From the NCBI GenBank assembly GCA_014803435.1, contig JACYFD010000001.1:682001-746000 (forward strand): a DNA stretch of 64,000 nucleotides. The letters run 5' to 3'. The position numbers were made by a program, and so were the translations under genes. The notes beneath the pieces are model-generated. The model did no database searches, was not told the origin of the DNA, and saw only the letters and a list, made by a program, of their open reading frames with translations. Below, piece by piece: positions 1 through 64,000 of the stretch (position 1 is the first letter of the stretch; each line of letters starts with the position of its first letter). This DNA is from Cellulosimicrobium terreum. GTDB lineage: Bacteria > Actinomycetota > Actinomycetes > Actinomycetales > Cellulomonadaceae.

Positions 1-83
1 GGGACGGGATCACCGACGCGCGGCTCGGCCGCAAGAGGTCCCGGCCGCACGGCACGGACGACGACGAGGGGGAGGAGCGCTGA
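1..83 (+). CDS. mnhC: Mrp Na+/H+ antiporter subunit C, C-terminal end only
   Basis: Only the last 26 codons are inside the window: a hydrophilic tail rich in Arg, Asp and Glu, ending at TGA 81-83. That stop overlaps the ATG of the next gene (TGATG). The sequence itself is too short and too polar to identify a family. The call rests on gene order: in Mrp/Mnh loci a NuoK-like subunit C directly precedes subunit D, and D, E, F and G follow here. Actinobacterial MnhC proteins often carry such an acidic tail. Start lies upstream of the window. Confidence 0.6.
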   Translation, partial: DGITDARLGRKRSRPHGTDDDEGEER

Positions 84-1651
84 TGGACCTGACCGAGGTC
101 GCACGCACCGTCGTCCCCCTGCCCGTCGTGCTTCCGCTCATCGCGGCCGGGCTCACGCTGGCGCTGTGGCGCCACGCTCGCGCCCAGCGGATCATCGCGA
201 CGGCGGCGCTCGCTCTCGTGCTCGCGACGTCGGTCGTGCTGCTCGTCGCGGCCGACGCGGGCCCGGTGGTCGTCGACGTCGGCGAGTGGGCGGCTCCGGT
301 GGGCATCGACCTCGTCGCGGACCGGCTCTCGGCGCTCATGCTCACCGTCTCGAGCTTCGTCATGCTCTGCGTCCTGCTGTACTCGCTCGCCCAGGGCGTG
401 GCCGACGGCGACGAGGAGGCGCCGGTCGCGATCTACCACCCGACGTTCATGGTGCTCGCCGCGGGCGTCTTCAACGCCTTCCTGTCCGGGGACCTGTTCA
501 ACCTCTACGTCGGGTTCGAGATCTTCCTCGCCGCGAGCTACGTGCTGCTCACGCTCGGCGGGACGGGCGAGCGCATCCGCGCGGGGTCGATCTACGTCGT
601 CGTCGCGCTCCTGTCGTCGATCATCTTCCTCGTCGCCATCGCGCTCACGTACGCCGCGACGGGCACGGTCAACCTCGCCCAGCTCTCGGAGCGGTTCCCC
701 GACATCGACCCCGGGGTCCGGCTGACCATCCAGCTCCTGCTGCTCCTCGCGTTCGGGATCAAGGCCGCGCTCTTCCCGCTGTCGTCGTGGCTCCCCGACT
801 CCTACCCGACGGCGCCCGCCCCGGTCACCGCCGTGTTCGCCGGCCTGCTCACCAAGGTCGGGGTCTACGCGATCATCCGCACGCAGACCCTGCTCTTCCC
901 GCCCGACAGCCGCGTCGACGAGCTCCTCCTGTGGCTCGCCCTGCTGACGATGGTCGTCGGCATCCTCGGCGCCGTCGCGCAGAACGACATCAAACGACTG
1001 CTGTCCTTCACCCTCGTGAGCCACATCGGGTTCATGATCTTCGGCATCGCGCTCGCCTCCGAGCCCGGGATGTCGGCCGCGATCTTCTACGTCGTGCACC
1101 ACATCACCGTCCAGACGACGCTCTTCCTCGTCGTCGGGCTCGTGGAGCGGCGTGGCGGGTCGACGTCGCTCGACCGTCTCGGCGGGCTCGCCAAGCTCGC
1201 GCCGGGGCTCGCGATCCTCTTCTTCATCCCCGCGATGAACCTCGCCGGCATCCCGCCGCTGTCGGGGTTCCTCGGCAAGCTCGGCCTGCTCGAGGAGGGC
1301 GTCGCGCAGGGCACGCCGCTCACGTGGGCGCTCGTCGTCGGGTCCGTCGTGACGTCGCTGCTCACGCTGTACGCGATCGTCAAGGCGTGGAACAAGGCGT
1401 TCTGGCAGACGCCCCCGGTCGAGATCCCGGCCGGGATCACGATGCCGCGCGGCATGGTCGGTCCGGCCGCCGCGCTCGTGGCGTTCGGCCTCGCGCTGAC
1501 GATCGTCGCCGGGCCGCTGTACTCCTACACGGAGCGTGCCGCCCAGACGCTGCTCGACGGGCACACGTACGTCGACGCGGTCTTCCCCGACGGGTCCGAC
1601 CGGGGGCGTGGCGTGTCCAGCGACGCCACCGAGGAGGCCGAGGGCTCATGA
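83..1651 (+). CDS. mnhD: Mrp Na+/H+ antiporter subunit D (NuoN/NuoM-like)
   Basis: Large integral-membrane subunit of the multi-subunit cation/proton antiporter, 522 residues, related to the proton-translocating NuoL/M/N subunits of complex I. The sequence is a series of hydrophobic helices. It shows the proton_antipo_M core, including the Lys-containing FGIKAALFPL segment near residues 227-236 and the QNDIKRLLSFTLVSHIG segment near 300-316. The C-terminus is a short polar tail. Its ATG overlaps the previous stop and its own stop overlaps the mnhE start (ATGA), so the operon is translationally coupled. Role: Na+/H+ exchange for pH and salt homeostasis. Family assignment is firm; the transported ion is inferred. 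Confidence 0.93.
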   Translation: MDLTEVARTVVPLPVVLPLIAAGLTLALWRHARAQRIIATAALALVLATSVVLLVAADAGPVVVDVGEWAAPVGIDLVADRLSALMLTVSSFVMLCVLLYSLAQGVADGDEEAPVAIYHPTFMVLAAGVFNAFLSGDLFNLYVGFEIFLAASYVLLTLGGTGERIRAGSIYVVVALLSSIIFLVAIALTYAATGTVNLAQLSERFPDIDPGVRLTIQLLLLLAFGIKAALFPLSSWLPDSYPTAPAPVTAVFAGLLTKVGVYAIIRTQTLLFPPDSRVDELLLWLALLTMVVGILGAVAQNDIKRLLSFTLVSHIGFMIFGIALASEPGMSAAIFYVVHHITVQTTLFLVVGLVERRGGSTSLDRLGGLAKLAPGLAILFFIPAMNLAGIPPLSGFLGKLGLLEEGVAQGTPLTWALVVGSVVTSLLTLYAIVKAWNKAFWQTPPVEIPAGITMPRGMVGPAAALVAFGLALTIVAGPLYSYTERAAQTLLDGHTYVDAVFPDGSDRGRGVSSDATEEAEGS

Positions 1652-2322
1652 GCCTGCACCCGCGGCGCAGCACCGTCGCCAGCCGGTCCTTCCGCCGGGT
1701 CACCACCCAGTGGCGCACCGTCGTCTGGCTGACCATCGTCTGGGTCATGCTCTGGGGCGACCTCTCCTGGGGCAACGTCGTGGCCGGTGCGATCCTCGGC
1801 GCGCTCGTGATCGTCGCCTTCCCGCTGCCGTCCATCACGTCCAAGGGGCGCGTGCGCCCGTGGTCGGTCCTCGTGCTCCTCGCGCGGTTCGCCGCCGATC
1901 TCGTCACGGCCTCGTTCCAGGTCAGCTTCCTCGCGTTCGACCCGCGCCGCACACCCCGGGGCGCCGTCGTGGGCGTGCGCCTGCGCAACCCGTCGGACAT
2001 CTACATGACCATGACCGCCGAGCTCAGCTCGCTGGTCCCCGGATCGCTCGTCGTCGAGGCGCACCGCCTCACCGGGATGCTGTACCTCCACGTCCTCGAC
2101 GTGGACCAGGCCGGCGGCGTCGAGCAGGTCCGGGCCGACACGCTCGCGCTCGAGGCGCGTGTCCTGCACGCGTTCGCGTCGAACGAGGACCTGCGCGCCG
2201 CCGGGCTCTACCACGGCTCCGGCGGCACACCCCGGTCCGGCGACCCCGGCTCCGGCGGCGGCCGGCCCGGCCACGAGACCGGCGCGGCCGTACCGCCCGG
2301 GCAGAACGGGGGCTCGTCGTGA
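1648..2322 (+). CDS. mnhE: Mrp Na+/H+ antiporter subunit E
   Basis: A 224-residue MnhE-family protein (PF01899). Two or three N-terminal hydrophobic helices (about residues 25-60 and 75-95) are followed by the family's cytoplasmic domain with the typical LRNPSDIYMTMTAELSSLVPGS segment (about 111-132) and the HVLDVD signature. The last 40 residues are a low-complexity Gly/Pro/Ser tail, longer than in most homologues. ATG 1648 overlaps the mnhD stop by 4 nt. The long alternative open frame running back into mnhD is a high-GC artefact. MnhE is required for assembly of the antiporter complex in studied systems. Confidence 0.92.
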   Translation: MSLHPRRSTVASRSFRRVTTQWRTVVWLTIVWVMLWGDLSWGNVVAGAILGALVIVAFPLPSITSKGRVRPWSVLVLLARFAADLVTASFQVSFLAFDPRRTPRGAVVGVRLRNPSDIYMTMTAELSSLVPGSLVVEAHRLTGMLYLHVLDVDQAGGVEQVRADTLALEARVLHAFASNEDLRAAGLYHGSGGTPRSGDPGSGGGRPGHETGAAVPPGQNGGSS

Positions 2323-2726
2323 CGGACACCGTCTACCTCGTCGTCGTGATCACGTCCGCCCTGCTCCTGGGCGCCGCGGCGACGCTCGCCGTGGTGCGGG
2401 CGGAGCGCGGTCCGACGATGCTCGACCGCACGATCGCCCTGGACGTCTTCACGACGACGCTCGTCACCGCGATCGCGCTCGAGGCCGCCTTCTCGCGCCG
2501 CACCGACACGATCCCGCTGCTCGTGGTGCTCTCGCTCGTCGGGTTCATCAGCTCGGTGACGATCGCGCGGTTCGCGTCGGTCGAGCCCGAGGGCGAGGGT
2601 CGTATCCGGACGCCCGAGGAGGTGGCCCGCGAGGATGCGGAGCGCCGAGCCGCTGAGGAGGCCGAGCGCGACCGGGCGATCGACCCCGACCACCACGGCA
2701 CGGCGGCAGACGGGGAGGTGCAGTGA
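2319..2726 (+). CDS. mnhF: Mrp Na+/H+ antiporter subunit F
   Basis: 135-residue MnhF (MrpF/PhaF) subunit with three predicted helices in the first 90 residues. It carries the family segment RAERGPTMLDRTIALDV, with the conserved D of the second helix. A charged, Glu/Arg-rich cytoplasmic tail of about 45 residues (EEVAREDAERRAAEEAERDR) follows and is unusually long for this family; it could form a helix. The GTG start at 2319 overlaps the mnhE stop (GTGA). Confidence 0.9.
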   Translation: MTDTVYLVVVITSALLLGAAATLAVVRAERGPTMLDRTIALDVFTTTLVTAIALEAAFSRRTDTIPLLVVLSLVGFISSVTIARFASVEPEGEGRIRTPEEVAREDAERRAAEEAERDRAIDPDHHGTAADGEVQ

Positions 2727-3133
2727 TGGACGGCGCGTTCTGGGACGGCGTCGCGGACATCGTGTCGGCGGTGCTGCTGCTGCTCGGCGCTCTTCTCGCG
2801 CTCGCCGCGGGCGTCGGCGTGGTGCGGTTCCCCGACCTGCTGGCACGCATGCACGCCGCGACGAAGCCGCAGGTGCTCGGGCTCATCCTCGTGCTGCTCG
2901 GGCTCGCCCTGCGGCTGCGCTCGTGGGGTGCCGTCGCGACGCTCGCGCTCGTCGTGGTCTTCCAGCTCCTCACGTCTCCCGTCGCGGCCCACATGGTCGG
3001 GCGCGCCGGGTACCGCACGGGGAAGATCGACACCGCTCACCTCGTCGTGGACGAGCTGACGCACGACCAGGACGTGGCCGAGCGCGAGGACACCGACGAC
3101 CAGGACGACGCCTCGGCCCCCACCGCGCGGTAG
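2726..3133 (+). CDS. mnhG: Mrp Na+/H+ antiporter subunit G
   Basis: 135-residue MnhG/PhaG family subunit (PF03334). Three hydrophobic segments surround the diagnostic GVVRFPDLLARMHAATKPQ motif near residues 31-49. The ATG at 2726 overlaps the mnhF stop (TGATG); an in-frame GTG one codon upstream is also possible. The last 35 residues are acidic. It is the last gene of the operon: a 48-nt gap and a fresh promoter-like box precede the next gene. Confidence 0.92.
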   Translation: MDGAFWDGVADIVSAVLLLLGALLALAAGVGVVRFPDLLARMHAATKPQVLGLILVLLGLALRLRSWGAVATLALVVVFQLLTSPVAAHMVGRAGYRTGKIDTAHLVVDELTHDQDVAEREDTDDQDDASAPTAR

Positions 3134-3169
3134 GTCCGGGACCGGGGTGCCGGACCACGGGCCGCGTGG

Positions 3170-3175
3170 TAGACC
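3170..3175 (+). promoter_or_regulatory. -10-like box before the CDF gene
   Basis: TAGACC lies exactly 6 nt before ATG 3182, the spacing expected of a leaderless transcript. The last T of the -10 consensus is replaced by C, so it is one of the weaker examples in this window. Confidence 0.3.
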
Positions 3176-3181
3176 GGCACC

Positions 3182-4153
3182 ATGCCGAGCGCCGAGAGCA
3201 CCAGCCCGCGCGTCGTGCAGCGCGACGACCCCGGCTCCGACAGCACCGTCACGGTCATCGTCGCCTTCGCCGCGAACGCGCTCATCGCGGTCGCGAAGTC
3301 CGCCGCCGCCGCCGTGACGGGGTCGGCGTCGATGCTGGCGGAGGCGGTCCACTCCTGGGCGGACACGGGGAACGAGGTGTTCCTGCTGATCGCGGACCGC
3401 CGGTCCCGCCGTCCCGCCGACGGCGCGCACCCCCTCGGATTCGGTCGCGAGGCCTACGTGTGGTCGATGTTCGCCGCGATCGGGCTGTTCGCCGTCGGTG
3501 CGGGGGTGTCCATCACCCACGGCGTGCAGGAGCTGCTCGACCCCGAGCCGGCAGGGAGCTTCGGCGTCGCGTACGCGGTCCTCGGGCTGGCGTTCGTGCT
3601 CGAGGGAGTGTCGTTCCTGCGGGCCCGGCGGCAGGTGCGGGCCGAGGCGCAGCAGGCGGAGCGCGAGACCCTGGAGTACGTCCTCGCGACGTCCGACCCC
3701 ACCCTGCGGGCCGTCTTCGCCGAGGACGCGGCCGCGCTCGTCGGCCTGGTCGTGGCGTTCGCCGGCGTCCTCGCGCACCAGCTCACCGGGTCGCCCGTGC
3801 CGGACGCGATCGGGTCGATCGTCGTCGGTCTCGTGCTGGCCGTGGTGTCCGTCGTGCTCATCGACCGCAACCGCCGGTTCCTCGTCGGCGAGGCCGCGCA
3901 GCCCCGGACGCGCGACGCGGTGCTGCGCGCGATCGCCGACATGCCGCAGGTCGAGCGCGTCACCTACCTGCGCCTGGAGTACGTGGGCCCGCGCTCGCTC
4001 TACCTGGTGGCGAGCGTCGACCTCACGGGGAACGCGGCCGAGGTGGACGTCGCGCGGCGGCTCGACGAGCTCGAGCGCGCGGCGACCCGGTCGCCCTTCG
4101 TCGCGGGTGCGGTGTTCACCGTGTCCACGCCGGAGGAGCCGTCCCTGGTGTGA
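3182..4153 (+). CDS. Cation diffusion facilitator family transporter
   Basis: 323-residue CDF protein (PF01545), a divalent-metal/proton antiporter of the cytoplasmic membrane. Residues 20-220 contain the transmembrane domain. The second-helix motif SMLAEAVHSWADTGNEVFLL (about 50-69) supplies the metal-site HxxxD residues, and EDAAALVGLV (about 181-190) supplies the second metal pair. Residues 225-323 form the cytoplasmic ferredoxin-like domain ending in FTVSTPEEP. The zinc, iron or manganese specificity cannot be read from sequence alone. It stands alone between the Mrp operon and the CAP gene. Confidence 0.92.
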   Translation: MPSAESTSPRVVQRDDPGSDSTVTVIVAFAANALIAVAKSAAAAVTGSASMLAEAVHSWADTGNEVFLLIADRRSRRPADGAHPLGFGREAYVWSMFAAIGLFAVGAGVSITHGVQELLDPEPAGSFGVAYAVLGLAFVLEGVSFLRARRQVRAEAQQAERETLEYVLATSDPTLRAVFAEDAAALVGLVVAFAGVLAHQLTGSPVPDAIGSIVVGLVLAVVSVVLIDRNRRFLVGEAAQPRTRDAVLRAIADMPQVERVTYLRLEYVGPRSLYLVASVDLTGNAAEVDVARRLDELERAATRSPFVAGAVFTVSTPEEPSLV

Positions 4154-4194
4154 GGACGAACCGGGCACCGGTACCCATCCGGGACAGATCTCGC

Positions 4195-4200
4195 TAGGGT
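4195..4200 (+). promoter_or_regulatory. -10 box of a probable leaderless promoter
   Basis: TAGGGT ends 6 nt before ATG 4207, with no Shine-Dalgarno between. Transcription would start at or next to the A of the start codon. Confidence 0.5.
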
Positions 4201-4206
4201 CGGGCG

Positions 4207-5268
4207 ATGGCCGTGCAGCGAAACCCCCGCCACCGCGCGGGGAACCCGTCGCGTGCCGCGATCACGAGCCTGGCCCCTGCGGCACCGACCGCTGCCCGAC
4301 GACGTCCCCGCGGTCCCGCTCGGCACCTGCGGCTCGCGCCCGGCGCGGCAGGCGCGACGACGGCCGGGATCGCCGCGGTCCTCGTCCTCGGACCCACGGT
4401 CGGGCTGGTCACCGCGACCGCGACGGGGGAGGTCCTGCCCGAGCATGCCGGGCGGTTCGGGCCGGTCGTCGCGGCCCTGACGTGGCAGGACGGGTCGCAG
4501 GTCGGTGAGCTCGTCGCGCAGCACGCTGAGAACCAGGCGTCCGGCACGCCCGTGACGGGGACCCCGGACGGCGTCGCGGGTGCGTCCGAGCGAGGCGCGC
4601 CTGACGACGAGGCAGCCGAGGACCCGGCAGAGTCCGACCCGTCCAGCCCGCCCGGTACCGACGACGCCACGGACCCCGGTGCGGACGGGACCGCGACCGA
4701 CGAGGCACCGGGTGTCGCGCCGGACACCGAGGCGACACCGGACGGGTCGCCGGGCGCGAGCGAGGACGACACTGCGACCGGTGGTACGGACGGGGACGAC
4801 GGCGCCGGGGGCGGCGAGGACGCGACCGGGCCCGAGCCGGAGTCGGGGGACGTCGTCGTGCGACCCCGCGCGGTCACACCGACGCCCGAACCCGGCGGCC
4901 CGACCGCGGAGGCAACGGCTGTCGCCGACCTCACGAACGCCGAGCGGGCCGAGGCCGGCTGCGATCCGCTCGTCGTCGACGAGCGGCTCACCGCCGCGGC
5001 GCAGCTCCACAGCGAGGACATGCTCGCCCAGGACTACTTCGACCACACGAGCCTCGACGGCCGGTCGCCCTGGGACCGTGCGAAGGCGCAGGGCTACGCG
5101 AACCCCTCGGGGGAGAACATCGCGAAGGGACAGGCCACCGCCGCGGACGTCGTCCGGGCGTGGATGGACTCCCCGGGCCACCGCGCGAACATCCTGAACT
5201 GCGACTTCCGGGAGATCGGCGTCGGGTACGCGGACCGGGTGTGGACGCAGCTGTTCGGCTGGGGCTGA
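4207..5268 (+). CDS. Membrane-anchored CAP/SCP domain protein
   Basis: 353 residues. A basic N-terminus is followed by one hydrophobic segment (about 48-72), which acts as an uncleaved anchor or signal. A low-complexity Asp/Pro/Thr/Ala linker covers about 95-237. A CAP/SCP domain (PF00188) covers about 239-353. The CAP signatures are clear: VADLTNAERAEAGCDPL, the HS and HTS histidines of the putative metal cleft, GENIAKG, and the closing WMDSPGHRANIL motif followed by the GVGYA strand. Bacterial CAP proteins are extracellular with mostly unknown ligands (lipid binding or proteolysis have been proposed). It is convergent with ogt, only 19 nt away. Confidence 0.85.
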   Translation: MAVQRNPRHRAGNPSRAAITSLAPAAPTAARRRPRGPARHLRLAPGAAGATTAGIAAVLVLGPTVGLVTATATGEVLPEHAGRFGPVVAALTWQDGSQVGELVAQHAENQASGTPVTGTPDGVAGASERGAPDDEAAEDPAESDPSSPPGTDDATDPGADGTATDEAPGVAPDTEATPDGSPGASEDDTATGGTDGDDGAGGGEDATGPEPESGDVVVRPRAVTPTPEPGGPTAEATAVADLTNAERAEAGCDPLVVDERLTAAAQLHSEDMLAQDYFDHTSLDGRSPWDRAKAQGYANPSGENIAKGQATAADVVRAWMDSPGHRANILNCDFREIGVGYADRVWTQLFGWG

Positions 5269-5287
5269 CCTGACCGACCCGGACTCG

Positions 5288-5905
5288 TCACACGCGTGAC
5301 GACGCCGGTGCCGGCACCTGTGACGGTGTCGCGTCGGACGGAGCCGACTCCCGGGCCAGCAGGCTGCGCTTGATGTCGAGCCCGTAGCGGAAGCCACCGA
5401 GCGAGCCGTCGGTACGCAGCACGCGGTGGCACGGGACGAACAGCGCGGCGGCGTTCATGGCGCACGCACCGGCGGCGGCGCGCACGGCGGCGGGCCGACC
5501 GGACAGCTCGGCATAGCGCGTGTACGTCACCGGGCCGCCCGGCTCGACGGTGCGCAGCACGTCCCACGCGTGCGCGCGGAACGGGCCGGAGACCTGGCGG
5601 ACGGGGACGTCGTCGATCGCACGGACGTCGCCCGCGTAGTACGCGCGCACCGCGGCGACGGGCCGCGCGACCGCGGGTGCGTCGTCGGGCACGGAGCTCA
5701 CGTCCGTGGGTCGCAGGTCGGGGTGGACGAGCGCGACGAGCGCCGCGGGGTCCGCGGTCCAGCCGGAGGCGAGCACCGCGCCGTCGGGCGCCGCGACGAC
5801 GGTGAACGGGCCGTCGGGGGTGGGGACGGTGGTCGTGACGGCGGTGCCGACGGTGTCGGCGGTGCCATGGGTGACGGCCGGTCGGGCCGAGGTCGTCGTG
5901 GTCAT
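5288..5905 (-). CDS. ogt: Methylated-DNA--protein-cysteine methyltransferase
   Basis: 205-residue O6-alkylguanine-DNA alkyltransferase. It removes alkyl groups from O6 of guanine by transferring them irreversibly to its own cysteine. The active-site FVPCHRVL motif puts the acceptor at about Cys159. The DNA-binding segment upstream includes [16 protein letters not shown]. The first 25 residues are Thr/Ala-rich and not part of the fold. The start codon overlaps the stop of the upstream Ada-AlkA gene by 4 nt (ATGA), so the two are co-translated. It supplies the C-terminal activity that in E. coli Ada is part of the sensor polypeptide. Confidence 0.94.
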
Positions 5906-7554
5906 GAGCGCTCCTTCGGAGTGGTCTGGACGGTCCGGACGGTGGGGGAGGGCCGCGGTGGAGCCGAGGCCGCGCGCCACAGGTGCATCGCGGCGTAGGA
6001 ACGCCAGGGCGCCCAGCGCTCGGCGTGTGCGGTCAGTGCGCGACGGTCGTCGGGCAGGCCGAGGCTGCGGGCGCCCGCGCGCAGGGCGAGGTCGCCGTCG
6101 AGCAGGACGTCGGGGTCGTGCAGCACCCGCATCGCGACGTACCCGGACGTCCACGGCCCGACGCCGGGCAGCTCCTCGAGCGCCGCACGCAGGGCCGCGG
6201 GGTCGTCCCCGACGCACAGGGTGAGGTCGCCGTCGGCGAGCGCCCGAGCGACGCCGAGGATCGACGAGACCCGTCGCGCCGGGCCGCGCAAGTGGTCGGA
6301 CCCGTGGGCCGCGATCTGCGTGGCGGTCGGGAAGAGGTGGGTCGGCCCGAGCCGTGACGCGAACGGCGTCCCGAGCGCGGTGGTGAGGCGAGACAGGTGC
6401 GTGCGGGCAGCGGCGACGGAGATCTGCTGCCCGACGAGCGCGCGGACGACGATCTCCGTCCCGTCCACGGCGCCCGGCACGCGCACGCCGGGCGTCGCGG
6501 CGACGGACGCCGCGAGCGCGGGGTCTGCGCCGAGCGCGGCGTCGACGGCGAGCGGGTCCGCGTCGAGGTCGAACAGCCGGCGGACTCGCGCGATGGCGGC
6601 CGGGAGGTCCGCCATCGACGTGAGCTCCAGGTCGACGCGGAACCCGCCCGCGACGTCGGGCAGCGCCCTGGTCGTCGCGCCCGGTCGGCTGTAGGTGGCG
6701 CGGAACGCTGCCGGGCCGTGGGGGAGCGTGAGGGCGCGGGCGTACGACAGGTGGGCCGGGTCGGACACCTCGACGACCTCGACCCCGCCGACGGCGCGGG
6801 CCGCGAGGAACCCGAAGACGCCGGGAGCGTCGTACGGCTCGCGCAGCGGCAGGGCGAGCGACAGCGCGGCGAGGGCCGTGCCCGGCGCGGTATCCCGGAC
6901 CGTCCCGGTGCGGCTCACGGCCGGCGCACCGACGGCCGTTCCGGCCGGACGTGCCCGTCGCCGCAGCTCGCTCGGGGTCGTGTCGAACACCTCGGCGAGC
7001 GTGTCGTTGAACTGCCGGATGCTGCCGAACCCGGCGGCGAACGCGACGTCGGACAGGGACAGGTCCGTCCCCGTGATCAGGGCCCGCGCCGTCTGGGCGC
7101 GCAGGGCGCGGGCGAGCGCGACCGGGCCGGCGCCGAGCTCGGTGACGAGCACACGGTGCACGTGCCGCGACGAGTAGCCGAGGTGCGCGGCCAGCCCGTC
7201 GACGCCCTCGCGGTCGACGACGCCGTCCGCGACGAGGCGCATCGCGCGCGCCGACAGGTCCCGGCCGAGGTCCCAGCTCGGTGTGCCGGGGACGGCCTCG
7301 GGCAGGCAGCGCTTGCAGGCGCGGTAGCCGGCCTCGTGCGCGGCGGCCGACGTGCGGTAGAACGTCACGTTCTCCGGCTTCGGGGTGCGCGCGGGGCACG
7401 ACGGGCGGCAGTAGATGCCGGTGGTGCGGACGGCGGTGATGAACTGCCCGTCGAACCGGCGGTCGCGCGACGCGATGGCGCGGTAGCGCTCGTCGAACAC
7501 CGCGTCGCCCGGGTGCGTGGTCGCCCGGTCGGGGATGGTCGTGGTCGTCGTCAT
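5902..7554 (-). CDS. alkA: Fused Ada-type methyl sensor / AraC activator / AlkA 3-methyladenine DNA glycosylase
   Basis: 550 residues, three modules. Residues 15-95 are the Ada zinc domain, with all four Zn cysteines in the motifs GIYCRPSC and CKRC; the first of these is the methyl-phosphotriester acceptor in E. coli Ada. Residues 100-190 are an AraC-type helix-turn-helix ([16 protein letters not shown]). Residues 215-540 are AlkA: the N-terminal AlkA domain, then HhH-GPD with [16 protein letters not shown] and the catalytic Asp region in [13 protein letters not shown]. Role: senses methylation damage, activates transcription and excises alkylated bases. The downstream ogt completes the adaptive response. 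The start is the ATG followed by a run of ACG/ACC codons; longer upstream frames lack support. Confidence 0.93.
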
Positions 7555-7621
7555 GCGTCGATCCTCGCGCGCGCCACCGACAATGGCTAGCGGGATTCGG
7601 ACACGGCAGAGACGTGGCCGG

Positions 7622-8617
7622 TCAGGTGCGCGCGTCGAGCCAGTCGAGCACCTCGCGCAGGTAGGTCGAGCGGGCGGGCTCGGGGGAGAGCGCCAGGTCG
7701 TGCGCGCCACCCTCGACCTGCACGACCGTCACGTCGTCGCCCAGGCGCGCCGCGCGATCCACGATGTGCTCGACGTCGAGCACCGAGTCCGTCGTCAGCA
7801 GCTCCTCGTGCCATCCCGACGACGGACCGCTGCGCGCCGACGCGAGCACGAGGACCGGCACGTCGATCGACAGCCCACGCGCCACGCGGTGGTGCGCGCG
7901 CCGCACCGACCGCAGGAGCCCGGCCCGGGCCGGGAACCCCTCGAGCGGCTTCCAGGCCAGGTCGAAGGCCCACTCGCCGCCCGTGCTCGCGTGCAGCGCC
8001 GTCGCCCAGCTCTCGTCCAGGTGCCCGACGACCAGCCGTGGGGCGACCCGCCCCACGACGTCGACCACCCACGTCACCGGCCCGCGGAACAGCCACGACT
8101 CGTTCAGCTCGAACCACGGGCTGTTGAGCACCAGCGCGTCCACCCGGCCCGGGCGTGCGTCCGCCCACAGGCTCGCGACCAGGCCGCCCGTCGAGTGCCC
8201 CAGCACGACGACGTGCTCGTGACCCTCGTCGCGGATCGCGCGCACGGCTGCGTCGAGGTCCTGGGCGTACACCGCGAGATCGGTGACGAAGTTCGGGTCG
8301 TCGTCCGGGCGTGACGGTGCGCCCGTGCCCCGCCCGATCGAGCGCCCGTACCCGCGCAGGTCGAGCGCGTAGAACGGGTACCCGCGCTCCGCGAACGCCG
8401 CAGCGACGTGCGTCTGGAAGAAGTAGTCGATGAACCCGTGCACGTAGAGCACCGCGGGGCGCGCAGGATTCTCGGCCCCCGGCGTGGGACCCGGCCCGAC
8501 GTCGGGCCGGGCCGTCCGGACGAGGGTGGCGACCGCGCCGTCGGGCAGGTCGAGGTCACGCGCCACCCAGTCGTCGCCGAGCACGTCAGGTCGCCAGTCG
8601 TGGGTCGCGGAAGCCAT
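7622..8617 (-). CDS. Alpha/beta hydrolase, lysophospholipase/monoglyceride-lipase-like
   Basis: 331-residue serine alpha/beta-hydrolase. The oxyanion strand is [13 protein letters not shown] (about 54-66), the nucleophile elbow is GHSTGG (about 121-126), and the C-terminal His lies in [10 protein letters not shown] (about 305-314). A lid region between about 165 and 235 is rich in Trp and Phe, as in monoacylglycerol lipases that contain Hydrolase_4 (PF12146). No signal peptide is visible, so it is cytoplasmic. The substrate is unknown. It is divergent from the acyl-CoA hydrolase gene, with only 22 nt between start codons. Confidence 0.87.
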
Positions 8618-8622
8618 GCCCG

Positions 8623-8632
8623 ACGGTACCGT
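8623..8632. promoter_or_regulatory. Overlapping divergent -10 boxes
   Basis: The sequence ACGGTACCGT contains TACCGT on the plus strand (8627-8632, 7 nt before ATG 8640) and the same hexamer on the minus strand (8628-8623, 5 nt before ATG 8617). Both genes may start from one symmetrical promoter core. Confidence 0.45.
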
Positions 8633-8639
8633 GAGGCGG

Positions 8640-9719
8640 ATGACGAGCCAGATCATCGCCCGCGCCGACGACGGCGTCGGCCACCTGACCCTCGACCGGC
8701 CGCGGGCGCTCAACGCGCTGGGGTACGACATGCTCGGCGAGATCGCCGACACCCTCGCCGCCTGGCGCGACGACCCGACGGTCCGGGTCCTGCTGCTCGA
8801 CGGTGCCGGGGATCGCGGGTTCTGCGCCGGCGGCGACATCCGCGAGCTGTACGCGCAGGTCGTGGCGGGCCGCCGGGGGGACGCGCACCTCTACTTCCGG
8901 CGCGAGTACGCCGTCGACGTGGCGGTGGCCGAGAGCCCCGTCCCCGTCGTCGCGATCATGGACGGCATCACCCTGGGGGGCGGGGTCGGGCTGAGCGGGC
9001 ACGCGACGGTGCGCGTCGTGACGGAGCGCTCCCGTGTCGCGATGCCGGAGACGCGGATCGGCTTCACACCGGACGTCGGCGGGTCGTGGCTGCTCGCGCG
9101 CGCACCGGGCTGCCTGGGCGAGCACCTCGCGCTCGGCGCCGTGACCATGGACGGCGCCGACGCCGTCCATGCCGGGCTCGCGGACCACTTCGTCCCGAGC
9201 GAGCGGCTCGATCTGCTGCGATCCGACCTGGTGGCGCTCGCCGTCGCCGGGGTCGACCCGCTGGACGACGAGGCGGTCCACGAGGTGGCGCGCCTGCACT
9301 CGATCGAGCCGCCGCCCTCCGCGCTGGCCGCCCGCCAGGCTCGCGTGGACCGCTGCTACGCGGGGGCCACGGTGCCCGAGATCGTCGAGAGGCTGCGCGA
9401 CGCCGCGCGGGCCGGCGACGAGGCGGCCGGCGCGGAGGCGGACCAGCTCGGCACCCTCTCCCCGACCGCCGTGACCGTGGCGCTCGCCGGGGTCCGCGCG
9501 GCCCGGTCCCTGCCCGACCTGCGTGCGGCGCTCACCCAGGAGTACGGGCTCGTCACCTGGTTCGTCGACACCCAGCCGGACCTCGTGGAGGGAATCCGCG
9601 CGCAGGTCGTCGACAAGGACCGCAACCCGCGCTGGGCCCCGGCGACGCTCGCGGACGTCGACGAGCACGTCGGGGACGTGGCTCTCGCCTACGTCCCCGA
9701 CGTGCCGCTCTGGGGCTGA
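8640..9719 (+). CDS. 3-hydroxyisobutyryl-CoA hydrolase / enoyl-CoA hydratase family protein
   Basis: 359-residue crotonase-fold protein of the HIBYL-CoA hydrolase type (ECH_2, PF16113). The oxyanion-hole segment is GFCAGGDIRELY (about 60-71). The second loop GITLGGGVGLSGH (about 107-119) and the MPETRIGFTPDVGG segment (about 137-150), with the catalytic Glu, distinguish this group from ordinary enoyl-CoA hydratases. The C-terminal half (about 190-359) is the helical ECH_2 extension. Predicted role: hydrolysis of 3-hydroxyisobutyryl-CoA in valine breakdown. No other catabolic genes are adjacent. A 14-bp stem overlaps its stop codon. Confidence 0.88.
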   Translation: MTSQIIARADDGVGHLTLDRPRALNALGYDMLGEIADTLAAWRDDPTVRVLLLDGAGDRGFCAGGDIRELYAQVVAGRRGDAHLYFRREYAVDVAVAESPVPVVAIMDGITLGGGVGLSGHATVRVVTERSRVAMPETRIGFTPDVGGSWLLARAPGCLGEHLALGAVTMDGADAVHAGLADHFVPSERLDLLRSDLVALAVAGVDPLDDEAVHEVARLHSIEPPPSALAARQARVDRCYAGATVPEIVERLRDAARAGDEAAGAEADQLGTLSPTAVTVALAGVRAARSLPDLRAALTQEYGLVTWFVDTQPDLVEGIRAQVVDKDRNPRWAPATLADVDEHVGDVALAYVPDVPLWG

Positions 9720-9751
9720 GCCGGACCTGCGGCGTCCTCCGGCTCAGCCCC
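9712..9751. terminator. Inverted repeat between convergent genes
   Basis: A perfect 14-bp stem (9712-9725 with 9738-9751, arm GGGGCTGAGCCGGA) with a 12-nt loop. It begins inside the last codons of the acyl-CoA hydrolase and sits just outside the stop of the minus-strand lipoprotein gene. Likely a bidirectional terminator without a U-tract, as is common in high-GC genomes. Confidence 0.6.
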
Positions 9752-9759
9752 GGAGCACG

Positions 9760-11169
9760 TCACTCAGCGGGCGGCGGACGCAGACGAGTCGCGTCGTCGA
9801 ACCCGTCGTCGCGGCCGTCCGTGCCCTGTCCGTCCGGACCGGGAGCCTGCGGCGGCTGACCCGGGCCCTGTGCGGGCGGGACGGGTGGCATCGGCTGGGT
9901 GGGCTGCTGCGGCGGGAGCGGTGCCGTCGGCGCGACCTGCGGGTGCGCGCCGGGGTACTGCTGACCGGGCTGCGCGGGCGGGTAGGCGCCCGGCCGGGGC
10001 TGCTGGCCCGGGTACTGGCCCTGCTGGCCGGGGTACTGACCCTGCTGTCCCGGGTTCTGACCCTGCTGGCCGGGGTACTGGCCGGGCTGCGCGGGCGGGT
10101 ACGCGCCCGGCCGGGGCGGCTGGCCCGGGTACCCGCCCTGCTGCGGACCGGGCTGGCCGGGCTGGCCGGGGTAGCCGCCCTGCTGACCGGGCTGACCCGG
10201 GTAGCCGCCCTGCTGACCGAGCTGACCCGGGTAGCCGCCCTGCTGACCGGGCTGACCCGGGTAGCCGCCCTGCTGCTGGCCCGGGTACTGCTGACCGGGC
10301 TGGCCCGGGTACGGCGTCTGGCCGTAGGCGGCCTGGCCGTCCTGCGCGTCGGGCTTCTTCCGCAGGACCAGCCACAGCACGAGGCCGATGACACCCAGCA
10401 GCACGATGCCGCCGATCACGAGGAGGATCCACCAGGGGAAGCCCGAGCCGGAGTCCTCGGAGGCGTCGCCGCCGGAGCCCGTCGTGCTCTGGTCGTCGGC
10501 GCCGCCGGTGTCGCTGTCCGCGTCCGTGCCCTCGTCGGACTCCGTGCCGTCGCCCGCCGCTGCGCCGCCGCCCTCGATCGCCGAACCGCGTGCGGAGATC
10601 TCGTTCGTCTCGCCCATCACGGGCGACCACGTCACGGTCGTCCCGTCGACCTCGCCGTTGGTCTCGCCGACCTCGCCCGGGAAGGTGACCGAGATCCGGA
10701 CCTCGAAGCCTTCCATCATCTGGCGGGTCATCTCGTCGGCCTGCTCGTCGCCCGTGCTCGGGTCGAACTCCTCGCCGGTCATGTCCATGGTGCCGCTGAC
10801 GACGAACTCGTCGCCCTCGCGCGTGATCGACAGCTCCTCGGCGCCGCCCGTCGACATCTCGGAGATCGGCTGACCGGCGTACGTCATCTTGGTGCCCGTG
10901 TAGCCGTCCTCGGCGTAGGGCTCCTGCGTCGCGCCCTCGGGCATGTCGGACTCCATCTCGGAGCCCATCTGGTCCCACATCTCCTGCGGGTCCATGCCGA
11001 GCGTCTCCGCAGCCTCGTCCGAGATCGCCATGATGATGGTGCCGTCGGCGGTGTCGTCCTCGTGGAGCGTCAGGTTCATGTCGACGCGCATGCACGAGGA
11101 CAGCAGCAGGGCAAGGGTGGCGAAGAGTGCGCTGATGCCTATCCGGCGTCGCACGGGCGAGGTTTTCAC
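9760..11169 (-). CDS. LppM-like lipoprotein with transmembrane helix and Pro/Gln/Gly-rich tail
   Basis: 469 residues. A GTG start gives a short basic N-terminus, a hydrophobic stretch and a lipobox LLLSSC (Cys at about residue 26), so it is a lipoprotein. Residues 27-190 match the LppM domain family, known from mycobacteria ([18 protein letters not shown]). Next come an acidic Ser/Thr/Gly linker, a single helix (about 232-255, ending in RKK) and about 210 residues of low-complexity sequence with repeated PGQQGGY and RPGAYPPAQ units. The Pro/Gln tail would be cytoplasmic if Cys is outside. The cognate role is unknown; mycobacterial LppM affects surface and phagosome biology. Divergent from clpB. 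Confidence 0.78.
10171..10270. repeat. 30-bp tandem repeat in the lipoprotein tail
   Basis: Three consecutive 30-bp units (10171-10200, 10201-10230, 10231-10260) and the first 10 bases of a fourth. Only one base differs between units (G to A at 10220). They encode the PGQ(P/L)GQQGGY repeats. Slippage at this site could vary tail length between strains. Confidence 0.85.
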
Positions 11170-11286
11170 CCCGTCAGTCTCTCGTGGATCGTCCCCCGGG
11201 GCGAGGGTCGATACCGTTTTGAGACGGAATGGACCGGGGGTGATTTCGCGCGAGCGTCCGTGACGGGGCCCGTGTCGCCCAGCAGG

Positions 11287-11307
11287 GTTGAGCGGAATAC
11301 ACTCAAG
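11287..11307 (+). promoter_or_regulatory. HAIR element (HspR operator) of clpB
   Basis: GTTGAGC, 7 nt, ACTCAAG: 13 of 14 positions match the actinobacterial HAIR consensus CTTGAGT-N7-ACTCAAG with exact spacing. It lies 53 nt before the clpB start. HspR would repress clpB here and release it on heat shock. Confidence 0.8.
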
Positions 11308-11319
11308 TCTCTGCTCGTT
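11294..11319 (+). promoter_or_regulatory. Possible ECF (SigH/SigR-type) promoter of clpB
   Basis: GGAAT at 11294-11298 and CGTT at 11316-11319 are separated by 17 nt, resembling the GGAA-N16-18-GTT pattern of SigH/SigR promoters. The -35 element lies inside the HspR operator, so sigma factor and repressor would compete. Confidence 0.4.
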
Positions 11320-11359
11320 CCACTGGTCAGAACACCATTCCCGACGACCCGGAGCACTC

Positions 11360-13981
11360 ATGGAGACCAAGTTCACGACCATGTCGCAGCAGGCGATCGG
11401 CGAGGCGATCCAGACCGCGTCGGCCGCCGGAAACCCCCAGCTCGAGCCCACCCACCTCCTCGGCGCGCTCCTCGCCCAGGACGGCGGGGTCGCCGTCGGG
11501 CTCCTCGACGCCGTCGGCGCGCCACCGCAGGCGATCGGGCAGAAGGCCCGCGCCGCGCTCGTCGCGCTGCCTACGACGAGCGGCTCGGCCGTCGCCGAGC
11601 CGACGGCGTCGCGCGCCACGTCGGCCGTGCTGGCGAACGCCGCGAAGGAGGCGCAGGGGCTCGGCGACGAGTACGTCTCGACCGAGCACCTGCTCCTCGG
11701 CATCGCCGCCGGGGCCTCGCAGGCCGCCACGATCCTCCAGCAGGCCGGCGCCACCGTCGACGCGCTGCGCTCCGCCCTGCCGACGGTGCGCGGCAGCGCG
11801 CGCGTGACCAGCCCGAACCCCGAGGGGACGTACAAGGCGCTCGAGCAGTACGGCACCGACCTCACGGCCGCGGCCGCGGACGGCAGGCTCGACCCCGTCA
11901 TCGGGCGCGACTCGGAGATTCGCCGCGTGGTGCAGGTGCTGTCCCGCCGGACCAAGAACAACCCGGTCCTCATCGGCGAGCCGGGCGTCGGCAAGACCGC
12001 CGTCGTCGAGGGCCTCGCGCAGCGCATCGTCGCGGGAGACGTCCCGACGTCCTTGCAGGGCAAGCGGCTGATCTCGCTCGACCTCGCGAGCATGGTCGCG
12101 GGCGCGAAGTACCGCGGCGAGTTCGAGGAGCGGCTGAAGGCGGTCCTGGAGGAGATCCGCTCGTCCGACGGGGAGGTCGTCACCTTCATCGACGAGCTGC
12201 ACACGGTCGTCGGTGCGGGGGGCTCAGGTTCTGATTCGTCACTGGATGCCGGCAACATGCTCAAGCCCATGCTCGCGCGCGGCGAGCTGCGCCTGGTGGG
12301 TGCGACGACGCTCGACGAGTACCGCGAGCACGTCGAGAAGGACCCGGCGCTCGAGCGCCGGTTCCAGCAGGTGTACGTCGGCGAGCCGTCCGTCGAGGAC
12401 TCCGTCGCGATCCTGCGCGGGCTGAAGGAGCGGTACGAGGCGCACCACAAGGTGACCATCGCGGACTCCGCGCTCGTCGCGGCCGCGACCCTCTCCGACC
12501 GTTACATCACCGGCCGCCAGCTCCCCGACAAGGCCATCGACCTCGTCGACGAGGCCGCGTCCCGCCTGCGCATGGAGCTCGACTCGTCCCCCGTGGAGAT
12601 CGACGAGCTCCAGCGCGCCGTCACGCGGTTGGAGATGGAGGAGGTCGTGCTCTCCGACTCGACCGACGCCGCGAGCCTCGACCGCCTCGAGAAGCTGCGC
12701 GCCGACCTCGCGGACCGTCGCGAGGAGCTCGCTGCGCTCACGGCGCGCTGGGAGTCGGAGAAGGCCGGGCACAACCGCGTCGGGGACCTGCGCGCACGTC
12801 TCGACGAGCTGCGCACCGCCGTCGACCGTGCGGTGCGCGAGGGCGACCTCGAGACCGCCGGGCGGCTGCAGTACGGCGAGATCCCGCAGGTGCAGCGCGA
12901 GCTGGACGAGGCGGAGGCTCAGGAGGCGGCGACGGACGCGGCCGAGACCGTGGCCGAGCAGGCGCCGATGATCGCGGACAAGGTCGGCGCGGACGAGATC
13001 GCCGAGGTCGTGTCCGCGTGGACCGGCATCCCCGCGGGACGCATGCTCCAGGGCGAGTCGGAGAAGCTCCTGCACATGGAGGAGGTCGTGGGCGAGCGCC
13101 TCATCGGCCAGAGCTCCGCGGTCTCGGCAGTGTCCGATGCTGTCCGGCGCTCGCGCGCGGGCGTCGCGGACCCGGACCGACCGACCGGGTCGTTCCTGTT
13201 CCTCGGCCCGACGGGCGTCGGCAAGACCGAGCTCGCGAAGTCGCTCGCGGACTTCCTGTTCGACGACGAGCGCGCCATGGTGCGCATCGACATGAGCGAG
13301 TACGGCGAGAAGCACTCCGTCGCGCGGCTCGTGGGCGCGCCTCCGGGATATGTCGGGTACGAGGAGGGCGGCCAGCTCACGGAGGCCGTGCGGCGTCGGC
13401 CCTACTCCGTCGTGCTGCTCGACGAGGTCGAGAAGGCGCACCCCGAGGTGTTCGACGTCCTGCTCCAGGTGCTCGACGACGGCCGCCTCACCGACGGCCA
13501 GGGCCGCACGGTCGACTTCCGCAACGTCATCCTCGTGCTCACGTCGAACCTCGGGTCGCAGTTCCTCGTGGACCCGGTGCTCGACGACGCGGCGAAGCGC
13601 GAGGCCGTGATGAGCACCGTCCGGGCGAGCTTCAAGCCCGAGTTCCTCAACCGGCTGGACGACGTCATCGTGTTCGACCCCCTGAACATCGACGAGCTGG
13701 GCCGGATCGTCGACCTCAGCGTGAAGCACCTGGCGGCGCGCCTCGCCGACCGGCGCATCACGCTCGACGTCTCGCCCGCCGCGCGCGAGTGGCTCGCGCT
13801 CGAGGGCTTCGACCCCGCGTACGGTGCCCGCCCGCTGCGGCGCCTCGTGCAGCGCGAGATCGGCGACCGGCTCGCGCGCCGGCTGCTCGCGGGGGAGATC
13901 GCGGACGGCGACGTCGTGCGGGTCGACCGCGTGCCCGAGGCCGAGGGGCTCGTCGTCGCGCCGGAGGCCCTCACGGCCTGA
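11360..13981 (+). CDS. clpB: ATP-dependent chaperone ClpB
   Basis: 873-residue AAA+ disaggregase, full length for the family. Two N-terminal Clp repeats (about 1-145) precede NBD1, with Walker A GEPGVGKT at 206-213 and the [12 protein letters not shown] Walker B. A coiled-coil middle domain (about 405-530) and NBD2 follow, with Walker A GPTGVGKT at 616-623 and [12 protein letters not shown]. The C-terminal domain ends near residue 865. It extracts proteins from aggregates together with DnaK. ATG 11360 has GGAG 5 nt upstream; the open frame extends further 5' but lacks a matching N-terminus. The HspR operator and a long stem-loop frame the unit. Confidence 0.97.
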
Positions 13982-13990
13982 CGCACCATC

Positions 13991-14050
13991 GCCGAACCCC
14001 GGGTTGCCGCCCCGTCGAACCGCTGATGGGGCGGCAACCCGGGGTTCGGC
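13991..14050. terminator. Perfect 23-bp inverted repeat after clpB
   Basis: Arms 13991-14013 and 14028-14050 pair perfectly around a 14-nt loop; each arm starts GCCGAACCCCGGG. Likely the clpB terminator. Its ends (CCGAAC...GTTCGG) and length recall the other intergenic palindromes in this window. Confidence 0.7.
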
Positions 14051-14077
14051 ACCTCGGCGAGCGGGGGCACTTCGCGA

Positions 14078-14083
14078 CATACT
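14078..14083 (+). promoter_or_regulatory. -10 box of a probable leaderless promoter
   Basis: CATACT ends 6 nt before GTG 14090; the first base deviates from TANNNT. It supports that GTG as the start. Confidence 0.4.
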
Positions 14084-14089
14084 CACCGG

Positions 14090-15064
14090 GTGCCGACCGA
14101 CGAGACCTCCGAACCCGCCGCCCAGCAACGACTCGACCGTGAACCGCTGCAGTCCGCGGTGATCGTCAACCCCAACCGGGTCGAGGGGCTCGACGAGCTC
14201 CGTTCGACCTTGACCGACCGGCTCGTCGCCGCGGGCTGGCCCGCCCCCGCGTGGCTCGAGACCACCGCGGAGGACCCGGGGACCGGGCAGGCGCGGCAGG
14301 CGGTCGACGACGGCGCCGAGGTCGTCTTCGTCAGCGGCGGCGACGGCACGGTGCGGGCGGCGATCGAGGGGCTCGTCGGGACCGACGCGGCGCTCGCGAT
14401 CCTGCCCGGCGGCACGGGGAACCTGCTCGCGACCAACCTCGGCATCCCGCCGAAGCCCGAGGACGGCATCCGGCTCGCGCTCGAGCGCGGCCGGCGGGCG
14501 ATCGACGTCGGCGAGGTCGACGGTCAGGTGTTCGCCGTCATGGCCGGGATGGGGCTCGACGCGGCGATGATGGAGGACGCCCCGACGTCGCTCAAGGCGA
14601 AGGCGGGCGCCCTCGCCTACGTCGTCTCGGCGTTCAAGCACCTCGCGGACGACGAGATGAACCTCGAGGTGACGGTCGACGGGCAGACGCGGCGCCGTCG
14701 GGCGCGGACCGTGCTCGTCGGGAACGTGGGGCGGCTGCAGGCGGGGACGAACATCCTCCCGGACGCCGAGCCGGACAACGGGCAGATGGAGGTCGCGATC
14801 ATCGCGCCCCGCAACCTCAAGCACTGGTTCCAGCTGCTGTTCGGTGTGATCCGGGGCAAGAGCCGCGTGCCGAGCCGGGAGGTGGTGCGCGGCTCGTCGA
14901 TCTCGATCGTGTCGGACCGTCCGCAGCCGCGCCAGGTCGACGGGGACGTGATCGAGCCCTCGGAGCGTCTCGACGTGCGCGTGCGCCCCGAGGCCCTGTG
15001 GGTGTGCGTGTACCAGCCCGACGAGTCGACGGACCTTACCGAGGGTGCACCTCGCGGGGCATGA
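14090..15064 (+). CDS. Diacylglycerol/lipid kinase family protein
   Basis: 324-residue member of the DAGK catalytic family (PF00781, with the YegS/LCB5 C-terminal domain). The nucleotide-binding motif VSGGDGTVRAA (about 82-92) and the PGGTGNLLATNLG loop (about 106-118) are intact. The typical EVAIIAPRN strand and DGE-like DGDVIEPSE turn appear towards the C-terminus. It phosphorylates a lipid alcohol such as diacylglycerol at the membrane face; the actual substrate is unknown. The stop overlaps the next start (ATGA). Confidence 0.9.
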   Translation: MPTDETSEPAAQQRLDREPLQSAVIVNPNRVEGLDELRSTLTDRLVAAGWPAPAWLETTAEDPGTGQARQAVDDGAEVVFVSGGDGTVRAAIEGLVGTDAALAILPGGTGNLLATNLGIPPKPEDGIRLALERGRRAIDVGEVDGQVFAVMAGMGLDAAMMEDAPTSLKAKAGALAYVVSAFKHLADDEMNLEVTVDGQTRRRRARTVLVGNVGRLQAGTNILPDAEPDNGQMEVAIIAPRNLKHWFQLLFGVIRGKSRVPSREVVRGSSISIVSDRPQPRQVDGDVIEPSERLDVRVRPEALWVCVYQPDESTDLTEGAPRGA

Positions 15065-15504
15065 TGTCCGCCATGAGCTCACCTGCCGACCAGCCCGCGC
15101 GCAACGGGGCTCCCGCGCCCTACGGCATGCCCGCACCCTATGGCCCGCCGGACGTCCCGGCGCCGGCAGGGTTGCCGTCGGCTGCCCGACGACGTTCCGC
15201 GCTCGCCGTGACGTCGTTCGTCGCCGGTCTCGTCACGGTGCTCGTCGGCACGCTCGTCACGCTCCTGTATCCCTTCATCCTCTCGGCGTCGGGCTACTCC
15301 CCGATCACGCTCAGCACGATCCAGATCGTCAACACCTTCCTGGGCGGCGTCGCCGGACTCGTGGCGCTCGTGACCGGGCTGCTCGCGCTCGCCCGCCGGG
15401 ACGCGGGCACGGGCCTGGCGGCGGCGGGCGCGGCGCTCGGCGGGGCGGCAGTCCTGAGTGTGGTCGTCTCGCTCGTGCAGGGGCTGCTCTTCCGGATGAA
15501 CTGA
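15061..15504 (+). CDS. Small membrane protein of the DUF4190 type
   Basis: 147 residues from ATG 15061 (143 if ATG 15073 is used). A Pro/Ala/Tyr-rich N-terminus with APYGMPAPYGPP precedes three hydrophobic segments (about 43-66, 80-105 and 115-140). The pattern resembles the DUF4190 proteins at 21510 and 22284. The function is unknown. It overlaps the lipid kinase by 4 nt and is followed after 1 nt by the DUF2071 gene, so the three form an operon. Confidence 0.65.
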   Translation: MMSAMSSPADQPARNGAPAPYGMPAPYGPPDVPAPAGLPSAARRRSALAVTSFVAGLVTVLVGTLVTLLYPFILSASGYSPITLSTIQIVNTFLGGVAGLVALVTGLLALARRDAGTGLAAAGAALGGAAVLSVVVSLVQGLLFRMN

Positions 15505-15505
15505 C

Positions 15506-16255
15506 GTGCGGCTCCCGGGCGTCGGTTCGCAGCGCTGGGAGTCCCTCGCGTTCGTGCACCGGCAGGTCGACCCCGACCTGGTGCGGACCTGGCTGCCGCC
15601 CGGGCTGACCGTCGACACGTACGACGGCGCGACCTGGGTGGGCCTCGTGCCGTTCGTCATGGCGGACGTCCGGTTCCCGCCCCTTCCTGCGGTGTCCGGC
15701 TGGTCGACGTTCCCCGAGCTCAACCTCCGGGTCTACGTGCGCGACCGGACCGGCACGGCGGGCGTCTGGTTCCTCGGCCTGTGGTGCACGCGGCACCTCG
15801 TCGTCACGGGCACGCGAGCGGCCGGGGTCCCGTACCACCATGCCCGCGCGGCGGTCGACGCCCCGACCACGGGCCCCTGGCGCTACCGCTTCGCCGCCAC
15901 GGCAGGCCCTGAGCCGTTCCGCGTGCCCCACCAGCCCGCGCGACGGCGTGCGCTGCGGTTCGACGCCACGGTGCACGCCCACGAGGCGGTGGACGCGACG
16001 TCGGGCCTCGCGCACTGGCTCACCGCGCGCTGGAACGCGTACGCGGTCCGGGCCGGGCGGCTGTGGCGGTTCCCCGTCGAGCACGAGCCGTGGACGCTGC
16101 GCCGTGGGGTCCTCACGTCCTGCACCACGGACGCCTTCAGCCGCCTCGGCCTGCCCGGCCGGCCCGCCGTCGGCGAGGAGCCGCTGGTGCACGTCGCCGA
16201 CGCACCGGTGCACGCCCGCTTCGCGCCGCCGCGCCCGGTGGACCGAGCAGCGTGA
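15506..16255 (+). CDS. DUF2071 (YqjF-like) protein
   Basis: 249 residues from a GTG start immediately after the previous stop. DUF2071 (PF09844) features are present: the early HRQVDPDLVRTWLPPGLTVDTYDG segment, VGLVPF, the NLRVYVRDRTGTAGVWFLGL strand pair and the closing HARFAPPRPV. Members of this family resemble acetoacetate decarboxylase in fold, but no enzymatic role is established. No signal or membrane segment is seen. Confidence 0.85.
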   Translation: MRLPGVGSQRWESLAFVHRQVDPDLVRTWLPPGLTVDTYDGATWVGLVPFVMADVRFPPLPAVSGWSTFPELNLRVYVRDRTGTAGVWFLGLWCTRHLVVTGTRAAGVPYHHARAAVDAPTTGPWRYRFAATAGPEPFRVPHQPARRRALRFDATVHAHEAVDATSGLAHWLTARWNAYAVRAGRLWRFPVEHEPWTLRRGVLTSCTTDAFSRLGLPGRPAVGEEPLVHVADAPVHARFAPPRPVDRAA

Positions 16256-16262
16256 CGCGCGG

Positions 16263-16922
16263 TCAGGCACCCGGCGTGACGACGCCCCGCTCGTACGCCC
16301 ACACGACGAGCTGGACCCGGTCCCGGGCGCCCGTCTTGGTCATGATGCGGCCGAGGTGCGACTTCACCGTGCTGGGCTCGAGGAACAACGCCTCCGCGAT
16401 CTCCGCGTTCGACGTCCCGCGGCACAGGAGGGCGACGATCTCGTGCTCGCGCGCGGTGAGCAACGCCGCCGCACCCTCGTCCCGGGACGTCGGGGAGCGC
16501 CGGCGCGCGAACTCGTCGATGACCCTGCGGGTGAGCGTCTGGTCGACGAGCCCGTCCCCGGCAGCGACCCGGCGGACCGCCTCCACCAGCACGTCGGGCT
16601 CGGCGTCCTTGAGCAGGAACCCGCTCGCGCCCGCCTCGAGCGCGCCGAACACGTAGTCGTCCAGGTCGAACGTGCTCACGACGAGCACGGGGACAGGGTC
16701 GACGACGTCCGGTCCGGCGAGCGCGCGGGTCGCCGTGATGCCGTCGCCGCCGGGCATGCGCACGTCCATGCACACGACGTCCGGGCGCTCGCGACGCGCG
16801 ACGCGCACGGCGTCGGCACCGTTGGACGCCTCGCCCACCACCTCGAGACCCTCGCTCTCGAGGATCACGGTGAAGCCGGCACGGACGACGGCCTGGTCGT
16901 CGACGAGGACCACGCGGGTCAC
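16263..16922 (-). CDS. NarL/LuxR-family response regulator
   Basis: 219 residues. The receiver domain is at 1-120, with the acidic pair D8-D9, phospho-acceptor D53 in [13 protein letters not shown], and conserved STFD and K105 (LLKDAEP). A GerE/LuxR helix-turn-helix is at about 152-212 ([20 protein letters not shown] and [15 protein letters not shown]). The GTG start overlaps the kinase stop by 4 nt (GTGA). As partner of the upstream kinase it probably controls the ABC transporter encoded just upstream, but the target is inferred from position only. Confidence 0.94.
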
Positions 16923-18259
16923 GATTCCTCCGGGGTTTCGGTGGTCGGTGGGCCGGGCGGCTCGGGCAGGGTCCGCCGGGCACCCACCGGGAGGCGCGGG
17001 ACGGTCAGGCGGACGTGCCACGCGCCGTCGGGGCCGGGACCGGCCGTGAGCGTGCCGCCCATCATGGTCGCCCGTTCGGTCATCCCGACGATGCCGTGGC
17101 CGGGCACCCTCCCGGCGGGCAGGCGCGGACCTGTGCTCGGGACGGCGTTGCGGACCGTGAGGGCGAGCGTGGAGGGCCCGTACTCGCGTCGCACGTCGAC
17201 GGGCCTGCCCGGTGCGTGGCGACGCGCGTTGGACAGGGCCTCCTGCAGCACGCGGTAGACCGTGAGCTCGGCGGCGGGGGGCAGGTCCCACGGTTCGCCA
17301 CGCGTCTCGTCGTGCACGACGGCGCCCGCCGCGCGTGCGTCGGCCACGAGCCCGGGCACGTCGTCGAGCGTGGGCTGCGGCGCGTCCTCGGCGCCGCCGC
17401 TGCCTCCGGGGGAGCGCAGCAGCCCGACGACGAGCCGGAGGTTGTCGAGCGTCTCGCGGCCCTGCGCCCGGATGCGGCGCATCGACTCCTTCGCACGCTC
17501 CGGGTCGGGGTCGACGAGGCGCTCCGCGGCGGCGGCCTGGACGACGATGCCGGACAGGTGGTGCGCCGCGACGTCGTGGAGCTCGCGGGCCATGCGGCCC
17601 CGCTCCTCGAGCACAGCCTGCGTGGCGAGGACCTCGCGCTCGCGCTCGGCGCGGTGCACGCGGTCGCGCAGCTCGACGAGCAGGGTGCGCCGCGTGGCGA
17701 CGTACTCCCCGACGAGGGTCGCACCGAGGTAGGTGACGACGGCGGAGAGGAGCGCGCTGAGCGCCTGCGCGCCGTAGGAGGCGCCGCCGCCGGGCACGCT
17801 CACGACCCCGCCGAGCGGGAAGCCGAGCAGCACCTGCGCGGCCGCCGCCACCCCGGCCGCGACGAGCGCGGTCCGGCGCGCGGCGTACGCACCGACGGAG
17901 TACGCGGCGACGAGCGTCGCCGGCGCCTGGAACGACACGTAGGGCGGCAGCAGCGCGAGCAGCGCGACCTGCCCGGCGACGGTGAGCGCGAGGCAGATCA
18001 CCGGGTTCCGGCGTCGCAGGACGAGGCACGCCGCCTGGACGACGACGACGGCGAGGACAGCGGCGCGCGCCCACGCCGACACGATCTCGACGTCCGGCCC
18101 CGCGCCGAACGGCACACCCGCCTCCGACGCGACCACGCGCTCCACGACGAGGTAGAGCAGCACGGTCGCGGCGACGACGACGCCCGCGAGCACGGCGTCG
18201 CGGCCGGTCGGGGTGCGCGGCCCGAGCGTCGCGAGCCGTCGGCGCAGGGTCAGGGTCAC
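16919..18259 (-). CDS. Two-component sensor histidine kinase, NarX/DesK type
   Basis: 446 residues. Five or six hydrophobic helices (about 22-180) form the sensor part. They are followed by HisKA_3 with the phosphorylatable His in [14 protein letters not shown] (about 220-235) and a HATPase_c domain with [17 protein letters not shown] (N box) and the G boxes [10 protein letters not shown]. There is no large extracytoplasmic loop, so the signal is probably sensed in the membrane. The GTG start has TAGGGT 6 nt upstream, giving the kinase-regulator pair its own promoter. Confidence 0.93.
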
Positions 18260-18265
18260 GGTGTC

Positions 18266-18271
18266 ACCCTA
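18266..18271 (-). promoter_or_regulatory. -10 box of the kinase-regulator pair
   Basis: TAGGGT on the minus strand ends 6 nt before GTG 18259, as for a leaderless mRNA. Confidence 0.5.
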
Positions 18272-18314
18272 GGCACAGGGAGCCGGACGGGAGCCGGGCT
18301 GCCGACGCGCGCGC

Positions 18315-19211
18315 TCACGCGAGATCGCGTCGCACGAACGCGAGCGCGCCGCCGCCGAGCAGGAGCGCGACCCAGGCGCACAGCCCTGCGAGTGCTACGG
18401 CCGCACCGAACGGTGCGGCCCCGCCGAGCAGCTGCCCGACGCCCTGCCCGGTCGATGCGAGCGAGCCCAGGCCGAGCGGGAGCCAGGCCGCCGCGGCGGA
18501 CTGCCCGCCCGAGAGCAGCGCGACCACGCCCTGGACGACCGGCTCGACGAGGACGAGCGCCCCGACGGTGACGACGGCGCCGACCTGGCTGCGCACGAGG
18601 GTGCCGACGCCGAGCCCGAGCCACGCCAGGAGCACGAGCACGACCAGCCCGCGGCACCAGATGCCGAGCACCTCCCCGGCCGACAGCATGAGGACCGCAC
18701 CGGGTGTCGTCGAGATCGCGACGAGCAGCCCTGCGGCCGTGAGCAGGACGATCCCGGTGCCGATCACGACGGCGACGACTGCGGACGCCCCGGCCTTCGC
18801 GGCGAGGATGCGCGCCCGCGACGGCTCGACGAGAGCGCTCGGGACGATGCCGCCCGTGCGGAAGTCTGTCGTCACGGCGATGACCCCGAGCAGCAGCATG
18901 CAGATCGCGATCACGCCGGTCGAGCCGCTGCCCCCGGGTCCCGTGGCGAGCAGGTCGAGCATCGTGCGCTGGAACGCCGGGGTAGAGACGTCGGCGAGGG
19001 CGGTCAGGTCGGGTGTGAGCTCGGCGGCGAGGTCCGGAGCGGAGGTGTTCCCGAACGTCGTCCCGGTGGTCCCCAGGGACTCGAGCCCGGCGAGCACACG
19101 TGGCAGCGCGACGGAGAAGGCCTGGACGAGCGCGGCACCCACGAGGGCGACGACGCCCAGCACCCAGGCGGCGCGGGTGGAGCGGAGCTTGAGGATCTCG
19201 GCGCGGAACAT
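18315..19211 (-). CDS. ABC transporter permease
   Basis: 298 residues, ABC-2-type membrane protein. The N-terminus FRAEILKLRSTRAAW is typical of permeases that pair with a small ATPase. One helix lies near 15-35, a 60-residue extracytoplasmic loop follows, and five further helices run from about 100 to the C-terminus. Its ATG overlaps the ATPase stop by one base (TGATG). The substrate is unknown. Such pairs next to a two-component system often export peptides or antibiotics, but that is inference. Confidence 0.85.
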   Translation of the reverse strand: MFRAEILKLRSTRAAWVLGVVALVGAALVQAFSVALPRVLAGLESLGTTGTTFGNTSAPDLAAELTPDLTALADVSTPAFQRTMLDLLATGPGGSGSTGVIAICMLLLGVIAVTTDFRTGGIVPSALVEPSRARILAAKAGASAVVAVVIGTGIVLLTAAGLLVAISTTPGAVLMLSAGEVLGIWCRGLVVLVLLAWLGLGVGTLVRSQVGAVVTVGALVLVEPVVQGVVALLSGGQSAAAAWLPLGLGSLASTGQGVGQLLGGAAPFGAAVALAGLCAWVALLLGGGALAFVRRDLA

Positions 19212-19924
19212 CAGCGGACTCCTTCGGTGGTGGCGGTGAGGTCGAGGTAGAAGTCCTCGAGGGACTCCCCGTGCAGGAGGTCCTCGAGCGGACCGTCGGC
19301 GACGACGCGACCCTGCCCGACGACGACCAGGTCGTCCGCGACCTGGCGCACCTCGGACAGGACGTGGCTCGCGAGCAGGACCGTCCCGCCGTCGTCGGCG
19401 AAGCCGCGCAGCAGGTCGCGCAGCCAGCGCATCCCGGCGGGGTCGAGGCCGTTCGCCGGCTCGTCGAGGACCAGCACCTCGGGGTCGCCCAGGAGTGCGG
19501 CCGCGAGGCCGAGACGCTGGCGCATCCCGAGCGAGTAGGTCCGCACCCGGCGGTCCGCCGCGGGCGTCATCCCGACCTGCGCGAGTACCTGCTCGACGCG
19601 TCGCCCCGGCAGGCGCCCGGTGGAGGCGAGGACGCGCAGGTGGTCACGCCCTGTCCGCCCCGGGTGCAGGCCACCGGCGTCGAGCAGGGCGCCGACGGTC
19701 CGGGACGGGTACGGCAGGTCGTGGTAGGACCTGCCGTGGATCGTCGCCGTGCCCGCCGTGGCTGCGGCGAGGCCCAGCAGCACGTGCAGGGTGGTCGACT
19801 TGCCGGCGCCGTTCGGGCCGAGGAGCCCGACGACGCGGCCCGGGTCGGCGCAGAAGCCGACGTCGTGGACGGCGTCGAACGCGCCGTAGGACTTGCGCAG
19901 TCCGGAGATCTCGATGACAGGCAC
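19211..19924 (-). CDS. ABC transporter ATP-binding protein
   Basis: 237-residue ATPase of the BcrA/DrrA class. Walker A GPNGAGKST (about 37-45), signature YSLGMRQRLGLAAALLG (about 131-147), Walker B VLVLDEPANGLDPAG and switch His in LLASHVL are all present. The GTG start has a strong AGAAGGAG ribosome site 5 nt upstream. It energises the permease encoded next. The upstream 19925-20200 region also serves the divergent peptidoglycan-binding gene. Confidence 0.93.
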   Translation of the reverse strand: MPVIEISGLRKSYGAFDAVHDVGFCADPGRVVGLLGPNGAGKSTTLHVLLGLAAATAGTATIHGRSYHDLPYPSRTVGALLDAGGLHPGRTGRDHLRVLASTGRLPGRRVEQVLAQVGMTPAADRRVRTYSLGMRQRLGLAAALLGDPEVLVLDEPANGLDPAGMRWLRDLLRGFADDGGTVLLASHVLSEVRQVADDLVVVGQGRVVADGPLEDLLHGESLEDFYLDLTATTEGVR

Positions 19925-20220
19925 GGGTGCTCCTTCTCGTGGCGAGGCCACGCGTGGTCCGGGTGGGTGTGACCAGGTTCTCGGTCGACCGGGTGCGGGC
20001 GCAGGGGCCGCGAGGGGGAACCTGCGTTGCGACCTGCGACGGAACGGGACCCGGCCGGCAGGGTCGGCGCAGGTGGGAGGGGTGCGCGTGACAGATCGCG
20101 GTGGCATGGGGCAGGGTAGGACTCCCCGAACGGGCCGGGCGCCACGTGTGCTGTGCCCTGACCCCCGTAGACCGAACCGACCGAGGCCTCTCAGGACCAC
20201 GTGCAGAACGACGCGCAGGA

Positions 20221-20226
20221 AGGAGG
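20221..20226 (+). promoter_or_regulatory. Ribosome binding site that decides the 20231 start
   Basis: AGGAGG lies 4 nt before GTG 20231. The other in-frame GTG at 20201 has no comparable site, so the shorter protein is preferred. Confidence 0.55.
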
Positions 20227-20230
20227 CACC

Positions 20231-21046
20231 GTGAACCCCGGAACCGGATCCTCCCCGGCGCGGCACGGAGATCGTGGCGCCTCCCGACGCTCCACGCTGC
20301 CCTGGATGTCGGTCGTCGCCGGAGCGGGTGTCGTCGTGCTCGCCGTCTCGGCTGCCGGCATGGTCGGTGCTGCGACCGGCGGCGGTCGCGCCGTCGACGT
20401 GCCGCACACCACTGCCGAGGGCTGGATCGATCCCGACTCGGGGATCGCGCACGTCGAGCCGCGGCAGCCCACGGTCGAGGTGACCCGGGTCCCGCCTCCG
20501 GGCGTGGACGAGCTGCCCGTGCCCGACCCGGTCACGACCGCACCCGACGACGGGTCGACGGACGTGCCGTCCGCAGACCCTGCGCCCTCGCCCTCGGACG
20601 ACCCGCAGACGGATGAGGCCCCGGCCGCAGATCCCTCGCCGGCGGAGTCCGAGCAGCCCACCGAGCCCGCCACCGACGAGACGGACGACCCCGCGAGCGG
20701 CGGCACCGACACCGAGGAGCCCGACGCGTCCGAGGAGTCTGACGCGCCGTCCGCGGCGTGGGTCCAGGCGCGCCTGCGGCTGCACGGCGCGGACCTCGAC
20801 GACACGGGAGAGGTCGACGACGCCACGGTTGCGGCACTGCGCGAGTTCCAGAGGTCCCACGACCTCCCGGTCGACGGGACGCTGACCGCGGCGACCATCG
20901 AGGCGCTGTCCGGCGACCCTGCCGAGCCGGTGGACCCGCCGACCGGCGAGGCCGTGCGCCCCACCGCTCCACCCACGCCGGAGCCCACCGCCACGACGAA
21001 GCCCTCGTCCGACCCGAGCGTCGGACCGACCGACTCGACGAGCTAG
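20231..21046 (+). CDS. Anchored peptidoglycan-binding domain protein
   Basis: 271 residues (281 if GTG 20201 is used). A single hydrophobic segment (about 25-48) is followed by an Asp/Pro/Thr-rich spacer, a short peptidoglycan-binding domain 1 (about 172-225) and a Pro/Thr tail. The domain shows the QARLRLHGADLDDTGEVDD repeat and ALREFQRSHDLPVDGTLT, the PG_binding_1 signature (PF01471). The protein would sit outside the membrane and touch the wall. No catalytic domain is attached. The function beyond binding is unknown. Confidence 0.78.
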   Translation: MNPGTGSSPARHGDRGASRRSTLPWMSVVAGAGVVVLAVSAAGMVGAATGGGRAVDVPHTTAEGWIDPDSGIAHVEPRQPTVEVTRVPPPGVDELPVPDPVTTAPDDGSTDVPSADPAPSPSDDPQTDEAPAADPSPAESEQPTEPATDETDDPASGGTDTEEPDASEESDAPSAAWVQARLRLHGADLDDTGEVDDATVAALREFQRSHDLPVDGTLTAATIEALSGDPAEPVDPPTGEAVRPTAPPTPEPTATTKPSSDPSVGPTDSTS

Positions 21047-21051
21047 GCGCG

Positions 21052-21057
21052 TATCCT
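21052..21057 (+). promoter_or_regulatory. -10 box of arr
   Basis: TATCCT ends 6 nt before GTG 21064, giving arr a leaderless promoter separate from the upstream gene, whose stop is only 17 nt away. Confidence 0.5.
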
Positions 21058-21063
21058 CGACGC

Positions 21064-21486
21064 GTGACAGAGGCGCTCGACGACGGTCCCTTCTTCCACG
21101 GGACGGCCGCGATCCTACGGGCGGGCGATCTCCTCACCGCGGGGTTCCGGTCGAACTACCGTCCCGAGGTCGTCATGAACCACGTGTACTTCACCGCGTC
21201 TCGCGACGGGGCCGGGCTGGCCGCCGAGCTCGCGGCAGAGCTGCTCGCCGGAGGCGCGGAGCCCCACGTGTACGAGGTCGAGCCGACGGGTGAGTTCGAG
21301 AACGACCCGAACGTGACGGACAAGAAGTTCCCCGGCAACCCGACGAGGTCCTTCCGCAGCAGCGAGCCGCTCCGGGTCGTCCGCGAGGTGGACGGCTGGA
21401 CACGGCTCACGCCGGAGGCGTTGCAGGGATGGCGCGACACGTTGATCGCGATCCGCCCCGAGGAGCGCGGAGAGATCGTCAACTGA
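21064..21486 (+). CDS. arr: NAD+--rifampin ADP-ribosyltransferase
   Basis: 140 residues, the full length of the Arr family. It inactivates rifamycins by ADP-ribosylating their C23 hydroxyl. Diagnostic segments are FFHGTAAILRAGDLL, SNYRPEVVMNHVYFTA, YEVEPTGEFENDPNVTDKKF and NPTRSFRS. The His-Tyr-Asp residues used for NAD+ are probably H12, Y42 and D81. It is chromosomal, in ordinary-looking sequence with no mobile element nearby, as in Mycobacterium smegmatis. Rifamycin resistance of the host is predicted but not shown. Confidence 0.95.
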   Translation: MTEALDDGPFFHGTAAILRAGDLLTAGFRSNYRPEVVMNHVYFTASRDGAGLAAELAAELLAGGAEPHVYEVEPTGEFENDPNVTDKKFPGNPTRSFRSSEPLRVVREVDGWTRLTPEALQGWRDTLIAIRPEERGEIVN

Positions 21487-21509
21487 CGCACGTCCTGGCG
21501 AGGGCTCGA

Positions 21510-22280
21510 TCAGCTCAGCAGGTCGCCCAGCGGGGCGGCGCTCCCCACGAGGCACAGCCCGGTGCGATCACCGGCACCCCACGACGCCTCGGTCGGTGAC
21601 CACACGACGAGCTCGACGTCGTCGGGCGGGTCCTCGCCGAGCACCTCCGGGCCGCACACGCGTGCGACCCGTGCGTCGGCAGCGTCCTGGCCCGGCCACA
21701 CCTCGCCCGCCCCGAAGTCGGTGCGCGCGACGACCTGGGCGCGGTGCTCGTCCGCGCACGGGACGACGCGCACGCTCGACACCTCGCCGTCGGGCGGCAG
21801 CTCGTCGAGGCAGGAGCCGACGACGAGGCGTCGGGCGTCGACGGTCGCCGGCTCGCTCACGTCGCCCGCGAGCGGCGTGCTCGCCTGGTCGGCCTGCCAC
21901 CACACCGCGGCCCCGACGCCCCACGCGAGGGTGACGACGGCGCCGACGACCATCCCGGCGACGGCGAGACCACGACCACGCGACCTGTTCGTGCGAACGC
22001 GCGACAGCGCTGCGGCACCGAGGCCGATGCCGACGGGGCCGAGGACCACACCCGCGGGGATGCTGGCGAGCGCGAGCGGCTCGGTCCGCGGCGGCTCGGG
22101 AACCCACCCCGGTGCGTAGTAGGCACCCGCTGCGAACCCGGCGCCCTGGTCCGGCGGCGGCGGGGGGACGGGCAGCGGCGCGCTGGAGGGCGCGCCCGAC
22201 GGTGAGCCCGACGACGCGCTCGCCCGGGGCCGGTCGGGCTGCGCCGGGCCGTCGGGCGGCGCGAAGAGGTCGTCAGCCAT
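21510..22280 (-). CDS. DUF4190 / septum-formation-domain membrane protein
   Basis: 256 residues. A Pro-rich N-terminus (to about 60) precedes two hydrophobic segments (DUF4190, about 68-128), including the typical LGAAALSRVRTNRSRGRGLAVAGMVVG turn. An extracytoplasmic domain (about 140-256) follows, with GSCLDELPPDG, VVPCADEHRAQVV and two further Cys (VCGPE, GLCLVG). The Cys and the CxxxH spacing resemble the Septum_form family (PF13845). Role unknown. Only 3 nt separate it from the upstream gene. Confidence 0.72.
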   Translation of the reverse strand: MADDLFAPPDGPAQPDRPRASASSGSPSGAPSSAPLPVPPPPPDQGAGFAAGAYYAPGWVPEPPRTEPLALASIPAGVVLGPVGIGLGAAALSRVRTNRSRGRGLAVAGMVVGAVVTLAWGVGAAVWWQADQASTPLAGDVSEPATVDARRLVVGSCLDELPPDGEVSSVRVVPCADEHRAQVVARTDFGAGEVWPGQDAADARVARVCGPEVLGEDPPDDVELVVWSPTEASWGAGDRTGLCLVGSAAPLGDLLS

Positions 22281-22283
22281 GCC

Positions 22284-22844
22284 TCACGCGTCCATCGCGA
22301 GGCCGATGAGGAACAGCATGAGCAGGATCGTCCCGACGGCGCCGACCGCGATCCCCGCGATCGCGAAACCCTTGCCCTTCTTCCCGTCGCGCAGCACCTG
22401 GTTGAGCGCGACGATCCCCAGCACGAGCCCCACGATGCCCGGCAGCCCGATGCACAGCACGAGGCTCGCGACGGACACGATCATGGAGGCGACGGCGAGG
22501 CCGTTCGTCGGGGTGGGTGGGGCGTACGGGACCGGGTAGCCGGAGTACGAGCCCGCCGGGCCGTAGGGCGAGGGCGGCGGGCCGCCCGGCGGCGTGCCGT
22601 ACGGGGAGGGCTGCGCACCGTACGGCGACAGTGGCGTGCCGTACGGGGCCGGCGTCCCGTAGGGGGAGGGCTGCGCACCGTACGGCGACGGTGGCGACTG
22701 CCCGCCCGCGCCCGACGGCGGCGCCCAGCCGGTCCCCGCGTCGGACCCGGGCTGCGGCGCGTCCTCGGTGGGCGGCGTGTACGGGGTCAGCGGCGGCTGG
22801 TGCGGTCGGTCTCGCGGCGCGTAGGGGTCGGGCGGCGTCGTCAT
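22284..22844 (-). CDS. DUF4190 membrane protein with Pro/Tyr-rich N-terminus
   Basis: 186 residues. The first 110 are low complexity with eight or so PYG(A/T) repeats. Two hydrophobic segments (about 116-140 and 158-183) enclose the DUF4190 turn LNQVLRDGKKGKGFAIAGIAVG. The Pro/Tyr part would be cytoplasmic. It overlaps the stop of xthA by 4 nt (ATGA) but also has its own TACGGT box 6 nt upstream. Function unknown. It is a paralogue in architecture of its downstream neighbour. Confidence 0.75.
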   Translation of the reverse strand: MTTPPDPYAPRDRPHQPPLTPYTPPTEDAPQPGSDAGTGWAPPSGAGGQSPPSPYGAQPSPYGTPAPYGTPLSPYGAQPSPYGTPPGGPPPSPYGPAGSYSGYPVPYAPPTPTNGLAVASMIVSVASLVLCIGLPGIVGLVLGIVALNQVLRDGKKGKGFAIAGIAVGAVGTILLMLFLIGLAMDA

Positions 22845-23662
22845 GGGGACACCGTATCCATCGCCGCGGGCGGATCGGCCAGGTCGACCACGACGGGGAC
22901 GTGGTCGGAGGCGCCCTTGCCCTTGCGCTCGTCCCGGTCGATCACGACGCCGGCCACGCGGGCGCGCGCCGCGGGGGAGAGGTAGGCGAAGTCGATGCGC
23001 ATCCCCTCGTCGCGCGGGAACCGCAGCCGCTGGTAGTCCCAGTAGGTGTAGGCGCGATCGGCGGGGATCGCCTCGCGGGTCACCTCCGTGTACCCGGCGG
23101 CGCCGAACGCGGCGAACGCGTCCCGCTCGGCCGGCGTCACATGGGTCTTGCCCGCGAAGTACGCGACGTCCCACACGTCCGTGTCGAGGGGCGCGACGTT
23201 CCAGTCGCCGACGAGCGCGACCTGCGCCGCAGGGTCGGTCGCGAGACGGTCCGCCGCGGCGTCGCGCAACGCGCCCAGCCACGCGAGCTTGTACGCGTAG
23301 TGCGGGTCGCCGACCTCGCGCCCGTGCGGGACGTAGAGGCTCCACACCCGAACGCCGCTGCACGTCGCGCCGAGCGCACGGGCCTCGACCCGCGCCGGAT
23401 CCCCGAACGTGGGCTGGCCCGGGAACGACGTCGCGACGTCGTGCAGGCCCACGCGCGACACGATCGCGACGCCGTTCCACTGGTTCAGGCCCGTGCACGC
23501 GACCTCGTACCCGGCAGCCTCGAACGGCTCCCGCGGGAACTGTGCGTCCGTGCACTTGGTCTCCTGGAGCGCCAGGACGTCGGTCCCCGACCGTTCGAGG
23601 AACGCGACGGCACGCTCGACACGGGCACGGACGGAGTTGATGTTCCAGGTCGCCAGGCGCAC
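22841..23662 (-). CDS. xthA: Exodeoxyribonuclease III
   Basis: 273-residue AP endonuclease/3'-exonuclease of the exonuclease III family, acting in base excision repair. It starts RLATWNINSVRARVER and shows the metal-site ALQETKC, the GDWNVAP loop, YTYWDYQ and the closing GASDHVPVVVDL with the catalytic Asp-His pair. Two in-frame GTGs are possible (23668 and 23662). The second is chosen because TAGGCT lies 6 nt before it and the protein then starts like other family members. Confidence 0.94.
   Translation of the reverse strand: MRLATWNINSVRARVERAVAFLERSGTDVLALQETKCTDAQFPREPFEAAGYEVACTGLNQWNGVAIVSRVGLHDVATSFPGQPTFGDPARVEARALGATCSGVRVWSLYVPHGREVGDPHYAYKLAWLGALRDAAADRLATDPAAQVALVGDWNVAPLDTDVWDVAYFAGKTHVTPAERDAFAAFGAAGYTEVTREAIPADRAYTYWDYQRLRFPRDEGMRIDFAYLSPAARARVAGVVIDRDERKGKGASDHVPVVVDLADPPAAMDTVSP
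22851..22856 (-). promoter_or_regulatory. Internal -10 box inside the end of xthA
   Basis: TACGGT on the minus strand ends 6 nt before ATG 22844 although the box is inside xthA coding sequence. It could uncouple the DUF4190 genes from xthA. Confidence 0.4.
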
Positions 23663-23668
23663 CCGCAC

Positions 23669-23674
23669 AGCCTA
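23669..23674 (-). promoter_or_regulatory. -10 box of xthA
   Basis: TAGGCT on the minus strand, 6 nt before GTG 23662. It touches the alternative GTG 23668, which argues against that start. Confidence 0.5.
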
Positions 23675-23722
23675 GGCACTCCCGACCGGCCGCGATGCAC
23701 CGCCCCGAGCACCAGGGAACCG

Positions 23723-23728
23723 TAGGCT
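23723..23728 (+). promoter_or_regulatory. -10 box of the SDR gene
   Basis: TAGGCT ends 6 nt before ATG 23735; the same hexamer drives the divergent xthA about 50 bp away. Confidence 0.5.
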
Positions 23729-23734
23729 GTGGCC

Positions 23735-24499
23735 ATGGCGACAGCACTGATCACCGGCGCGAGCGCCGGTCTCGGCCTGGAGTTCGCGTGGCAGCTCGCC
23801 ACCGCCCGGCACGACCTCGTCCTCGTCGCGCGCGGTGAGGAGCGACTCCAGGACCTCGCACGCCAGCTGCGGGCCGCGGCGGGCGTGCGCGTGCAGGTCC
23901 TGCCCGCGGACCTCTCCGTTCCCGACGACGTCGCGCGCGTGGCGCAGCGCCTCGCCTCCCCGGGGAGCGGGGACGACGGGCCGGTCGGGCTGCTGGTCAA
24001 CAACGCGGGCTTCGCGACGCACCAGCGGTTCGTGGGCGGTGACGTCGACCTCGAGGTGACCGCGCTCGACGTGATGGTCAAGGCCGTCATGGTCCTCTCG
24101 CACGCCGCCGCCGGGCAGATGACGGAGCGCGGCCGTGGCGCCATCCTCAACGTCGCGTCCGTGGCCGCGCTCACCGCCGGCGGCACGTACGCGGCCGCGA
24201 AGGCCTGGGTGCGGTCCTTCACGGAGGGCCTCGCGGTGGAGCTCGCGGGGACGGGCGTGACCGCGACCGTGCTGTGCCCCGGCTTCACGCACACCGAGTT
24301 CCACGACCGGGCCGGGATCGACATGACGGGCATGCCCGCCATCGCGTGGCTCGACGCCGACCGGGTCGTCGCCGCGGCGCTCGCGGACGTCCGTCGTGGT
24401 GTGGTGATCTCGACGCCCTCGGCGCGGTACCGCGCGGCGTCGGCGGCCCTGCGGGTGCTGCCTCGCTCGGCCGTCCGCGCGATCGGGAAGTACCGCTGA
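23735..24499 (+). CDS. Short-chain dehydrogenase/reductase
   Basis: 254-residue classical SDR. The cofactor motif is TGASAGLG (about 7-14), NNAG at about 88-91, catalytic Ser in NVASVAAL and the Tyr-x3-Lys pair in TYAAAK (about 152-157). The basic residue in LVARGEERL after strand 2 suggests NADPH. The substrate is unknown; the closest described group is DltE-like oxidoreductases. ATG 23735 is preferred to GTG 23729 because of the upstream box. Confidence 0.9.
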   Translation: MATALITGASAGLGLEFAWQLATARHDLVLVARGEERLQDLARQLRAAAGVRVQVLPADLSVPDDVARVAQRLASPGSGDDGPVGLLVNNAGFATHQRFVGGDVDLEVTALDVMVKAVMVLSHAAAGQMTERGRGAILNVASVAALTAGGTYAAAKAWVRSFTEGLAVELAGTGVTATVLCPGFTHTEFHDRAGIDMTGMPAIAWLDADRVVAAALADVRRGVVISTPSARYRAASAALRVLPRSAVRAIGKYR

Positions 24500-24515
24500 C
24501 GCGTCCGTCCGGGAC

Positions 24516-24521
24516 TACCCT
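24516..24521 (+). promoter_or_regulatory. -10 box of pyrE
   Basis: TACCCT ends 7 nt before GTG 24529. Confidence 0.45.
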
Positions 24522-24528
24522 GGCCGTC

Positions 24529-25116
24529 GTGACTACCGATCCCGCCTCGACATCCTCCTCGACCCCGCGCGAGCAGCTGCTCAGCCTCATCCGTGAGCTC
24601 GCCGTCGTGCACGGCCGGGTGACGCTCTCCTCCGGCAAGGAGGCGGACTACTACGTCGACCTGCGTCGGGTCACGCTGCACCACCAGGCTGCGCCCCTCA
24701 TCGGGCACCAGATGCTCGACCTGCTGGAGGAGCAGGGTCTCGGGACCGCAGAGGTCGACGCGGTCGGCGGGCTGACGCTCGGTGCCGACCCGATCGCGAC
24801 GGCGCTCCTGCACGCCGCGGCGTCGCGCGGCCAGGACCTCGACGCGTTCGTCGTGCGCAAGGCCGCGAAGGCGCACGGGATGCAGCGCCAGATCGAAGGG
24901 CCCGACGTCACGGGCCGTCGCGTCGTCGTCGTCGAGGACACGACGACGACGGGCGGGTCGCCCATCGCCGCCATCGAGGCCGTGCGTGCCGCGGGCGGCG
25001 AGGTCGCCGGTGTCGCGACGATCGTCGACCGGGCGACCGGCGCGGGCGCGAAGATCGAGGCGCTCGGTGTGCCCTACCACTTCCTCTTCAGCCTCGAGGA
25101 CCTCGGCCTGGCCTGA
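24529..25116 (+). CDS. pyrE: Orotate phosphoribosyltransferase
   Basis: 195 residues. It converts orotate and PRPP to orotidine 5'-phosphate in pyrimidine synthesis. The family shows in GRVTLSSGKEADYYVDLRR (orotate loop), VVRKAAKAHGMQRQIEG (flexible catalytic loop with Lys) and the PRPP-binding VVVVEDTTTTGGS (about 125-137). It stands alone, as pyrE often does in actinobacteria. A stem-loop follows 26 nt after the stop. Confidence 0.96.
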   Translation: MTTDPASTSSSTPREQLLSLIRELAVVHGRVTLSSGKEADYYVDLRRVTLHHQAAPLIGHQMLDLLEEQGLGTAEVDAVGGLTLGADPIATALLHAAASRGQDLDAFVVRKAAKAHGMQRQIEGPDVTGRRVVVVEDTTTTGGSPIAAIEAVRAAGGEVAGVATIVDRATGAGAKIEALGVPYHFLFSLEDLGLA

Positions 25117-25142
25117 CTCCTACGGACGCCGCTGCGCGGACG

Positions 25143-25177
25143 ACGACGCCTCGCGACCCTCGGTCGCGGGGCGTCGT
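25143..25177 (+). terminator. pyrE terminator hairpin
   Basis: Arms 25143-25158 and 25162-25177 pair over 16 positions with one T-G wobble around a 3-nt loop (ACGACGCC...GGCGTCGT). Confidence 0.7.
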
Positions 25178-25203
25178 GCTGTTCCGGGCGCATGTCACAC
25201 CAG

Positions 25204-25222
25204 ACAGGCAAGGCTTACCTTG
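25204..25222 (+). promoter_or_regulatory. Iron box 1 (DtxR/IdeR-type operator)
   Basis: ACAGGCAAGGCTTACCTTG matches the DtxR/IdeR consensus TTAGGTTAGSCTAACCTAA at about 12 of 19 positions, with AGG and CCT conserved in both halves. It forms a larger dyad with box 2: AAGGCTTACCT at 25210-25220 is repeated inverted at 25231-25241. Confidence 0.65.
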
Positions 25223-25228
25223 CTTCGG

Positions 25229-25247
25229 TGAGGTAAGCCTTATACAG
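25229..25247 (+). promoter_or_regulatory. Iron box 2 overlapping the -10 element
   Basis: TGAGGTAAGCCTTATACAG matches the consensus at about 12 of 19 positions. It includes TATACA (25241-25246), the best -10 candidate upstream of the HtaA gene, so iron-loaded repressor would block RNA polymerase. Confidence 0.6.
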
Positions 25248-25335
25248 TCACGTCGCGACAGCGTGTCAGATCACGCTCGCGCTCTCCGCCCGGAGCCTCG
25301 CCGCGGCGGCATCACGGACCAGCACGGGAGACCTT

Positions 25336-28300
25336 GTGCGCACTTCAACGCCAGGACGCGTCCGCCGCGGCCTCGCCTCGCTCCTCACCGGCGCCCTCGT
25401 CGCCGGTGCCACCGTCGTCGGCATCGGCGCCCCCGCCCAGGCCGCGCCGACCGAGATCCAGGCCGGCTCGGCCACCTGGAACTTCAAGGACTCGTGGACC
25501 CGCTACATCGGCGGCGCCGGGACGATCACGCCCGCGCTCGTCGCGGGGCAGTCGGTCTACCCGTCGGCGACGGGCAGCGTCGACCCCGAGACCGCGGTCG
25601 GGGAGATCCGGCTCGGTGGCTCGGTGCGCTACTCCGCGCACGGTGGCGTCCTGGACGTGACGATCTCCGACGTGCGGCTCGCGGTCACGAGCCCCACGTC
25701 CGGTGTCGTCACGGCGGACTTCGCGTCGTCGGGCGTCACATCGGGTGACGTGAAGGTCGCCGACGTGACCGTCAGCACCGCGCGCGACGGTGACACGCTG
25801 GTCGTGACGGCAGACGGCGCGCTCGCCGCGGGCGTCGGCGACGTCGACTCACAGCTCGCGAGCTACGTCGGCCAGGCGATGTCGACCCTCACGGCGACCC
25901 TCGACGTCCCCGCGCCCGTCGCCCCGGCGACCCCGACGAGCACGACGCTCGCCGTCGCACCGTCCGGCACCTCGGTCGAGGGCGACGCGGTGACGCTCAC
26001 CGCAACCGTCGCCCCGGAGGCGGAGGGCACGGTCGCCTTCCGTGCCGGGGACGACCCGCTCGGCAGCGCCGACGTGTCCGACGGCGTCGCGCGCCTCGAG
26101 ACGAGCGAGCTGACGGTCGGGGAGCACAGCCTCTCCGCCGCCTTCGCCCCCGCCGACCCGGAGGCGTTCGTCGCCTCCGCGTCGGCGGCCGCGGCGCACA
26201 CGGTCACGGCCGTGGAGACGCCCGAGGAGCCGGAGGAGCCCGAGGTCCCGGTCGCGGACCCGGAGGTCACGGTGTCGCCGTCCGGTCCGGTGGATCCTGC
26301 GGTGGAGAACACGTTCACGATCTCGGGTACCGGGTTCGTGGGTGCTGGTGCGGTGAACGGTGCGTACGTGCTGCTCGGTGACGCGTCGATCTGGTCAGGT
26401 GACGGGCCGCTGGTCTCTACGGGCTGGCTCGCGCAGGGCTGGGTGCAGTCGCGCCAGATCACCGACGGTGGGTTCACGACGACGCTGACGGTGCCGGCCG
26501 GGACGCTGGACCCGTCGACGGAGTACACGGTCGCGACGTCGGCGGCCCACGGGCTGTCGGTCACCGACCGCAGCCTCGACACGTTCACGACGATCGCCGT
26601 GCAGCAGCCGGAGCCCGAGGTCCCGGTCGCGGACCCGAAGGTCACGGTGTCGCCGTCCGGTCCGGTGGATCCTGCGGTGGAGAACACGTTCACGATCTCG
26701 GGTACCGGGTTCGTGGGTGCTGGTGCGGTGAACGGTGCGTACGTGCTGCTCGGTGACGCGTCGATCTGGTCAGGTGACGGGCCGCTGGTCTCTACGGGCT
26801 GGCTCGCGCAGGGGTGGGTGCAGTCGCGTCAGATGACCGACGGGTCGTTCACGACGACGCTGACGGTGCCGGCCGGGACGCTGGACCCGTCGACGGAGTA
26901 CGTGGTCGCGACGTCGGCGGCCCACGGGCTGTCGGTCACCGACCGCAGCCTGGACTCGTTCACGCCGATCACGGTCGAGCAGCCCGCGCACGTGTGGGCG
27001 CCCGAGATCGACGTCTACGCCGCTGACGGCACGACACCGCTCGGCGACGCCGAGGTCACCGTCGGAGACACGCTCGTCGTCAAGGGCTCCGGGTTCGACC
27101 CGGCGGCCAACGTCGGCGGCCGCGGCGTCCCGATCCCCGCCACCCTGCCGCAGGGCACCTACGTCGTCTTCGGCAGCTTCGCCGAGCAGTGGCGTCCGTC
27201 CGAGGGTGCTGCGTCGTCGGGCCGCAAGGTCGGCTCGCAGTCCTGGGCGCTCGCCGAGTCCGTGCTGGACCAGGTCCCCGCCCAGTTCCAGGCGGCGATC
27301 CGCGGCCAGTGGACCGACATCGCCGACGACGGCACGTTCGAGGCGCGCCTCGTGGTGAAGAACCCGGCGCCGCTCGACGGCGGCCGGTTCGGCGTCTACA
27401 CCTACGGGGCCGGCGGCGTGACGAACGCCGACCAGGAGCTCTACGCGCCCGTCGCCTACGACGTCCCGGAGCTCACGGTGACGGCCGCGCCGTCGACCGT
27501 GGTCGCCGGCGGGTCGTCGACCCTCACGGTCACCGGCCTGGTCGCGGCGGACGCCGTCAAGGGCGTCACCCTCGCGGGTACGGCCGCGACCTTCACGCGT
27601 CAGGGCGCCACCCTCACCCTCACCGTCCCCGAGGGCACGCCCGCGGGCGACGCGACGGTCGTGGTCACGACGGAGCTCGGTGTCACGGGCAGCACGACCC
27701 TGACGGTCACCGCGCCGCCCGTCGACCCGGACCCTGTCGCGGACCCGGAGGTCACGGTGTCGCCGTCCGGTCCGGTGGATCCTGCGGTGGAGAACACGTT
27801 CACGATCTCGGGTACCGGGTTCGTGGGTGCTGGTGCGGTGAACGGTGCGTACGTGCTGCTCGGTGACGCGTCGATCTGGTCCGGTGACGGGCCGCTGGTC
27901 TCTACGGGCTGGTTGGCGCAGGGCTGGGTGCAGTCGCGTCAGATGACCGACGGGTCGTTCACGACGACGCTGACGGTGCCGGCCGGGACGCTGGACCCGT
28001 CGACGGAGTACGTGGTCGCGACGTCGGCCGCGCACGGCCTGTCGGTCACGGATCGCACGCTCGACACGTTCACGCCGATCGAGGTCGAGCAGCCCGAGCC
28101 CGTGGTGTCCCCGACCGTGACGGTCTCGCCGTCCGGTCCGGTGGATCCTGCGGTGGAGAGCACGTTCACGATCTCGGGTACCGGGTTCGTCGGTGCGGGT
28201 GCGGCGAACGGTGCGTACGTCCTGCTCGGTGACGCGTCGATCTGGTCCGGTGACGGGCCGCTGGTCGCTGCGGGCTGGCTGGCCCAGGGCTGGGTCATGC

Positions 28301-30345
28301 CGAACCAGATCACGGACGGCACCTTCTCCACGACGCTGACGGTCCCGGCGGGATCATTCGACCCGTCGACGGAATACGTGGTCGCGACGTCGGCGGCGCA
28401 CGGGCTGTCGGTCTCCGACCGGAGCCTCGACACGTTCACCACCGTCGAGGTCCAGCAGCCGGCCCCGGACGCGGTCGCCACGTCCACGACCCTGACCGCC
28501 TCGCCGGCGAAGGTCGTCGAGGGCGGCACGGTCACGCTCACCGCGAAGGTCTCCCCGACGGCAGCGACCGGCACGGTCACGTTCACGGCAGGCGGCAAGG
28601 CCCTCGGCGCGATCAGCGCGACCACGGGCACCGCGACGCTCACCGCCTCCACGCTCGCCGTGGGCGAGCACGAGGTCACGGCCCGCTTCGTCCCGGCGGA
28701 CACGACGGCCTACCTCGGGTCCACCTCGCCGGTCGCGACGGTGACGGTGACCGCGAAGCCCGTCACCCCGACCGACCCGACCGGTCCGACGACGGCCGGC
28801 AGCCTCACGTGGGGCGTCAAGGAGTCGTTCCGCACGTACATCCAGGGCTCGATCGCGAAGGGTGGGGCGACCGCGTCCGACGGCGCGAGCGTCGTCGACG
28901 GGATCTTCCGCTTCGGTCAGGCCGACGGCGGCACGTGGTCCGCGTCGACCGGTCGCGGCACGGTCGCCTACGACGGGTCCGTCCGCTTCACGGGTCACGA
29001 CGGCCAGCTCGACCTCGTGGTCGAGAACCCGGTGGTCGACGTGACCGTTGCGACGACGGCCCGGCTGCTCGTGGACGTCCGCTCGAAGGGCCTCGACGGC
29101 TCGACGGTCGACGAGAAGCGGGTCGCCTTCGCGACCCTCGCGCTCGGCTCGCCGTCGACCGCGAAGGACGGCTCGGTGACGTACACGGACGCGGTGGCGA
29201 CGCTCACCGCGGACGGCGCCCGCGCCTTCTCCGGCTTCTACGCGGCCGGTGACGCGCTCGACCCCGTGACCTTCACGGTGGGCGCTGTGGCGCAGCCGGG
29301 CGGCGGGAACGGCGGCTCCGGTGACGGCGGCACGATCGGTACGCCTGTCGGCGGTGGCGACACCCCGGTCGACCCGGAGGTCGCGACGCTGTCCGTCTCC
29401 CAGGCCGGCCCCGGCGACGACGTGACCATCAGCGGTGTCGGCTTCGGCTCGCGCGAGGACGGCATCCGGTCCGAGATCCGTTCCACGCCGCAGGTCCTCG
29501 CGACCGGCGTGACGGCGAACGCCGGCGGTGCCGCGTCCACGACGGTCACCATCCCTGCCGACATCGAGCCGGGCGAGCACACGCTCGTGCTCGTCGGCGC
29601 GGACCACACGGCGTCGGCACCGATCACGATCGTCGGCGCTGACACCACCGCGTCCGGCTCGGGCAGCGGCGGTTCCGCCGAGGAGAAGTGCTACGCGCAG
29701 GGCGTGAACGGCGCGACCCTGAGCTGGGGCGTGAGCGACCGGTTCCGTGCGTACGTCACGGGCCCGATCGCCAAGGGCTCGGTCTCCACGAGCGGCGTCG
29801 GCGACAACGGCTCGACGTTCACCTGGAGCGGTGGCAAGGGCTCGTTCAACACCGACCTCGGCAAGGGCCGTGCGGCCTTCGGCGGCACCGTCTCCTTCTC
29901 CGGGCACGAGGGCATCCTCGACCTGCGGCTGTCGAACCCGCGCGTCGTCGTGAACGGTGCGACCGGCACGCTCGTCGTGGACGTCCAGAGCTCCGACATG
30001 GAGGGCACCACGTCCTCCTCGTCGGGCGTCGCGTTCGCCACGCTGAACCTGTCGGGCACGAAGTCCACGTCCGGGTCGACGATCACGTGGACGGGGGCGC
30101 CCGCGACGCTCACGGCCGCCGGGGCCGCGGCCTTCGCCGGCTACTACGACGCGGGTACCGCGCTCGCGCCGGTGACGTTCTCCTTCCCCGTCGGCGGCGA
30201 GGTCGAGTGCGACGTGTACTCGGGTCTCGCGGCGACCGGCTCGGACGGCGCGAACGTCGCGCTGACGGCCCTGGCCCTGCTCCTGGCGGGGACGGTCCTC
30301 GTCGGGGCCACGCGCCGTCGGGTCCGGGTGCGCGCGACCGCCTGA
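25336..30345 (+). CDS. Large wall-anchored HtaA-domain (haem-binding) surface protein
   Basis: 1669 residues, exported. Signal peptide: about 1-37 (VRRGLASLLTG core, AQA-AP cleavage). HtaA domains (PF04213) lie at about 40-190, 1155-1315 and 1453-1622, each with a W-x-F/V-K/S-x-S/R-F/W-R-x-Y start and a GHxGxLDL-like strand carrying the His; such Tyr and His residues bind haem in Corynebacterium HtaA. Between them are Ig-like domains (about 200-290, 1047-1140) and four nearly identical 115-residue modules starting at about 311, 436, 806 and 928, plus a divergent copy (556-711). The C-terminus has LAATG (1631-1635), a hydrophobic helix and an Arg-rich tail: a class E sortase signal. Two iron boxes precede it. 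Predicted role: haem capture under iron starvation. No haem transporter is in the window. Confidence 0.88.
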   Translation: MRTSTPGRVRRGLASLLTGALVAGATVVGIGAPAQAAPTEIQAGSATWNFKDSWTRYIGGAGTITPALVAGQSVYPSATGSVDPETAVGEIRLGGSVRYSAHGGVLDVTISDVRLAVTSPTSGVVTADFASSGVTSGDVKVADVTVSTARDGDTLVVTADGALAAGVGDVDSQLASYVGQAMSTLTATLDVPAPVAPATPTSTTLAVAPSGTSVEGDAVTLTATVAPEAEGTVAFRAGDDPLGSADVSDGVARLETSELTVGEHSLSAAFAPADPEAFVASASAAAAHTVTAVETPEEPEEPEVPVADPEVTVSPSGPVDPAVENTFTISGTGFVGAGAVNGAYVLLGDASIWSGDGPLVSTGWLAQGWVQSRQITDGGFTTTLTVPAGTLDPSTEYTVATSAAHGLSVTDRSLDTFTTIAVQQPEPEVPVADPKVTVSPSGPVDPAVENTFTISGTGFVGAGAVNGAYVLLGDASIWSGDGPLVSTGWLAQGWVQSRQMTDGSFTTTLTVPAGTLDPSTEYVVATSAAHGLSVTDRSLDSFTPITVEQPAHVWAPEIDVYAADGTTPLGDAEVTVGDTLVVKGSGFDPAANVGGRGVPIPATLPQGTYVVFGSFAEQWRPSEGAASSGRKVGSQSWALAESVLDQVPAQFQAAIRGQWTDIADDGTFEARLVVKNPAPLDGGRFGVYTYGAGGVTNADQELYAPVAYDVPELTVTAAPSTVVAGGSSTLTVTGLVAADAVKGVTLAGTAATFTRQGATLTLTVPEGTPAGDATVVVTTELGVTGSTTLTVTAPPVDPDPVADPEVTVSPSGPVDPAVENTFTISGTGFVGAGAVNGAYVLLGDASIWSGDGPLVSTGWLAQGWVQSRQMTDGSFTTTLTVPAGTLDPSTEYVVATSAAHGLSVTDRTLDTFTPIEVEQPEPVVSPTVTVSPSGPVDPAVESTFTISGTGFVGAGAANGAYVLLGDASIWSGDGPLVAAGWLAQGWVMPNQITDGTFSTTLTVPAGSFDPSTEYVVATSAAHGLSVSDRSLDTFTTVEVQQPAPDAVATSTTLTASPAKVVEGGTVTLTAKVSPTAATGTVTFTAGGKALGAISATTGTATLTASTLAVGEHEVTARFVPADTTAYLGSTSPVATVTVTAKPVTPTDPTGPTTAGSLTWGVKESFRTYIQGSIAKGGATASDGASVVDGIFRFGQADGGTWSASTGRGTVAYDGSVRFTGHDGQLDLVVENPVVDVTVATTARLLVDVRSKGLDGSTVDEKRVAFATLALGSPSTAKDGSVTYTDAVATLTADGARAFSGFYAAGDALDPVTFTVGAVAQPGGGNGGSGDGGTIGTPVGGGDTPVDPEVATLSVSQAGPGDDVTISGVGFGSREDGIRSEIRSTPQVLATGVTANAGGAASTTVTIPADIEPGEHTLVLVGADHTASAPITIVGADTTASGSGSGGSAEEKCYAQGVNGATLSWGVSDRFRAYVTGPIAKGSVSTSGVGDNGSTFTWSGGKGSFNTDLGKGRAAFGGTVSFSGHEGILDLRLSNPRVVVNGATGTLVVDVQSSDMEGTTSSSSGVAFATLNLSGTKSTSGSTITWTGAPATLTAAGAAAFAGYYDAGTALAPVTFSFPVGGEVECDVYSGLAATGSDGANVALTALALLLAGTVLVGATRRRVRVRATA
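26266..28458 (+). repeat. Four near-identical internal modules in the HtaA-domain gene
   Basis: Copies begin at 26266, 26641, 27751 and 28117 and each run about 340 bp. Copies 1 and 2 are spaced 375 bp apart and share flanking bases. Identity extends to synonymous sites, for example GTGGATCCTGCGGTGGAGA in three copies and a single change in the fourth. The copies use GGT and GCT codons more than the flanks do. Confidence 0.88.
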
Positions 30346-30359
30346 CCGCACGCGAAGCA

Positions 30360-30397
30360 CGACGGCGCCCGGCCACCTCGGTGGCCGGGCGCCGTCG
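30360..30397. terminator. Strong hairpin between convergent genes
   Basis: A perfect 17-bp stem (30360-30376 with 30381-30397) with a 4-nt loop follows the HtaA gene and faces the HAD gene ending at 30433, so it can serve both. Confidence 0.75.
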
Positions 30398-30432
30398 CGT
30401 CGTCGGGGACCACCCGCTCAGACGAGGCCCAC

Positions 30433-31209
30433 TCAGACGATGTCCACGAGGTCCGCGACAGAGTCCACGACCTTGCTGGGGCGGAACGGGAAGCGGTCCA
30501 CCTCGTGCATGCGGGTCGACCCCGTCATCACCAGGTACGTGTAGAGGCCGGCCTCGATGCCCGCGACGACGTCGGTGTCCATCCGGTCACCGATCATCGC
30601 GGTCTTCTCCGAGTGCGCGTCAATCCGGTTGAGCGCGGACCGGAACATCATCGGGTTCGGCTTGCCCACGAAGTACGGCTTGCGTCCCGTGGCCGACGTG
30701 ATCATCGCCGCGACGGCTCCCGTCGCGGGCAGCGGCCCTTCCTGGGACGGCCCCGTCGTGTCGGGGTTGGTGCAGATGAAGCGCGCGCCCCCGAGGATGA
30801 GCCGGACCGCCTTGGTGATCGCCTCGAACGAGTACGTGCGCGTCTCGCCCAGCACCACGTAGTCCGGGTCGGACTCGGTGAGCGTGTATCCCGCCTCGTA
30901 CAGCGCGGTCGTCAGGCCCGCCTCACCGATCGCGTACGCGCTGCCGTTCGGCACCTGGTCCCGCAGGAACTGCGCGGTCGCGAGCGCGGAAGTCCAGATC
31001 GACTCCTCGGGCACCTCGATGCCCGACGTCGCGAGCCGGGCGCGCAGGTCGCGCGCCGTGAAGATCGAGTTGTTGGTGAGGATGAGGAACGGCAGTCCCT
31101 TGTCCCGCAGGGCGCGGATGAACTCCGGCGCTCCCGGGATGGCGTGGCCCTCGTGGACGAGGACGCCGTCCATGTCGGTCAGCCATGCCTCGATGGTCCG
31201 CTCGGTCAC
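30433..31209 (-). CDS. HAD-superfamily (class IIA, NagD-like) phosphatase
   Basis: 258 residues. Motif I is WLTDMDGVLVHEG (about 9-21, DxDG), motif II TNNS (about 46-49), motif III Lys in GKPNPMMF, motif IV GDRMDTDVVAGIEAG. The 80-residue cap between motifs II and III makes it class IIA, with NagD and p-nitrophenylphosphatases. It likely dephosphorylates a sugar phosphate or nucleotide. The GTG start has AGAAGGAG 7 nt upstream. Divergent from the DUF368 gene by 66 nt. Confidence 0.9.
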   Translation of the reverse strand: MTERTIEAWLTDMDGVLVHEGHAIPGAPEFIRALRDKGLPFLILTNNSIFTARDLRARLATSGIEVPEESIWTSALATAQFLRDQVPNGSAYAIGEAGLTTALYEAGYTLTESDPDYVVLGETRTYSFEAITKAVRLILGGARFICTNPDTTGPSQEGPLPATGAVAAMITSATGRKPYFVGKPNPMMFRSALNRIDAHSEKTAMIGDRMDTDVVAGIEAGLYTYLVMTGSTRMHEVDRFPFRPSKVVDSVADLVDIV

Positions 31210-31262
31210 GTCCGGGCTCCTTCTGACGGGGTGGTCTCCGGTCAGCCTACTGGCCGCCGGGC

Positions 31263-31268
31263 TACCCT
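31263..31268 (+). promoter_or_regulatory. -10 box of the DUF368 operon
   Basis: TACCCT ends 7 nt before GTG 31276; no Shine-Dalgarno intervenes. Confidence 0.45.
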
Positions 31269-31275
31269 TTCGCGG

Positions 31276-32277
31276 GTGACGACCACCCCTCCGCCCGGCC
31301 CGCACCACGAGCACCGGGACCACGAGCTCGCCGACCACGAGCACCCTGCCCACCTGCGGCGACGTCGTACGCCGTGGCGCACGGCTCCCGCCTCGGCCGT
31401 GCGCGGCGGCCTGGTCGGCGCCGCGGAATCGGTGCCGGGGATCTCCGGCGGGACGATCGCCCTGGTCGTCGGGCTGTACGACGACCTGATCGACGCCGCG
31501 GGCCAGGTCCTGCACGCGGCCCGCGAGCTCGTCACCGGCGTCGTCCGGCGCACGGGGCTCACGACGGCCCGCCGGGCGTGGCGCGAGATCGACTGGCCGC
31601 TGCTCGTTCCCGTGCTGCTGGGCATGGTCGTCGTGCTGCTGCTGTCGCTGTCGTTCATCGCCCCCCTGCTCGAGTCGTACCCCGTGCCGGTGCGGTCGGC
31701 GTTCTTCGGCATGATCGTCGTCTCCGTCGCGGTGCCGCTGCGGCTCATGCCCGGGCGGTTCCGTGTGCTCGACGGCGTGCTGCTGGTCCTCGCCGCCGCC
31801 GCGGGGTTCTTCCTCACCGGCCTGCCGCCGGGCCAGGTCGACGACCCGTCGCTGTGGTTCGTCTTCCTCGGTGCGGCCGTCGCGATCAACGCGCTCGTCC
31901 TGCCGGGCGTCTCGGGGTCGTTCGTGCTGCTCGCGATGGGTCTGTACGTCCCCGTGCAGCAGGCGGTGGCCGACCGTGACCTGGCCTTCGTCGGGGTGTT
32001 CCTCCTGGGCGCCGCCGTCGGGCTCGGCTCGTTCGTCAAGCTCCTGCAGTGGCTCCTGCACCACCGGCGCCAGGCGACGATGGCCGTCCTCGCGGGCCTC
32101 ATGGTCGGCTCGTTGCGAGCGCTGTGGCCGTGGCAGACGGAGGAGGGGGCACTGCTGGCACCCACCGGGTCCGTCGTCGTCCCCGTGCTGCTCGCGCTCG
32201 CCGGCGCCGCGGTCGTCCTCCTCGCGATGCTCTGGGAGGCGCGCACCGCGCGCCGGGCGGCGGCGGTGCGGCCGTGA
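31276..32277 (+). CDS. DUF368 membrane protein (PopT-type undecaprenyl-phosphate carrier)
   Basis: 333 residues with about nine hydrophobic segments and a His-rich cytoplasmic N-terminus (PHHEHRDHELADHEH). The duplicated signature is clear: ESVPGISGGTIALVVGLYDDLI (about 52-73) and the second LPGVSGSFVLLAMGLY (about 210-225). DUF368 proteins (PopT) were recently shown to return undecaprenyl phosphate across the membrane for cell-wall synthesis; applying that here is by homology. GTGA overlap with the next gene. Confidence 0.88.
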   Translation: MTTTPPPGPHHEHRDHELADHEHPAHLRRRRTPWRTAPASAVRGGLVGAAESVPGISGGTIALVVGLYDDLIDAAGQVLHAARELVTGVVRRTGLTTARRAWREIDWPLLVPVLLGMVVVLLLSLSFIAPLLESYPVPVRSAFFGMIVVSVAVPLRLMPGRFRVLDGVLLVLAAAAGFFLTGLPPGQVDDPSLWFVFLGAAVAINALVLPGVSGSFVLLAMGLYVPVQQAVADRDLAFVGVFLLGAAVGLGSFVKLLQWLLHHRRQATMAVLAGLMVGSLRALWPWQTEEGALLAPTGSVVVPVLLALAGAAVVLLAMLWEARTARRAAAVRP

Positions 32278-33122
32278 CCACGGTGGTGACGGTCGCCGTC
32301 GTCGGGGGTACGGGCACCGCGGGCGCGCACGTCGTGCGCGAGGCCGTTGCTCGTGGGCTCGCGGTGCGCGTGGTGTCCCGCCACGAGCCCGACGACGCGT
32401 CGCGGGTCCCCGGGGCCGTGCACCACCGGGTGGATCTCCTCGCGGACGACGACCGCAGCCGTGCGGCGCTCGACGACGCGCTCGCCGGGGTCGACGTCGT
32501 CGTCGACGCCAGCAACGGGCAGACGCCCGGCGCGATGAAGGTCCTCACCGACGGGGCCGGACGGCTCGCGGAGGCTGCCCGACGCGCGGGCGTCGGCCGC
32601 GTCGTCGTGCTGTCCATCGCGAACGTCGAGGCGGCCGACTACGGCTACTACCGGGCCAAGGCCGAGCAGGAGCGCCTGCTCGCGGGCGCGGGCGTCCCGA
32701 CCACGGTCGTGCGCGCGACGCAGTTCCACGAGTTCCTCGAGCTGTTCCTCGGCCGTGGCGGACGCCTGGGGCGGTGGGCGCGGCTCGGCCTGCTGCCCGT
32801 CCCGCGCGGCGTGCGGTTCCAGCCGATCGCGCTCGTCGACGTCGCACGGGCGCTCGTCGACGCCGCGCAGGGCGACCCGCCGGACGGCGGCGTGCCCGGA
32901 CCGGGACCGGGCGCGACGACCGTGACGATCGGCGGTCCCGAGGTCCTCGACGCGCGCGACATGGCGCGAGCCTGGCGGTCGACGCACGGGTCGCGGCGCC
33001 CCGTCGTCGGTGTGCCCCTGCCCGGGCCGCTCGGGGAGTTCTTCCGCTCCGGCCGCAACCTCGTGCCCGACCGTCGCTGGGGCACGGTCACGTACCGCGA
33101 GTGGCTCGTGGGTCGCTCGTGA
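32274..33122 (+). CDS. NAD(P)-binding atypical SDR family protein
   Basis: 282 residues. A Rossmann start VAVVGGTGTAGAHVVREAV (about 6-24) and VVSRH follow the NmrA/YwnB-like pattern. YYRAKAEQERLL (about 123-134) gives a Y-x3-K pair, and VVRATQFHEFLELFL is typical of the NAD(P)H-binding_10 family (SDR_a5). It may act as an oxidoreductase or a redox sensor. It overlaps both neighbours by 4 nt, so it is co-translated with DUF368 and the SpoU protein. Confidence 0.85.
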   Translation: MTTVVTVAVVGGTGTAGAHVVREAVARGLAVRVVSRHEPDDASRVPGAVHHRVDLLADDDRSRAALDDALAGVDVVVDASNGQTPGAMKVLTDGAGRLAEAARRAGVGRVVVLSIANVEAADYGYYRAKAEQERLLAGAGVPTTVVRATQFHEFLELFLGRGGRLGRWARLGLLPVPRGVRFQPIALVDVARALVDAAQGDPPDGGVPGPGPGATTVTIGGPEVLDARDMARAWRSTHGSRRPVVGVPLPGPLGEFFRSGRNLVPDRRWGTVTYREWLVGRS

Positions 33123-33832
33123 CGGTTCCTCGCGACCCTCGCGACGGCGTGCCGGAGCCCGACGCACGGGAGGTCGGCGTCGGGCCGTGGCCCGGAGGGT
33201 CGGACGCGTGGCCGCGCTCGCCGGGTGGTGACCCCGACCCCCGGTACGACCCCGAGCTGCTCGCCCACGGCGACCGGCGCAACGTCGTCGACCGCTACCG
33301 GTACTGGACGGTGGAGGCGATCGTCGCGGACCTGGACGCGCGCCGCCCGGCCGACCGCGTGCTCCACGTCGCGATCGAGAACTGGGCGCACGACCTCAAC
33401 ATCGGGTCCGTCGTGCGCACGGCGAACGCGTTCAACGCCGCCGGCGTGCACGTCGTCGGGCGGCGGCGCTGGAACCGGCGCGGCGCGATGGTCACCGACC
33501 GCTACCTGCACGTGCGCCACCACGCGACGGCCGCCGACCTCGCGGCGTGGGCCGCGGGGGAGGGCCTGCCCGTGATCGGGGTCGACAACCTGCCCGGCTC
33601 GGTCCCCATCGAGGGCTATGCGCTCCCGCCGTCGTGCGTCCTGCTGCTCGGCCAGGAGTCCTCGGGGCTGACGCCCGAGGCCGTGGCCGTCAGCCGCGAC
33701 GTCGTGCACGTCACCCAGCTCGGTTCCACGCGCTCGTTGAACGCCGGTGCGGCCGCCGCGATCGCGATGCACGCGTGGGTGCGTGCGCACGCCGACCTGA
33801 GCGGCGGAGGACCACAGGCCGAACGGCCCTGA
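33119..33832 (+). CDS. TrmH/SpoU-family RNA methyltransferase
   Basis: 237 residues. The SPOUT knot motifs are NIGSVVRTANAF (motif 1, about 100-111), LLLGQESSGLTPE (motif 2, about 176-188) and TQLGSTRSLNAGAAAAIAMHAW (motif 3). It 2'-O-methylates a tRNA or rRNA ribose; the target nucleotide is not decidable. A 70-residue N-terminal extension rich in Pro, Asp and Gly precedes the domain. GTG 33119 overlaps the upstream stop. Confidence 0.92.
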   Translation: MTVPRDPRDGVPEPDAREVGVGPWPGGSDAWPRSPGGDPDPRYDPELLAHGDRRNVVDRYRYWTVEAIVADLDARRPADRVLHVAIENWAHDLNIGSVVRTANAFNAAGVHVVGRRRWNRRGAMVTDRYLHVRHHATAADLAAWAAGEGLPVIGVDNLPGSVPIEGYALPPSCVLLLGQESSGLTPEAVAVSRDVVHVTQLGSTRSLNAGAAAAIAMHAWVRAHADLSGGGPQAERP

Positions 33833-33901
33833 CCGCCCACAGCCATCCGTGCCAGACTTTGCCTGACAACACCACCCCGCACGACTCCCCAGGAGATCCG
33901 C

Positions 33902-34924
<1,023 letters not shown>

Positions 34925-34952
34925 CCGCTCGCCCCCACGGGCGGACGGCACG

Positions 34953-34987
34953 CGCGAGGCGGCCAGGGTCTTCCTGGTCGCCTCGCG
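34953..34987 (+). terminator. fbaA terminator hairpin
   Basis: Arms 34953-34967 and 34973-34987 pair over 15 positions with one G-T wobble and a 5-nt loop. Confidence 0.65.
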
Positions 34988-35042
34988 TGCTGTGTCGGCC
35001 CTCGCGTGCTTGTCGGCACGGGCCGGTCGGTGCCCGGGGCGG

Positions 35043-35135
35043 TCAGCGGGCGAGCTTGCCGCGCAGCTCGAGGTCGATCTGCGACGCGTCGAGCACCGCC
35101 GCCGTGGCGAACACCAGCAACGCGGTCACGACCAC
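35043..35135 (-). CDS. Possible 30-residue membrane peptide
   Basis: A short minus-strand frame: a run of hydrophobic residues (VVTALLVFATAAVL), then DASQIDLELRGKLAR. It looks like a single transmembrane helix with a basic end. The frame stays open to 35162 but offers only GTG starts (35135 or 35129) and no clear ribosome site. It lies 35 nt downstream of the STAS gene on the same strand. It may be real, a relic, or chance in high-GC DNA. Confidence 0.25.
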   Translation of the reverse strand: MVVTALLVFATAAVLDASQIDLELRGKLAR

Positions 35136-35170
35136 GACGAGCAGCTCGGTCGCGTGATCGGACCGTCAGA

Positions 35171-35596
35171 TCAGGACGGGGACGGCTCGTCCTCCGCGCG
35201 CTGCGCGTCCTCGAAGCCGGGGTCCGTGTCCACGATGTCGAGGAGCTCACCGATGCGGGTGACCTCGAGCAGGAACCGGACCGTCGGGGGAGCGCGCAGG
35301 ACGCGCACGCGGTGCGGTCCGCGCGACGCGAGGCGTGCGAGGAACGCGACGCCGGACGAGTCCATGAAGGTCACGTGGTGGGCGTCGATCTCGACGGGCA
35401 GCCCGGAGTCCTCGGCAGCGCTCGTCGCCTCCTGGAGGTCCGCCCCGAGCTCGGCGTCGACCTCGCCCGACAGGACGATCCGGGTCCGTGACGCACCCAC
35501 GATCACATGGACGCTCGCGGGGTCGCCACCGACCCGTGAGGCGTCGGCAGCCGCGCCGACCTCTCGGTCGGCGGCTGAGGGTGTACCGTCGCGCAC
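35171..35596 (-). CDS. STAS-domain anti-anti-sigma factor
   Basis: 141 residues. A 30-residue polar lead is followed by a STAS domain (about 30-125). The phosphorylatable Ser lies in VTFMDSSGVAFLARL (about 76-90), the RsbV/SpoIIAA site. The C-terminus is acidic. In partner switching the unphosphorylated form binds an anti-sigma kinase and frees the sigma factor; a PP2C enzyme dephosphorylates it. The divergent gene encodes exactly such a phosphatase. The GTG start has AAAGGAG upstream. Confidence 0.87.
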   Translation of the reverse strand: MRDGTPSAADREVGAAADASRVGGDPASVHVIVGASRTRIVLSGEVDAELGADLQEATSAAEDSGLPVEIDAHHVTFMDSSGVAFLARLASRGPHRVRVLRAPPTVRFLLEVTRIGELLDIVDTDPGFEDAQRAEDEPSPS

Positions 35597-35719
35597 CGGC
35601 GCTCCTTTCCGCGATCCGGACCGGTTGGGGTCTCGGTGGCCCCCAATCTACGGTTGAATGTCCAGTCGGGACAGTAGCGCGGCCGAGGCGTTCGAATCGA
35701 CTCGGCGCAAATCGGTCGG

Positions 35720-35736
35720 GTTCGTTCGCGACGAAC
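35720..35736. promoter_or_regulatory. Palindrome in the STAS-PP2C intergenic region
   Basis: GTTCGT-TCGCG-ACGAAC, a perfect 6-bp inverted repeat around 5 nt. It lies between the divergent STAS and PP2C genes and downstream of a TACGGT box (35649-35654). It could be an operator; no known regulator is matched. Confidence 0.3.
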
Positions 35737-35775
35737 GGGCCCCGGCCATGCAACGACGCACCGTCGGAGGTGGTC

Positions 35776-38013
35776 ATGAGCAGCTCGTCGAGCCTGGGCA
35801 CGGATCTGCCCGAGGAGCTTCGTCGACTGTGCTCCGACGCGATGGCGAGCTCCGGCGTCGCGATGTTCATCACAGGCCCGCGCGAGGCGGAGATGCCCAT
35901 CGTCTGGGTCAACCCCGCGTTCGAGCAGCAGACGGGATACTCCGCGGCCGAGGTCACCGGGCACAGCCCGCACGTCCTCGAGGCGCTCCTCACCGAGCCG
36001 GTCGACGCGCAGCAGCTGCGCGCGGCCATCGCCGAGGGTCGGGAGGCCACGCAGACGCTGCGTGCCGCGCGCCGGGACGGCTCCCTCGCGTGGATGCGCC
36101 TCTCGCTCTCGCCGGTCAGGTCGTCCGAGGGAGCCGTCACCCACTGGATCGGCGTGCAGGTCGACGTGTCGGAGCACCTCGAGCGCTACGCGACGCAGCT
36201 CGCGTCGCTCGCCACGGAGCGACGGGAACGGGCCGTGCTCGACGTCGTCGCGCAGAGCTCCGACCTGCTCGCCGACCTCGACCAGCCGTACGTGCTGCGC
36301 GACATCACGGAGCTGCTGGGCGGCTTCGTCGTGGACTGGGCCGGGTTCTACCTCAACGACGACGGGTTGCGCTACGCCGAGGGCGTCGACGCGTCGTCCC
36401 CGCCGACCGGGCGCGGGCAACGGCACGGACGGTACACGCCCGGCCTGCTGCAGCCGATGCCGGGACTGCACGAGACGGACGCGCTCGGCGACGCCGCGCA
36501 GGCGAACGCGTCGACGTCCCGGGCACCGCGGATCGACGTCCCGGACCGGGTCCAGGACCTGCTCGACGGTCGGATCGAGGGCCCGGTCGTCCTCGACCTG
36601 TCGGCCGTCTACCCGCAGTGGTCGGCGTCGGGGTGGCTGCAGCGCGACCTGGACCACCGGCTCGCGACCCTCGCCCAGCGCCCGTCGAGCGTGCGGGTCG
36701 TGGCCGTGCCGGGCCGCCGTCGGGTCCTCGGCCTCCTGGTCGCCGGCGTGCTGCCGCCCGTCGACACGTCGTCCCCGGGCCCGCGACAGGGACGGGGGCT
36801 GGACGACGTCACCGACAGCGCGCTCACGCTCCTGCAGGTCGTGGCCCGACGTGCGGGGGCCGCGATCGACAACGTCCGGCTCTACGCCCGCGAGCACCGG
36901 CTCGCGGAGACCCTGCAGCGGGCCATGCTGCCGGAGCAGGCGGACATCAGCGGGCTCGACGTCTGGACGTACTACGCGCCGAACTCGGAGCACGCCCAGG
37001 TCGGCGGCGACTGGTACGACGTCCTGCAGATCGCGGAGGACGTGATCGGCCTGGTCATCGGGGACGTGGTGGGGCACGACGTCGAGGCGGCGGCCGCGAT
37101 GGGCCAGCTGCGCTCCGTCGTGCGGTCCTACGCGTACGAGCTCGTCACACCGGGCCCGGTGCTGGAACGCGTCGACCAGCTCGTCCAGGGGATGCGGATC
37201 CCGCGGTCCGCGAGCCTCGTCTACGCGGCGCTCACCCGGCCGGGAGCCGACGACCAGCAGGCGCCGTGGCGGCTCGAGTACTCGCGCGCCGGGCACCTGC
37301 CCGCGCTGCTCCTGCGGCAGGGCACCGTGACCCAGCTCGACGACGCCGGCGGCCCGCTCGTCGGCTTCGGCGGCAGCAGTCGTGCGACCGGGGTCGTCGA
37401 GGTCCTGCCCGGGGACACGCTCGTGCTGTACACGGACGGGCTGATCGAACGTCGCGACCGGGCCCTGCGCACCGGGCTGGAGGAGCTGGTCGCCGCGTCG
37501 TCCGCCGTCTCCGCCGTCGACGCCGCGGGGGTCGGCGAGGAGCTGCTGTCCCGGCTGGCCGACGCACCCGAGGACGACGTCGCGCTCGTCGTCGTCCGGG
37601 TCCCGAACCCGGTGCGCGACGCCGACACGGTCGCCCTGAGCCCCCGGAGCCGCCGGTGGCTGCTGCCGAGCGAGCCGGCGTCGATCGGCCGCGCGCGGCA
37701 CGCCGTCGTCCGGACCTGTCAGGCCTGGGGCGTGAAGGACTCCGCCAACGCGGAGCTCGTCGTGTCCGAGCTCGTCGCGAACGGCGTCCTGCACGGGTGG
37801 GGTCACCTCGCGCTGCGCCTGTTCGACACGGGCGACGGGATCCGGGTCGAGGTCGAGGACGCCAACCCGGCGCCGCCCGTGCCGACCGACGGGCACGCGA
37901 ACCGCATGGGCGGGTTCGGCATGCAGATCGTGGAGCGGCTCGCGGACTGGGGATGGCGCCCGACGGCGTCCGGCAAGCTGGTCTGGGCGAAGCTGCGACC
38001 GGCCGGGCGCTGA
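35776..38013 (+). CDS. PAS - GAF-like - PP2C (SpoIIE) phosphatase - HATPase regulator
   Basis: 745 residues, cytoplasmic. PAS domain about 20-130: [18 protein letters not shown] and GVQVDVSEH follow the LOV pattern, but the flavin-cysteine motif reads GHSPHVLE instead of GRNCRFLQ. A GAF-like region follows (about 150-370). The PP2C/SpoIIE domain (375-610) keeps metal-binding Asp residues in [22 protein letters not shown] and PEDDVALV. The C-terminal kinase-type HATPase (about 621-745) has [19 protein letters not shown] and [16 protein letters not shown]. So one protein carries both phosphatase and anti-sigma-kinase-like parts. Flanking STAS genes are likely substrates. GGAGG precedes the ATG by 5 nt. 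Confidence 0.9.
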
Positions 38014-38031
38014 AGACCCGAGATCAACGCC

Positions 38032-38056
38032 GGTCGACGGTCAGGGCGGGTCGACC
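38032..38056. terminator. Short hairpin between convergent PP2C and STAS genes
   Basis: GGTCGAC (38032-38038) pairs with GTCGACC (38050-38056). Only 7 bp, so a weak candidate. Confidence 0.3.
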
Positions 38057-38057
38057 C

Positions 38058-38417
38058 TCAGCGCGGATCGACGGAGGCGAAGCCCGACGGCGGGGTGGCG
38101 GGCTCGCACCGGTGGTCGCCGTCGATCCGGAAGAGCTCGAGCGCGCCGCACACCTCGAGGACGAACAGGTCGCGGTCGTCGCACCCGCGCAGGACGGTGG
38201 CGCCGCCGCGCTTGCGACCGGAGTCCGCGAGCGAGATCAGGAACGCCGCGCCGGTCGAGTCCATGAACGTCACGCGGCACATGTCGATGACGAGGAGCTG
38301 GCGTCGCAGGCCGACGACCCGGGCCGCGATCTCCGGGAACTGGTCCCGCTCGGCGAGATCGAGGTCGCCTGCGATGACGAGGGTCGTCGTCGCGGGCGAT
38401 GTGGCGATCTCGATCAT
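38058..38417 (-). CDS. STAS-domain anti-anti-sigma factor
   Basis: 119 residues, almost entirely one STAS domain. The phospho-site is [15 protein letters not shown] (about 49-63). The domain ends with the expected LFRID strand and helix. The second STAS protein of this locus, convergent with the PP2C gene. A TAGAGT box lies 6 nt before its ATG, so it is expressed separately. Two Cys residues (GCDDRD, EVCGALE) are unusual but have no known role. Confidence 0.88.
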
Positions 38418-38423
38418 GCGTCG

Positions 38424-38429
38424 ACTCTA
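38424..38429 (-). promoter_or_regulatory. -10 box of the second STAS gene
   Basis: TAGAGT on the minus strand ends 6 nt before ATG 38417. Confidence 0.5.
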
Positions 38430-38481
38430 GACGCCGCCGGGGTGAGTCGCGCGCCCACCGAGGTGGCGGGGTGCTCGCTGG

Positions 38482-38916
38482 TCAGCGCAGCGCGCGGACC
38501 TCGTCCGCGGAGGTGCCGCAGTCGCGCAGGAACGTCTCGCACCGCTGGGCCTCGTCGACCTCGCCGATGTAGGCGGCGCACTCGGCGAGCGCCAGGAGCG
38601 CGCGCAGGAAGCCCTGGTTGGGGACGTGGGAGGCGGGCACGGGGCCCTGGCCGCGCCAGCCCGCGCGACGCAGCGCGTCGAGGCCGCGGTGGTACCCGGT
38701 GCGGGAGAAGGCGTACGCCGTCACGGCGCCCTTCGAACCGTTCTCGTGCAGGTAGTCCTCGGCGAGGAACGCCCATGCGAGGGACGACGACGGCTCGCGA
38801 GCCGCCACCTCGTAGGGGTCGTCGCCCGCGGCGAGCGCCTCGCGCACGGCGGCGAAGTCGTCGGGGAGCTCGACCGGGGCAAGGCCGCCGAGCAGGTTCT
38901 TGGGTGAGTCGCTCAT
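38482..38916 (-). CDS. DUF3151 protein
   Basis: 144 residues. The DUF3151 family (PF11349) shows in NLLGG, the [15 protein letters not shown] segment (about 42-56), the [22 protein letters not shown] segment and [21 protein letters not shown]. It is a soluble helical protein of unknown function, widespread in actinobacteria and often beside purA, as here (divergent). CACAAT lies 6 nt before the ATG as a possible -10. Confidence 0.88.
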
Positions 38917-39015
38917 GGCCTCATTGTGCCGAACCCCGGGCGGTGCGGCTCCCGCGAGCGCGACCGCGACGGAGGCGCGCCGTGGACGGCCCGCACCCCG
39001 GAGGTCAACGACCGG

Positions 39016-39021
39016 TAAACT
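39016..39021 (+). promoter_or_regulatory. -10 box upstream of purA
   Basis: TAAACT lies 92 nt before the purA ATG, implying an untranslated leader of about 85 nt. The leader contains short inverted repeats (CCCAGG...CCTGGG at 39032-39052) whose role is unknown. Confidence 0.4.
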
Positions 39022-39113
39022 CGCCCCGGTCCCCAGGTGACTGCCGCCTGGGAGACGCCTCGGGGGCGCCGCAGGACCGGCCCGAGGAACAGGCAGTCGA
39101 AAGTGGGGAATCC

Positions 39114-40400
39114 ATGCCAGGCGTGGTGCTCGTCGGTGCTCAGTGGGGCGACGAAGGCAAGGGCAAGGCGACCGACCTCCTCGGGTCCCGGGTCGACTAC
39201 GTGGTCAAGTTCAACGGCGGCAACAACGCCGGCCACACCGTCGTCATCGGCGACGAGAAGTACGCGCTGCACCTGCTCCCGTCGGGCATCCTGTCCCCGG
39301 GCGTGACGCCGGTCATCGCGAACGGCGTGGTCGTGGACATCGAGGTCCTCTTCGAGGAGCTCGACGACCTGATCGCGCGCGGCGTGGACGTGTCGAAGCT
39401 GCTGGTCTCCGGGTCCGCCCACGTCATCGCGGGCTACCACCGCACGATCGACAAGGTCAGCGAGAGGTTCCTCGGCAAGCGCCGGATCGGGACCACGGGC
39501 CGCGGCATCGGCCCGGCGTACGCGGACAAGATCAACCGGGTCGGCATCCGGGTCTGGGACCTGTTCGACGAGAAGATCCTCGCCGAGAAGATCGAGGGCT
39601 CGCTCGACCAGAAGAACCACCTGCTCGTCAAGGTCTACAACCGACGCGCCATCACCGTCGAGGAGACCGTCGCCGAGCTCCTCGAGCACGCCGAGCGCAT
39701 CAAGCCGATGGTCGCGGACACCGCGCTCGAGCTGAACAAGGCGCTCGACGCCGGCAAGAACGTCCTGTTCGAGGGCGGCCAGGCCACGATGCTCGACGTC
39801 GACCACGGCACCTACCCGTTCGTCACGTCGTCCAACGCGACGGCGGGCGGCGCGCTCACCGGCTCCGGCGTCGGGCCGACGCGCATCAGCTCGGTGATCG
39901 GCGTCGTCAAGGCGTACACGACGCGCGTGGGCGAGGGCCCGTTCCCCACCGAGCTGTTCGACGCGAACGGCGAGTACCTGCTCAAGACGGGCGGCGAGTA
40001 CGGCGTCACGACCGGCCGCTCGCGCCGGTGCGGCTGGTACGACTCCGTGATCACGCGGTACGCGACGCGCGTCAACGGCATCACCGACCTCGTGCTGACC
40101 AAGCTCGACATCCTCACGGGGTTCGAGAAGATCCCGGTGTGCGTGGCGTACGACGTCGACGGCGTGCGCTACGACGAGATGCCGCTCGACCAGACGGCGT
40201 TCCACCACGCGACGCCGATCTACGAGGACCTCGACGGCTGGTGGGAGGACATCTCCGGCGCCCGCACGTTCGAGGACCTGCCGGTCAACGCGCAGCGCTA
40301 CGTGCTCGCGCTCGAGGAGATGTCGGGGACGCGGATCTCGGCGATCGGCGTCGGGCCGAGCCGCGACGCGATCATCCCGCGCCACGACCTGATCCACTGA
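39114..40400 (+). CDS. purA: Adenylosuccinate synthetase
   Basis: 428 residues, the full length for the family. It joins IMP and aspartate using GTP, the first step from IMP to AMP. Signatures: [16 protein letters not shown] (P-loop, about 8-23), NGGNNAGHT (about 35-43), the [21 protein letters not shown]-binding segment (about 124-141) and TGRSRRCGW (about 300-308). The last residues [13 protein letters not shown] are typical. ATG 39114 is the only start that fits the conserved N-terminus. Confidence 0.97.
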
Positions 40401-40408
40401 GGCCCGAT

Positions 40409-40439
40409 GCCGGGCGGGGGAGTTCTCCCCACGCCCGGC
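40409..40439 (+). terminator. purA terminator hairpin
   Basis: GCCGGGCGGGGGA pairs with TCCCC-A-CGCCCGGC around a GTTC loop, with a single bulged A. Arms 40409-40421 and 40426-40439. Confidence 0.7.
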
Positions 40440-40465
40440 GCTGGTCGGGGGCACGGACGCCCGCC

Positions 40466-40471
40466 TACGGT
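40466..40471 (+). promoter_or_regulatory. -10 box of the DUF4333 gene
   Basis: TACGGT ends 6 nt before ATG 40478. Confidence 0.5.
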
Positions 40472-40477
40472 GAGCGC

Positions 40478-40813
40478 ATGACGAACCACACCCGCGCCCG
40501 CTCGACGCTCGCCGCGTGTCTCGCCGTCGGCGCCGTCGGCATCGCTCTCGCTGGCTGCTCCGTCTCGACGACGACGTCGGCCTCCGGCGACGACGTCGCG
40601 AACAGCGCCGAGGACAGCTTCGAGGAGTCGATCGGTCAGCGCCCCGAGGTCGAGTGCGCCGACTCGATCGAGCTCACCGTCGGCGAGACCATGACCTGCA
40701 CGCTCACCGACCCGTCCACGGGGACGAAGTACGACATGCTGGTCACGGTGGAGGACGACAACCCCGACGGCTCGGGCCTGAACTTCCAGGTCGCGGACGA
40801 GCCGCAGGGCTGA
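40478..40813 (+). CDS. DUF4333 lipoprotein
   Basis: 111 residues. Signal peptide with lipobox LAGC (Cys at about 27). The mature part has the DUF4333 pattern (PF14230): two Cys spaced as in ECADSIELTVGETMTCTLTDP, then KYDMLVTVEDD. The fold is a small beta sandwich of unknown function found in many actinobacterial envelope proteins. It sits as a separate unit between purA and purD. Confidence 0.82.
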   Translation: MTNHTRARSTLAACLAVGAVGIALAGCSVSTTTSASGDDVANSAEDSFEESIGQRPEVECADSIELTVGETMTCTLTDPSTGTKYDMLVTVEDDNPDGSGLNFQVADEPQG

Positions 40814-40848
40814 CCGGACGCGGATGGTCGCGGCGCCCGGCACCTCGG

Positions 40849-40854
40849 TAGACT
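40849..40854 (+). promoter_or_regulatory. -10 box of purD
   Basis: TAGACT ends 8 nt before GTG 40863. Confidence 0.45.
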
Positions 40855-40862
40855 CGGCGCCC

Positions 40863-42152
40863 GTGAAGATCCTCGTCGTCGGGACCGGTGCCCGCGAGCA
40901 CGCCATCGTCCACACCCTCGCGCGCGAGGCCGTGCTGTTCGGCACCGAGCCGCACGAGCTGCACGCTGCCCCTGGCAACCCGGGGATCGGCGAGATCGCT
41001 GCGCTGCACGACGTCGACCCGCTCGACGGCGCCGCCGTGGCCGCGCTCGCGACCGGGCTCGGTGCGGAGCTCGTCGTCGTCGGTCCGGAGGCCCCGCTCG
41101 TCGCGGGCGTGGCCGACGCGGTCCTCGCGGCCGGGGTCCCCGTGTTCGGTCCGTCCGCGGCCGCCGCCCGGCTCGAGGGATCGAAGGCCTTCGCCAAGGA
41201 GGTCATGGCCGCGGCGTCCGTCCCGACGGCGCTCGCGCACGTGTGCACGACGCTCGAGCAGGTCGTCGAGGCCGTGGACGCGTTCGGCCCGCCGTACGTC
41301 ATCAAGGACGACGGTCTCGCTGCCGGGAAGGGCGTCGTCGTCACGGACGACCGTGCCGCCGCCCTCGACCACGCGGCCGCGTGCCTCGTCTCGTCGCAGG
41401 TCGTCGTCGAGGAGTACCTCGACGGCCCCGAGGTGTCGCTGTTCTGCGTCTGCGACGGGACGACCGTGGTGCCGCTCGTCCCCGCGCAGGACTTCAAGCG
41501 CGTGCACGACGACGACGCGGGCCCCAACACCGGCGGCATGGGCGCGTACACCCCGCTGCCGTGGGCGCCGGAGGGGCTGGTCGAGGAGGTCGTGGCGCGC
41601 GTCGCGCAGCCCACGATCGACGAGATGGCGCGCCGCGGCACGCCGTTCGCGGGAGTGCTCTACGTCGGTCTCGCCCTCACGAGCCGCGGCACCCGGGTCG
41701 TCGAGTTCAACGCCCGGTTCGGCGACCCGGAGACCCAGTCGGTGCTCCACCGTCTGCGCACCCCGCTGTCGACGGTCATGCTCGCGGCGGCCGAGGGCCG
41801 TCTCGCGGACCTTCCTGCGCTGTCGTGGTCCGACGACGCGTCGGTCACCGTCGTCGTCGCGGCGCAGGGCTACCCCGAGTCCCCGCGCAAGGGCGACCCG
41901 ATCACCGGGATCGACGCGGCGCAGGAGGTCGAGAGCGTGCACGTGCTCCACGCGGGGACGTCGTCGTCCGACGACGGCACGCTCGTCGCGTCCGGCGGTC
42001 GCGTCCTGTCCGTGGTGGCGGGCGGGGCGGACCTGACCGAGGCCCGGCGCCGGGCCTACGACGCGATCGGTCGCATCTCGCTCCCGGGCTCGCACCACCG
42101 CACCGACATCGCGGCGAAGGCCGCGGCGGGCGAGGTCACGCTCGCGGACTGA
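40863..42152 (+). CDS. purD: Phosphoribosylamine--glycine ligase
   Basis: 429 residues, ATP-grasp enzyme of the second step of purine synthesis (GAR synthetase). It opens ILVVGTGAREHAIVHTL. The ATP-grasp domain has the PPYVIKDDGLAAGKGVVV segment (about 141-158), EEYLDGPEVSLFCV, NTGGMGAY (about 221-228) and the metal site FNARFGDPETQ (about 281-291). The start is set by the N-terminal GxGxREHA motif. An intergenic palindrome follows the gene. Confidence 0.96.
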   Translation: MKILVVGTGAREHAIVHTLAREAVLFGTEPHELHAAPGNPGIGEIAALHDVDPLDGAAVAALATGLGAELVVVGPEAPLVAGVADAVLAAGVPVFGPSAAAARLEGSKAFAKEVMAAASVPTALAHVCTTLEQVVEAVDAFGPPYVIKDDGLAAGKGVVVTDDRAAALDHAAACLVSSQVVVEEYLDGPEVSLFCVCDGTTVVPLVPAQDFKRVHDDDAGPNTGGMGAYTPLPWAPEGLVEEVVARVAQPTIDEMARRGTPFAGVLYVGLALTSRGTRVVEFNARFGDPETQSVLHRLRTPLSTVMLAAAEGRLADLPALSWSDDASVTVVVAAQGYPESPRKGDPITGIDAAQEVESVHVLHAGTSSSDDGTLVASGGRVLSVVAGGADLTEARRRAYDAIGRISLPGSHHRTDIAAKAAAGEVTLAD

Positions 42153-42189
42153 CCCGCCCCGCGCCGTCGGGCACGGAACCCTGCCCGTG

Positions 42190-42246
42190 CCGAGCACGAC
42201 ATGGGCGCCGTCGTGCGGCTGATGACGACCCTCATGTCGTGCTCGG
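42190..42246. repeat. 57-bp intergenic palindromic element, copy A
   Basis: Outer arms CCGAGCACGACATG (42190-42203) and CATGTCGTGCTCGG (42233-42246) pair perfectly. It lies between convergent purD and the protease gene and may end transcription of both. It aligns over its whole 57-bp length with the element at 51896. Confidence 0.65.
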
Positions 42247-42260
42247 CGGTCAGTGGCGTG

Positions 42261-43817
42261 TCAGGCGCGGTGCCACTTCTGGGCCGCGGTGCCGTTGCAG
42301 GTCCAGATCTGGAGCTGCGTGCCGTTGGCGCTGTTGCTGTTCGGGACGTCGACGCACTTGTTCGCGAGCACGGACACGAGGTCTCCCGCACCGCTGAGCA
42401 CGAACTGCTGGGCGGCGTTCCCGCTGCAGCTCGCGAGCTGCACCGCCGTGCCGTCCGCCGTGTTCGCCCACGCGACGTCCATGCACTTGCCGCCGGCGCG
42501 GACCGTGCCGTCGGGCTCGAACGTCCAGCGCTGGGCGTTCGAGCCGTTGCACGTCCACAGCTGGAGACGCTTGCCGTCGCTGAAGTCCGAGCTCGGCACG
42601 TCGATGCACTTGCCCGCGAGCCCGACGAGCGAGCTGGTGGCGGAGCCGCCGGTCGTGGTGAGGCTCAGCCCGTAGGCCGACAGGATCGGCTGGAGCGGCT
42701 GGAAGATGAACTTGCCCCCGCTGGAGCAGTCGCCGATCCGACCCGACGTCACGCCCTGGGCCTGCGTGCCGGAGATGACCGAGCCGCCGGAGTCGCCGCC
42801 CTCCGCGCACGCGGTGCCGATGGTGAGCCCGGTGGTGGCCACGGACTCGTAGTTGACGGTGACGTTCTTCTGCTCGATCACGCCGCAGCGCCAACCGGTC
42901 GTGCGGCCCGAGCGGCAGACCGAGGCGCCGATCGCCTGCTCGGCCGACCCGGTGACCGCCACGGTCCCGCCGGCGTAGTCGTTCACGCGCGGGGTCGAGG
43001 TCCAGCCCGACGTCGTGCGCACCCACGCGTAGTCCTTGCCCGGCCAGCCGGAGGCCTGGTACGTGCCGAGCGCCGCGCCGTCGGGTGCGGACACCGGGTT
43101 GCCCGCCGAGCCGCAGTGCCCCGCGGTGACGAAACCGCCCTGCACCGCGAAGCCGATGGAGCAGAGGGTGACGTACCCGTTGCCGAGCGGCTTGTGGTAC
43201 TCGTCCCCGCCGCGCACGTCGCGCGCGAGCTCGTAGGGCGCGTCGAGCTGCTCCGTGCGCACGAGGTCGGGGTCGACGCCCGCGTCCTGCACGAACGCCG
43301 CCGCGGCCTTCGGGTCGGTCGACTCGACGACGACCTCGTTGGTCGTCACGTCGACGTACCAGGCCCGCACGGACTCCGGCGCGACGGTGTCGTCGAGGTC
43401 GTCCTGGAGCCCGTCGAGGGTCCCGAGGTCGTGGTCGACGACGACGGCCTGCGCGCCGGTCGCCTCGACCTCGTCGACGAGCGCCGGGTCCGTGACGGCG
43501 ACGGTGGCCGTCGCGGACTCGGTGTCCACCCACGTCCCGGCGTAGGCGTCACCGAGGACCGGCTCGAGCACCGACTCGACGGTCGACGTCGACGCGTCGA
43601 GCGCGAGACGGGCGTCGATCTCCTGCGCGTCGAGCCCGAGGTCACGCTCCAGGGCCTCGACCTGTCCGTCGGGGAGCGTCGCCGTGGTCGCGAGGCCGGG
43701 TGGATCGTCGGTCGTCGGGCCGCTGGTCGCGGCGCTCGCCCCGCCGATTCCTGCCGCGGCGAGCGCGACACTGCTTGCTAGCGCTGTCAGGACGTGGTGC
43801 ATCTTGCGTCGGTGCAT
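42261..43817 (-). CDS. Secreted alpha-lytic-type serine protease with ricin-type lectin domain
   Basis: 518 residues. Signal peptide about 1-30 (ALA-rich, GGASA). An alpha-lytic-type pro-region runs to about 185. The mature S1 protease has His in FVTAGHCGSAGNPV, Asp in KDYAWVRTTS and Ser in CAEGGDSGGSVIS, with paired Cys. The last 130 residues are a ricin B-type lectin fold with three QxW-like repeats (RLQLWTCNGSNAQRW, VQLASCSGNAAQQF, QLQIWTCNGTAAQKW). The domain order equals Rarobacter faecitabidus protease I, a yeast-lytic enzyme that binds mannan; yeast or fungal cell-wall attack is inferred. The ATG is chosen because AGGAGG lies 5 nt upstream (43823-43828). Confidence 0.92.
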   Translation of the reverse strand: MHRRKMHHVLTALASSVALAAAGIGGASAATSGPTTDDPPGLATTATLPDGQVEALERDLGLDAQEIDARLALDASTSTVESVLEPVLGDAYAGTWVDTESATATVAVTDPALVDEVEATGAQAVVVDHDLGTLDGLQDDLDDTVAPESVRAWYVDVTTNEVVVESTDPKAAAAFVQDAGVDPDLVRTEQLDAPYELARDVRGGDEYHKPLGNGYVTLCSIGFAVQGGFVTAGHCGSAGNPVSAPDGAALGTYQASGWPGKDYAWVRTTSGWTSTPRVNDYAGGTVAVTGSAEQAIGASVCRSGRTTGWRCGVIEQKNVTVNYESVATTGLTIGTACAEGGDSGGSVISGTQAQGVTSGRIGDCSSGGKFIFQPLQPILSAYGLSLTTTGGSATSSLVGLAGKCIDVPSSDFSDGKRLQLWTCNGSNAQRWTFEPDGTVRAGGKCMDVAWANTADGTAVQLASCSGNAAQQFVLSGAGDLVSVLANKCVDVPNSNSANGTQLQIWTCNGTAAQKWHRA

Positions 43818-43822
43818 CGTTG

Positions 43823-43828
43823 CCTCCT
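43823..43828 (-). promoter_or_regulatory. Ribosome binding site that decides the protease start
   Basis: AGGAGG on the minus strand, 5 nt before ATG 43817. It overrules the upstream in-frame GTG at 43838, which would add seven residues. Confidence 0.6.
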
Positions 43829-44046
43829 GTGTGCGCACGACGGCGCCACCCTCGTCGGTGACGCCGTGAGCCGGTCAGTCGATCGCATGCCTCCAGGTGT
43901 TGAGCGCGCAGCGGAGCGCACGGCGCGGCAGTCCACGCGGTGCACGACCCTGTGCACGAGGCGTGCGGGAGCGCTCTCACGAACCGCCTCGCCCAGCACC
44001 CTAGCCCGCGGGTGTGCTCGCGTCACCCCCTGGTTCGCCGGGATGG

Positions 44047-44052
44047 GACACT
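44047..44052 (+). promoter_or_regulatory. Possible -10 box of purC
   Basis: GACACT ends 7 nt before GTG 44060. Two bases fit less well than in the other boxes. The rest of the 242-bp protease-purC gap shows no clear element. Confidence 0.3.
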
Positions 44053-44059
44053 GGGCCGC

Positions 44060-45052
44060 GTGACCGATACGCCCCAGGACAGCACCTCGGCCCGCTCGCT
44101 CGGCGAGGCGGACGCGTTCGACACCGCCGGCCTCGCCCTCCCCGGCTGGCGGCACGTCTACTCCGGCAAGGTGCGCGACCTGTACGAGCCCGACCTGCCC
44201 GCGGTGGGCGGCGTGCACCCGCTCGGCGACGTCGTCCTCGTCGTCGCGAGCGATCGGGTCAGCGCGTTCGACCACGTGCTCTCACCCGGGATCCCGGACA
44301 AGGGTGTCGTCCTCACGCAGCTGAGCCTGTGGTGGTTCGACCAGCTCGCGGACCTCGTGCCGAACCACGTGGTGTCGACCGAGATCTCCGCGGAGCCCGG
44401 CGACGGGCTGGTGCCCGACGTCGTCGCCGGCCGCGCGATGATCTGCCGCCGCCTCGACATGTTCGCCGTCGAGTGCGTGGCGCGCGGGTACCTCACCGGC
44501 TCCGGTCTCGTCGAGTACCGTGCCGGCGCCCAGGTGTGCGGGGTGCCGCTGCCCGACGGGCTGGTGGACGGGTCGCGTCTGCCCGAGCCGATCTTCACGC
44601 CCGCGACCAAGGCCGCCGTGGGCGAGCACGACGAGAACGTGTCCTTCGAGGTCGTCGCGTCCCGCATCGGCGTCGATGCCGCGGCCCTGCTCCGGGACCT
44701 GACGCTCGCGGTCTACGCCCGTGCGGAGCAGGTCGCGCGTGAGCGGGGCGTGATCCTCGCCGACACGAAGCTCGAGTTCGGGCTGGACCCGACCTCCGGG
44801 GACACCGTACTCGGGGACGAGGTGCTGACCCCTGACTCGTCGCGGTTCTGGCCGGCGGACCAGTGGGAGCCGGGCCGCGCGCAGCCCAGCTTCGACAAGC
44901 AGTACGTGCGCGACTGGCTCGCGTCCCCCGCGTCCGGCTGGGACCGAGCGTCCGACACGCCTCCTCCCTCGCTCCCTGCCGACGTGGTGCTGCGCACGCG
45001 GGACCGCTACCTCGAGGCGTACGAGCGCCTCACCGGCTCTCCGCTGCGCTGA
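44060..45052 (+). CDS. purC: Phosphoribosylaminoimidazole-succinocarboxamide synthase
   Basis: 330 residues, SAICAR synthetase, which adds aspartate to CAIR in purine synthesis. The family shows in HVYSGKVRDLYEP (about 33-45), VVASDRVSAFDHVL (about 64-77), CRRLDMFAVECVARGYLTGSG and ILADTKLEFGLD, and DSSRFWPADQWEPG near 255-268. This is the longer form seen in actinobacteria and yeast Ade1. Its last 23 bp overlap the 3' end of the convergent HNH gene. Confidence 0.95.
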   Translation: MTDTPQDSTSARSLGEADAFDTAGLALPGWRHVYSGKVRDLYEPDLPAVGGVHPLGDVVLVVASDRVSAFDHVLSPGIPDKGVVLTQLSLWWFDQLADLVPNHVVSTEISAEPGDGLVPDVVAGRAMICRRLDMFAVECVARGYLTGSGLVEYRAGAQVCGVPLPDGLVDGSRLPEPIFTPATKAAVGEHDENVSFEVVASRIGVDAAALLRDLTLAVYARAEQVARERGVILADTKLEFGLDPTSGDTVLGDEVLTPDSSRFWPADQWEPGRAQPSFDKQYVRDWLASPASGWDRASDTPPPSLPADVVLRTRDRYLEAYERLTGSPLR

Positions 45053-45389
45053 GCCCGGCCGTGCCGGCCGCGTGGCGGTACGTGTGCCCGCTCGGTGCGG
45101 TCCAGCGCACAGTCCCGTCGTCGAGCACGGCGGGCTGCCACCCGTCGCGGGCCCGCACCACCTGGTGCCGGCGGCAGAGCGCGACGAGGTCCGCGGGTCC
45201 GAGCTCGGGTGCGAGCGCCACGCCGGGAACGAGGACGTGCACGAGGTCGCAGCGGAACGCGGGCACGCCGCACCCCGGGAACGTGCACGTGCGGTCCCGC
45301 GCGAGCACCTGGGTGATGGTCGGGACGGAGGGGCGTCGCGTCGTCGGGCGGGGTGCCGTCGTCGCAGGTGGTGGCGGTGCGGTGCGCAT
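45030..45389 (-). CDS. Small SOS-boxed HNH-type protein
   Basis: 119 residues. It resembles only the C-terminal HNH part of the DUF222/13E12 endonucleases. The core shows C35TFPGC40 and FRCDLVHV (first His, H51), a central PADL where the family has Asn, and LCRRHQ (C72, H75). The four Cys/His zinc residues look intact, but the central Asn is Asp67. The closing DGWQPAVLDDGTVRWTAPSGHTYRH segment is typical. The start has AAGGA 6 nt upstream. A perfect LexA-type palindrome overlaps its promoter. The large DUF222 N-terminus is absent. Probable DNA-damage-induced nuclease or zinc-binding relic. Confidence 0.75.
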   Translation of the reverse strand: MRTAPPPPATTAPRPTTRRPSVPTITQVLARDRTCTFPGCGVPAFRCDLVHVLVPGVALAPELGPADLVALCRRHQVVRARDGWQPAVLDDGTVRWTAPSGHTYRHAAGTAGLSAAESR

Positions 45390-45417
45390 GCGGTGGTCCT
45401 TCCTCGGGTGCCGGGCT

Positions 45418-45458
45418 CGTGCGAGGGCGAGGAAGGGGCAGGGCCCCGCCCTCGCACG
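45418..45458 (-). other. Stem-loop in the leader of the HNH mRNA
   Basis: Outer arms 45418-45428 and 45448-45458 pair over 11 bp (CGTGCGAGGGC). Inside, GGGGC (45435-45439) pairs with GCCCC (45443-45447). It lies within the predicted 97-nt untranslated leader, upstream of the ribosome site. Attenuation or mRNA stability are possible roles. Confidence 0.5.
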
Positions 45459-45477
45459 CGTGTCGAAGAGGGAGTCT

Positions 45478-45493
45478 TCGAACAGGTGTTCGA
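45478..45493. promoter_or_regulatory. SOS box (LexA operator)
   Basis: TCGAAC-AGGT-GTTCGA is a perfect match to the Gram-positive/actinobacterial LexA palindrome TCGAAC-N4-GTTCGA. It borders the minus-strand -10 box TAGAGT (45498-45493) and covers the predicted start point of the HNH transcript. purS, divergent, starts 167 bp away and has its own -10 (TAGACT, 45525-45530). Confidence 0.85.
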
Positions 45494-45524
45494 CTCTAGA
45501 CGTGTCCTCCGACACGCGCGCGCG

Positions 45525-45530
45525 GGTAGA
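45525..45530 (+). promoter_or_regulatory. -10 box upstream of purS
   Basis: TAGACT, 129 nt before the purS start, predicts a leader of about 120 nt for the purS-purQ-GNAT operon. No riboswitch fold is evident. Confidence 0.35.
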
Positions 45531-45659
45531 CTGGCCGCGGAATCCCGCCGTCGGCTCCCCGCTCGTCCACTCCGCGACGTGCAGCCTCGTGCCGCACACG
45601 CCGTGACGGGGATACCGGAGTCCCGGCCCCTCCCGAACTCACTTCGCCAAGGAGCACCC

Positions 45660-45947
45660 GTGGGACGCGTCGTCGTCGAGGTCATGCCCAAGCCCGAGAT
45701 CCTGGACCCGCAGGGCAAGGCCGTCGTCGGGGCGCTGCCGCGCCTCGGCTTCACCCAGTTCACGTCGGTCCGTCAGGGCAAGCGGTTCGAGCTCGAGGTC
45801 GAGGGCGACGTCACGCCCGAGATCCTCGCCGCCGCGCAGGAGGCCGCCGAGAAGCTGCTCTCCAACCCGATCATCGAGGACGTCGTGCGCGTCGCCGACG
45901 CCGTGACGGATGCCGCGGGCACGGTCACCTCCGAGGGTCTCGCCTGA
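45660..45947 (+). CDS. purS: Phosphoribosylformylglycinamidine synthase subunit PurS
   Basis: 95 residues, small subunit of FGAM synthase, which links PurQ to PurL. The compact alpha/beta fold shows in [17 protein letters not shown], the [18 protein letters not shown] segment and ANPIIED-like [12 protein letters not shown] 45660 has AAGGAG 5 nt upstream. It is joined to purQ by a one-base overlap (TGATG). PurL is not in the window. Confidence 0.95.
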
Positions 45948-46666
45948 TGAGCGCCACCTCCCTCGCTACGGCGAAGGTCGGCGTCGTCACCTTCCCCGGC
46001 ACGCTCGACGACCGCGACGCCGCGCGCGCCGTCCGCCTCGCGGGCGGCGAGGCCGTCGCGCTGTGGCACGCGGACGCCGACCTGCACGGGGTCGACGCGG
46101 TCGTCCTGCCCGGCGGCTTCTCCTACGGCGACTACCTGCGCGCGGGCGCGATCAGCCGGTTCGCGCCGGTCGTGGAGTCCCTCGTGGACGCCGCGAACGG
46201 TGGCCTGCCGGTCCTGGGCATCTGCAACGGCTTCCAGGTCCTCACCGAGGCGCACCTGCTGCCCGGCTCGATGGTCAAGAACGACCACCTGCGCTTCGTG
46301 TGCCGCGAGCAGGTCCTCGTCGTCGAGAACGCCGAGACGGCCTGGACGCGCGACTACGCCGCAGGCCAGCGCATCACCATCCCGCTGAAGAACCAGGACG
46401 GCCAGTTCGTCGCCGACGACCGCACGCTCGACGAGCTCGAGGCCGAGGGTCGCGTCGTCTTCCGCTACGACGGGTGGAACCCGAACGGGTCGCGCCGCGC
46501 CATCGCAGGCATCTCGAACGCGGCGGGCAACGTCGTGGGCCTGATGCCGCACCCTGAGCACGCGGTCGAGGCCGGCTTCGGCCCCGCCTCGGCGGCCGGG
46601 CCTCGTGCGGGTACCGACGGGCTCGGCTTCTTCACCTCGGTGCTGAGCGCGCTCGTCCACGCGTGA
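45947..46666 (+). CDS. purQ: Phosphoribosylformylglycinamidine synthase subunit PurQ
   Basis: 239-residue class I glutamine amidotransferase that feeds ammonia to PurL. The nucleophile Cys is in [11 protein letters not shown] (about 87-97), oxyanion [17 protein letters not shown] (about 47-63), and the His-Glu pair in [11 protein letters not shown] (about 200-210). Full length. Its stop overlaps the following GTG by 4 nt. Confidence 0.96.
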
Positions 46667-47775
46667 CCCTCGACGTCCGCGTGCCCGACGACGCGGGCGC
46701 CGTCGCGCACCCCGGCGGACCGGTGGTCGTGGCGCTGGTCGCGAACGACGACGCGGCCGCCGCCGCCCTCTTCGCGCGGCAGCAGGCCGAGCTGGCGGAG
46801 CGCTACGGCGAGCCGGACGACAGCGCGTTCGACACGTCCGGGCTCCTCGCGGTGCTCGTCGCGCACGACGACGGTGCGCCGGTCGCGTGCGTGGCGCTGC
46901 GGGACGTCTCCGGCGCACCCGACGGCCGCGGGGGAAACCACCCGGCGTCGACGGGCGAGGTGAAGCGGCTGTACGTCCTCCCGGAGCACCGCGGCCGGGG
47001 ACGCGCGCGCGTCGTCATGCGTGCCGCTCACGAGCAGGCGACGGCCGCGGGCCTGCGCCTGCTCGTGCTCGAGACCGGCACCCGCCAGCCGGAGTCGGTC
47101 GACCTGTACCTCGACCTGGGCTACACGCCGATCGCCTCGTACGGTCACTACGCCGGCGACCCGCTGTCGCGATGCTTCGCGCTCGAGCTCGACCGACGAG
47201 ACGCACCCGCTGACCGTCCGGGCACGGGTGCGACCAGCGGACGAGCGCCCGCCACGCGACCGAGCGGCGGCCTGCAGGTACGGGCCGCGGCCTGGGACGA
47301 CCCGGTGGCCGCTCGACTACGACGGGAGATGCACGAGACGTCGTCGATCGTCCTCTACCCGGAGCTGGTCGCGGGGTTCGACGCCGCGGGGGGCTTCGAC
47401 GTCGTCGACACCCGCCTCGGGCGCGACGTCGCGGCGACGTTCGTCGCATGGCGGGGCAACGAGCCGGTCGGGTGCGCGTCGTTGCGGCGCGCCGACGCTG
47501 GAGCGCGGGCCGCGCACGGTGAGGCGTTCGAGGTGAAGAAGGTCTTCGTGCGCGAGTGCGCGCGTCGCGGGGGAGCTGCCCGCCGGCTCATGGACGCCGT
47601 CGAGGCGGACGCCCGGCGCCGCGGTGCGGACGCGCTGCTGCTGGAGACCGGGATCCGCCAGCCGGGTGCGATCAGGCTCTACCGCGCGCTCGGCTTCCGG
47701 GCCGTGCGTCCCTTCTCTCCCTACGACGACGACCGGCTGGGGATCGCCCTCTGTTTCGCGAAGCCCCTGGCCTGA
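46663..47775 (+). CDS. Tandem GNAT-domain acetyltransferase
   Basis: 370 residues with two GNAT folds (about 25-175 and 205-370). Each has the acetyl-CoA loop region: [21 protein letters not shown] in the first and [21 protein letters not shown] in the second, followed by [17 protein letters not shown] and [16 protein letters not shown]. In the second copy the R-G-x-G loop reads RRGGAAR, close to canonical. A 30-residue Pro/Thr/Arg linker joins them. The substrate is unknown. It is translationally coupled to purQ, which is unusual for a GNAT and may just reflect operon packing. Confidence 0.88.
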
Positions 47776-47841
47776 CGTCCGGCACGCGCTCAAGAGCTCG
47801 CCATCCTGGACGACCTGATCGACGAAACGCGTGAGGGCGAT

Positions 47842-47847
47842 TACTGT
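47842..47847 (+). promoter_or_regulatory. -10 box of the 28-codon gene
   Basis: TACTGT lies 39 nt before ATG 47887, giving a leader of about 33 nt that contains the ribosome site. No good -35 is visible. Confidence 0.4.
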
Positions 47848-47886
47848 CAGTTCGTCATCACTTGCGACGAAAGGAAGGTGCGAACG

Positions 47887-47973
47887 ATGGGTTGCATCGC
47901 TTACGCCATGTTGTATCCGTTCATCAGCTGGATGGGCGGCGGCTCCCCGTGGTCGGTGTGCTCGGCGGGCTGA
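47887..47973 (+). CDS. 28-residue hydrophobic peptide gene
   Basis: A short gene with a strong ribosome site (AAGGAAGG, 47871-47878, 8 nt before ATG), a TACTGT -10 candidate, and a perfect 15-bp terminator hairpin 42 nt after the stop. The peptide has Cys at 3 and 25, five aromatic residues in positions 6-22, a central WMGGGSPW segment and a small-residue end (CSAG). Residues 3-16 are hydrophobic enough to span or associate with a membrane. I do not recognise a family. Options: small membrane protein, peptide toxin, signal or modified-peptide precursor, or leader peptide. Base use is less G+C-rich than in neighbours. Confidence 0.5.
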   Translation: MGCIAYAMLYPFISWMGGGSPWSVCSAG

Positions 47974-48015
47974 GAAGACCGGTGGCAGGTCTCCTGCCGC
48001 TCAGCTGATCTGCAG

Positions 48016-48049
48016 GACAGGTCGGCCGCTCCCCAGCGGCCGACCTGTC
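48016..48049 (+). terminator. Terminator of the 28-codon gene
   Basis: GACAGGTCGGCCGCT (48016-48030) pairs perfectly with 48035-48049 around CCCC, followed by TCTCTTC. The strongest pyrimidine-tailed hairpin of the window. Confidence 0.75.
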
Positions 48050-48144
48050 TCTTCGCGCCAAGGAAGCTGGTCAGGCACGACCAACCGTCCACCGCGCGAC
48101 GCCGCCGAGGGCAGGTTGTCCTGGTTCATCCCGGCCTCAGCCGC

Positions 48145-48150
48145 TAGGGT
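48145..48150 (+). promoter_or_regulatory. -10 box of the 48157 gene
   Basis: TAGGGT ends 6 nt before ATG 48157. Confidence 0.5.
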
Positions 48151-48156
48151 CGGGGC

Positions 48157-48456
48157 ATGCTCCCAGCCGTGACCGGTGTCTACTCCGTGCCCGCGCTCCT
48201 CGGTGAGCTCGTCGGCTGGGTGCTCGGTGCGGTCGCCCTCGTCCCCGGTCGGGCGGGCGCGCTCGCGGGGCAGGTCCGAGAGACCGCGATCGCATGGGGC
48301 CTGCCCGTCACCGAGGTGACCGACCTGTACGCGGCGTTCCCCTCCCGGCTCGTCCTCGCCGTCGTCGCCCTGGCACTCGTGAGCGCGACGATCGCGCTCG
48401 TCCACGGCGTGCGCGAGCTGCGCACGCGGCGACGGTCGGCCGTCCCCGGGCGCTGA
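48157..48456 (+). CDS. Small two-helix membrane protein of unknown function
   Basis: 99 residues. Hydrophobic segments lie at about 11-33 and 62-84, followed by a basic end (RELRTRRRSAVPGR), so the C-terminus should be cytoplasmic. No motif is recognised. The leaderless promoter box supports a real gene. It is convergent with the LLM oxidoreductase gene, 8 nt away. Confidence 0.6.
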   Translation: MLPAVTGVYSVPALLGELVGWVLGAVALVPGRAGALAGQVRETAIAWGLPVTEVTDLYAAFPSRLVLAVVALALVSATIALVHGVRELRTRRRSAVPGR

Positions 48457-48464
48457 GTCTGCCG

Positions 48465-49346
48465 TCAGCCTGCGACGACCAGCGGGCGGACCTCCTGCCC
48501 GAGGAACCGGACGAACCCGGCCAGGTCCGGCTCGTCCGCCGTCGGCTGGATCGCCACCGCCGTCGCCCCTGCCGCGGCGAGAGCGAGCACCGCGTCTGCG
48601 ACGGCTCGCGCGTCGCCTGCGGCGCCGATGCCGAGACCGGCCTCCCGGCCCCAGATCGGCACCTCGCGGTCGACACGGTCCTGGGCGTCCGGTCCCGTCG
48701 CCGTGATGAGGGTCGCGTGCACGTCGAGCTCTGCGTGCCCTGCGGCGCGAGCGGCCGCGCGCGCAGCCGTGGCCAGGTCCCGGACCTCCGCGGGGGTGTA
48801 CGCGTTGCCGAGGATGAAGCCGTCGCCCAGCTCCCCGGCGAGCGCGACCGACCGCGGCCCCACACCGCCGAGCCAGAGCGGCACGGGATCGACCGGCGGC
48901 CAGTCGAGGCGCACGCGGTCGAGGTTCACGTACCGGCCCGACACGGTGACCTCCTCACCAGCGAGCAGCCTGCGCAGCGCGACGGTGTGCTCGCGCAGCA
49001 ACGTCAGCGGTGACGTGGCGCGCACGCCCGCCTGCTCCATCCAGTCCTGGACGCCGTGGCCGACCCCGGCGACGAACCGCCCCGGGAACGCGCGCCCGAG
49101 CGTCGCGACCTCCATCGCCGTGATCGCTGTGCTGCGCAGCGGCGCGGGCATGATGCCCAGGCCGACCCGGAGCCGCTCCGTCCACGCGAGGGCCGCGGCC
49201 GCGGAGGCGAGCCCGGACTGCTTGAAGCAGTCCTCCCACACCCACAGGTCGTCGAGGCCCGCGGCCTCTGCACCCGTCGCGAGCGCGCGCAGGCTCTCGG
49301 GAGCATGGGTGGGGACGAACGCGATGCCGAGCCGGGGAGTCGTCAT
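48465..49346 (-). CDS. LLM-class flavin-dependent oxidoreductase
   Basis: 293 residues, luciferase-like monooxygenase fold (PF00296), F420- or FMN-dependent. RLGIAFVPTHAPESL starts the barrel; GLDDLWVWEDCFKQSG, GLGIMPAPLRSTAITAMEVATLGRAFPGRFVAGVGHGVQDWM and LWLGGVGPRSVALAGELGDGFIL are typical of the F420-dependent branch. The substrate is unknown. CAGGAT lies 6 nt before the ATG. Confidence 0.88.
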   Translation of the reverse strand: MTTPRLGIAFVPTHAPESLRALATGAEAAGLDDLWVWEDCFKQSGLASAAAALAWTERLRVGLGIMPAPLRSTAITAMEVATLGRAFPGRFVAGVGHGVQDWMEQAGVRATSPLTLLREHTVALRRLLAGEEVTVSGRYVNLDRVRLDWPPVDPVPLWLGGVGPRSVALAGELGDGFILGNAYTPAEVRDLATAARAAARAAGHAELDVHATLITATGPDAQDRVDREVPIWGREAGLGIGAAGDARAVADAVLALAAAGATAVAIQPTADEPDLAGFVRFLGQEVRPLVVAG

Positions 49347-49437
49347 GGGCCCATCCTGCCGGGAGCCTCGGACACTCACCGCACATTCGCGGTCATCTCG
49401 CCGAGCAGAGCATGGTCGCTCGACGGATCGTCGTCGA

Positions 49438-49764
49438 TCAGTGCGCTCCATCGAGACGCAGGAGCTCCTCCCCGTCGTCCGACCTCCACACGTGACCGAC
49501 CCACTGGATGTCGCGTACCGGCGGCGGACGTCCGACGACGAGCGCGGGCTCGATCTCGTTCCAGACGGAGACCGCCGGGGCACCCGTCCAGTACACGAGC
49601 CCTTCCGGGTAGATGTCGGTGACCACGTCGGCACCGGCGGCGATCAGGTCGCGGCCGATGCGGCGCGTGACCCGCTGCGGCGTGCGCCGGTAGACCACGC
49701 CGTCGGGCGCACGCAACGACCCGTCGGGAAGTACCTCCGGTGCGTTCGACGATGGGCGGGCCAT
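49438..49764 (-). CDS. Hypothetical protein
   Basis: 108 residues, no signal or membrane segment. A short basic-polar N-terminus is followed by VVYRRTPQRVTRRIGRDLIAAGADVVTDIYPEGLVYW, then a Trp-rich second half with WVGHVWRSDDGEELLRLDG. It looks like a small beta-rich domain; I do not recognise the family. TAGAGT is 6 nt before its ATG. Confidence 0.6.
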   Translation of the reverse strand: MARPSSNAPEVLPDGSLRAPDGVVYRRTPQRVTRRIGRDLIAAGADVVTDIYPEGLVYWTGAPAVSVWNEIEPALVVGRPPPVRDIQWVGHVWRSDDGEELLRLDGAH

Positions 49765-49770
49765 GGGTGG

Positions 49771-49776
49771 ACTCTA
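49771..49776 (-). promoter_or_regulatory. -10 box of the 49764 gene
   Basis: TAGAGT on the minus strand ends 6 nt before ATG 49764. Confidence 0.5.
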
Positions 49777-49811
49777 CGGTCAGGGGGTGCCCGTAGCTCG
49801 CGCCGGCCTGG

Positions 49812-50648
49812 CTACTCGGATCGCAGGAACGCGAGCTGTGCCGCGACGCTCTGCCGTGCGGCGCCGAGCACGGAGGCGTCGACGTCGGCGTAGACGTGCG
49901 CGGTCACGCGCTCGACGGCGTCCGTGCCGTCCGGGCGCAGGCCGAGTGCGCGCAGTGCGTCGCGCACCTGGGCGAGGCGGTCGAGGCGGTGCTCGCGGTA
50001 CGCGCGCACCCGGGCGGCGAGGTCGTCGATCACCGGGCCGTGCCCGGGGAGGCCGGTGAGGGCGGGCCCGTCCGGCGCCGTCGTGCCCAGCCGCTCGAGC
50101 ACGTCCAGGCTCGCGAGGTACGCGGCGAGCGAGCCGTCCGGCTCCGTGAGCACCGTCGTCCCCGCGCCCAGCACCGTGTCGCCCGTGAGCACGCTGCCCG
50201 ACGGCGCGTGGTCGGGTGGTGCCGGGACGAGCGGGCCGTCGTCGGGCAGGTGGAAGCAGACGGAGTCGGCGGTGTGGCCCGGCGTGGCGAGGACCTCGAT
50301 GCGCACCCCCGCCGCCACGACCGACTCCCCGTCGACGAGCGGCGGTGCGTCGTGGCAGAACGCGGGGTCGGCACCGCGGACGGGGGCTCGAGTGAGCGCG
50401 TGCAGGCGTGCCGACCCGGCGGTGTGGTCGGCATGGCGGTGCGTGACGAGGATCAGCCCGACCGGACCGGCCGCGGCGAGCGCCTCGAGGTGCGCGACGT
50501 CGTCGGGCCCGGGATCGACGACCACGCACCCGCGCGTGGGGCCGGGGGCACGCAGGACGTACGAGCGCGTGCCGTCGAGCGTCATGGGGCCGGGGTTGTC
50601 GGCGCGCAGCACGGACACGAGCCGGGTCACCGGGGTGGGAGCGGGCAT
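49812..50648 (-). CDS. Metallo-beta-lactamase-fold hydrolase (LACTB2-like)
   Basis: 278 residues. Metal motif THRHADHTAG (about 69-78), further ligands in ATPGHTADSVCFH (about 121-133), LTGDTVLG (about 153-160) and LPGHGPVI (about 198-205). The C-terminal helical domain (about 210-278) matches the LACTB2/winged-helix extension. Probably a hydrolase acting on RNA or thioesters. It starts one nucleotide after the vapC stop, so it is likely read from the toxin-antitoxin promoter. Confidence 0.9.
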   Translation of the reverse strand: MPAPTPVTRLVSVLRADNPGPMTLDGTRSYVLRAPGPTRGCVVVDPGPDDVAHLEALAAAGPVGLILVTHRHADHTAGSARLHALTRAPVRGADPAFCHDAPPLVDGESVVAAGVRIEVLATPGHTADSVCFHLPDDGPLVPAPPDHAPSGSVLTGDTVLGAGTTVLTEPDGSLAAYLASLDVLERLGTTAPDGPALTGLPGHGPVIDDLAARVRAYREHRLDRLAQVRDALRALGLRPDGTDAVERVTAHVYADVDASVLGAARQSVAAQLAFLRSE

Positions 50649-50649
50649 C

Positions 50650-51036
50650 TCAGACGACCCGGACCGGGCCGGGGTGACGACCGAGCGTGACGTCGTGCGT
50701 GAGCAGCGTGTTCCCGGTGGTCAGCGCCTGCGCAAGGAGAAGACGGTCGAACGGGTCGCCGTGGAGGCGTGGGAGCGATCTGACGGCGGCGGCTGCGATC
50801 CCGTCGACCGCAAGCTCGACGAACCCGAGGCCGAGAGCGGCCGAACGGACCTCGGTCGGGTCCACGGCGAAGTCTGGACGATCCAGCGATGCCTTGATCG
50901 CGATCTCCCAGATGTTCACTGCGCTGAACCACACGTCCAGCCCCGGATCGCTGAGCTCGTCCTGAATGTCACCGGGCAACAGCTCCGGCTCGTACAGCGC
51001 CCACAGCAAGAGGTGGGTGTCCAGCAGGACCGTCAT
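50650..51036 (-). CDS. vapC: PIN-domain toxin of a type II toxin-antitoxin pair
   Basis: 128 residues, PIN ribonuclease. Acidic metal residues are in LLDTHLLLWAL (D6), NIWEIAIK (Glu at about 43) and GDPFDRLLLAQAL (Asp at about 95-98), with TLLTHD (Asp at about 115). It is predicted to cleave RNA when free of its antitoxin. Its ATG overlaps the antitoxin stop (ATGA). All catalytic acids are present, so the toxin looks active. Confidence 0.92.
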   Translation of the reverse strand: MTVLLDTHLLLWALYEPELLPGDIQDELSDPGLDVWFSAVNIWEIAIKASLDRPDFAVDPTEVRSAALGLGFVELAVDGIAAAAVRSLPRLHGDPFDRLLLAQALTTGNTLLTHDVTLGRHPGPVRVV

Positions 51037-51275
51037 GCGGAGTCCTCGAACATCGCGACGATCTCGGCCTGGGCCCACGTGTCGAAGTCGGGCGGAACTG
51101 TGGCGCGGCCCCGCAGGACGCCGAGCTGGCGACGCGCCGGAGGGCGCACCGGCTCGGCCGTGAGGCGCGCGACCGGCTTCCCGGCGCGCGCGATGACGAT
51201 CTCCTCGCCCGCCTCCACCTCAGCGAGGAGGCGCGAGAGATGGGTCTTCGCGTCGTGGACGTTGACGGTCTTCAC
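51033..51275 (-). CDS. Phd/YefM-family antitoxin
   Basis: 80 residues. The Phd fold shows in VNVHDAKTHLSRLLAEVEAGEEIVIARAGKPVARL (about 4-38). The C-terminal tail (about 45-80), rich in Arg then Asp/Trp, would neutralise the PIN toxin. Members bind their own promoter through the N-terminal domain. An inverted repeat lies 25 nt upstream of the gene. Confidence 0.92.
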   Translation of the reverse strand: MKTVNVHDAKTHLSRLLAEVEAGEEIVIARAGKPVARLTAEPVRPPARRQLGVLRGRATVPPDFDTWAQAEIVAMFEDSA

Positions 51276-51300
51276 AGCGCCTCCCGTACGGAGCGGCCGA

Positions 51301-51332
51301 CCAGGTGGACTAAGTCAGCCTAGTCCACCTGG
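51301..51332. promoter_or_regulatory. 12-bp inverted repeat upstream of the toxin-antitoxin operon
   Basis: CCAGGTGGACTA (51301-51312) is repeated inverted at 51321-51332 with 8 nt between. It lies between the DUF7832 gene stop (51343) and the antitoxin start (51275), both on the minus strand. It can be the terminator of the former, the operator of the latter, or both. Confidence 0.5.
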
Positions 51333-51342
51333 GTCGCAGGCG

Positions 51343-51852
51343 TCAGGTGCGGTGGCGCAGGACGGCGGGCCGGCCGTCGTCGTCCCACTGCGCGAACCGC
51401 GCGTCGATCAGGGGAGCGACGAGGTCGTACGTCTCCCAGGAGTCCGGGACCCGGTAGACGTCCTCGGGCTCCCCGTCCCCAGGGCTCGCGGCGTCGACAT
51501 AGTCCTCGAGGTAGAGCCCGCCCGCCTCGTCGTCCGCGGTGTCCTCCTCGGACTCGGCCGCTCCGTCCTCCGCGCCCGTGTAGTAGGCGGCGGCGAACGC
51601 GTTCCCGACGTCGTCGAGGTGGTCCTCCGAGAGCGCGCCGTCGAGCGCCATGACCAGCGCACCCCCGGTGGTCGCCCGCTCGCGGAGGGCCGCGACGTCG
51701 TCCGCCGCGTCGGCGAGCAGGCCGGCCGACACGTGGTCGTGGAGCACCGCCCACGCGAGGAAGACGCCGATGTGCGTCGCGCCCGCCTCGGACCCCACCT
51801 CAGGAGGAAATCCCTCGCCGTCGGAGTGCCAGGCCGCGTCGTCGTACGTCAT
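51343..51852 (-). CDS. DUF7832-type protein
   Basis: 169 residues. The N-terminus MTYDDAAWHSDGEGFPPEV and AATHIGVFLAWAVLHD recall the DUF7832 family of small acidic bacterial proteins. A long acidic stretch (about 90-125) follows, then SWETYDLVAPLIDARFAQWDDDGRP. No membrane segment. Function unknown; such genes cluster with contact-toxin immunity-like proteins in some genomes, which is only a hint. TAGCGT is 7 nt before the ATG. Confidence 0.65.
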   Translation of the reverse strand: MTYDDAAWHSDGEGFPPEVGSEAGATHIGVFLAWAVLHDHVSAGLLADAADDVAALRERATTGGALVMALDGALSEDHLDDVGNAFAAAYYTGAEDGAAESEEDTADDEAGGLYLEDYVDAASPGDGEPEDVYRVPDSWETYDLVAPLIDARFAQWDDDGRPAVLRHRT

Positions 51853-51859
51853 GTCTCGG

Positions 51860-51865
51860 ACGCTA
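51860..51865 (-). promoter_or_regulatory. -10 box of the 51852 gene
   Basis: TAGCGT on the minus strand ends 7 nt before ATG 51852. Confidence 0.45.
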
Positions 51866-51895
51866 CCCCACCGCCGAACACGTCACTGCGCGCTG

Positions 51896-51952
51896 TCGAA
51901 CACGTCCTGACGGTCGCCAAGCGGGCCATGACGTCCTTCAGGTCGTGTTCGG
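51896..51952. repeat. 57-bp intergenic palindromic element, copy B
   Basis: Outer arms CGAACACGTCCTGA and TCAGGTCGTGTTCG pair with one mismatch. The element aligns without gaps to copy A at 42190, about two thirds identical, with paired changes (G-C in A, A-T in B) in the outer stem. Both are followed by CGGCGGTCAG. Extra half site CCGCCGAACACG at 51871-51882. Confidence 0.6.
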
Positions 51953-51955
51953 CGG

Positions 51956-53023
51956 TCAGGGGCGCAGGGCGTCGGCCAGGAGCTCGAGCGTGCGGGCGCG
52001 CCCGGGTGTCGCGTCGAGCGGCTCGTCCGCGCGCGAGGCCGCGACCGGGACGACCATGACCTCCTCGACGCCGTGCCGCTCGGCGAGGCGACGGATCTCC
52101 GCGGCCGCGTCGTCGGGCGTGCCGACAGCCCACCGCCGCAGCTGGTCCTCGACCATCTGCTCCCCGAGGCCGTCGAGAGGGGCGGCGAGCGCGTCCTCGA
52201 CCGTCTCCAGCGCCGTCAGCGGCTTGCCCGTGCGCATGCGGGCCATCATCCGGGCCTGCGGAAGTGCGCGGGCGCGCGCCTCCTCGGTCGTCTCGGCGAC
52301 CGACGCGTTGAGCGTGACGAACGTGCGCGGCTCGGGGTGCGCGTCGCTCGGGCGGAACCCGTCGCGGTAGAGCGCGAGGATCTCGTCGATCCCCTGGCCG
52401 GAGAAGTGGTTCGCGAACACGTACGGCAGGCCGAGCTCGGCCGCGAGCCGGGCCGAGTAGTCGCTGGAACCGAGCAGCCACACCGTGGGGGCGCTGTTGG
52501 CTGCGGGGGTCGCTCGGACGTCGTAGACCTGCCCGCTCGTGAGGCGCAGCTGCGCTCCCTGCGGGCTCATCAGCGCGACGATGTCGGTGACGTGCTGAGG
52601 GAACCGGTCGACGTCGGCCGTCGGGCCGGTGGCCCGCAGGAGCTGGGTGACGACCGGGTCGGAGCCGGGCGCACGCCCGAGGCCGAGGTCCACCCGCCCG
52701 GGCGCGATCGCCTCGAGCGCCGCGAACTGCTCGGCCACGACGAGCGGCGCGTGGTTCGGGAGCATGACGCCCCCGGAGCCCACCCGGATGCGGTCCGTCA
52801 CCGACGCCGCCGCCGCGATCATGACCGGCGGCGTCGACGCCGCCACCGCCGCCATGTTGTGGTGCTCCGCGAACCAGTAGCGCTCGAACCCGAGCCGGTC
52901 GGCGAGGCGGACCAGGCCGAGCGAGGCCCGCACCGCCTGGGTGCTGGTCTGGCCCGACCGCACGGGAACGAGGTCGAGGACGGACAGTCGGGGGGACGCC
53001 GCAGCGCCGGGCACAGTACTCAT
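51956..53023 (-). CDS. LLM-class flavin-dependent oxidoreductase, MsnO8-like
   Basis: 355 residues, luciferase-like fold. LSVLDLVPVRSGQTSTQAVR, RYWFAEHHNMAAVAASTP, GSGGVMLPNHAPLVVAEQFAALEAIAPGRVDLGLGRAPGSD and WLLGSSDYSARLAAELGLPYVFANHF are the signatures of the FMN-dependent group 1 LLM proteins found beside uncharacterised operons. The reaction is unknown. Unrelated in subfamily to the gene at 48465. Confidence 0.9.
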   Translation of the reverse strand: MSTVPGAAASPRLSVLDLVPVRSGQTSTQAVRASLGLVRLADRLGFERYWFAEHHNMAAVAASTPPVMIAAAASVTDRIRVGSGGVMLPNHAPLVVAEQFAALEAIAPGRVDLGLGRAPGSDPVVTQLLRATGPTADVDRFPQHVTDIVALMSPQGAQLRLTSGQVYDVRATPAANSAPTVWLLGSSDYSARLAAELGLPYVFANHFSGQGIDEILALYRDGFRPSDAHPEPRTFVTLNASVAETTEEARARALPQARMMARMRTGKPLTALETVEDALAAPLDGLGEQMVEDQLRRWAVGTPDDAAAEIRRLAERHGVEEVMVVPVAASRADEPLDATPGRARTLELLADALRP

Positions 53024-53189
53024 CACGGGGACAACCCCGGCGTGCCGGACGAGTATTCCGGCGGGGTGGGCCGGCCGTGCGCGCGTCGGATGGCGGCATC
53101 GGTGCCCGCGGTGCATCATCGCTGGACGAGGTCGGTACGACGTGAGGGTGCGACGTACCGGGAGGGGCCCTGGGGCGAGGGGAGCGGCC

Positions 53190-53546
53190 GTGGACGAAGA
53201 GATCAACTTCCACGCCGACGTGGTGCTGTACTACGACTTCGACGGCATGCTGATCGACGAGCGCACGTGGCACGAGCTGCGCGCCGACGACCGGTCCGTG
53301 GTCGGGCTGGACGTCGTGGGCGGATGGTCGGTGTACACGCGGTGGGTGGGGTACGACCGGTCGGAGGGGCGCATGCCGCTCATGTACTCGACGCGCGTGG
53401 AACCCGGCGGTCTGTTCAGCTCGTCGTTCACGCGCAGCGGCGCCGAGGTGCTGCACCAGCACGTCGTGGACGGGTTGGTCGGGGGCGAGGCGGCGTCGCG
53501 CGCGCTGTTCGACGTCGAGCCGTGGAAGTATCCCGGTTTCGAGTGA
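53190..53546 (+). CDS. Hypothetical protein
   Basis: 118 residues from GTG 53190, preceded by GAGGGGAG. Predicted soluble: a start with EINFHADVVLYYDFDGMLIDERTWHEL, then alternating strands and a closing VEPWKYPGFE. No family recognised. It is divergent from the LLM gene across 166 bp, which shows no clear promoter apart from G-rich tracts, and convergent with the RidA gene. Confidence 0.55.
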   Translation: MDEEINFHADVVLYYDFDGMLIDERTWHELRADDRSVVGLDVVGGWSVYTRWVGYDRSEGRMPLMYSTRVEPGGLFSSSFTRSGAEVLHQHVVDGLVGGEAASRALFDVEPWKYPGFE

Positions 53547-53589
53547 CCGGCGGCGTCCGCCGCGTGACCGGCGGGGCTCGTGGGTGGAC

Positions 53590-53997
53590 TCAGTCGCGGA
53601 CGGCAGCGACCGCCTCGACCTCGACGAGCTGGTCGGCGTAGCCGAGCACCGTGACACCGAGCAGCGTGCTCGGGACGTCGTGGTCGCCGAACGCCGCACG
53701 CACGACGTCCCACGCCGTGACGAGGTCCGCCTGCCGCGTCGTCGCGACGAGCACCCGCGTGCTCAGGACGTCCTCGATCGTGGCCCCGGCGTCGGCCAGC
53801 GCGACGACCATGTTCTCCACGCAGCGCGCTGCTTGTGCGGCGTAGTCACCGGTCCCGACGGTGCGGCCGTCCGCGTCGAGCGGGCACGACCCGGCGAGGA
53901 AGACGAGCCGAGCGTCCGCCGGTGCGGTGGCCACGTAGGCGTACTGCGCGACGTCGGACAGCTCGCGTGAGCGGATGAGGGTGACATTCCTGGGCAC
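53590..53997 (-). CDS. RidA/YjgF-family protein
   Basis: 135 residues. RidA enzymes deaminate reactive enamine/imine intermediates. Seen here: LVFLAGSCPLDADGRTVGTGDYAAQAARCVENMVVALADAG and VLVATTRQADLVTAWDVVRAAFG. The final strand VEVEAVAAVRD is typical. The arginine used by true RidA proteins is less clear, since the region reads TRVLVATTRQADL, so it may belong to another RidA subfamily. Confidence 0.85.
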   Translation of the reverse strand: MPRNVTLIRSRELSDVAQYAYVATAPADARLVFLAGSCPLDADGRTVGTGDYAAQAARCVENMVVALADAGATIEDVLSTRVLVATTRQADLVTAWDVVRAAFGDHDVPSTLLGVTVLGYADQLVEVEAVAAVRD

Positions 53998-54026
53998 GGG
54001 TTCTCCACGGTGGGTGGGGGGTCGGG

Positions 54027-55988
54027 TCAGCTCGCGCCGAGCGGCTCGCGCAGCCCGCTCGCGCGTCGCACGGGATGCCCGACGGCGGCCCGCACGGCGG
54101 CCTCGGTGCCGACCACCCGCACGGTGTCCTGGGCGCGCGTGACCGCCGTGTACAGCAGCTCGCGCGTGAGGAGCGGCGACGTCTCGGGCGGCAGCAGGAG
54201 CGTGACGCGGCGGAACTGGCTGCCCTGGGCCCGGTGGACCGTCATCGCGTGGACCGACTCCACGGGCGGGAGGCGGTGCGTGCGGATCCGCACCGGCGCG
54301 TCGGGGTCGCCGAACACCGCCACCACGCCGTCGCCGTCGGCCACGAGGACACCCGTGTCGCCGTTGTACAGGCCGACGTCCGGGGCGTTCGTCGTGACGA
54401 GGAGCGGGCGTCCCGCGACCCAGGGCGAGTCCGTCGCCGGGCTTCCCGTGACCTCCTCGACCCAGGCCTGGACCTGGGCCGCCCAGCGGTTGCGCCCCGC
54501 CGGACCGCGTCGGTGCGCGACCATCACGCGGTGCCGGGCCAGGGCCTCGAGCGCTCCCGCGGGATCCCCCGCCCGCGCTGCCGCGACCAGCTGCTCGCCG
54601 GCGTCGACGGCGTCCGCCCGGATCGCGGCCAGTGCGGCCTCGTCGGGCTCGCCGTCGGACGAGGAGAAGAACTCCACCGAGGTGTCTCCCGCGCGCAGCA
54701 GCCCGAGGACCGCGTCGGCGTCACCGTCCCGGATGGCCTCGGCGAGCGGCAGGATCGCCGAGTCGCCCGACTGGCGGTGGACCGTGCGCAGGCGCACGAC
54801 GCCGTTGCCCAGCAAGGGGCGGTCGTGCGCACGCCCGGTCTCGTCGCCGAGCGCGTCGTCCGCGGCCGCGCGGACCGCCGGGGACGTGGGCTCGGACGCG
54901 ACCGGCGCACGCTCCACCAGGTCGCCGAGCACGGCGCCCGCCTCGACCGATGCGAGCTGGTCGGGGTCCCCGACGAGGACGAGGCGGGCGTCGGGGCGCA
55001 GCGCCTCCAGCAGCCGTGCCATGAGCGGCAGCGCGACCATCGAGGTCTCGTCGACCACCACCACGTCGTGCGGCAGGTGGTGGTGCGCGTCGTGCTTGAA
55101 CCGGGTGGAGCTGCCGGGCCGGTACGCGAGCAGGCGGTGCAGCGTCGAGGCGACGGGTGCCCCGACGCGATCACGGTCCCCGTGGTCCTCGAACCGCGAG
55201 ACCACGTCCCGCACCGCCTCCTGCAGGCGGGCGGCCGCCTTGCCCGTCGGGGCCGCGAGCGCGACGCGCAGCCCGCGGCTCGTGCCCGTGTCGCCGACCG
55301 GCCCGGCGGCGTCGTGCAGGACCGCGAGCAACCGGGCGACCGTCGTGGTCTTGCCCGTGCCGGGGCCTCCCGTGAGGACCGTGAGACGCCGGTGCGCGGC
55401 GTGCGCGGCCGCGAGGCGCTGCCGGGAGTCGTCCGCCGAGGGGAACAGCCGGGACAGCGCCGCCTCCAGCCGAGCGTCGTCCGCGGGCAGGTCGGGTGCC
55501 GTCAGCCGGCCGTCGACGTCGTGGCGGACCGCGAGCTCGTCGCGCCAGTACCGGTCCAGGTAGAGCATCCCGTCGACCCAGCGCGCAGGTCGGTCGGCGG
55601 GACCCGCCACACCCACCGCGACGAGCGGGCTGCGAGCGATCGCCGCGGCCCACGCCGCGGTGTCGGGCTGGTCGGGCCACGGGAGCCCCTCGACCGCGTC
55701 GCGCACCGCCTCCTCGTCCTCGGGCAGGCGCAGGGTGCCGAGATCGTCGAGACGCACGCACACCGATCCGCTGCGGACGGCGCGCACGGCGAGCGCGACC
55801 GCGAGGAGCACGGCCTCGTCGCCCTCGCCCGTGAGTCGACCGAGCCGCAGCGCGACGCGCAGGTCGGTCGCGGAGACGACCCGCGCGACGTTGAACGCGG
55901 CGAGCCACGGCGGGAGACCGACCGCGAGGCGCGGGTCGCCCTCGTCGGGCAGCGGCGCGGCCTGCGCGAGGGCCTCGGGGGCGGTCAT
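54027..55988 (-). CDS. recD: Exodeoxyribonuclease V subunit alpha
   Basis: 653 residues, the 5'-3' helicase subunit of RecBCD. An N-terminal domain (about 1-175) precedes the SF1 helicase: Walker A TGGPGTGKTTTVARLLA (about 187-203), AAPTGKAAARL, VVVDETSMV (Walker B), LVLVGDPDQLASVEAGAVLGDL and the last motif LLYTAVTRAQDTVRVVG. It overlaps recB by 4 nt and is the last gene of the operon. Length and motifs fit the family. Confidence 0.95.
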   Translation of the reverse strand: MTAPEALAQAAPLPDEGDPRLAVGLPPWLAAFNVARVVSATDLRVALRLGRLTGEGDEAVLLAVALAVRAVRSGSVCVRLDDLGTLRLPEDEEAVRDAVEGLPWPDQPDTAAWAAAIARSPLVAVGVAGPADRPARWVDGMLYLDRYWRDELAVRHDVDGRLTAPDLPADDARLEAALSRLFPSADDSRQRLAAAHAAHRRLTVLTGGPGTGKTTTVARLLAVLHDAAGPVGDTGTSRGLRVALAAPTGKAAARLQEAVRDVVSRFEDHGDRDRVGAPVASTLHRLLAYRPGSSTRFKHDAHHHLPHDVVVVDETSMVALPLMARLLEALRPDARLVLVGDPDQLASVEAGAVLGDLVERAPVASEPTSPAVRAAADDALGDETGRAHDRPLLGNGVVRLRTVHRQSGDSAILPLAEAIRDGDADAVLGLLRAGDTSVEFFSSSDGEPDEAALAAIRADAVDAGEQLVAAARAGDPAGALEALARHRVMVAHRRGPAGRNRWAAQVQAWVEEVTGSPATDSPWVAGRPLLVTTNAPDVGLYNGDTGVLVADGDGVVAVFGDPDAPVRIRTHRLPPVESVHAMTVHRAQGSQFRRVTLLLPPETSPLLTRELLYTAVTRAQDTVRVVGTEAAVRAAVGHPVRRASGLREPLGAS

Positions 55989-58900
55989 GTGCGATCTCCG
56001 TCGAGGAGGGCGGACAGGGCGGCGACGAGCCCGGACGGCGGCGTCCACGCGACGACGCCGTGCGGGGCGCCGTCGGGACCGACGGGGGTGTCCGGCCCGG
56101 CCATGCCGCGCACGAACAGGTACGCGCCACCCGCGAGATCACGATCCGGGTCGTAGCCGGGAACGCGCCAGCGCAGGTAGCGGTGCAGCGCGACCAGGTA
56201 CAGCAGGAGCTGCAGCGGGTAGTGCGACGCCAGCATCGCGTCTCGGGTCGCCTCCGGGCGGTAGTGCGCGAGGGTCAGGGGTGTCCCGGGCGGTCCGACC
56301 CGGTTCGTCTTGTAGTCGACGACGACGTACCGGTGATGGGGCCGGCCCGCGGGATCGGTCGCGGGCACGCGCAGGACGGCGTCGATCGAGCCGGTGAGGT
56401 AGCCGCGCAGCGGCACCCCGTCGCTGACCGCGCGAGACCCGGATCCGGACGTCGACGCTGGCGCGGACGGCGACCCTGGCGCGGACGTCGATCCTGACTC
56501 GGCGGCGAGCGCCGCCAGCATGTCGGGGTAGCGGACGAACGGGTCGTCGGGAGCGAGACGCGCCCGCAGGACGTCCGCGAGGTCGTGCAGCGTCGACGGC
56601 CGCAGCCCCTCCGCCGCGTCGCCGCCCGCGAGCGGCAGCTCGAACTCGAGCTCGGGCAGCCGGTCCCGCGGGTGGAACTCGGCGAGCGTCCGACCACCCG
56701 CGAGCGGCCCGAGCGGCGTGCGGAGCGCGAGCCCGAGTGCCGCCGCGAGGGCGACGGGCTCCACGCCCGGCACCCGGACGGTCGCCGCCTGCGCGCAGCG
56801 GGCCAGGACCTCCGCGTCGAGGTCGGTCGCGGCCGTGTCCACGTACTCGAGGATCTCGTGCACGAGCGTGCCGAACGCGGTGCCGCCCGGTTGACCCTCG
56901 AACGGCGACGGCACGTCGGCACCGGGCACGGCGACCGGAGCAGCGTCACGCGCGGGCCCCGGACCGGTGCGAGCGCCGAGGGTCGCGTCCGCTGCGTCGT
57001 CGTCGGACGCCTCCTCCGGCTCGTCCTGGACGCCCGGGTCCTCCGGCTCCGACTCGATCCCGCCGACCGGCGTGTGGTGCGCAGCCGCGGTGAGCGCCGA
57101 GTACGACGCACGCCGCCACTCCCGGTCCGGCAGGTGCCCGCCAGCCGCGAGCGTGAGCGACGTCGCGCCCCGGTCCGCCGGGGTCCAGCGCTCGCCCCGG
57201 GGTCGTGCGTCGACCTGCTCGACGACGACGGTCCCGCCCGAGCGCGCGGCGACGGCCTCGAACGCGGCGCGCACCGCGTCGTCGCGCATCGCGTCGGGCC
57301 GGGCGTGCGGCCCTGGCTCGTCGCCGAGCCGGCGGTCGGAGAGCAGCAGGCGGGTCAGCGGACCGGACGCCGTGTTCTTCTTGGTCGGGGTCCAGTGCAC
57401 GACCACCTGGTGGCGAGCACGGGTGAGCGCGACGTAGAGCAGGCGCAGGTCCTCGCCCAGCTCCTCGTCGCGGGCCCGCTTGCGGGCGTCGACGAAGCCG
57501 GGGGAGCCGACACCGCCCACGTGCAGCGCCCGCTGCCCGTGGTCGTCGTGGAACGCGAAGAGCTCCTGGTCGTCCGGCTCGTACCGGTCCCAGCCGAACG
57601 GCACGTACACGACCCCGAACTCCAGGCCCTTCGCGCCGTGCACGGTGACCACCTGCACGGCGGCGGCGTCCGTCTCGAGGCGCCGCGTCCGCTCGTCGCT
57701 GAACACGGTCCCGACCTCGGCGATGCGCGCACGCAACCACGCGGTGAGCGCGGCCGTGCCCAGGCCCTCCGTCGCCGCGGCCTCGTGCAGCGCCTGCGTC
57801 ACGTGGCGCAGGTCGGTGAGGTACCGGTCGCCGTCCGTCCGTGCCATGACCCGGGCCGTCGTGCCACGACGTGCCGCGACCTCCGCGACGGCCGCCACGC
57901 CACGGTCGGCGAGGAGCCGCGCCCACGCGCGCACGGTGTCGCCGAGCTCGTCGTGGTCCGTGTCCCCGGCGGTGGCGAGACGCTGCGCGTCCCAGCCGAC
58001 GAAGGGCGTGAGCGCGAGCGCGGTCGCCCGGCGGTGCAGACCGGGCTGCTCCAGCGCGGCGAGCAGCGTCAGCCAGTCCTGCGCGGCGGCGGACCCGAAC
58101 ACGCTCGACGGCCCGGACACCACGGCGGGCACGCCGAGGTCGACGAGCGCGGACCGCACCGCCTCGGCCTGCGCGTTGGTGCGCGCGAGCACCGCGACGT
58201 CACGCGGCTCCAGCGCGCGCCAGTGCTCGTGACCGTCCACGTCCTCGCGCACACGGTCCCCGCCCGTCGCGCTGCCCAGCCGACCGGCCACGTCCGCCGC
58301 GACGTCCTTCGCAAGCAGCGACCGGGCGTCCGGCGCCGACGGCGCAGAGGACCCGCCGAGCCGGAATGCGCGGCGCGTCACCTGCCGCAGCCGCACCGGC
58401 GGCCCACCGGCGAACCGCCGCTCGGTGTGGGCGGCGTCGACAGGCCGGACCACGATGCGAGGGTCGCCGAGCGCCGTCTCGCCGAGCAGCGCGTGCAGCC
58501 CGGTGAGCAGCGGGCCGTCGCTGCGCCAGCTGGTGCTCAGGGTCGCGGTGTCCGCAGAGTCCTCCACGGCCCGCAGGTACGTCACGACGTCCGCCCCGCG
58601 GAACGCGTAGATCGCCTGCTTCGGGTCCCCGATGAGGACGAGCGTGCGGTGCCCGTGGAACGCGGTGCGCAGGATCTCCCACTGGTCCGGGTCGGTGTCC
58701 TGGAACTCGTCGACCATGACGACCCGGAACCGGCTCCGCACCCGCTCGGCCGCGGTCTGACCGTGCTCCGGGTCCGTCAGGGCGCGCCGCAGCAGCACGA
58801 GCAGGTCGTCGTAGTCGAGGAGGTGCATCGCCCGCTTGCGCGCCTCGACCTCGCGACGTGCCGCGACCGCGACGTCGTAGCGCATCGCCCCGATCGAGCC

Positions 58901-59548
58901 GTCGGTCGCGTCGCCCGGTGCGAGCACCGCGCCGTGGTCGCTCACCGCCGCCCGCGCGACGTCGCGCACGTCCCTCGGCGCCAGCGGGGGGTCGCTCCGG
59001 TCCGCGAACAACCGGACGTACAGGTCGTCCGTCACCTCCTCGACCAGGTCCGTGACGTCCGGCAGGAAGCTCGTCGTCAGGTCCACGTCCGCCGCGGTCC
59101 CGAGCGCCGTCAGCATCTGCTGGCAGAAGCCGTGCGTCGTGGTGATGGTCGCGGCGTCGAGCTGGGACAGGGCGATCCGCATCCGGTCCCGGCGACGGTC
59201 CAGCTCGTCGTCGGGCACGGCCGCGAGGAACGCCACGAGCGGGTCCGGGTCCTGCGCCGGGTCCGGCCCGCGCAGCGCGCGCTCGGTCGCGACGAGGCGC
59301 TCGCGGACGCGGTCCCGCAGCTCGGACGTCGCCGCCCGGCCGAACGTGACGAGCATGATCTCGGGGAGCGTCGCGGCGCCCTCCGCGACGCACCGGGCCG
59401 TCAGGGTCGCGATCGTGTGCGTCTTGCCCGTGCCGGCGCTCGCCTCCAGCACGACGGTCCCCGAGGGCAGCTCGCCGAACGGGTCGAAGCGCCGCGGCGC
59501 CGCGCCGCCGGCCGACGGGGTCGTCGGTGCGCTGGTCGGTCCGGTCAT
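55985..59548 (-). CDS. recB: Exodeoxyribonuclease V subunit beta
   Basis: 1187 residues, 3'-5' helicase and nuclease of RecBCD. Walker A EASAGTGKTHT (about 35-45), VTFGRAATSELRDRVR, VVMVDEFQDTDPDQW (Walker B), LIGDPKQAIYAFRGADV, VVTVHGAKGLEFGVVYVP and LLYVALTRARHQVVVHW are intact. The C-terminal nuclease keeps LVHEILEYVD (His), GSIDAVLR (Asp) and VVVDYKTNR (Asp and Lys near residue 1080). An acidic linker (about 850-880) and a Ser/Pro-rich insertion split helicase and nuclease. ATG 59548 fits the conserved start, within a longer open frame. Confidence 0.96.
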   Translation of the reverse strand: MTGPTSAPTTPSAGGAAPRRFDPFGELPSGTVVLEASAGTGKTHTIATLTARCVAEGAATLPEIMLVTFGRAATSELRDRVRERLVATERALRGPDPAQDPDPLVAFLAAVPDDELDRRRDRMRIALSQLDAATITTTHGFCQQMLTALGTAADVDLTTSFLPDVTDLVEEVTDDLYVRLFADRSDPPLAPRDVRDVARAAVSDHGAVLAPGDATDGSIGAMRYDVAVAARREVEARKRAMHLLDYDDLLVLLRRALTDPEHGQTAAERVRSRFRVVMVDEFQDTDPDQWEILRTAFHGHRTLVLIGDPKQAIYAFRGADVVTYLRAVEDSADTATLSTSWRSDGPLLTGLHALLGETALGDPRIVVRPVDAAHTERRFAGGPPVRLRQVTRRAFRLGGSSAPSAPDARSLLAKDVAADVAGRLGSATGGDRVREDVDGHEHWRALEPRDVAVLARTNAQAEAVRSALVDLGVPAVVSGPSSVFGSAAAQDWLTLLAALEQPGLHRRATALALTPFVGWDAQRLATAGDTDHDELGDTVRAWARLLADRGVAAVAEVAARRGTTARVMARTDGDRYLTDLRHVTQALHEAAATEGLGTAALTAWLRARIAEVGTVFSDERTRRLETDAAAVQVVTVHGAKGLEFGVVYVPFGWDRYEPDDQELFAFHDDHGQRALHVGGVGSPGFVDARKRARDEELGEDLRLLYVALTRARHQVVVHWTPTKKNTASGPLTRLLLSDRRLGDEPGPHARPDAMRDDAVRAAFEAVAARSGGTVVVEQVDARPRGERWTPADRGATSLTLAAGGHLPDREWRRASYSALTAAAHHTPVGGIESEPEDPGVQDEPEEASDDDAADATLGARTGPGPARDAAPVAVPGADVPSPFEGQPGGTAFGTLVHEILEYVDTAATDLDAEVLARCAQAATVRVPGVEPVALAAALGLALRTPLGPLAGGRTLAEFHPRDRLPELEFELPLAGGDAAEGLRPSTLHDLADVLRARLAPDDPFVRYPDMLAALAAESGSTSAPGSPSAPASTSGSGSRAVSDGVPLRGYLTGSIDAVLRVPATDPAGRPHHRYVVVDYKTNRVGPPGTPLTLAHYRPEATRDAMLASHYPLQLLLYLVALHRYLRWRVPGYDPDRDLAGGAYLFVRGMAGPDTPVGPDGAPHGVVAWTPPSGLVAALSALLDGDRT

Positions 59549-62500
59549 CGGGCACCTCGCTGCTCGTGCTCCAGGAGCGGCTCCCAGACCCGTCGGGAGA
59601 CGGCGCCGAGCCGGGACGGGTCGTCGGGGAACTGGCCGAGGTCGGTGGTCGTGGCCTGGCCGGCGACGTCGGGCAGCGCAGGGTTGCGGCCCCACGCGAG
59701 GACGACGTACGGGTCCGTGCGCTCGAATCCCTTGCCCCACACCCAGCTGGCCCGGACGAGGGCGTCGCGCGCGTCGGTGGTGCGCCGTTCCTCGACGTAG
59801 CGCAGGGACACCTCGGGCAGCAGCGGCAGCGGCTCGCGGGCGGCCTCGTCGCGCAGCGCGACCAGGTCGATGAGGATCGACGTGGCCGCGGCGGCGTCGG
59901 GCGGCGTGAGGGTCGACCACGCGACGCCCGGCCCCCGAGGCGACCGACCGACCGTCACCGCGTCCCACGGCTGTCCGGGATCGCTCACGGCGAGCGCGAG
60001 CGCCTGCACCCAGGCGCGCAGCCGGTGCTTGGGGCCGAGCCGCGAGTACTCCGTGCGCACGACCCGCCGGCCGTGCACGCCGGGCACGGTGCCGACGACC
60101 GCGCGGCCGGCACCCAGCTCCGCGCGGACGTCTACGGTCTCCCCGGAGCGGAGCACGTCGGGGCTCTCCGGCCGTCCCGCGGCGACGTCCGCCTCGCGTG
60201 CCGCCGCGACGGCCGCGACCCGCAGCGGACCCACGGACTGCACCACGCCCTGCAGGGCCGAGCGGCCGAGCTCGCGTGGTGGGACCTGGCCGCGTCGCCA
60301 CTCCGCCTGCATCGCCCGGCCGGGCTCGACGCCGGCGAGCGCGGCGCGCAGGACGCGGTCGCCGACGCCCCAGCCCGACAGCCCCGTCAGCGCGAGCGGC
60401 AGGCGGTCGTCGACGTCGTCGGCGTCCACGACGAGGGCCACGTCGAGCGTGGTCCGGGCAAACCATCGCGGCGCGTTCTCGAGCAGGCGCACCAGGTCGT
60501 CGAGCTCCACGTCGCCGTCCCGGTCCGTGCCGTCCGTAGCCGTCAGCAGGTCCAGCGGGGCGGCCACGAGCGCGCCGACCGCCTGCCGTCCGCCGCGCGC
60601 GGCGCGCGCCCCCGCGAAGGCGGCGGCGTCGTGGCTGAACGGTCCCGGGACGCCGAGCGCGCCGGGCGTGAAGTTGCGCTCGTCCACGGTCTGGAGCGGA
60701 TGGCGGACGCAGACGTGCTCGCGCACCTCCCGGCCGTCCGGGGTCGTCGCCACCCGGTCCAGCGCGTCGAGCAGCTCGGCGACCGGCACGGCGGGCGGGC
60801 GGGGCGCGCCGGTCCGCTCGTCCGCACCGGTGTGCACGACGACGAGGTGGTCGCCCGCCGCGGCGACGGCGTCGAGGAAGATCTGCCGGTCCTCGCTGCG
60901 TGCGTCGCGCTCGCCGATCTCCGGGTGCCGCGCGAGCAGGTCGTCGCCCGCAGGTGACGCGGTGCGGGGGAACGCTCCGTCGTCCAGCCCGAGCAGGCAC
61001 ACGACGCGGTGCGGGACCGACCGCATGGGCTCGAGCGAGCACACCGTGAGGGCGCCGGTGCGGAAGCCGGCGCGGGTCGGCCGGCCCGCGAGGCGGTCGT
61101 CGAGCACGGCGCGCACGTCCGCCAGGCGCAGGGGCACGTCCCCGTGCGCCGACCCGGCGGCGCGCACGTCGCCGAGGGCGCGGCGCGCGGACCCGATCTG
61201 CCACGCCTCCGTCGGCGGCGCCTCGGCGAGGAGCGTGAGCGCGCGGTCGAGCGTGTCGAGCCAGTGCCCGAGGTGGTGGACGCCCTCCAGCCGTCGCAGC
61301 ACCTCCGTCAGCCGCGCGACGAGCTCCGCGAGGCGGCCGGCGAGGTCGACGTCGGTCGAGCCGACGTCGTCCAGCGGCAGCGCCGGACCCACGAACCGCG
61401 CGTCCTCGTCCGCCATGGCCGCCCCGAGCAGGATGCGGTCGAGCGCCGCGTCCCACGTGCCCTGACGGACGTGCGGGTCGATGCCGAAGCGTGCACGACG
61501 CTCGCCGTCCTCGCCCCAGTGGACCCCGGCCTCGACCGCCCACTGGCGCAGCCGGTCCACGTCGTCGTCGGAGAACCGGAAGCGGCGGCGCACCGGGGCG
61601 CTCGCCGCGAGGTCGAGCACCTCGGACGCGGTGACGCGCCCGTCGGCGAGGCGCAGCAGCGTGGCGAGCAGCCCGAGCGCCGGGTTCGTCGTCCCTGCGC
61701 CGCGGTCGGCGAGGCTCACGCGCAGGCGCTGACCCGGGTGCGCGTCCTCGGCCAGCTCGGGGACCGCGCCGAACGTCGCGGTGACGAGCGGTGCGAACGC
61801 CTCCACGTCCGGGCACAGCACGATGACGTCGCGCGCCTGCAGGGTCGGGTCGGCGGCGAAGAGCGCGACGAGCGCCTCCCGCAGCACCTCGACCTGCCGG
61901 GCCCGGCCGTGGCAGGACAGCACCTGCACGGACCGGTCGTCGGGGTCGACGACGAAGGTCCCGTCGGGGTCGTCCGTGCGCAGCGCCGACTGGAGCGCGC
62001 CGAGCAGCGTCGGGGGTGGAGGAGCGGCGGGGTGGTGGGTCGCCCGGGCGTCGCCGAGGCGCAGCTGCAGCTCGACCGCGTCGCGCGCGGAGGAGCCCAG
62101 GAACGGGTGCCGGGCGAGCGGCGGGACGTCCGCGCGGGGGACGCGGACGTCGTCGGCCTGCCGCTCGGAACCGTGGGCGGCGACCCGCTCCCACAGCGCG
62201 GGGGACGGGTGCACGAGCCAGAGGTGGACGTCGCGGTGCTCGGCGAGAGCGCGCAGGACCCGCAGCTCGTCCTCCGGCAGCCGGGTGGGGCCGAACACGG
62301 ACAGGCGGTCGGGGAGGTCGACGACGGACGGGTCGGCGCGCAGCGCGGCCACGGCGGCCGCGACGCGTCGGGCCGGGTCGGACCCGGAGACGCGGTCGAC
62401 CAGCCGCCGCCACAGCTCGGGCTGCCACGCGAGGTCCGCCGGCGTGCGGTCGGCGGCACCGTTCGCCGCACCCGCCTCGTCGTGGGACCACGCGAGCACG

Positions 62501-62982
62501 ACGTCGGGCCGTTGCCGCGCGTAGTCCACCAGGAGGTCCGCGACGCGGCGGGCCAGCGTCAGGCGCCGACCCCGCCGCACCTCGTCGCCCGGGTCGCCGA
62601 CGTAGCGCGCGAGCGGCGCCGCCCAGGGCTCGCCGAGGCTCGCGTCGAGCACCTCCAGCACGGACCACGCGAGCCTCTCGGGTCGCCACGGGTCGTCGTC
62701 GGGCGCCACTCCGGTGACGTCCGCGACGACCTGCTCCACGACCCTGCGCGGGCCGCGGAGGTCGACGTTCGCGCACACCCCGCCCGCACCCGATCCTGCC
62801 GACGTGCCGTCCGGCGGCGTGCCGAGGTGGTGCGAGAGCTGCTGCGCGACCCACCGCTCGACCCCACGCGTGGGCACGGCGACGACGTCCGGCGTGAACG
62901 GGTCGTCGAGCGGTTCGGCGAGCACGGCAGCGAGCGGCGCGACGAGCGCGTCCGCGCGCTCGGACCGGTGCACGTGCAGCAA
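59545..62982 (-). CDS. recC: Exodeoxyribonuclease V subunit gamma
   Basis: 1145 residues from a TTG start. RecC recognises Chi and scaffolds RecB and RecD. The N-terminus LHVHRSERADALVAPLA and VVAVPTRGVERWVAQQLSHHLG match the family; later LSVFGPTRLPEDELRVLRALAEHRDVHLWLVHPS, VQVLSCHGRARQVEVLREAL, DVIVLCPDVEAFAPLV, FRFSDDDVDRLRQWAVEAGVHWG and VVCLLGLDDGAFPR are typical. TTG 62982 is preferred (GGGGG 7 nt upstream, conserved start); TTG 63015 would add 11 residues. First gene of the recCBD operon. Confidence 0.92.
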   Translation of the reverse strand: MLHVHRSERADALVAPLAAVLAEPLDDPFTPDVVAVPTRGVERWVAQQLSHHLGTPPDGTSAGSGAGGVCANVDLRGPRRVVEQVVADVTGVAPDDDPWRPERLAWSVLEVLDASLGEPWAAPLARYVGDPGDEVRRGRRLTLARRVADLLVDYARQRPDVVLAWSHDEAGAANGAADRTPADLAWQPELWRRLVDRVSGSDPARRVAAAVAALRADPSVVDLPDRLSVFGPTRLPEDELRVLRALAEHRDVHLWLVHPSPALWERVAAHGSERQADDVRVPRADVPPLARHPFLGSSARDAVELQLRLGDARATHHPAAPPPPTLLGALQSALRTDDPDGTFVVDPDDRSVQVLSCHGRARQVEVLREALVALFAADPTLQARDVIVLCPDVEAFAPLVTATFGAVPELAEDAHPGQRLRVSLADRGAGTTNPALGLLATLLRLADGRVTASEVLDLAASAPVRRRFRFSDDDVDRLRQWAVEAGVHWGEDGERRARFGIDPHVRQGTWDAALDRILLGAAMADEDARFVGPALPLDDVGSTDVDLAGRLAELVARLTEVLRRLEGVHHLGHWLDTLDRALTLLAEAPPTEAWQIGSARRALGDVRAAGSAHGDVPLRLADVRAVLDDRLAGRPTRAGFRTGALTVCSLEPMRSVPHRVVCLLGLDDGAFPRTASPAGDDLLARHPEIGERDARSEDRQIFLDAVAAAGDHLVVVHTGADERTGAPRPPAVPVAELLDALDRVATTPDGREVREHVCVRHPLQTVDERNFTPGALGVPGPFSHDAAAFAGARAARGGRQAVGALVAAPLDLLTATDGTDRDGDVELDDLVRLLENAPRWFARTTLDVALVVDADDVDDRLPLALTGLSGWGVGDRVLRAALAGVEPGRAMQAEWRRGQVPPRELGRSALQGVVQSVGPLRVAAVAAAREADVAAGRPESPDVLRSGETVDVRAELGAGRAVVGTVPGVHGRRVVRTEYSRLGPKHRLRAWVQALALAVSDPGQPWDAVTVGRSPRGPGVAWSTLTPPDAAAATSILIDLVALRDEAAREPLPLLPEVSLRYVEERRTTDARDALVRASWVWGKGFERTDPYVVLAWGRNPALPDVAGQATTTDLGQFPDDPSRLGAVSRRVWEPLLEHEQRGAR

Positions 62983-63101
62983 ACGAGGACCCCCGTCGAG
63001 ATGGTCATGACCCAACCGCGCAGGCCGGACGGCTGTGCGCTACGAGGAGGCTACGAGGTCCCACCGACACGGGCGAACCGCGATCCACAGCCGCACCGGG
63101 A

Positions 63102-63833
63102 TCACGCATGGCGCGCGACGACGACCCACTCGCGCCCCGGGCGGTCCGGCGCGTCGCGGACGTCCTCGACGACGAACCCGCACGCCGTGAGCGATGCCTC
63201 GACCTCCTCGCGCGAGCGGAACCGGAGGGTCGAGTCCGAGTGGAGCTCGCGCCCGTCGGGCAGGACGGTCGTGTCGTGGAACGACACGAGGGGGAGAGCG
63301 ACGTCGGTCAGCTCGGTCCAGCTCTCGACGACCCCGACGCCGGGGACGTCGACGCGGACGAACGTCTCGTCGCGGACCCAGCCCTCCCACGCCCGACGCG
63401 CGGGTACCCGGGTCTCGAGGACCAGGTGGCCCCCCGGCGCGAGGGCGGCGTGCACTCCGCGCAGCGTGGCGGTCCACGCGTCGTCGGTCAGGAAGACCTG
63501 CGCGACGTTCGCCGTCATGGTCGCGAGGTCGACGGGGAGGCGGGAGAGCGGCGGCAGCGTGGCTGCGTCGCCGTGGACCCACAGCACGCGGTCGGCGCCG
63601 GGCTTGGTCCGCGCGACGTCGAGCGACGCGCCCGCCGGGTCGACGCCGACCACCTCGACCCCGCGCCGCGCGAGCAGGCACGCGAACGTGCCCGTGCCGC
63701 AGCCGACGTCGAGCACGGACCGCGCTCCCAGCTCGTCGACCAGGGCGGCGTAGGCGTCGAGGTCGCTGCGGTCGGGGTCGAGCGGGTCGTAGAGAGCGGC
63801 CAGCGTCGGGTCGTCGAAGATCGCGTCGGGCAC
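63102..63833 (-). CDS. Class I SAM-dependent methyltransferase
   Basis: 243 residues from GTG 63833 (an ATG at 63875 would add 14). Motif I SVLDVGCGTGTFACLLARRG (about 39-58), acidic VVGVDPAG after strand 2, and DLATMTANVAQVFL and LVLETRVPARRAWEGW later in the fold. The substrate is unknown; it resembles small Methyltransf_25 enzymes. TAGCGT is 7 nt before the chosen GTG. The last 167 bp of the window beyond it show no gene. Confidence 0.85.
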   Translation of the reverse strand: MPDAIFDDPTLAALYDPLDPDRSDLDAYAALVDELGARSVLDVGCGTGTFACLLARRGVEVVGVDPAGASLDVARTKPGADRVLWVHGDAATLPPLSRLPVDLATMTANVAQVFLTDDAWTATLRGVHAALAPGGHLVLETRVPARRAWEGWVRDETFVRVDVPGVGVVESWTELTDVALPLVSFHDTTVLPDGRELHSDSTLRFRSREEVEASLTACGFVVEDVRDAPDRPGREWVVVARHA

Positions 63834-63840
63834 GGCCCCG

Positions 63841-63846
63841 ACGCTA
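63841..63846 (-). promoter_or_regulatory. -10 box of the methyltransferase gene
   Basis: TAGCGT on the minus strand ends 7 nt before GTG 63833 and decides between the two possible starts. Confidence 0.45.
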
Positions 63847-64000
63847 GGCCCGCTGCCCGCCGTCGTCCACGGCATTGTCCGCGTCGGCGGCGAAGGACGC
63901 CGCCCTGTCGGCGATGAGTCACAGACGGTGCAGCGAGCCCCTGGCCGGCGAATGCGTCACGAACGATCCACCGGCCGGGGTCGACCGTGCACTGCTGTTC

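Follow-up and report, generated by a model that had tools for sequence, protein, structure and literature searches.

The locus lies between two genes on the forward strand of the window, by which we mean the whole 64-kb stretch of DNA analysed here (Table 1). On its left is a gene for a double-GNAT acetyltransferase, and on its right a gene for a conserved 99-aa protein. For the space between them, a reading made from the sequence alone had proposed an autonomous 28-codon gene with a -10 element, a ribosome-binding site and a terminator of its own. When we read the sequence directly, the TACTGT, the SD-like AAGGAAGG, the 8-nt gap, the ATG and the 28 codons were all in place. The encoded peptide, MGCIAYAMLYPFISWMGGGSPWSVCSAG, has Cys at positions 3 and 25 as described, and the perfect 15-bp hairpin is present 42 nt after the stop of the 28-codon frame, with arms (48016-48030 and 48035-48049) that are 100% complementary. 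The frame 5' of the ATG does stay open back to the stop of the GNAT gene (TGA 47773-47775), which gives 65 codons in all. The first in-phase ATG, GTG or TTG of this longer frame is the GTG at 47878.

Table 1. Features between and around the acetyltransferase gene and the gene of the 99-aa protein.
Feature	Position	Strand	Basis or remark
Double-GNAT acetyltransferase gene, 370 aa, left neighbour	46663..47775	+	Acetyltransf_1 of Pfam, matched over two stretches (6.1e-28)
65-codon open frame from the GNAT stop	47776..47970	+	G+C by codon position 0.55/0.51/0.78
Insert, ~300 bp, approximate extent	47785..48088	.	Alignment with 15 congeners, distances to the -10-like site of the next gene, G+C
34 in-phase codons 5' of the ATG	47785..47886	+	Coding-like composition; antisense phase equally good
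Weak promoter-like pair TCGACG-17-TACTGT, 7/12	47819..47847	+	Not above chance
TACTGT (proposed -10)	47842-47847	+	Sequence
SD-like AAGGAAGG	47871..47878	+	Sequence; 8 nt before ATG 47887
28-codon frame, uncharged hydrophobic/aromatic peptide	47887..47973	+	TGA 47971-47973
First small hairpin 3' of the stop	47981..48001	+	9-bp stem, 3-nt loop
Perfect 15-bp hairpin, terminator-like	48016..48049	+	Loop CCCC, tail TCTTCGCG
Conserved stretch 5' of the 99-aa gene	48116..48150	+	Ends in -10-like TAGGGT (48145-48150)
Conserved 99-aa protein gene, right neighbour	48157..48456	+	

The strength of the 15-bp hairpin lies far beyond chance. It folds with -33.8 kcal/mol (48012-48056; z -7.1), and none of 200 shuffles was as good. 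The 64 kb contain two places with a perfect stem of at least 15 bp and a loop of 3-8 nt, and this hairpin is one of them. We observed no stem of at least 14 bp in 60 random windows with the same trinucleotide make-up as the window; in a separate set of 20, such stems averaged 0.05 per window. The longest perfect stem in the corresponding gaps between the GNAT gene and the 99-aa gene of the congeners is 8 bp. The first small hairpin, taken alone, has a z of -1.7, with 12 of 200 shuffles as good. The 271-nt region as a whole folds with a z of -2.8, whereas the RNA of 47850-47973 alone has no structure beyond chance (z 0.08); the excess of the region is thus owed to the hairpins.

A stable, G+C-rich stem-loop that follows a reading frame and exceeds chance is the mark of a terminator, and we predict that the 15-bp hairpin ends transcription. 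Its tail, TCTTCGCG, has three T in the 8 nt after the stem; a scan for consensus terminators, which needs five T, listed none. Some actinobacterial terminators have been described as long G+C-rich stems with few or no U (PMC8269248, PMC8355165), and Streptomyces clavuligerus has highly structured 3' ends and 'I-shaped' terminators (PMC8269248). The hairpin resembles such terminators in its long, perfect, G+C-rich and stable stem, its 4-nt loop, its place 3' of a frame and the small hairpin nearby. It differs from them in that its 3' end is predicted from the sequence and in that its tail falls just on the U-rich side of the limit used for S. clavuligerus (three or more U within 8 nt; PMC8269248). 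A second perfect hairpin, of 17 bp and with no T-tail, is located at 30360-30397 between two convergent genes, as fits a terminator. Together, the two hairpins suggest that terminators in this genome are long stems followed by a short U-tract or none. A known small RNA was rejected, as no Rfam family reached the gathering score for the region and the nine weak matches (best E 0.006, 31.7 bits compared to a cut-off of 70) all overlap the hairpin.

To place the locus among its relatives, we compared it to other Cellulosimicrobium genomes, with one genome per species. The GNAT protein was matched in all 17 genomes of the genus, its own included, and the junction 3' of the GNAT gene was readable in 15 of the 16 congeners (G015 was left out because its contig ends near the match). 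In each of these 15 congeners the 99-aa gene directly follows the GNAT gene, and the alignment contains no counterpart of the DNA from about 47785 to 48088. The TAGGGT of the 99-aa gene is found about 20-105 nt past the end of the GNAT match in the congeners, compared to 369 nt past the GNAT stop here. The extra DNA, whose edges were set by eye and are good to perhaps 10-20 nt, has a G+C content of 62.8% compared to 74.1% for the window, and it partly coincides with those 200-nt stretches whose G+C is the lowest in the whole 64 kb. It is thus absent from 15 congeners, and because one gain is simpler than a loss in all the others, it is most simply read as a recent insertion. The insert is present as a single copy: a test for a mobile element or MITE revealed no further copies in its own genome and no long repeats at its edges. 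As the 64-kb window contains no tRNA, we dismissed a tRNA-linked integration.

We found no relatives of the frame or of the insert in the searches run. The conservation in relatives by which the sequence-only reading had proposed to check the 28-aa peptide did not appear among the 16 congeners (best E 1.59). Of the observations that it named as refuting, the lack of conservation is thus what we see, whereas the case of a hairpin kept with the frame lost has no example, because the 15 readable congeners lack the insert as a whole. When searching with the 65-aa frame, we obtained no credible match in 220 further genomes of the family (best E 0.0017), 395 genomes of the order (best E 0.014) and 395 of the phylum (best E 0.009), and no match at E 0.01 in 393 genomes of the class, where these samples overlap and the E-values hold per single genome. 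Pattern scans of genome contigs (158 stretches) and viral contigs (12 stretches), which start from an exact seed of 8 residues and therefore overlook distant relatives, confirmed nothing. The frame had no match in plasmids and phages, and none at E up to 10 in NCBIfam (including the precursor families), PHROGs, PADLOC and PDB sequences; Pfam gave only DUF6064, below the cut-off (E 0.17). With the DNA of the region, phages gave no match and plasmids only hairpin-sized matches in five of them (E 0.3). In literature on Cellulosimicrobium small proteins and on orphan small genes, the locus was absent among the matches listed.

Two candidate homologs of the frame were rejected. The first, which was matched in one of 221 genomes (G220; E 0.0017, 51% identity over 38 residues), is broken by a stop and located inside other long frames. 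The second (L074; E 0.009) ends near a stop like the frame in the window and is out of phase inside a 334-aa gene, presumably for a metallo-hydrolase. Read on the matching strand, all 14 weakly matching loci were partial and four had a stop inside the match; most of them are flanked or enclosed by longer frames with a different content.

A few short matches of the insert DNA led to purL. Among 219 other genomes of the family, one (G044) contains a 42-nt match of 86% identity (E 7.2e-5 for that genome), and a 26-nt match of 92% occurs in G001; the gene that carries both is, as we take it from its sequence, purL (L025 is 77% identical to the L095 protein). Translated in another phase of the window, the piece in common gives Pro-Val-Val-Gly-Val-Leu-Gly. 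The loci L019, L020 and L022 match the same stretch and show no purL. At the genome's own purL locus, 56 kb away, matches of 22-29 nt are found inside purL (E 0.18); one 24-nt match (E 0.004) lies outside it and involves the hairpin. The purL protein matches the insert in three pieces of 9-15 residues in different frames, with E-values of 0.004-0.08 that refer to one tiny subject. We dismissed a purL-derived insert, as these matches probably reflect a common hydrophobic coding motif together with chance.

The pair TCGACG-17-TACTGT, which includes the proposed -10, matches the consensus at 7 of 12 positions, a match that is equalled in 21% of random stretches of the same composition, so that a promoter of its own is unsupported. 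A promoter scan, limited to the sigma-70-type consensus, found none on either strand. The complete arrangement, in which an SD and a start precede 20-60 codons and a stem of at least 12 bp follows within 80 nt, is found once among the 16 SD-ORFs of the window and never in 60 random windows, where SD-ORFs have a mean of 21 per window and are thus more frequent than in the real one. SD, ATG and 20-60 codons alone occur in 2.2% of random 340-nt stretches of local composition, or in 6.4% when ATG or GTG is accepted.

The coding signal is clearest in front of the ATG. None of 3000 shuffles of the 65 codons was both open and had such an excess of third- over second-position G+C (GC3 0.78, GC2 0.51). 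To score coding potential, we used an average amino-acid model with a GC3 of 0.75. With this model, the 34 codons 5' of the ATG score 0.12 per codon (p 0.001 for phase, p 0.0065 against the best of six phases), similar to real genes, as 12 pieces of the GNAT gene score between -0.23 and 0.33. The 28 codons score -0.19 (p 0.19), and another phase scores higher; the average model may be unfair to them because the composition of the peptide is odd. By the codon use of the window they reach a p of 0.007, and by third-over-second-position G+C a p of 0.045. A gene of 28 codons that stands on its own, as the sequence-only reading had it, is therefore unproven: its start and frame are there, whereas the clearer signal lies upstream in the same phase, where no start codon exists, and the searches run gave no relatives. 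This upstream signal favours the longer product that had been kept as a caveat or, more simply, a truncated gene.

Short unannotated frames are also known from Mycobacterium tuberculosis, another G+C-rich actinobacterium, where they are widely translated, most of them with no sign of codon selection; that study also used the third-minus-second-position G+C measure and detected the frames by ribosome profiling (PMC9094748). The frame described here is read from the DNA letters. As translation there mostly comes without codon selection, proof of translation would not prove a function here.

We tentatively favour, with a probability of roughly 40%, the reading that the insert is the 3' end of a foreign gene together with its terminator, which was inserted behind the GNAT gene and now insulates the purQ-GNAT side from the next gene. 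This reading is supported by the absence of the insert in 15 congeners, its lowest G+C, an upstream coding signal that has no start codon, the codon-position bias of the 65 codons as a whole, and the hairpin (z -7.1). A recent insertion of about 300 bp would have brought the end of the foreign gene and the hairpins that ended its transcript. The 65-codon frame would be the truncated C-terminal part of this gene, and the '28-codon gene' its hydrophobic tail, with a chance internal ATG behind an SD-like purine run. At present, RNA from the purQ-GNAT side would most simply fold the 15-bp hairpin and stop; given termination there, transcription of the 99-aa gene would rely on the conserved promoter in front of it. 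A peptide translated from the ATG, if there is one, would be incidental. From these features we infer the foreign origin and the truncation; a parent gene of the 65-codon frame was not found in the searches run. What counts against a truncated gene is the 2.2% rarity of SD and ATG, the antisense scores given below and the distribution of charge: the 65-codon frame encodes 15 charged residues as we count them, all of which precede the ATG while none follows, and a true start at the ATG would put the break exactly there.

Alternatively, the ATG at 47887 may start an orphan small gene, whose uncharged aromatic 28-residue peptide acts at the membrane as a microprotein, a toxin-like peptide or a signal, and whose short mRNA ends at the hairpin. 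SD, ATG, stop and hairpin stand in order in the sole such unit of the window. Among random frames of like composition, 0.09% have no charged residue at all and 0.045% combine this with such hydropathy; both properties were chosen after the peptide had been seen. The p-values from codon use and third-over-second-position G+C also speak for this gene, whereas the average amino-acid model, the promoter at chance level and the lack of a relative in the searches run speak against it. The best 19-residue hydropathy of the peptide is only 1.05, and the AlphaFold model of the 65 residues is uninformative (pLDDT 44). We thus regard an orphan gene as doubtful, and its stricter form, an intact mini-gene, newly acquired or newly born, that encodes an orphan charge-free aromatic 28-residue membrane peptide with its own SD and terminator in one species so far, as unlikely. 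Type I toxin-antitoxin systems and related small membrane peptides, for instance TisB, Ldr, Fst and Ibs, offer a comparison: such peptides are likewise hydrophobic and have about 30 residues, but the 28-aa peptide differs from them in having no charge at all, a short hydrophobic stretch and no relative in the searches run, and for an antisense RNA the promoter scan gave no candidate on either strand. Precursors of modified peptides (RiPPs) resemble the longer frame, with a charged N-terminal and an uncharged, Cys-containing C-terminal part in one frame; here, however, this frame has no start codon and no NCBIfam match. No modifying enzyme was recognised among the ten neighbouring proteins scanned.

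In a further reading, the insert might have no coding role. The hairpin alone would then be functional, either as a terminator or because a small RNA has its 3' end there, and chance would explain the open frames. Of all features, the hairpin exceeds chance the most, the RNA of 47850-47973 has no structure beyond chance (z 0.08), and a 65-codon frame of such composition stays open in 22% of shuffles. Set against this are the codon-position bias in the frame and, for the small-RNA version, the Rfam result, in which nothing reached the gathering score and all nine weak matches overlap the hairpin; we consider a purely non-coding insert improbable. The coding signal could also belong to the minus strand, in a foreign gene fragment read from about 47997 down into the GNAT antisense. 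The antisense phase scores slightly above the sense phase for the 34 codons 5' of the ATG (0.18 compared to 0.12 per codon) and for the insert codons up to the SD (0.31 compared to 0.18), and slightly below it for all 62 insert codons (0.03 compared to 0.05), so that the coding strand of the insert is not settled, and the antisense frame is open for 227 codons. However, its GC3 is 0.55, its first in-phase start is only the TTG at 47793, and in G+C-rich genes the codon-aligned frame of the antisense strand often stays open and looks coding. Its matches in 47 of 219 other family genomes are weak (16-22 bits, best E 0.001) and mostly fall in the Arg/Ala-rich part; no Pfam or NCBIfam family and no plasmid matched, and phage matches had E 1 or worse. 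A gene on this strand is thus very unlikely. Least credible of all is that the TGA of the GNAT gene is sometimes read through, which would add the 65 codons as a hydrophobic tail to the acetyltransferase. The frame is in phase with this TGA and has no starts for 34 codons, and TGA followed by C is a leaky stop context; nevertheless, one in three frames is in phase by chance, and none of the 15 readable congeners has the tail.

Should the peptide be produced, the locus would be a clean example of a small gene confined to one species, with the empty site to be seen in 15 congeners, and would lend itself to work on how tiny genes are born or captured in G+C-rich bacteria. Otherwise, it would illustrate that a gene takes more than an SD, an ATG and a hairpin in the proper order.

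Lastly, we list observations on the neighbouring genes. The GNAT gene overlaps the end of a purQ-like gene. Its protein matches seven loci on genome contigs, five in Cellulosimicrobium (61-67% identity) and two in Streptomyces (37-39%), and in G006 and G001 the loss or a shift of its stop codon alters the C-terminus. No Pfam or NCBIfam family was above the cut-off for the 99-aa protein. In the window and in the 15 readable congeners, only about 6-7 nt separate the -10-like TAGGGT from the start codon of its gene downstream, and the mRNA of this gene may therefore be leaderless. Elsewhere in the window, a gene at 35488-38013 encodes a protein with PAS, SpoIIE phosphatase and HATPase domains (Pfam). 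On the minus strand, a gene at 42261-43841, whose product combines an alpha-lytic-protease prodomain with a ricin-type lectin domain at the C-terminus (Pfam), sits between a purD-like gene (GARS domains) and a purC-like gene (SAICAR synthetase).
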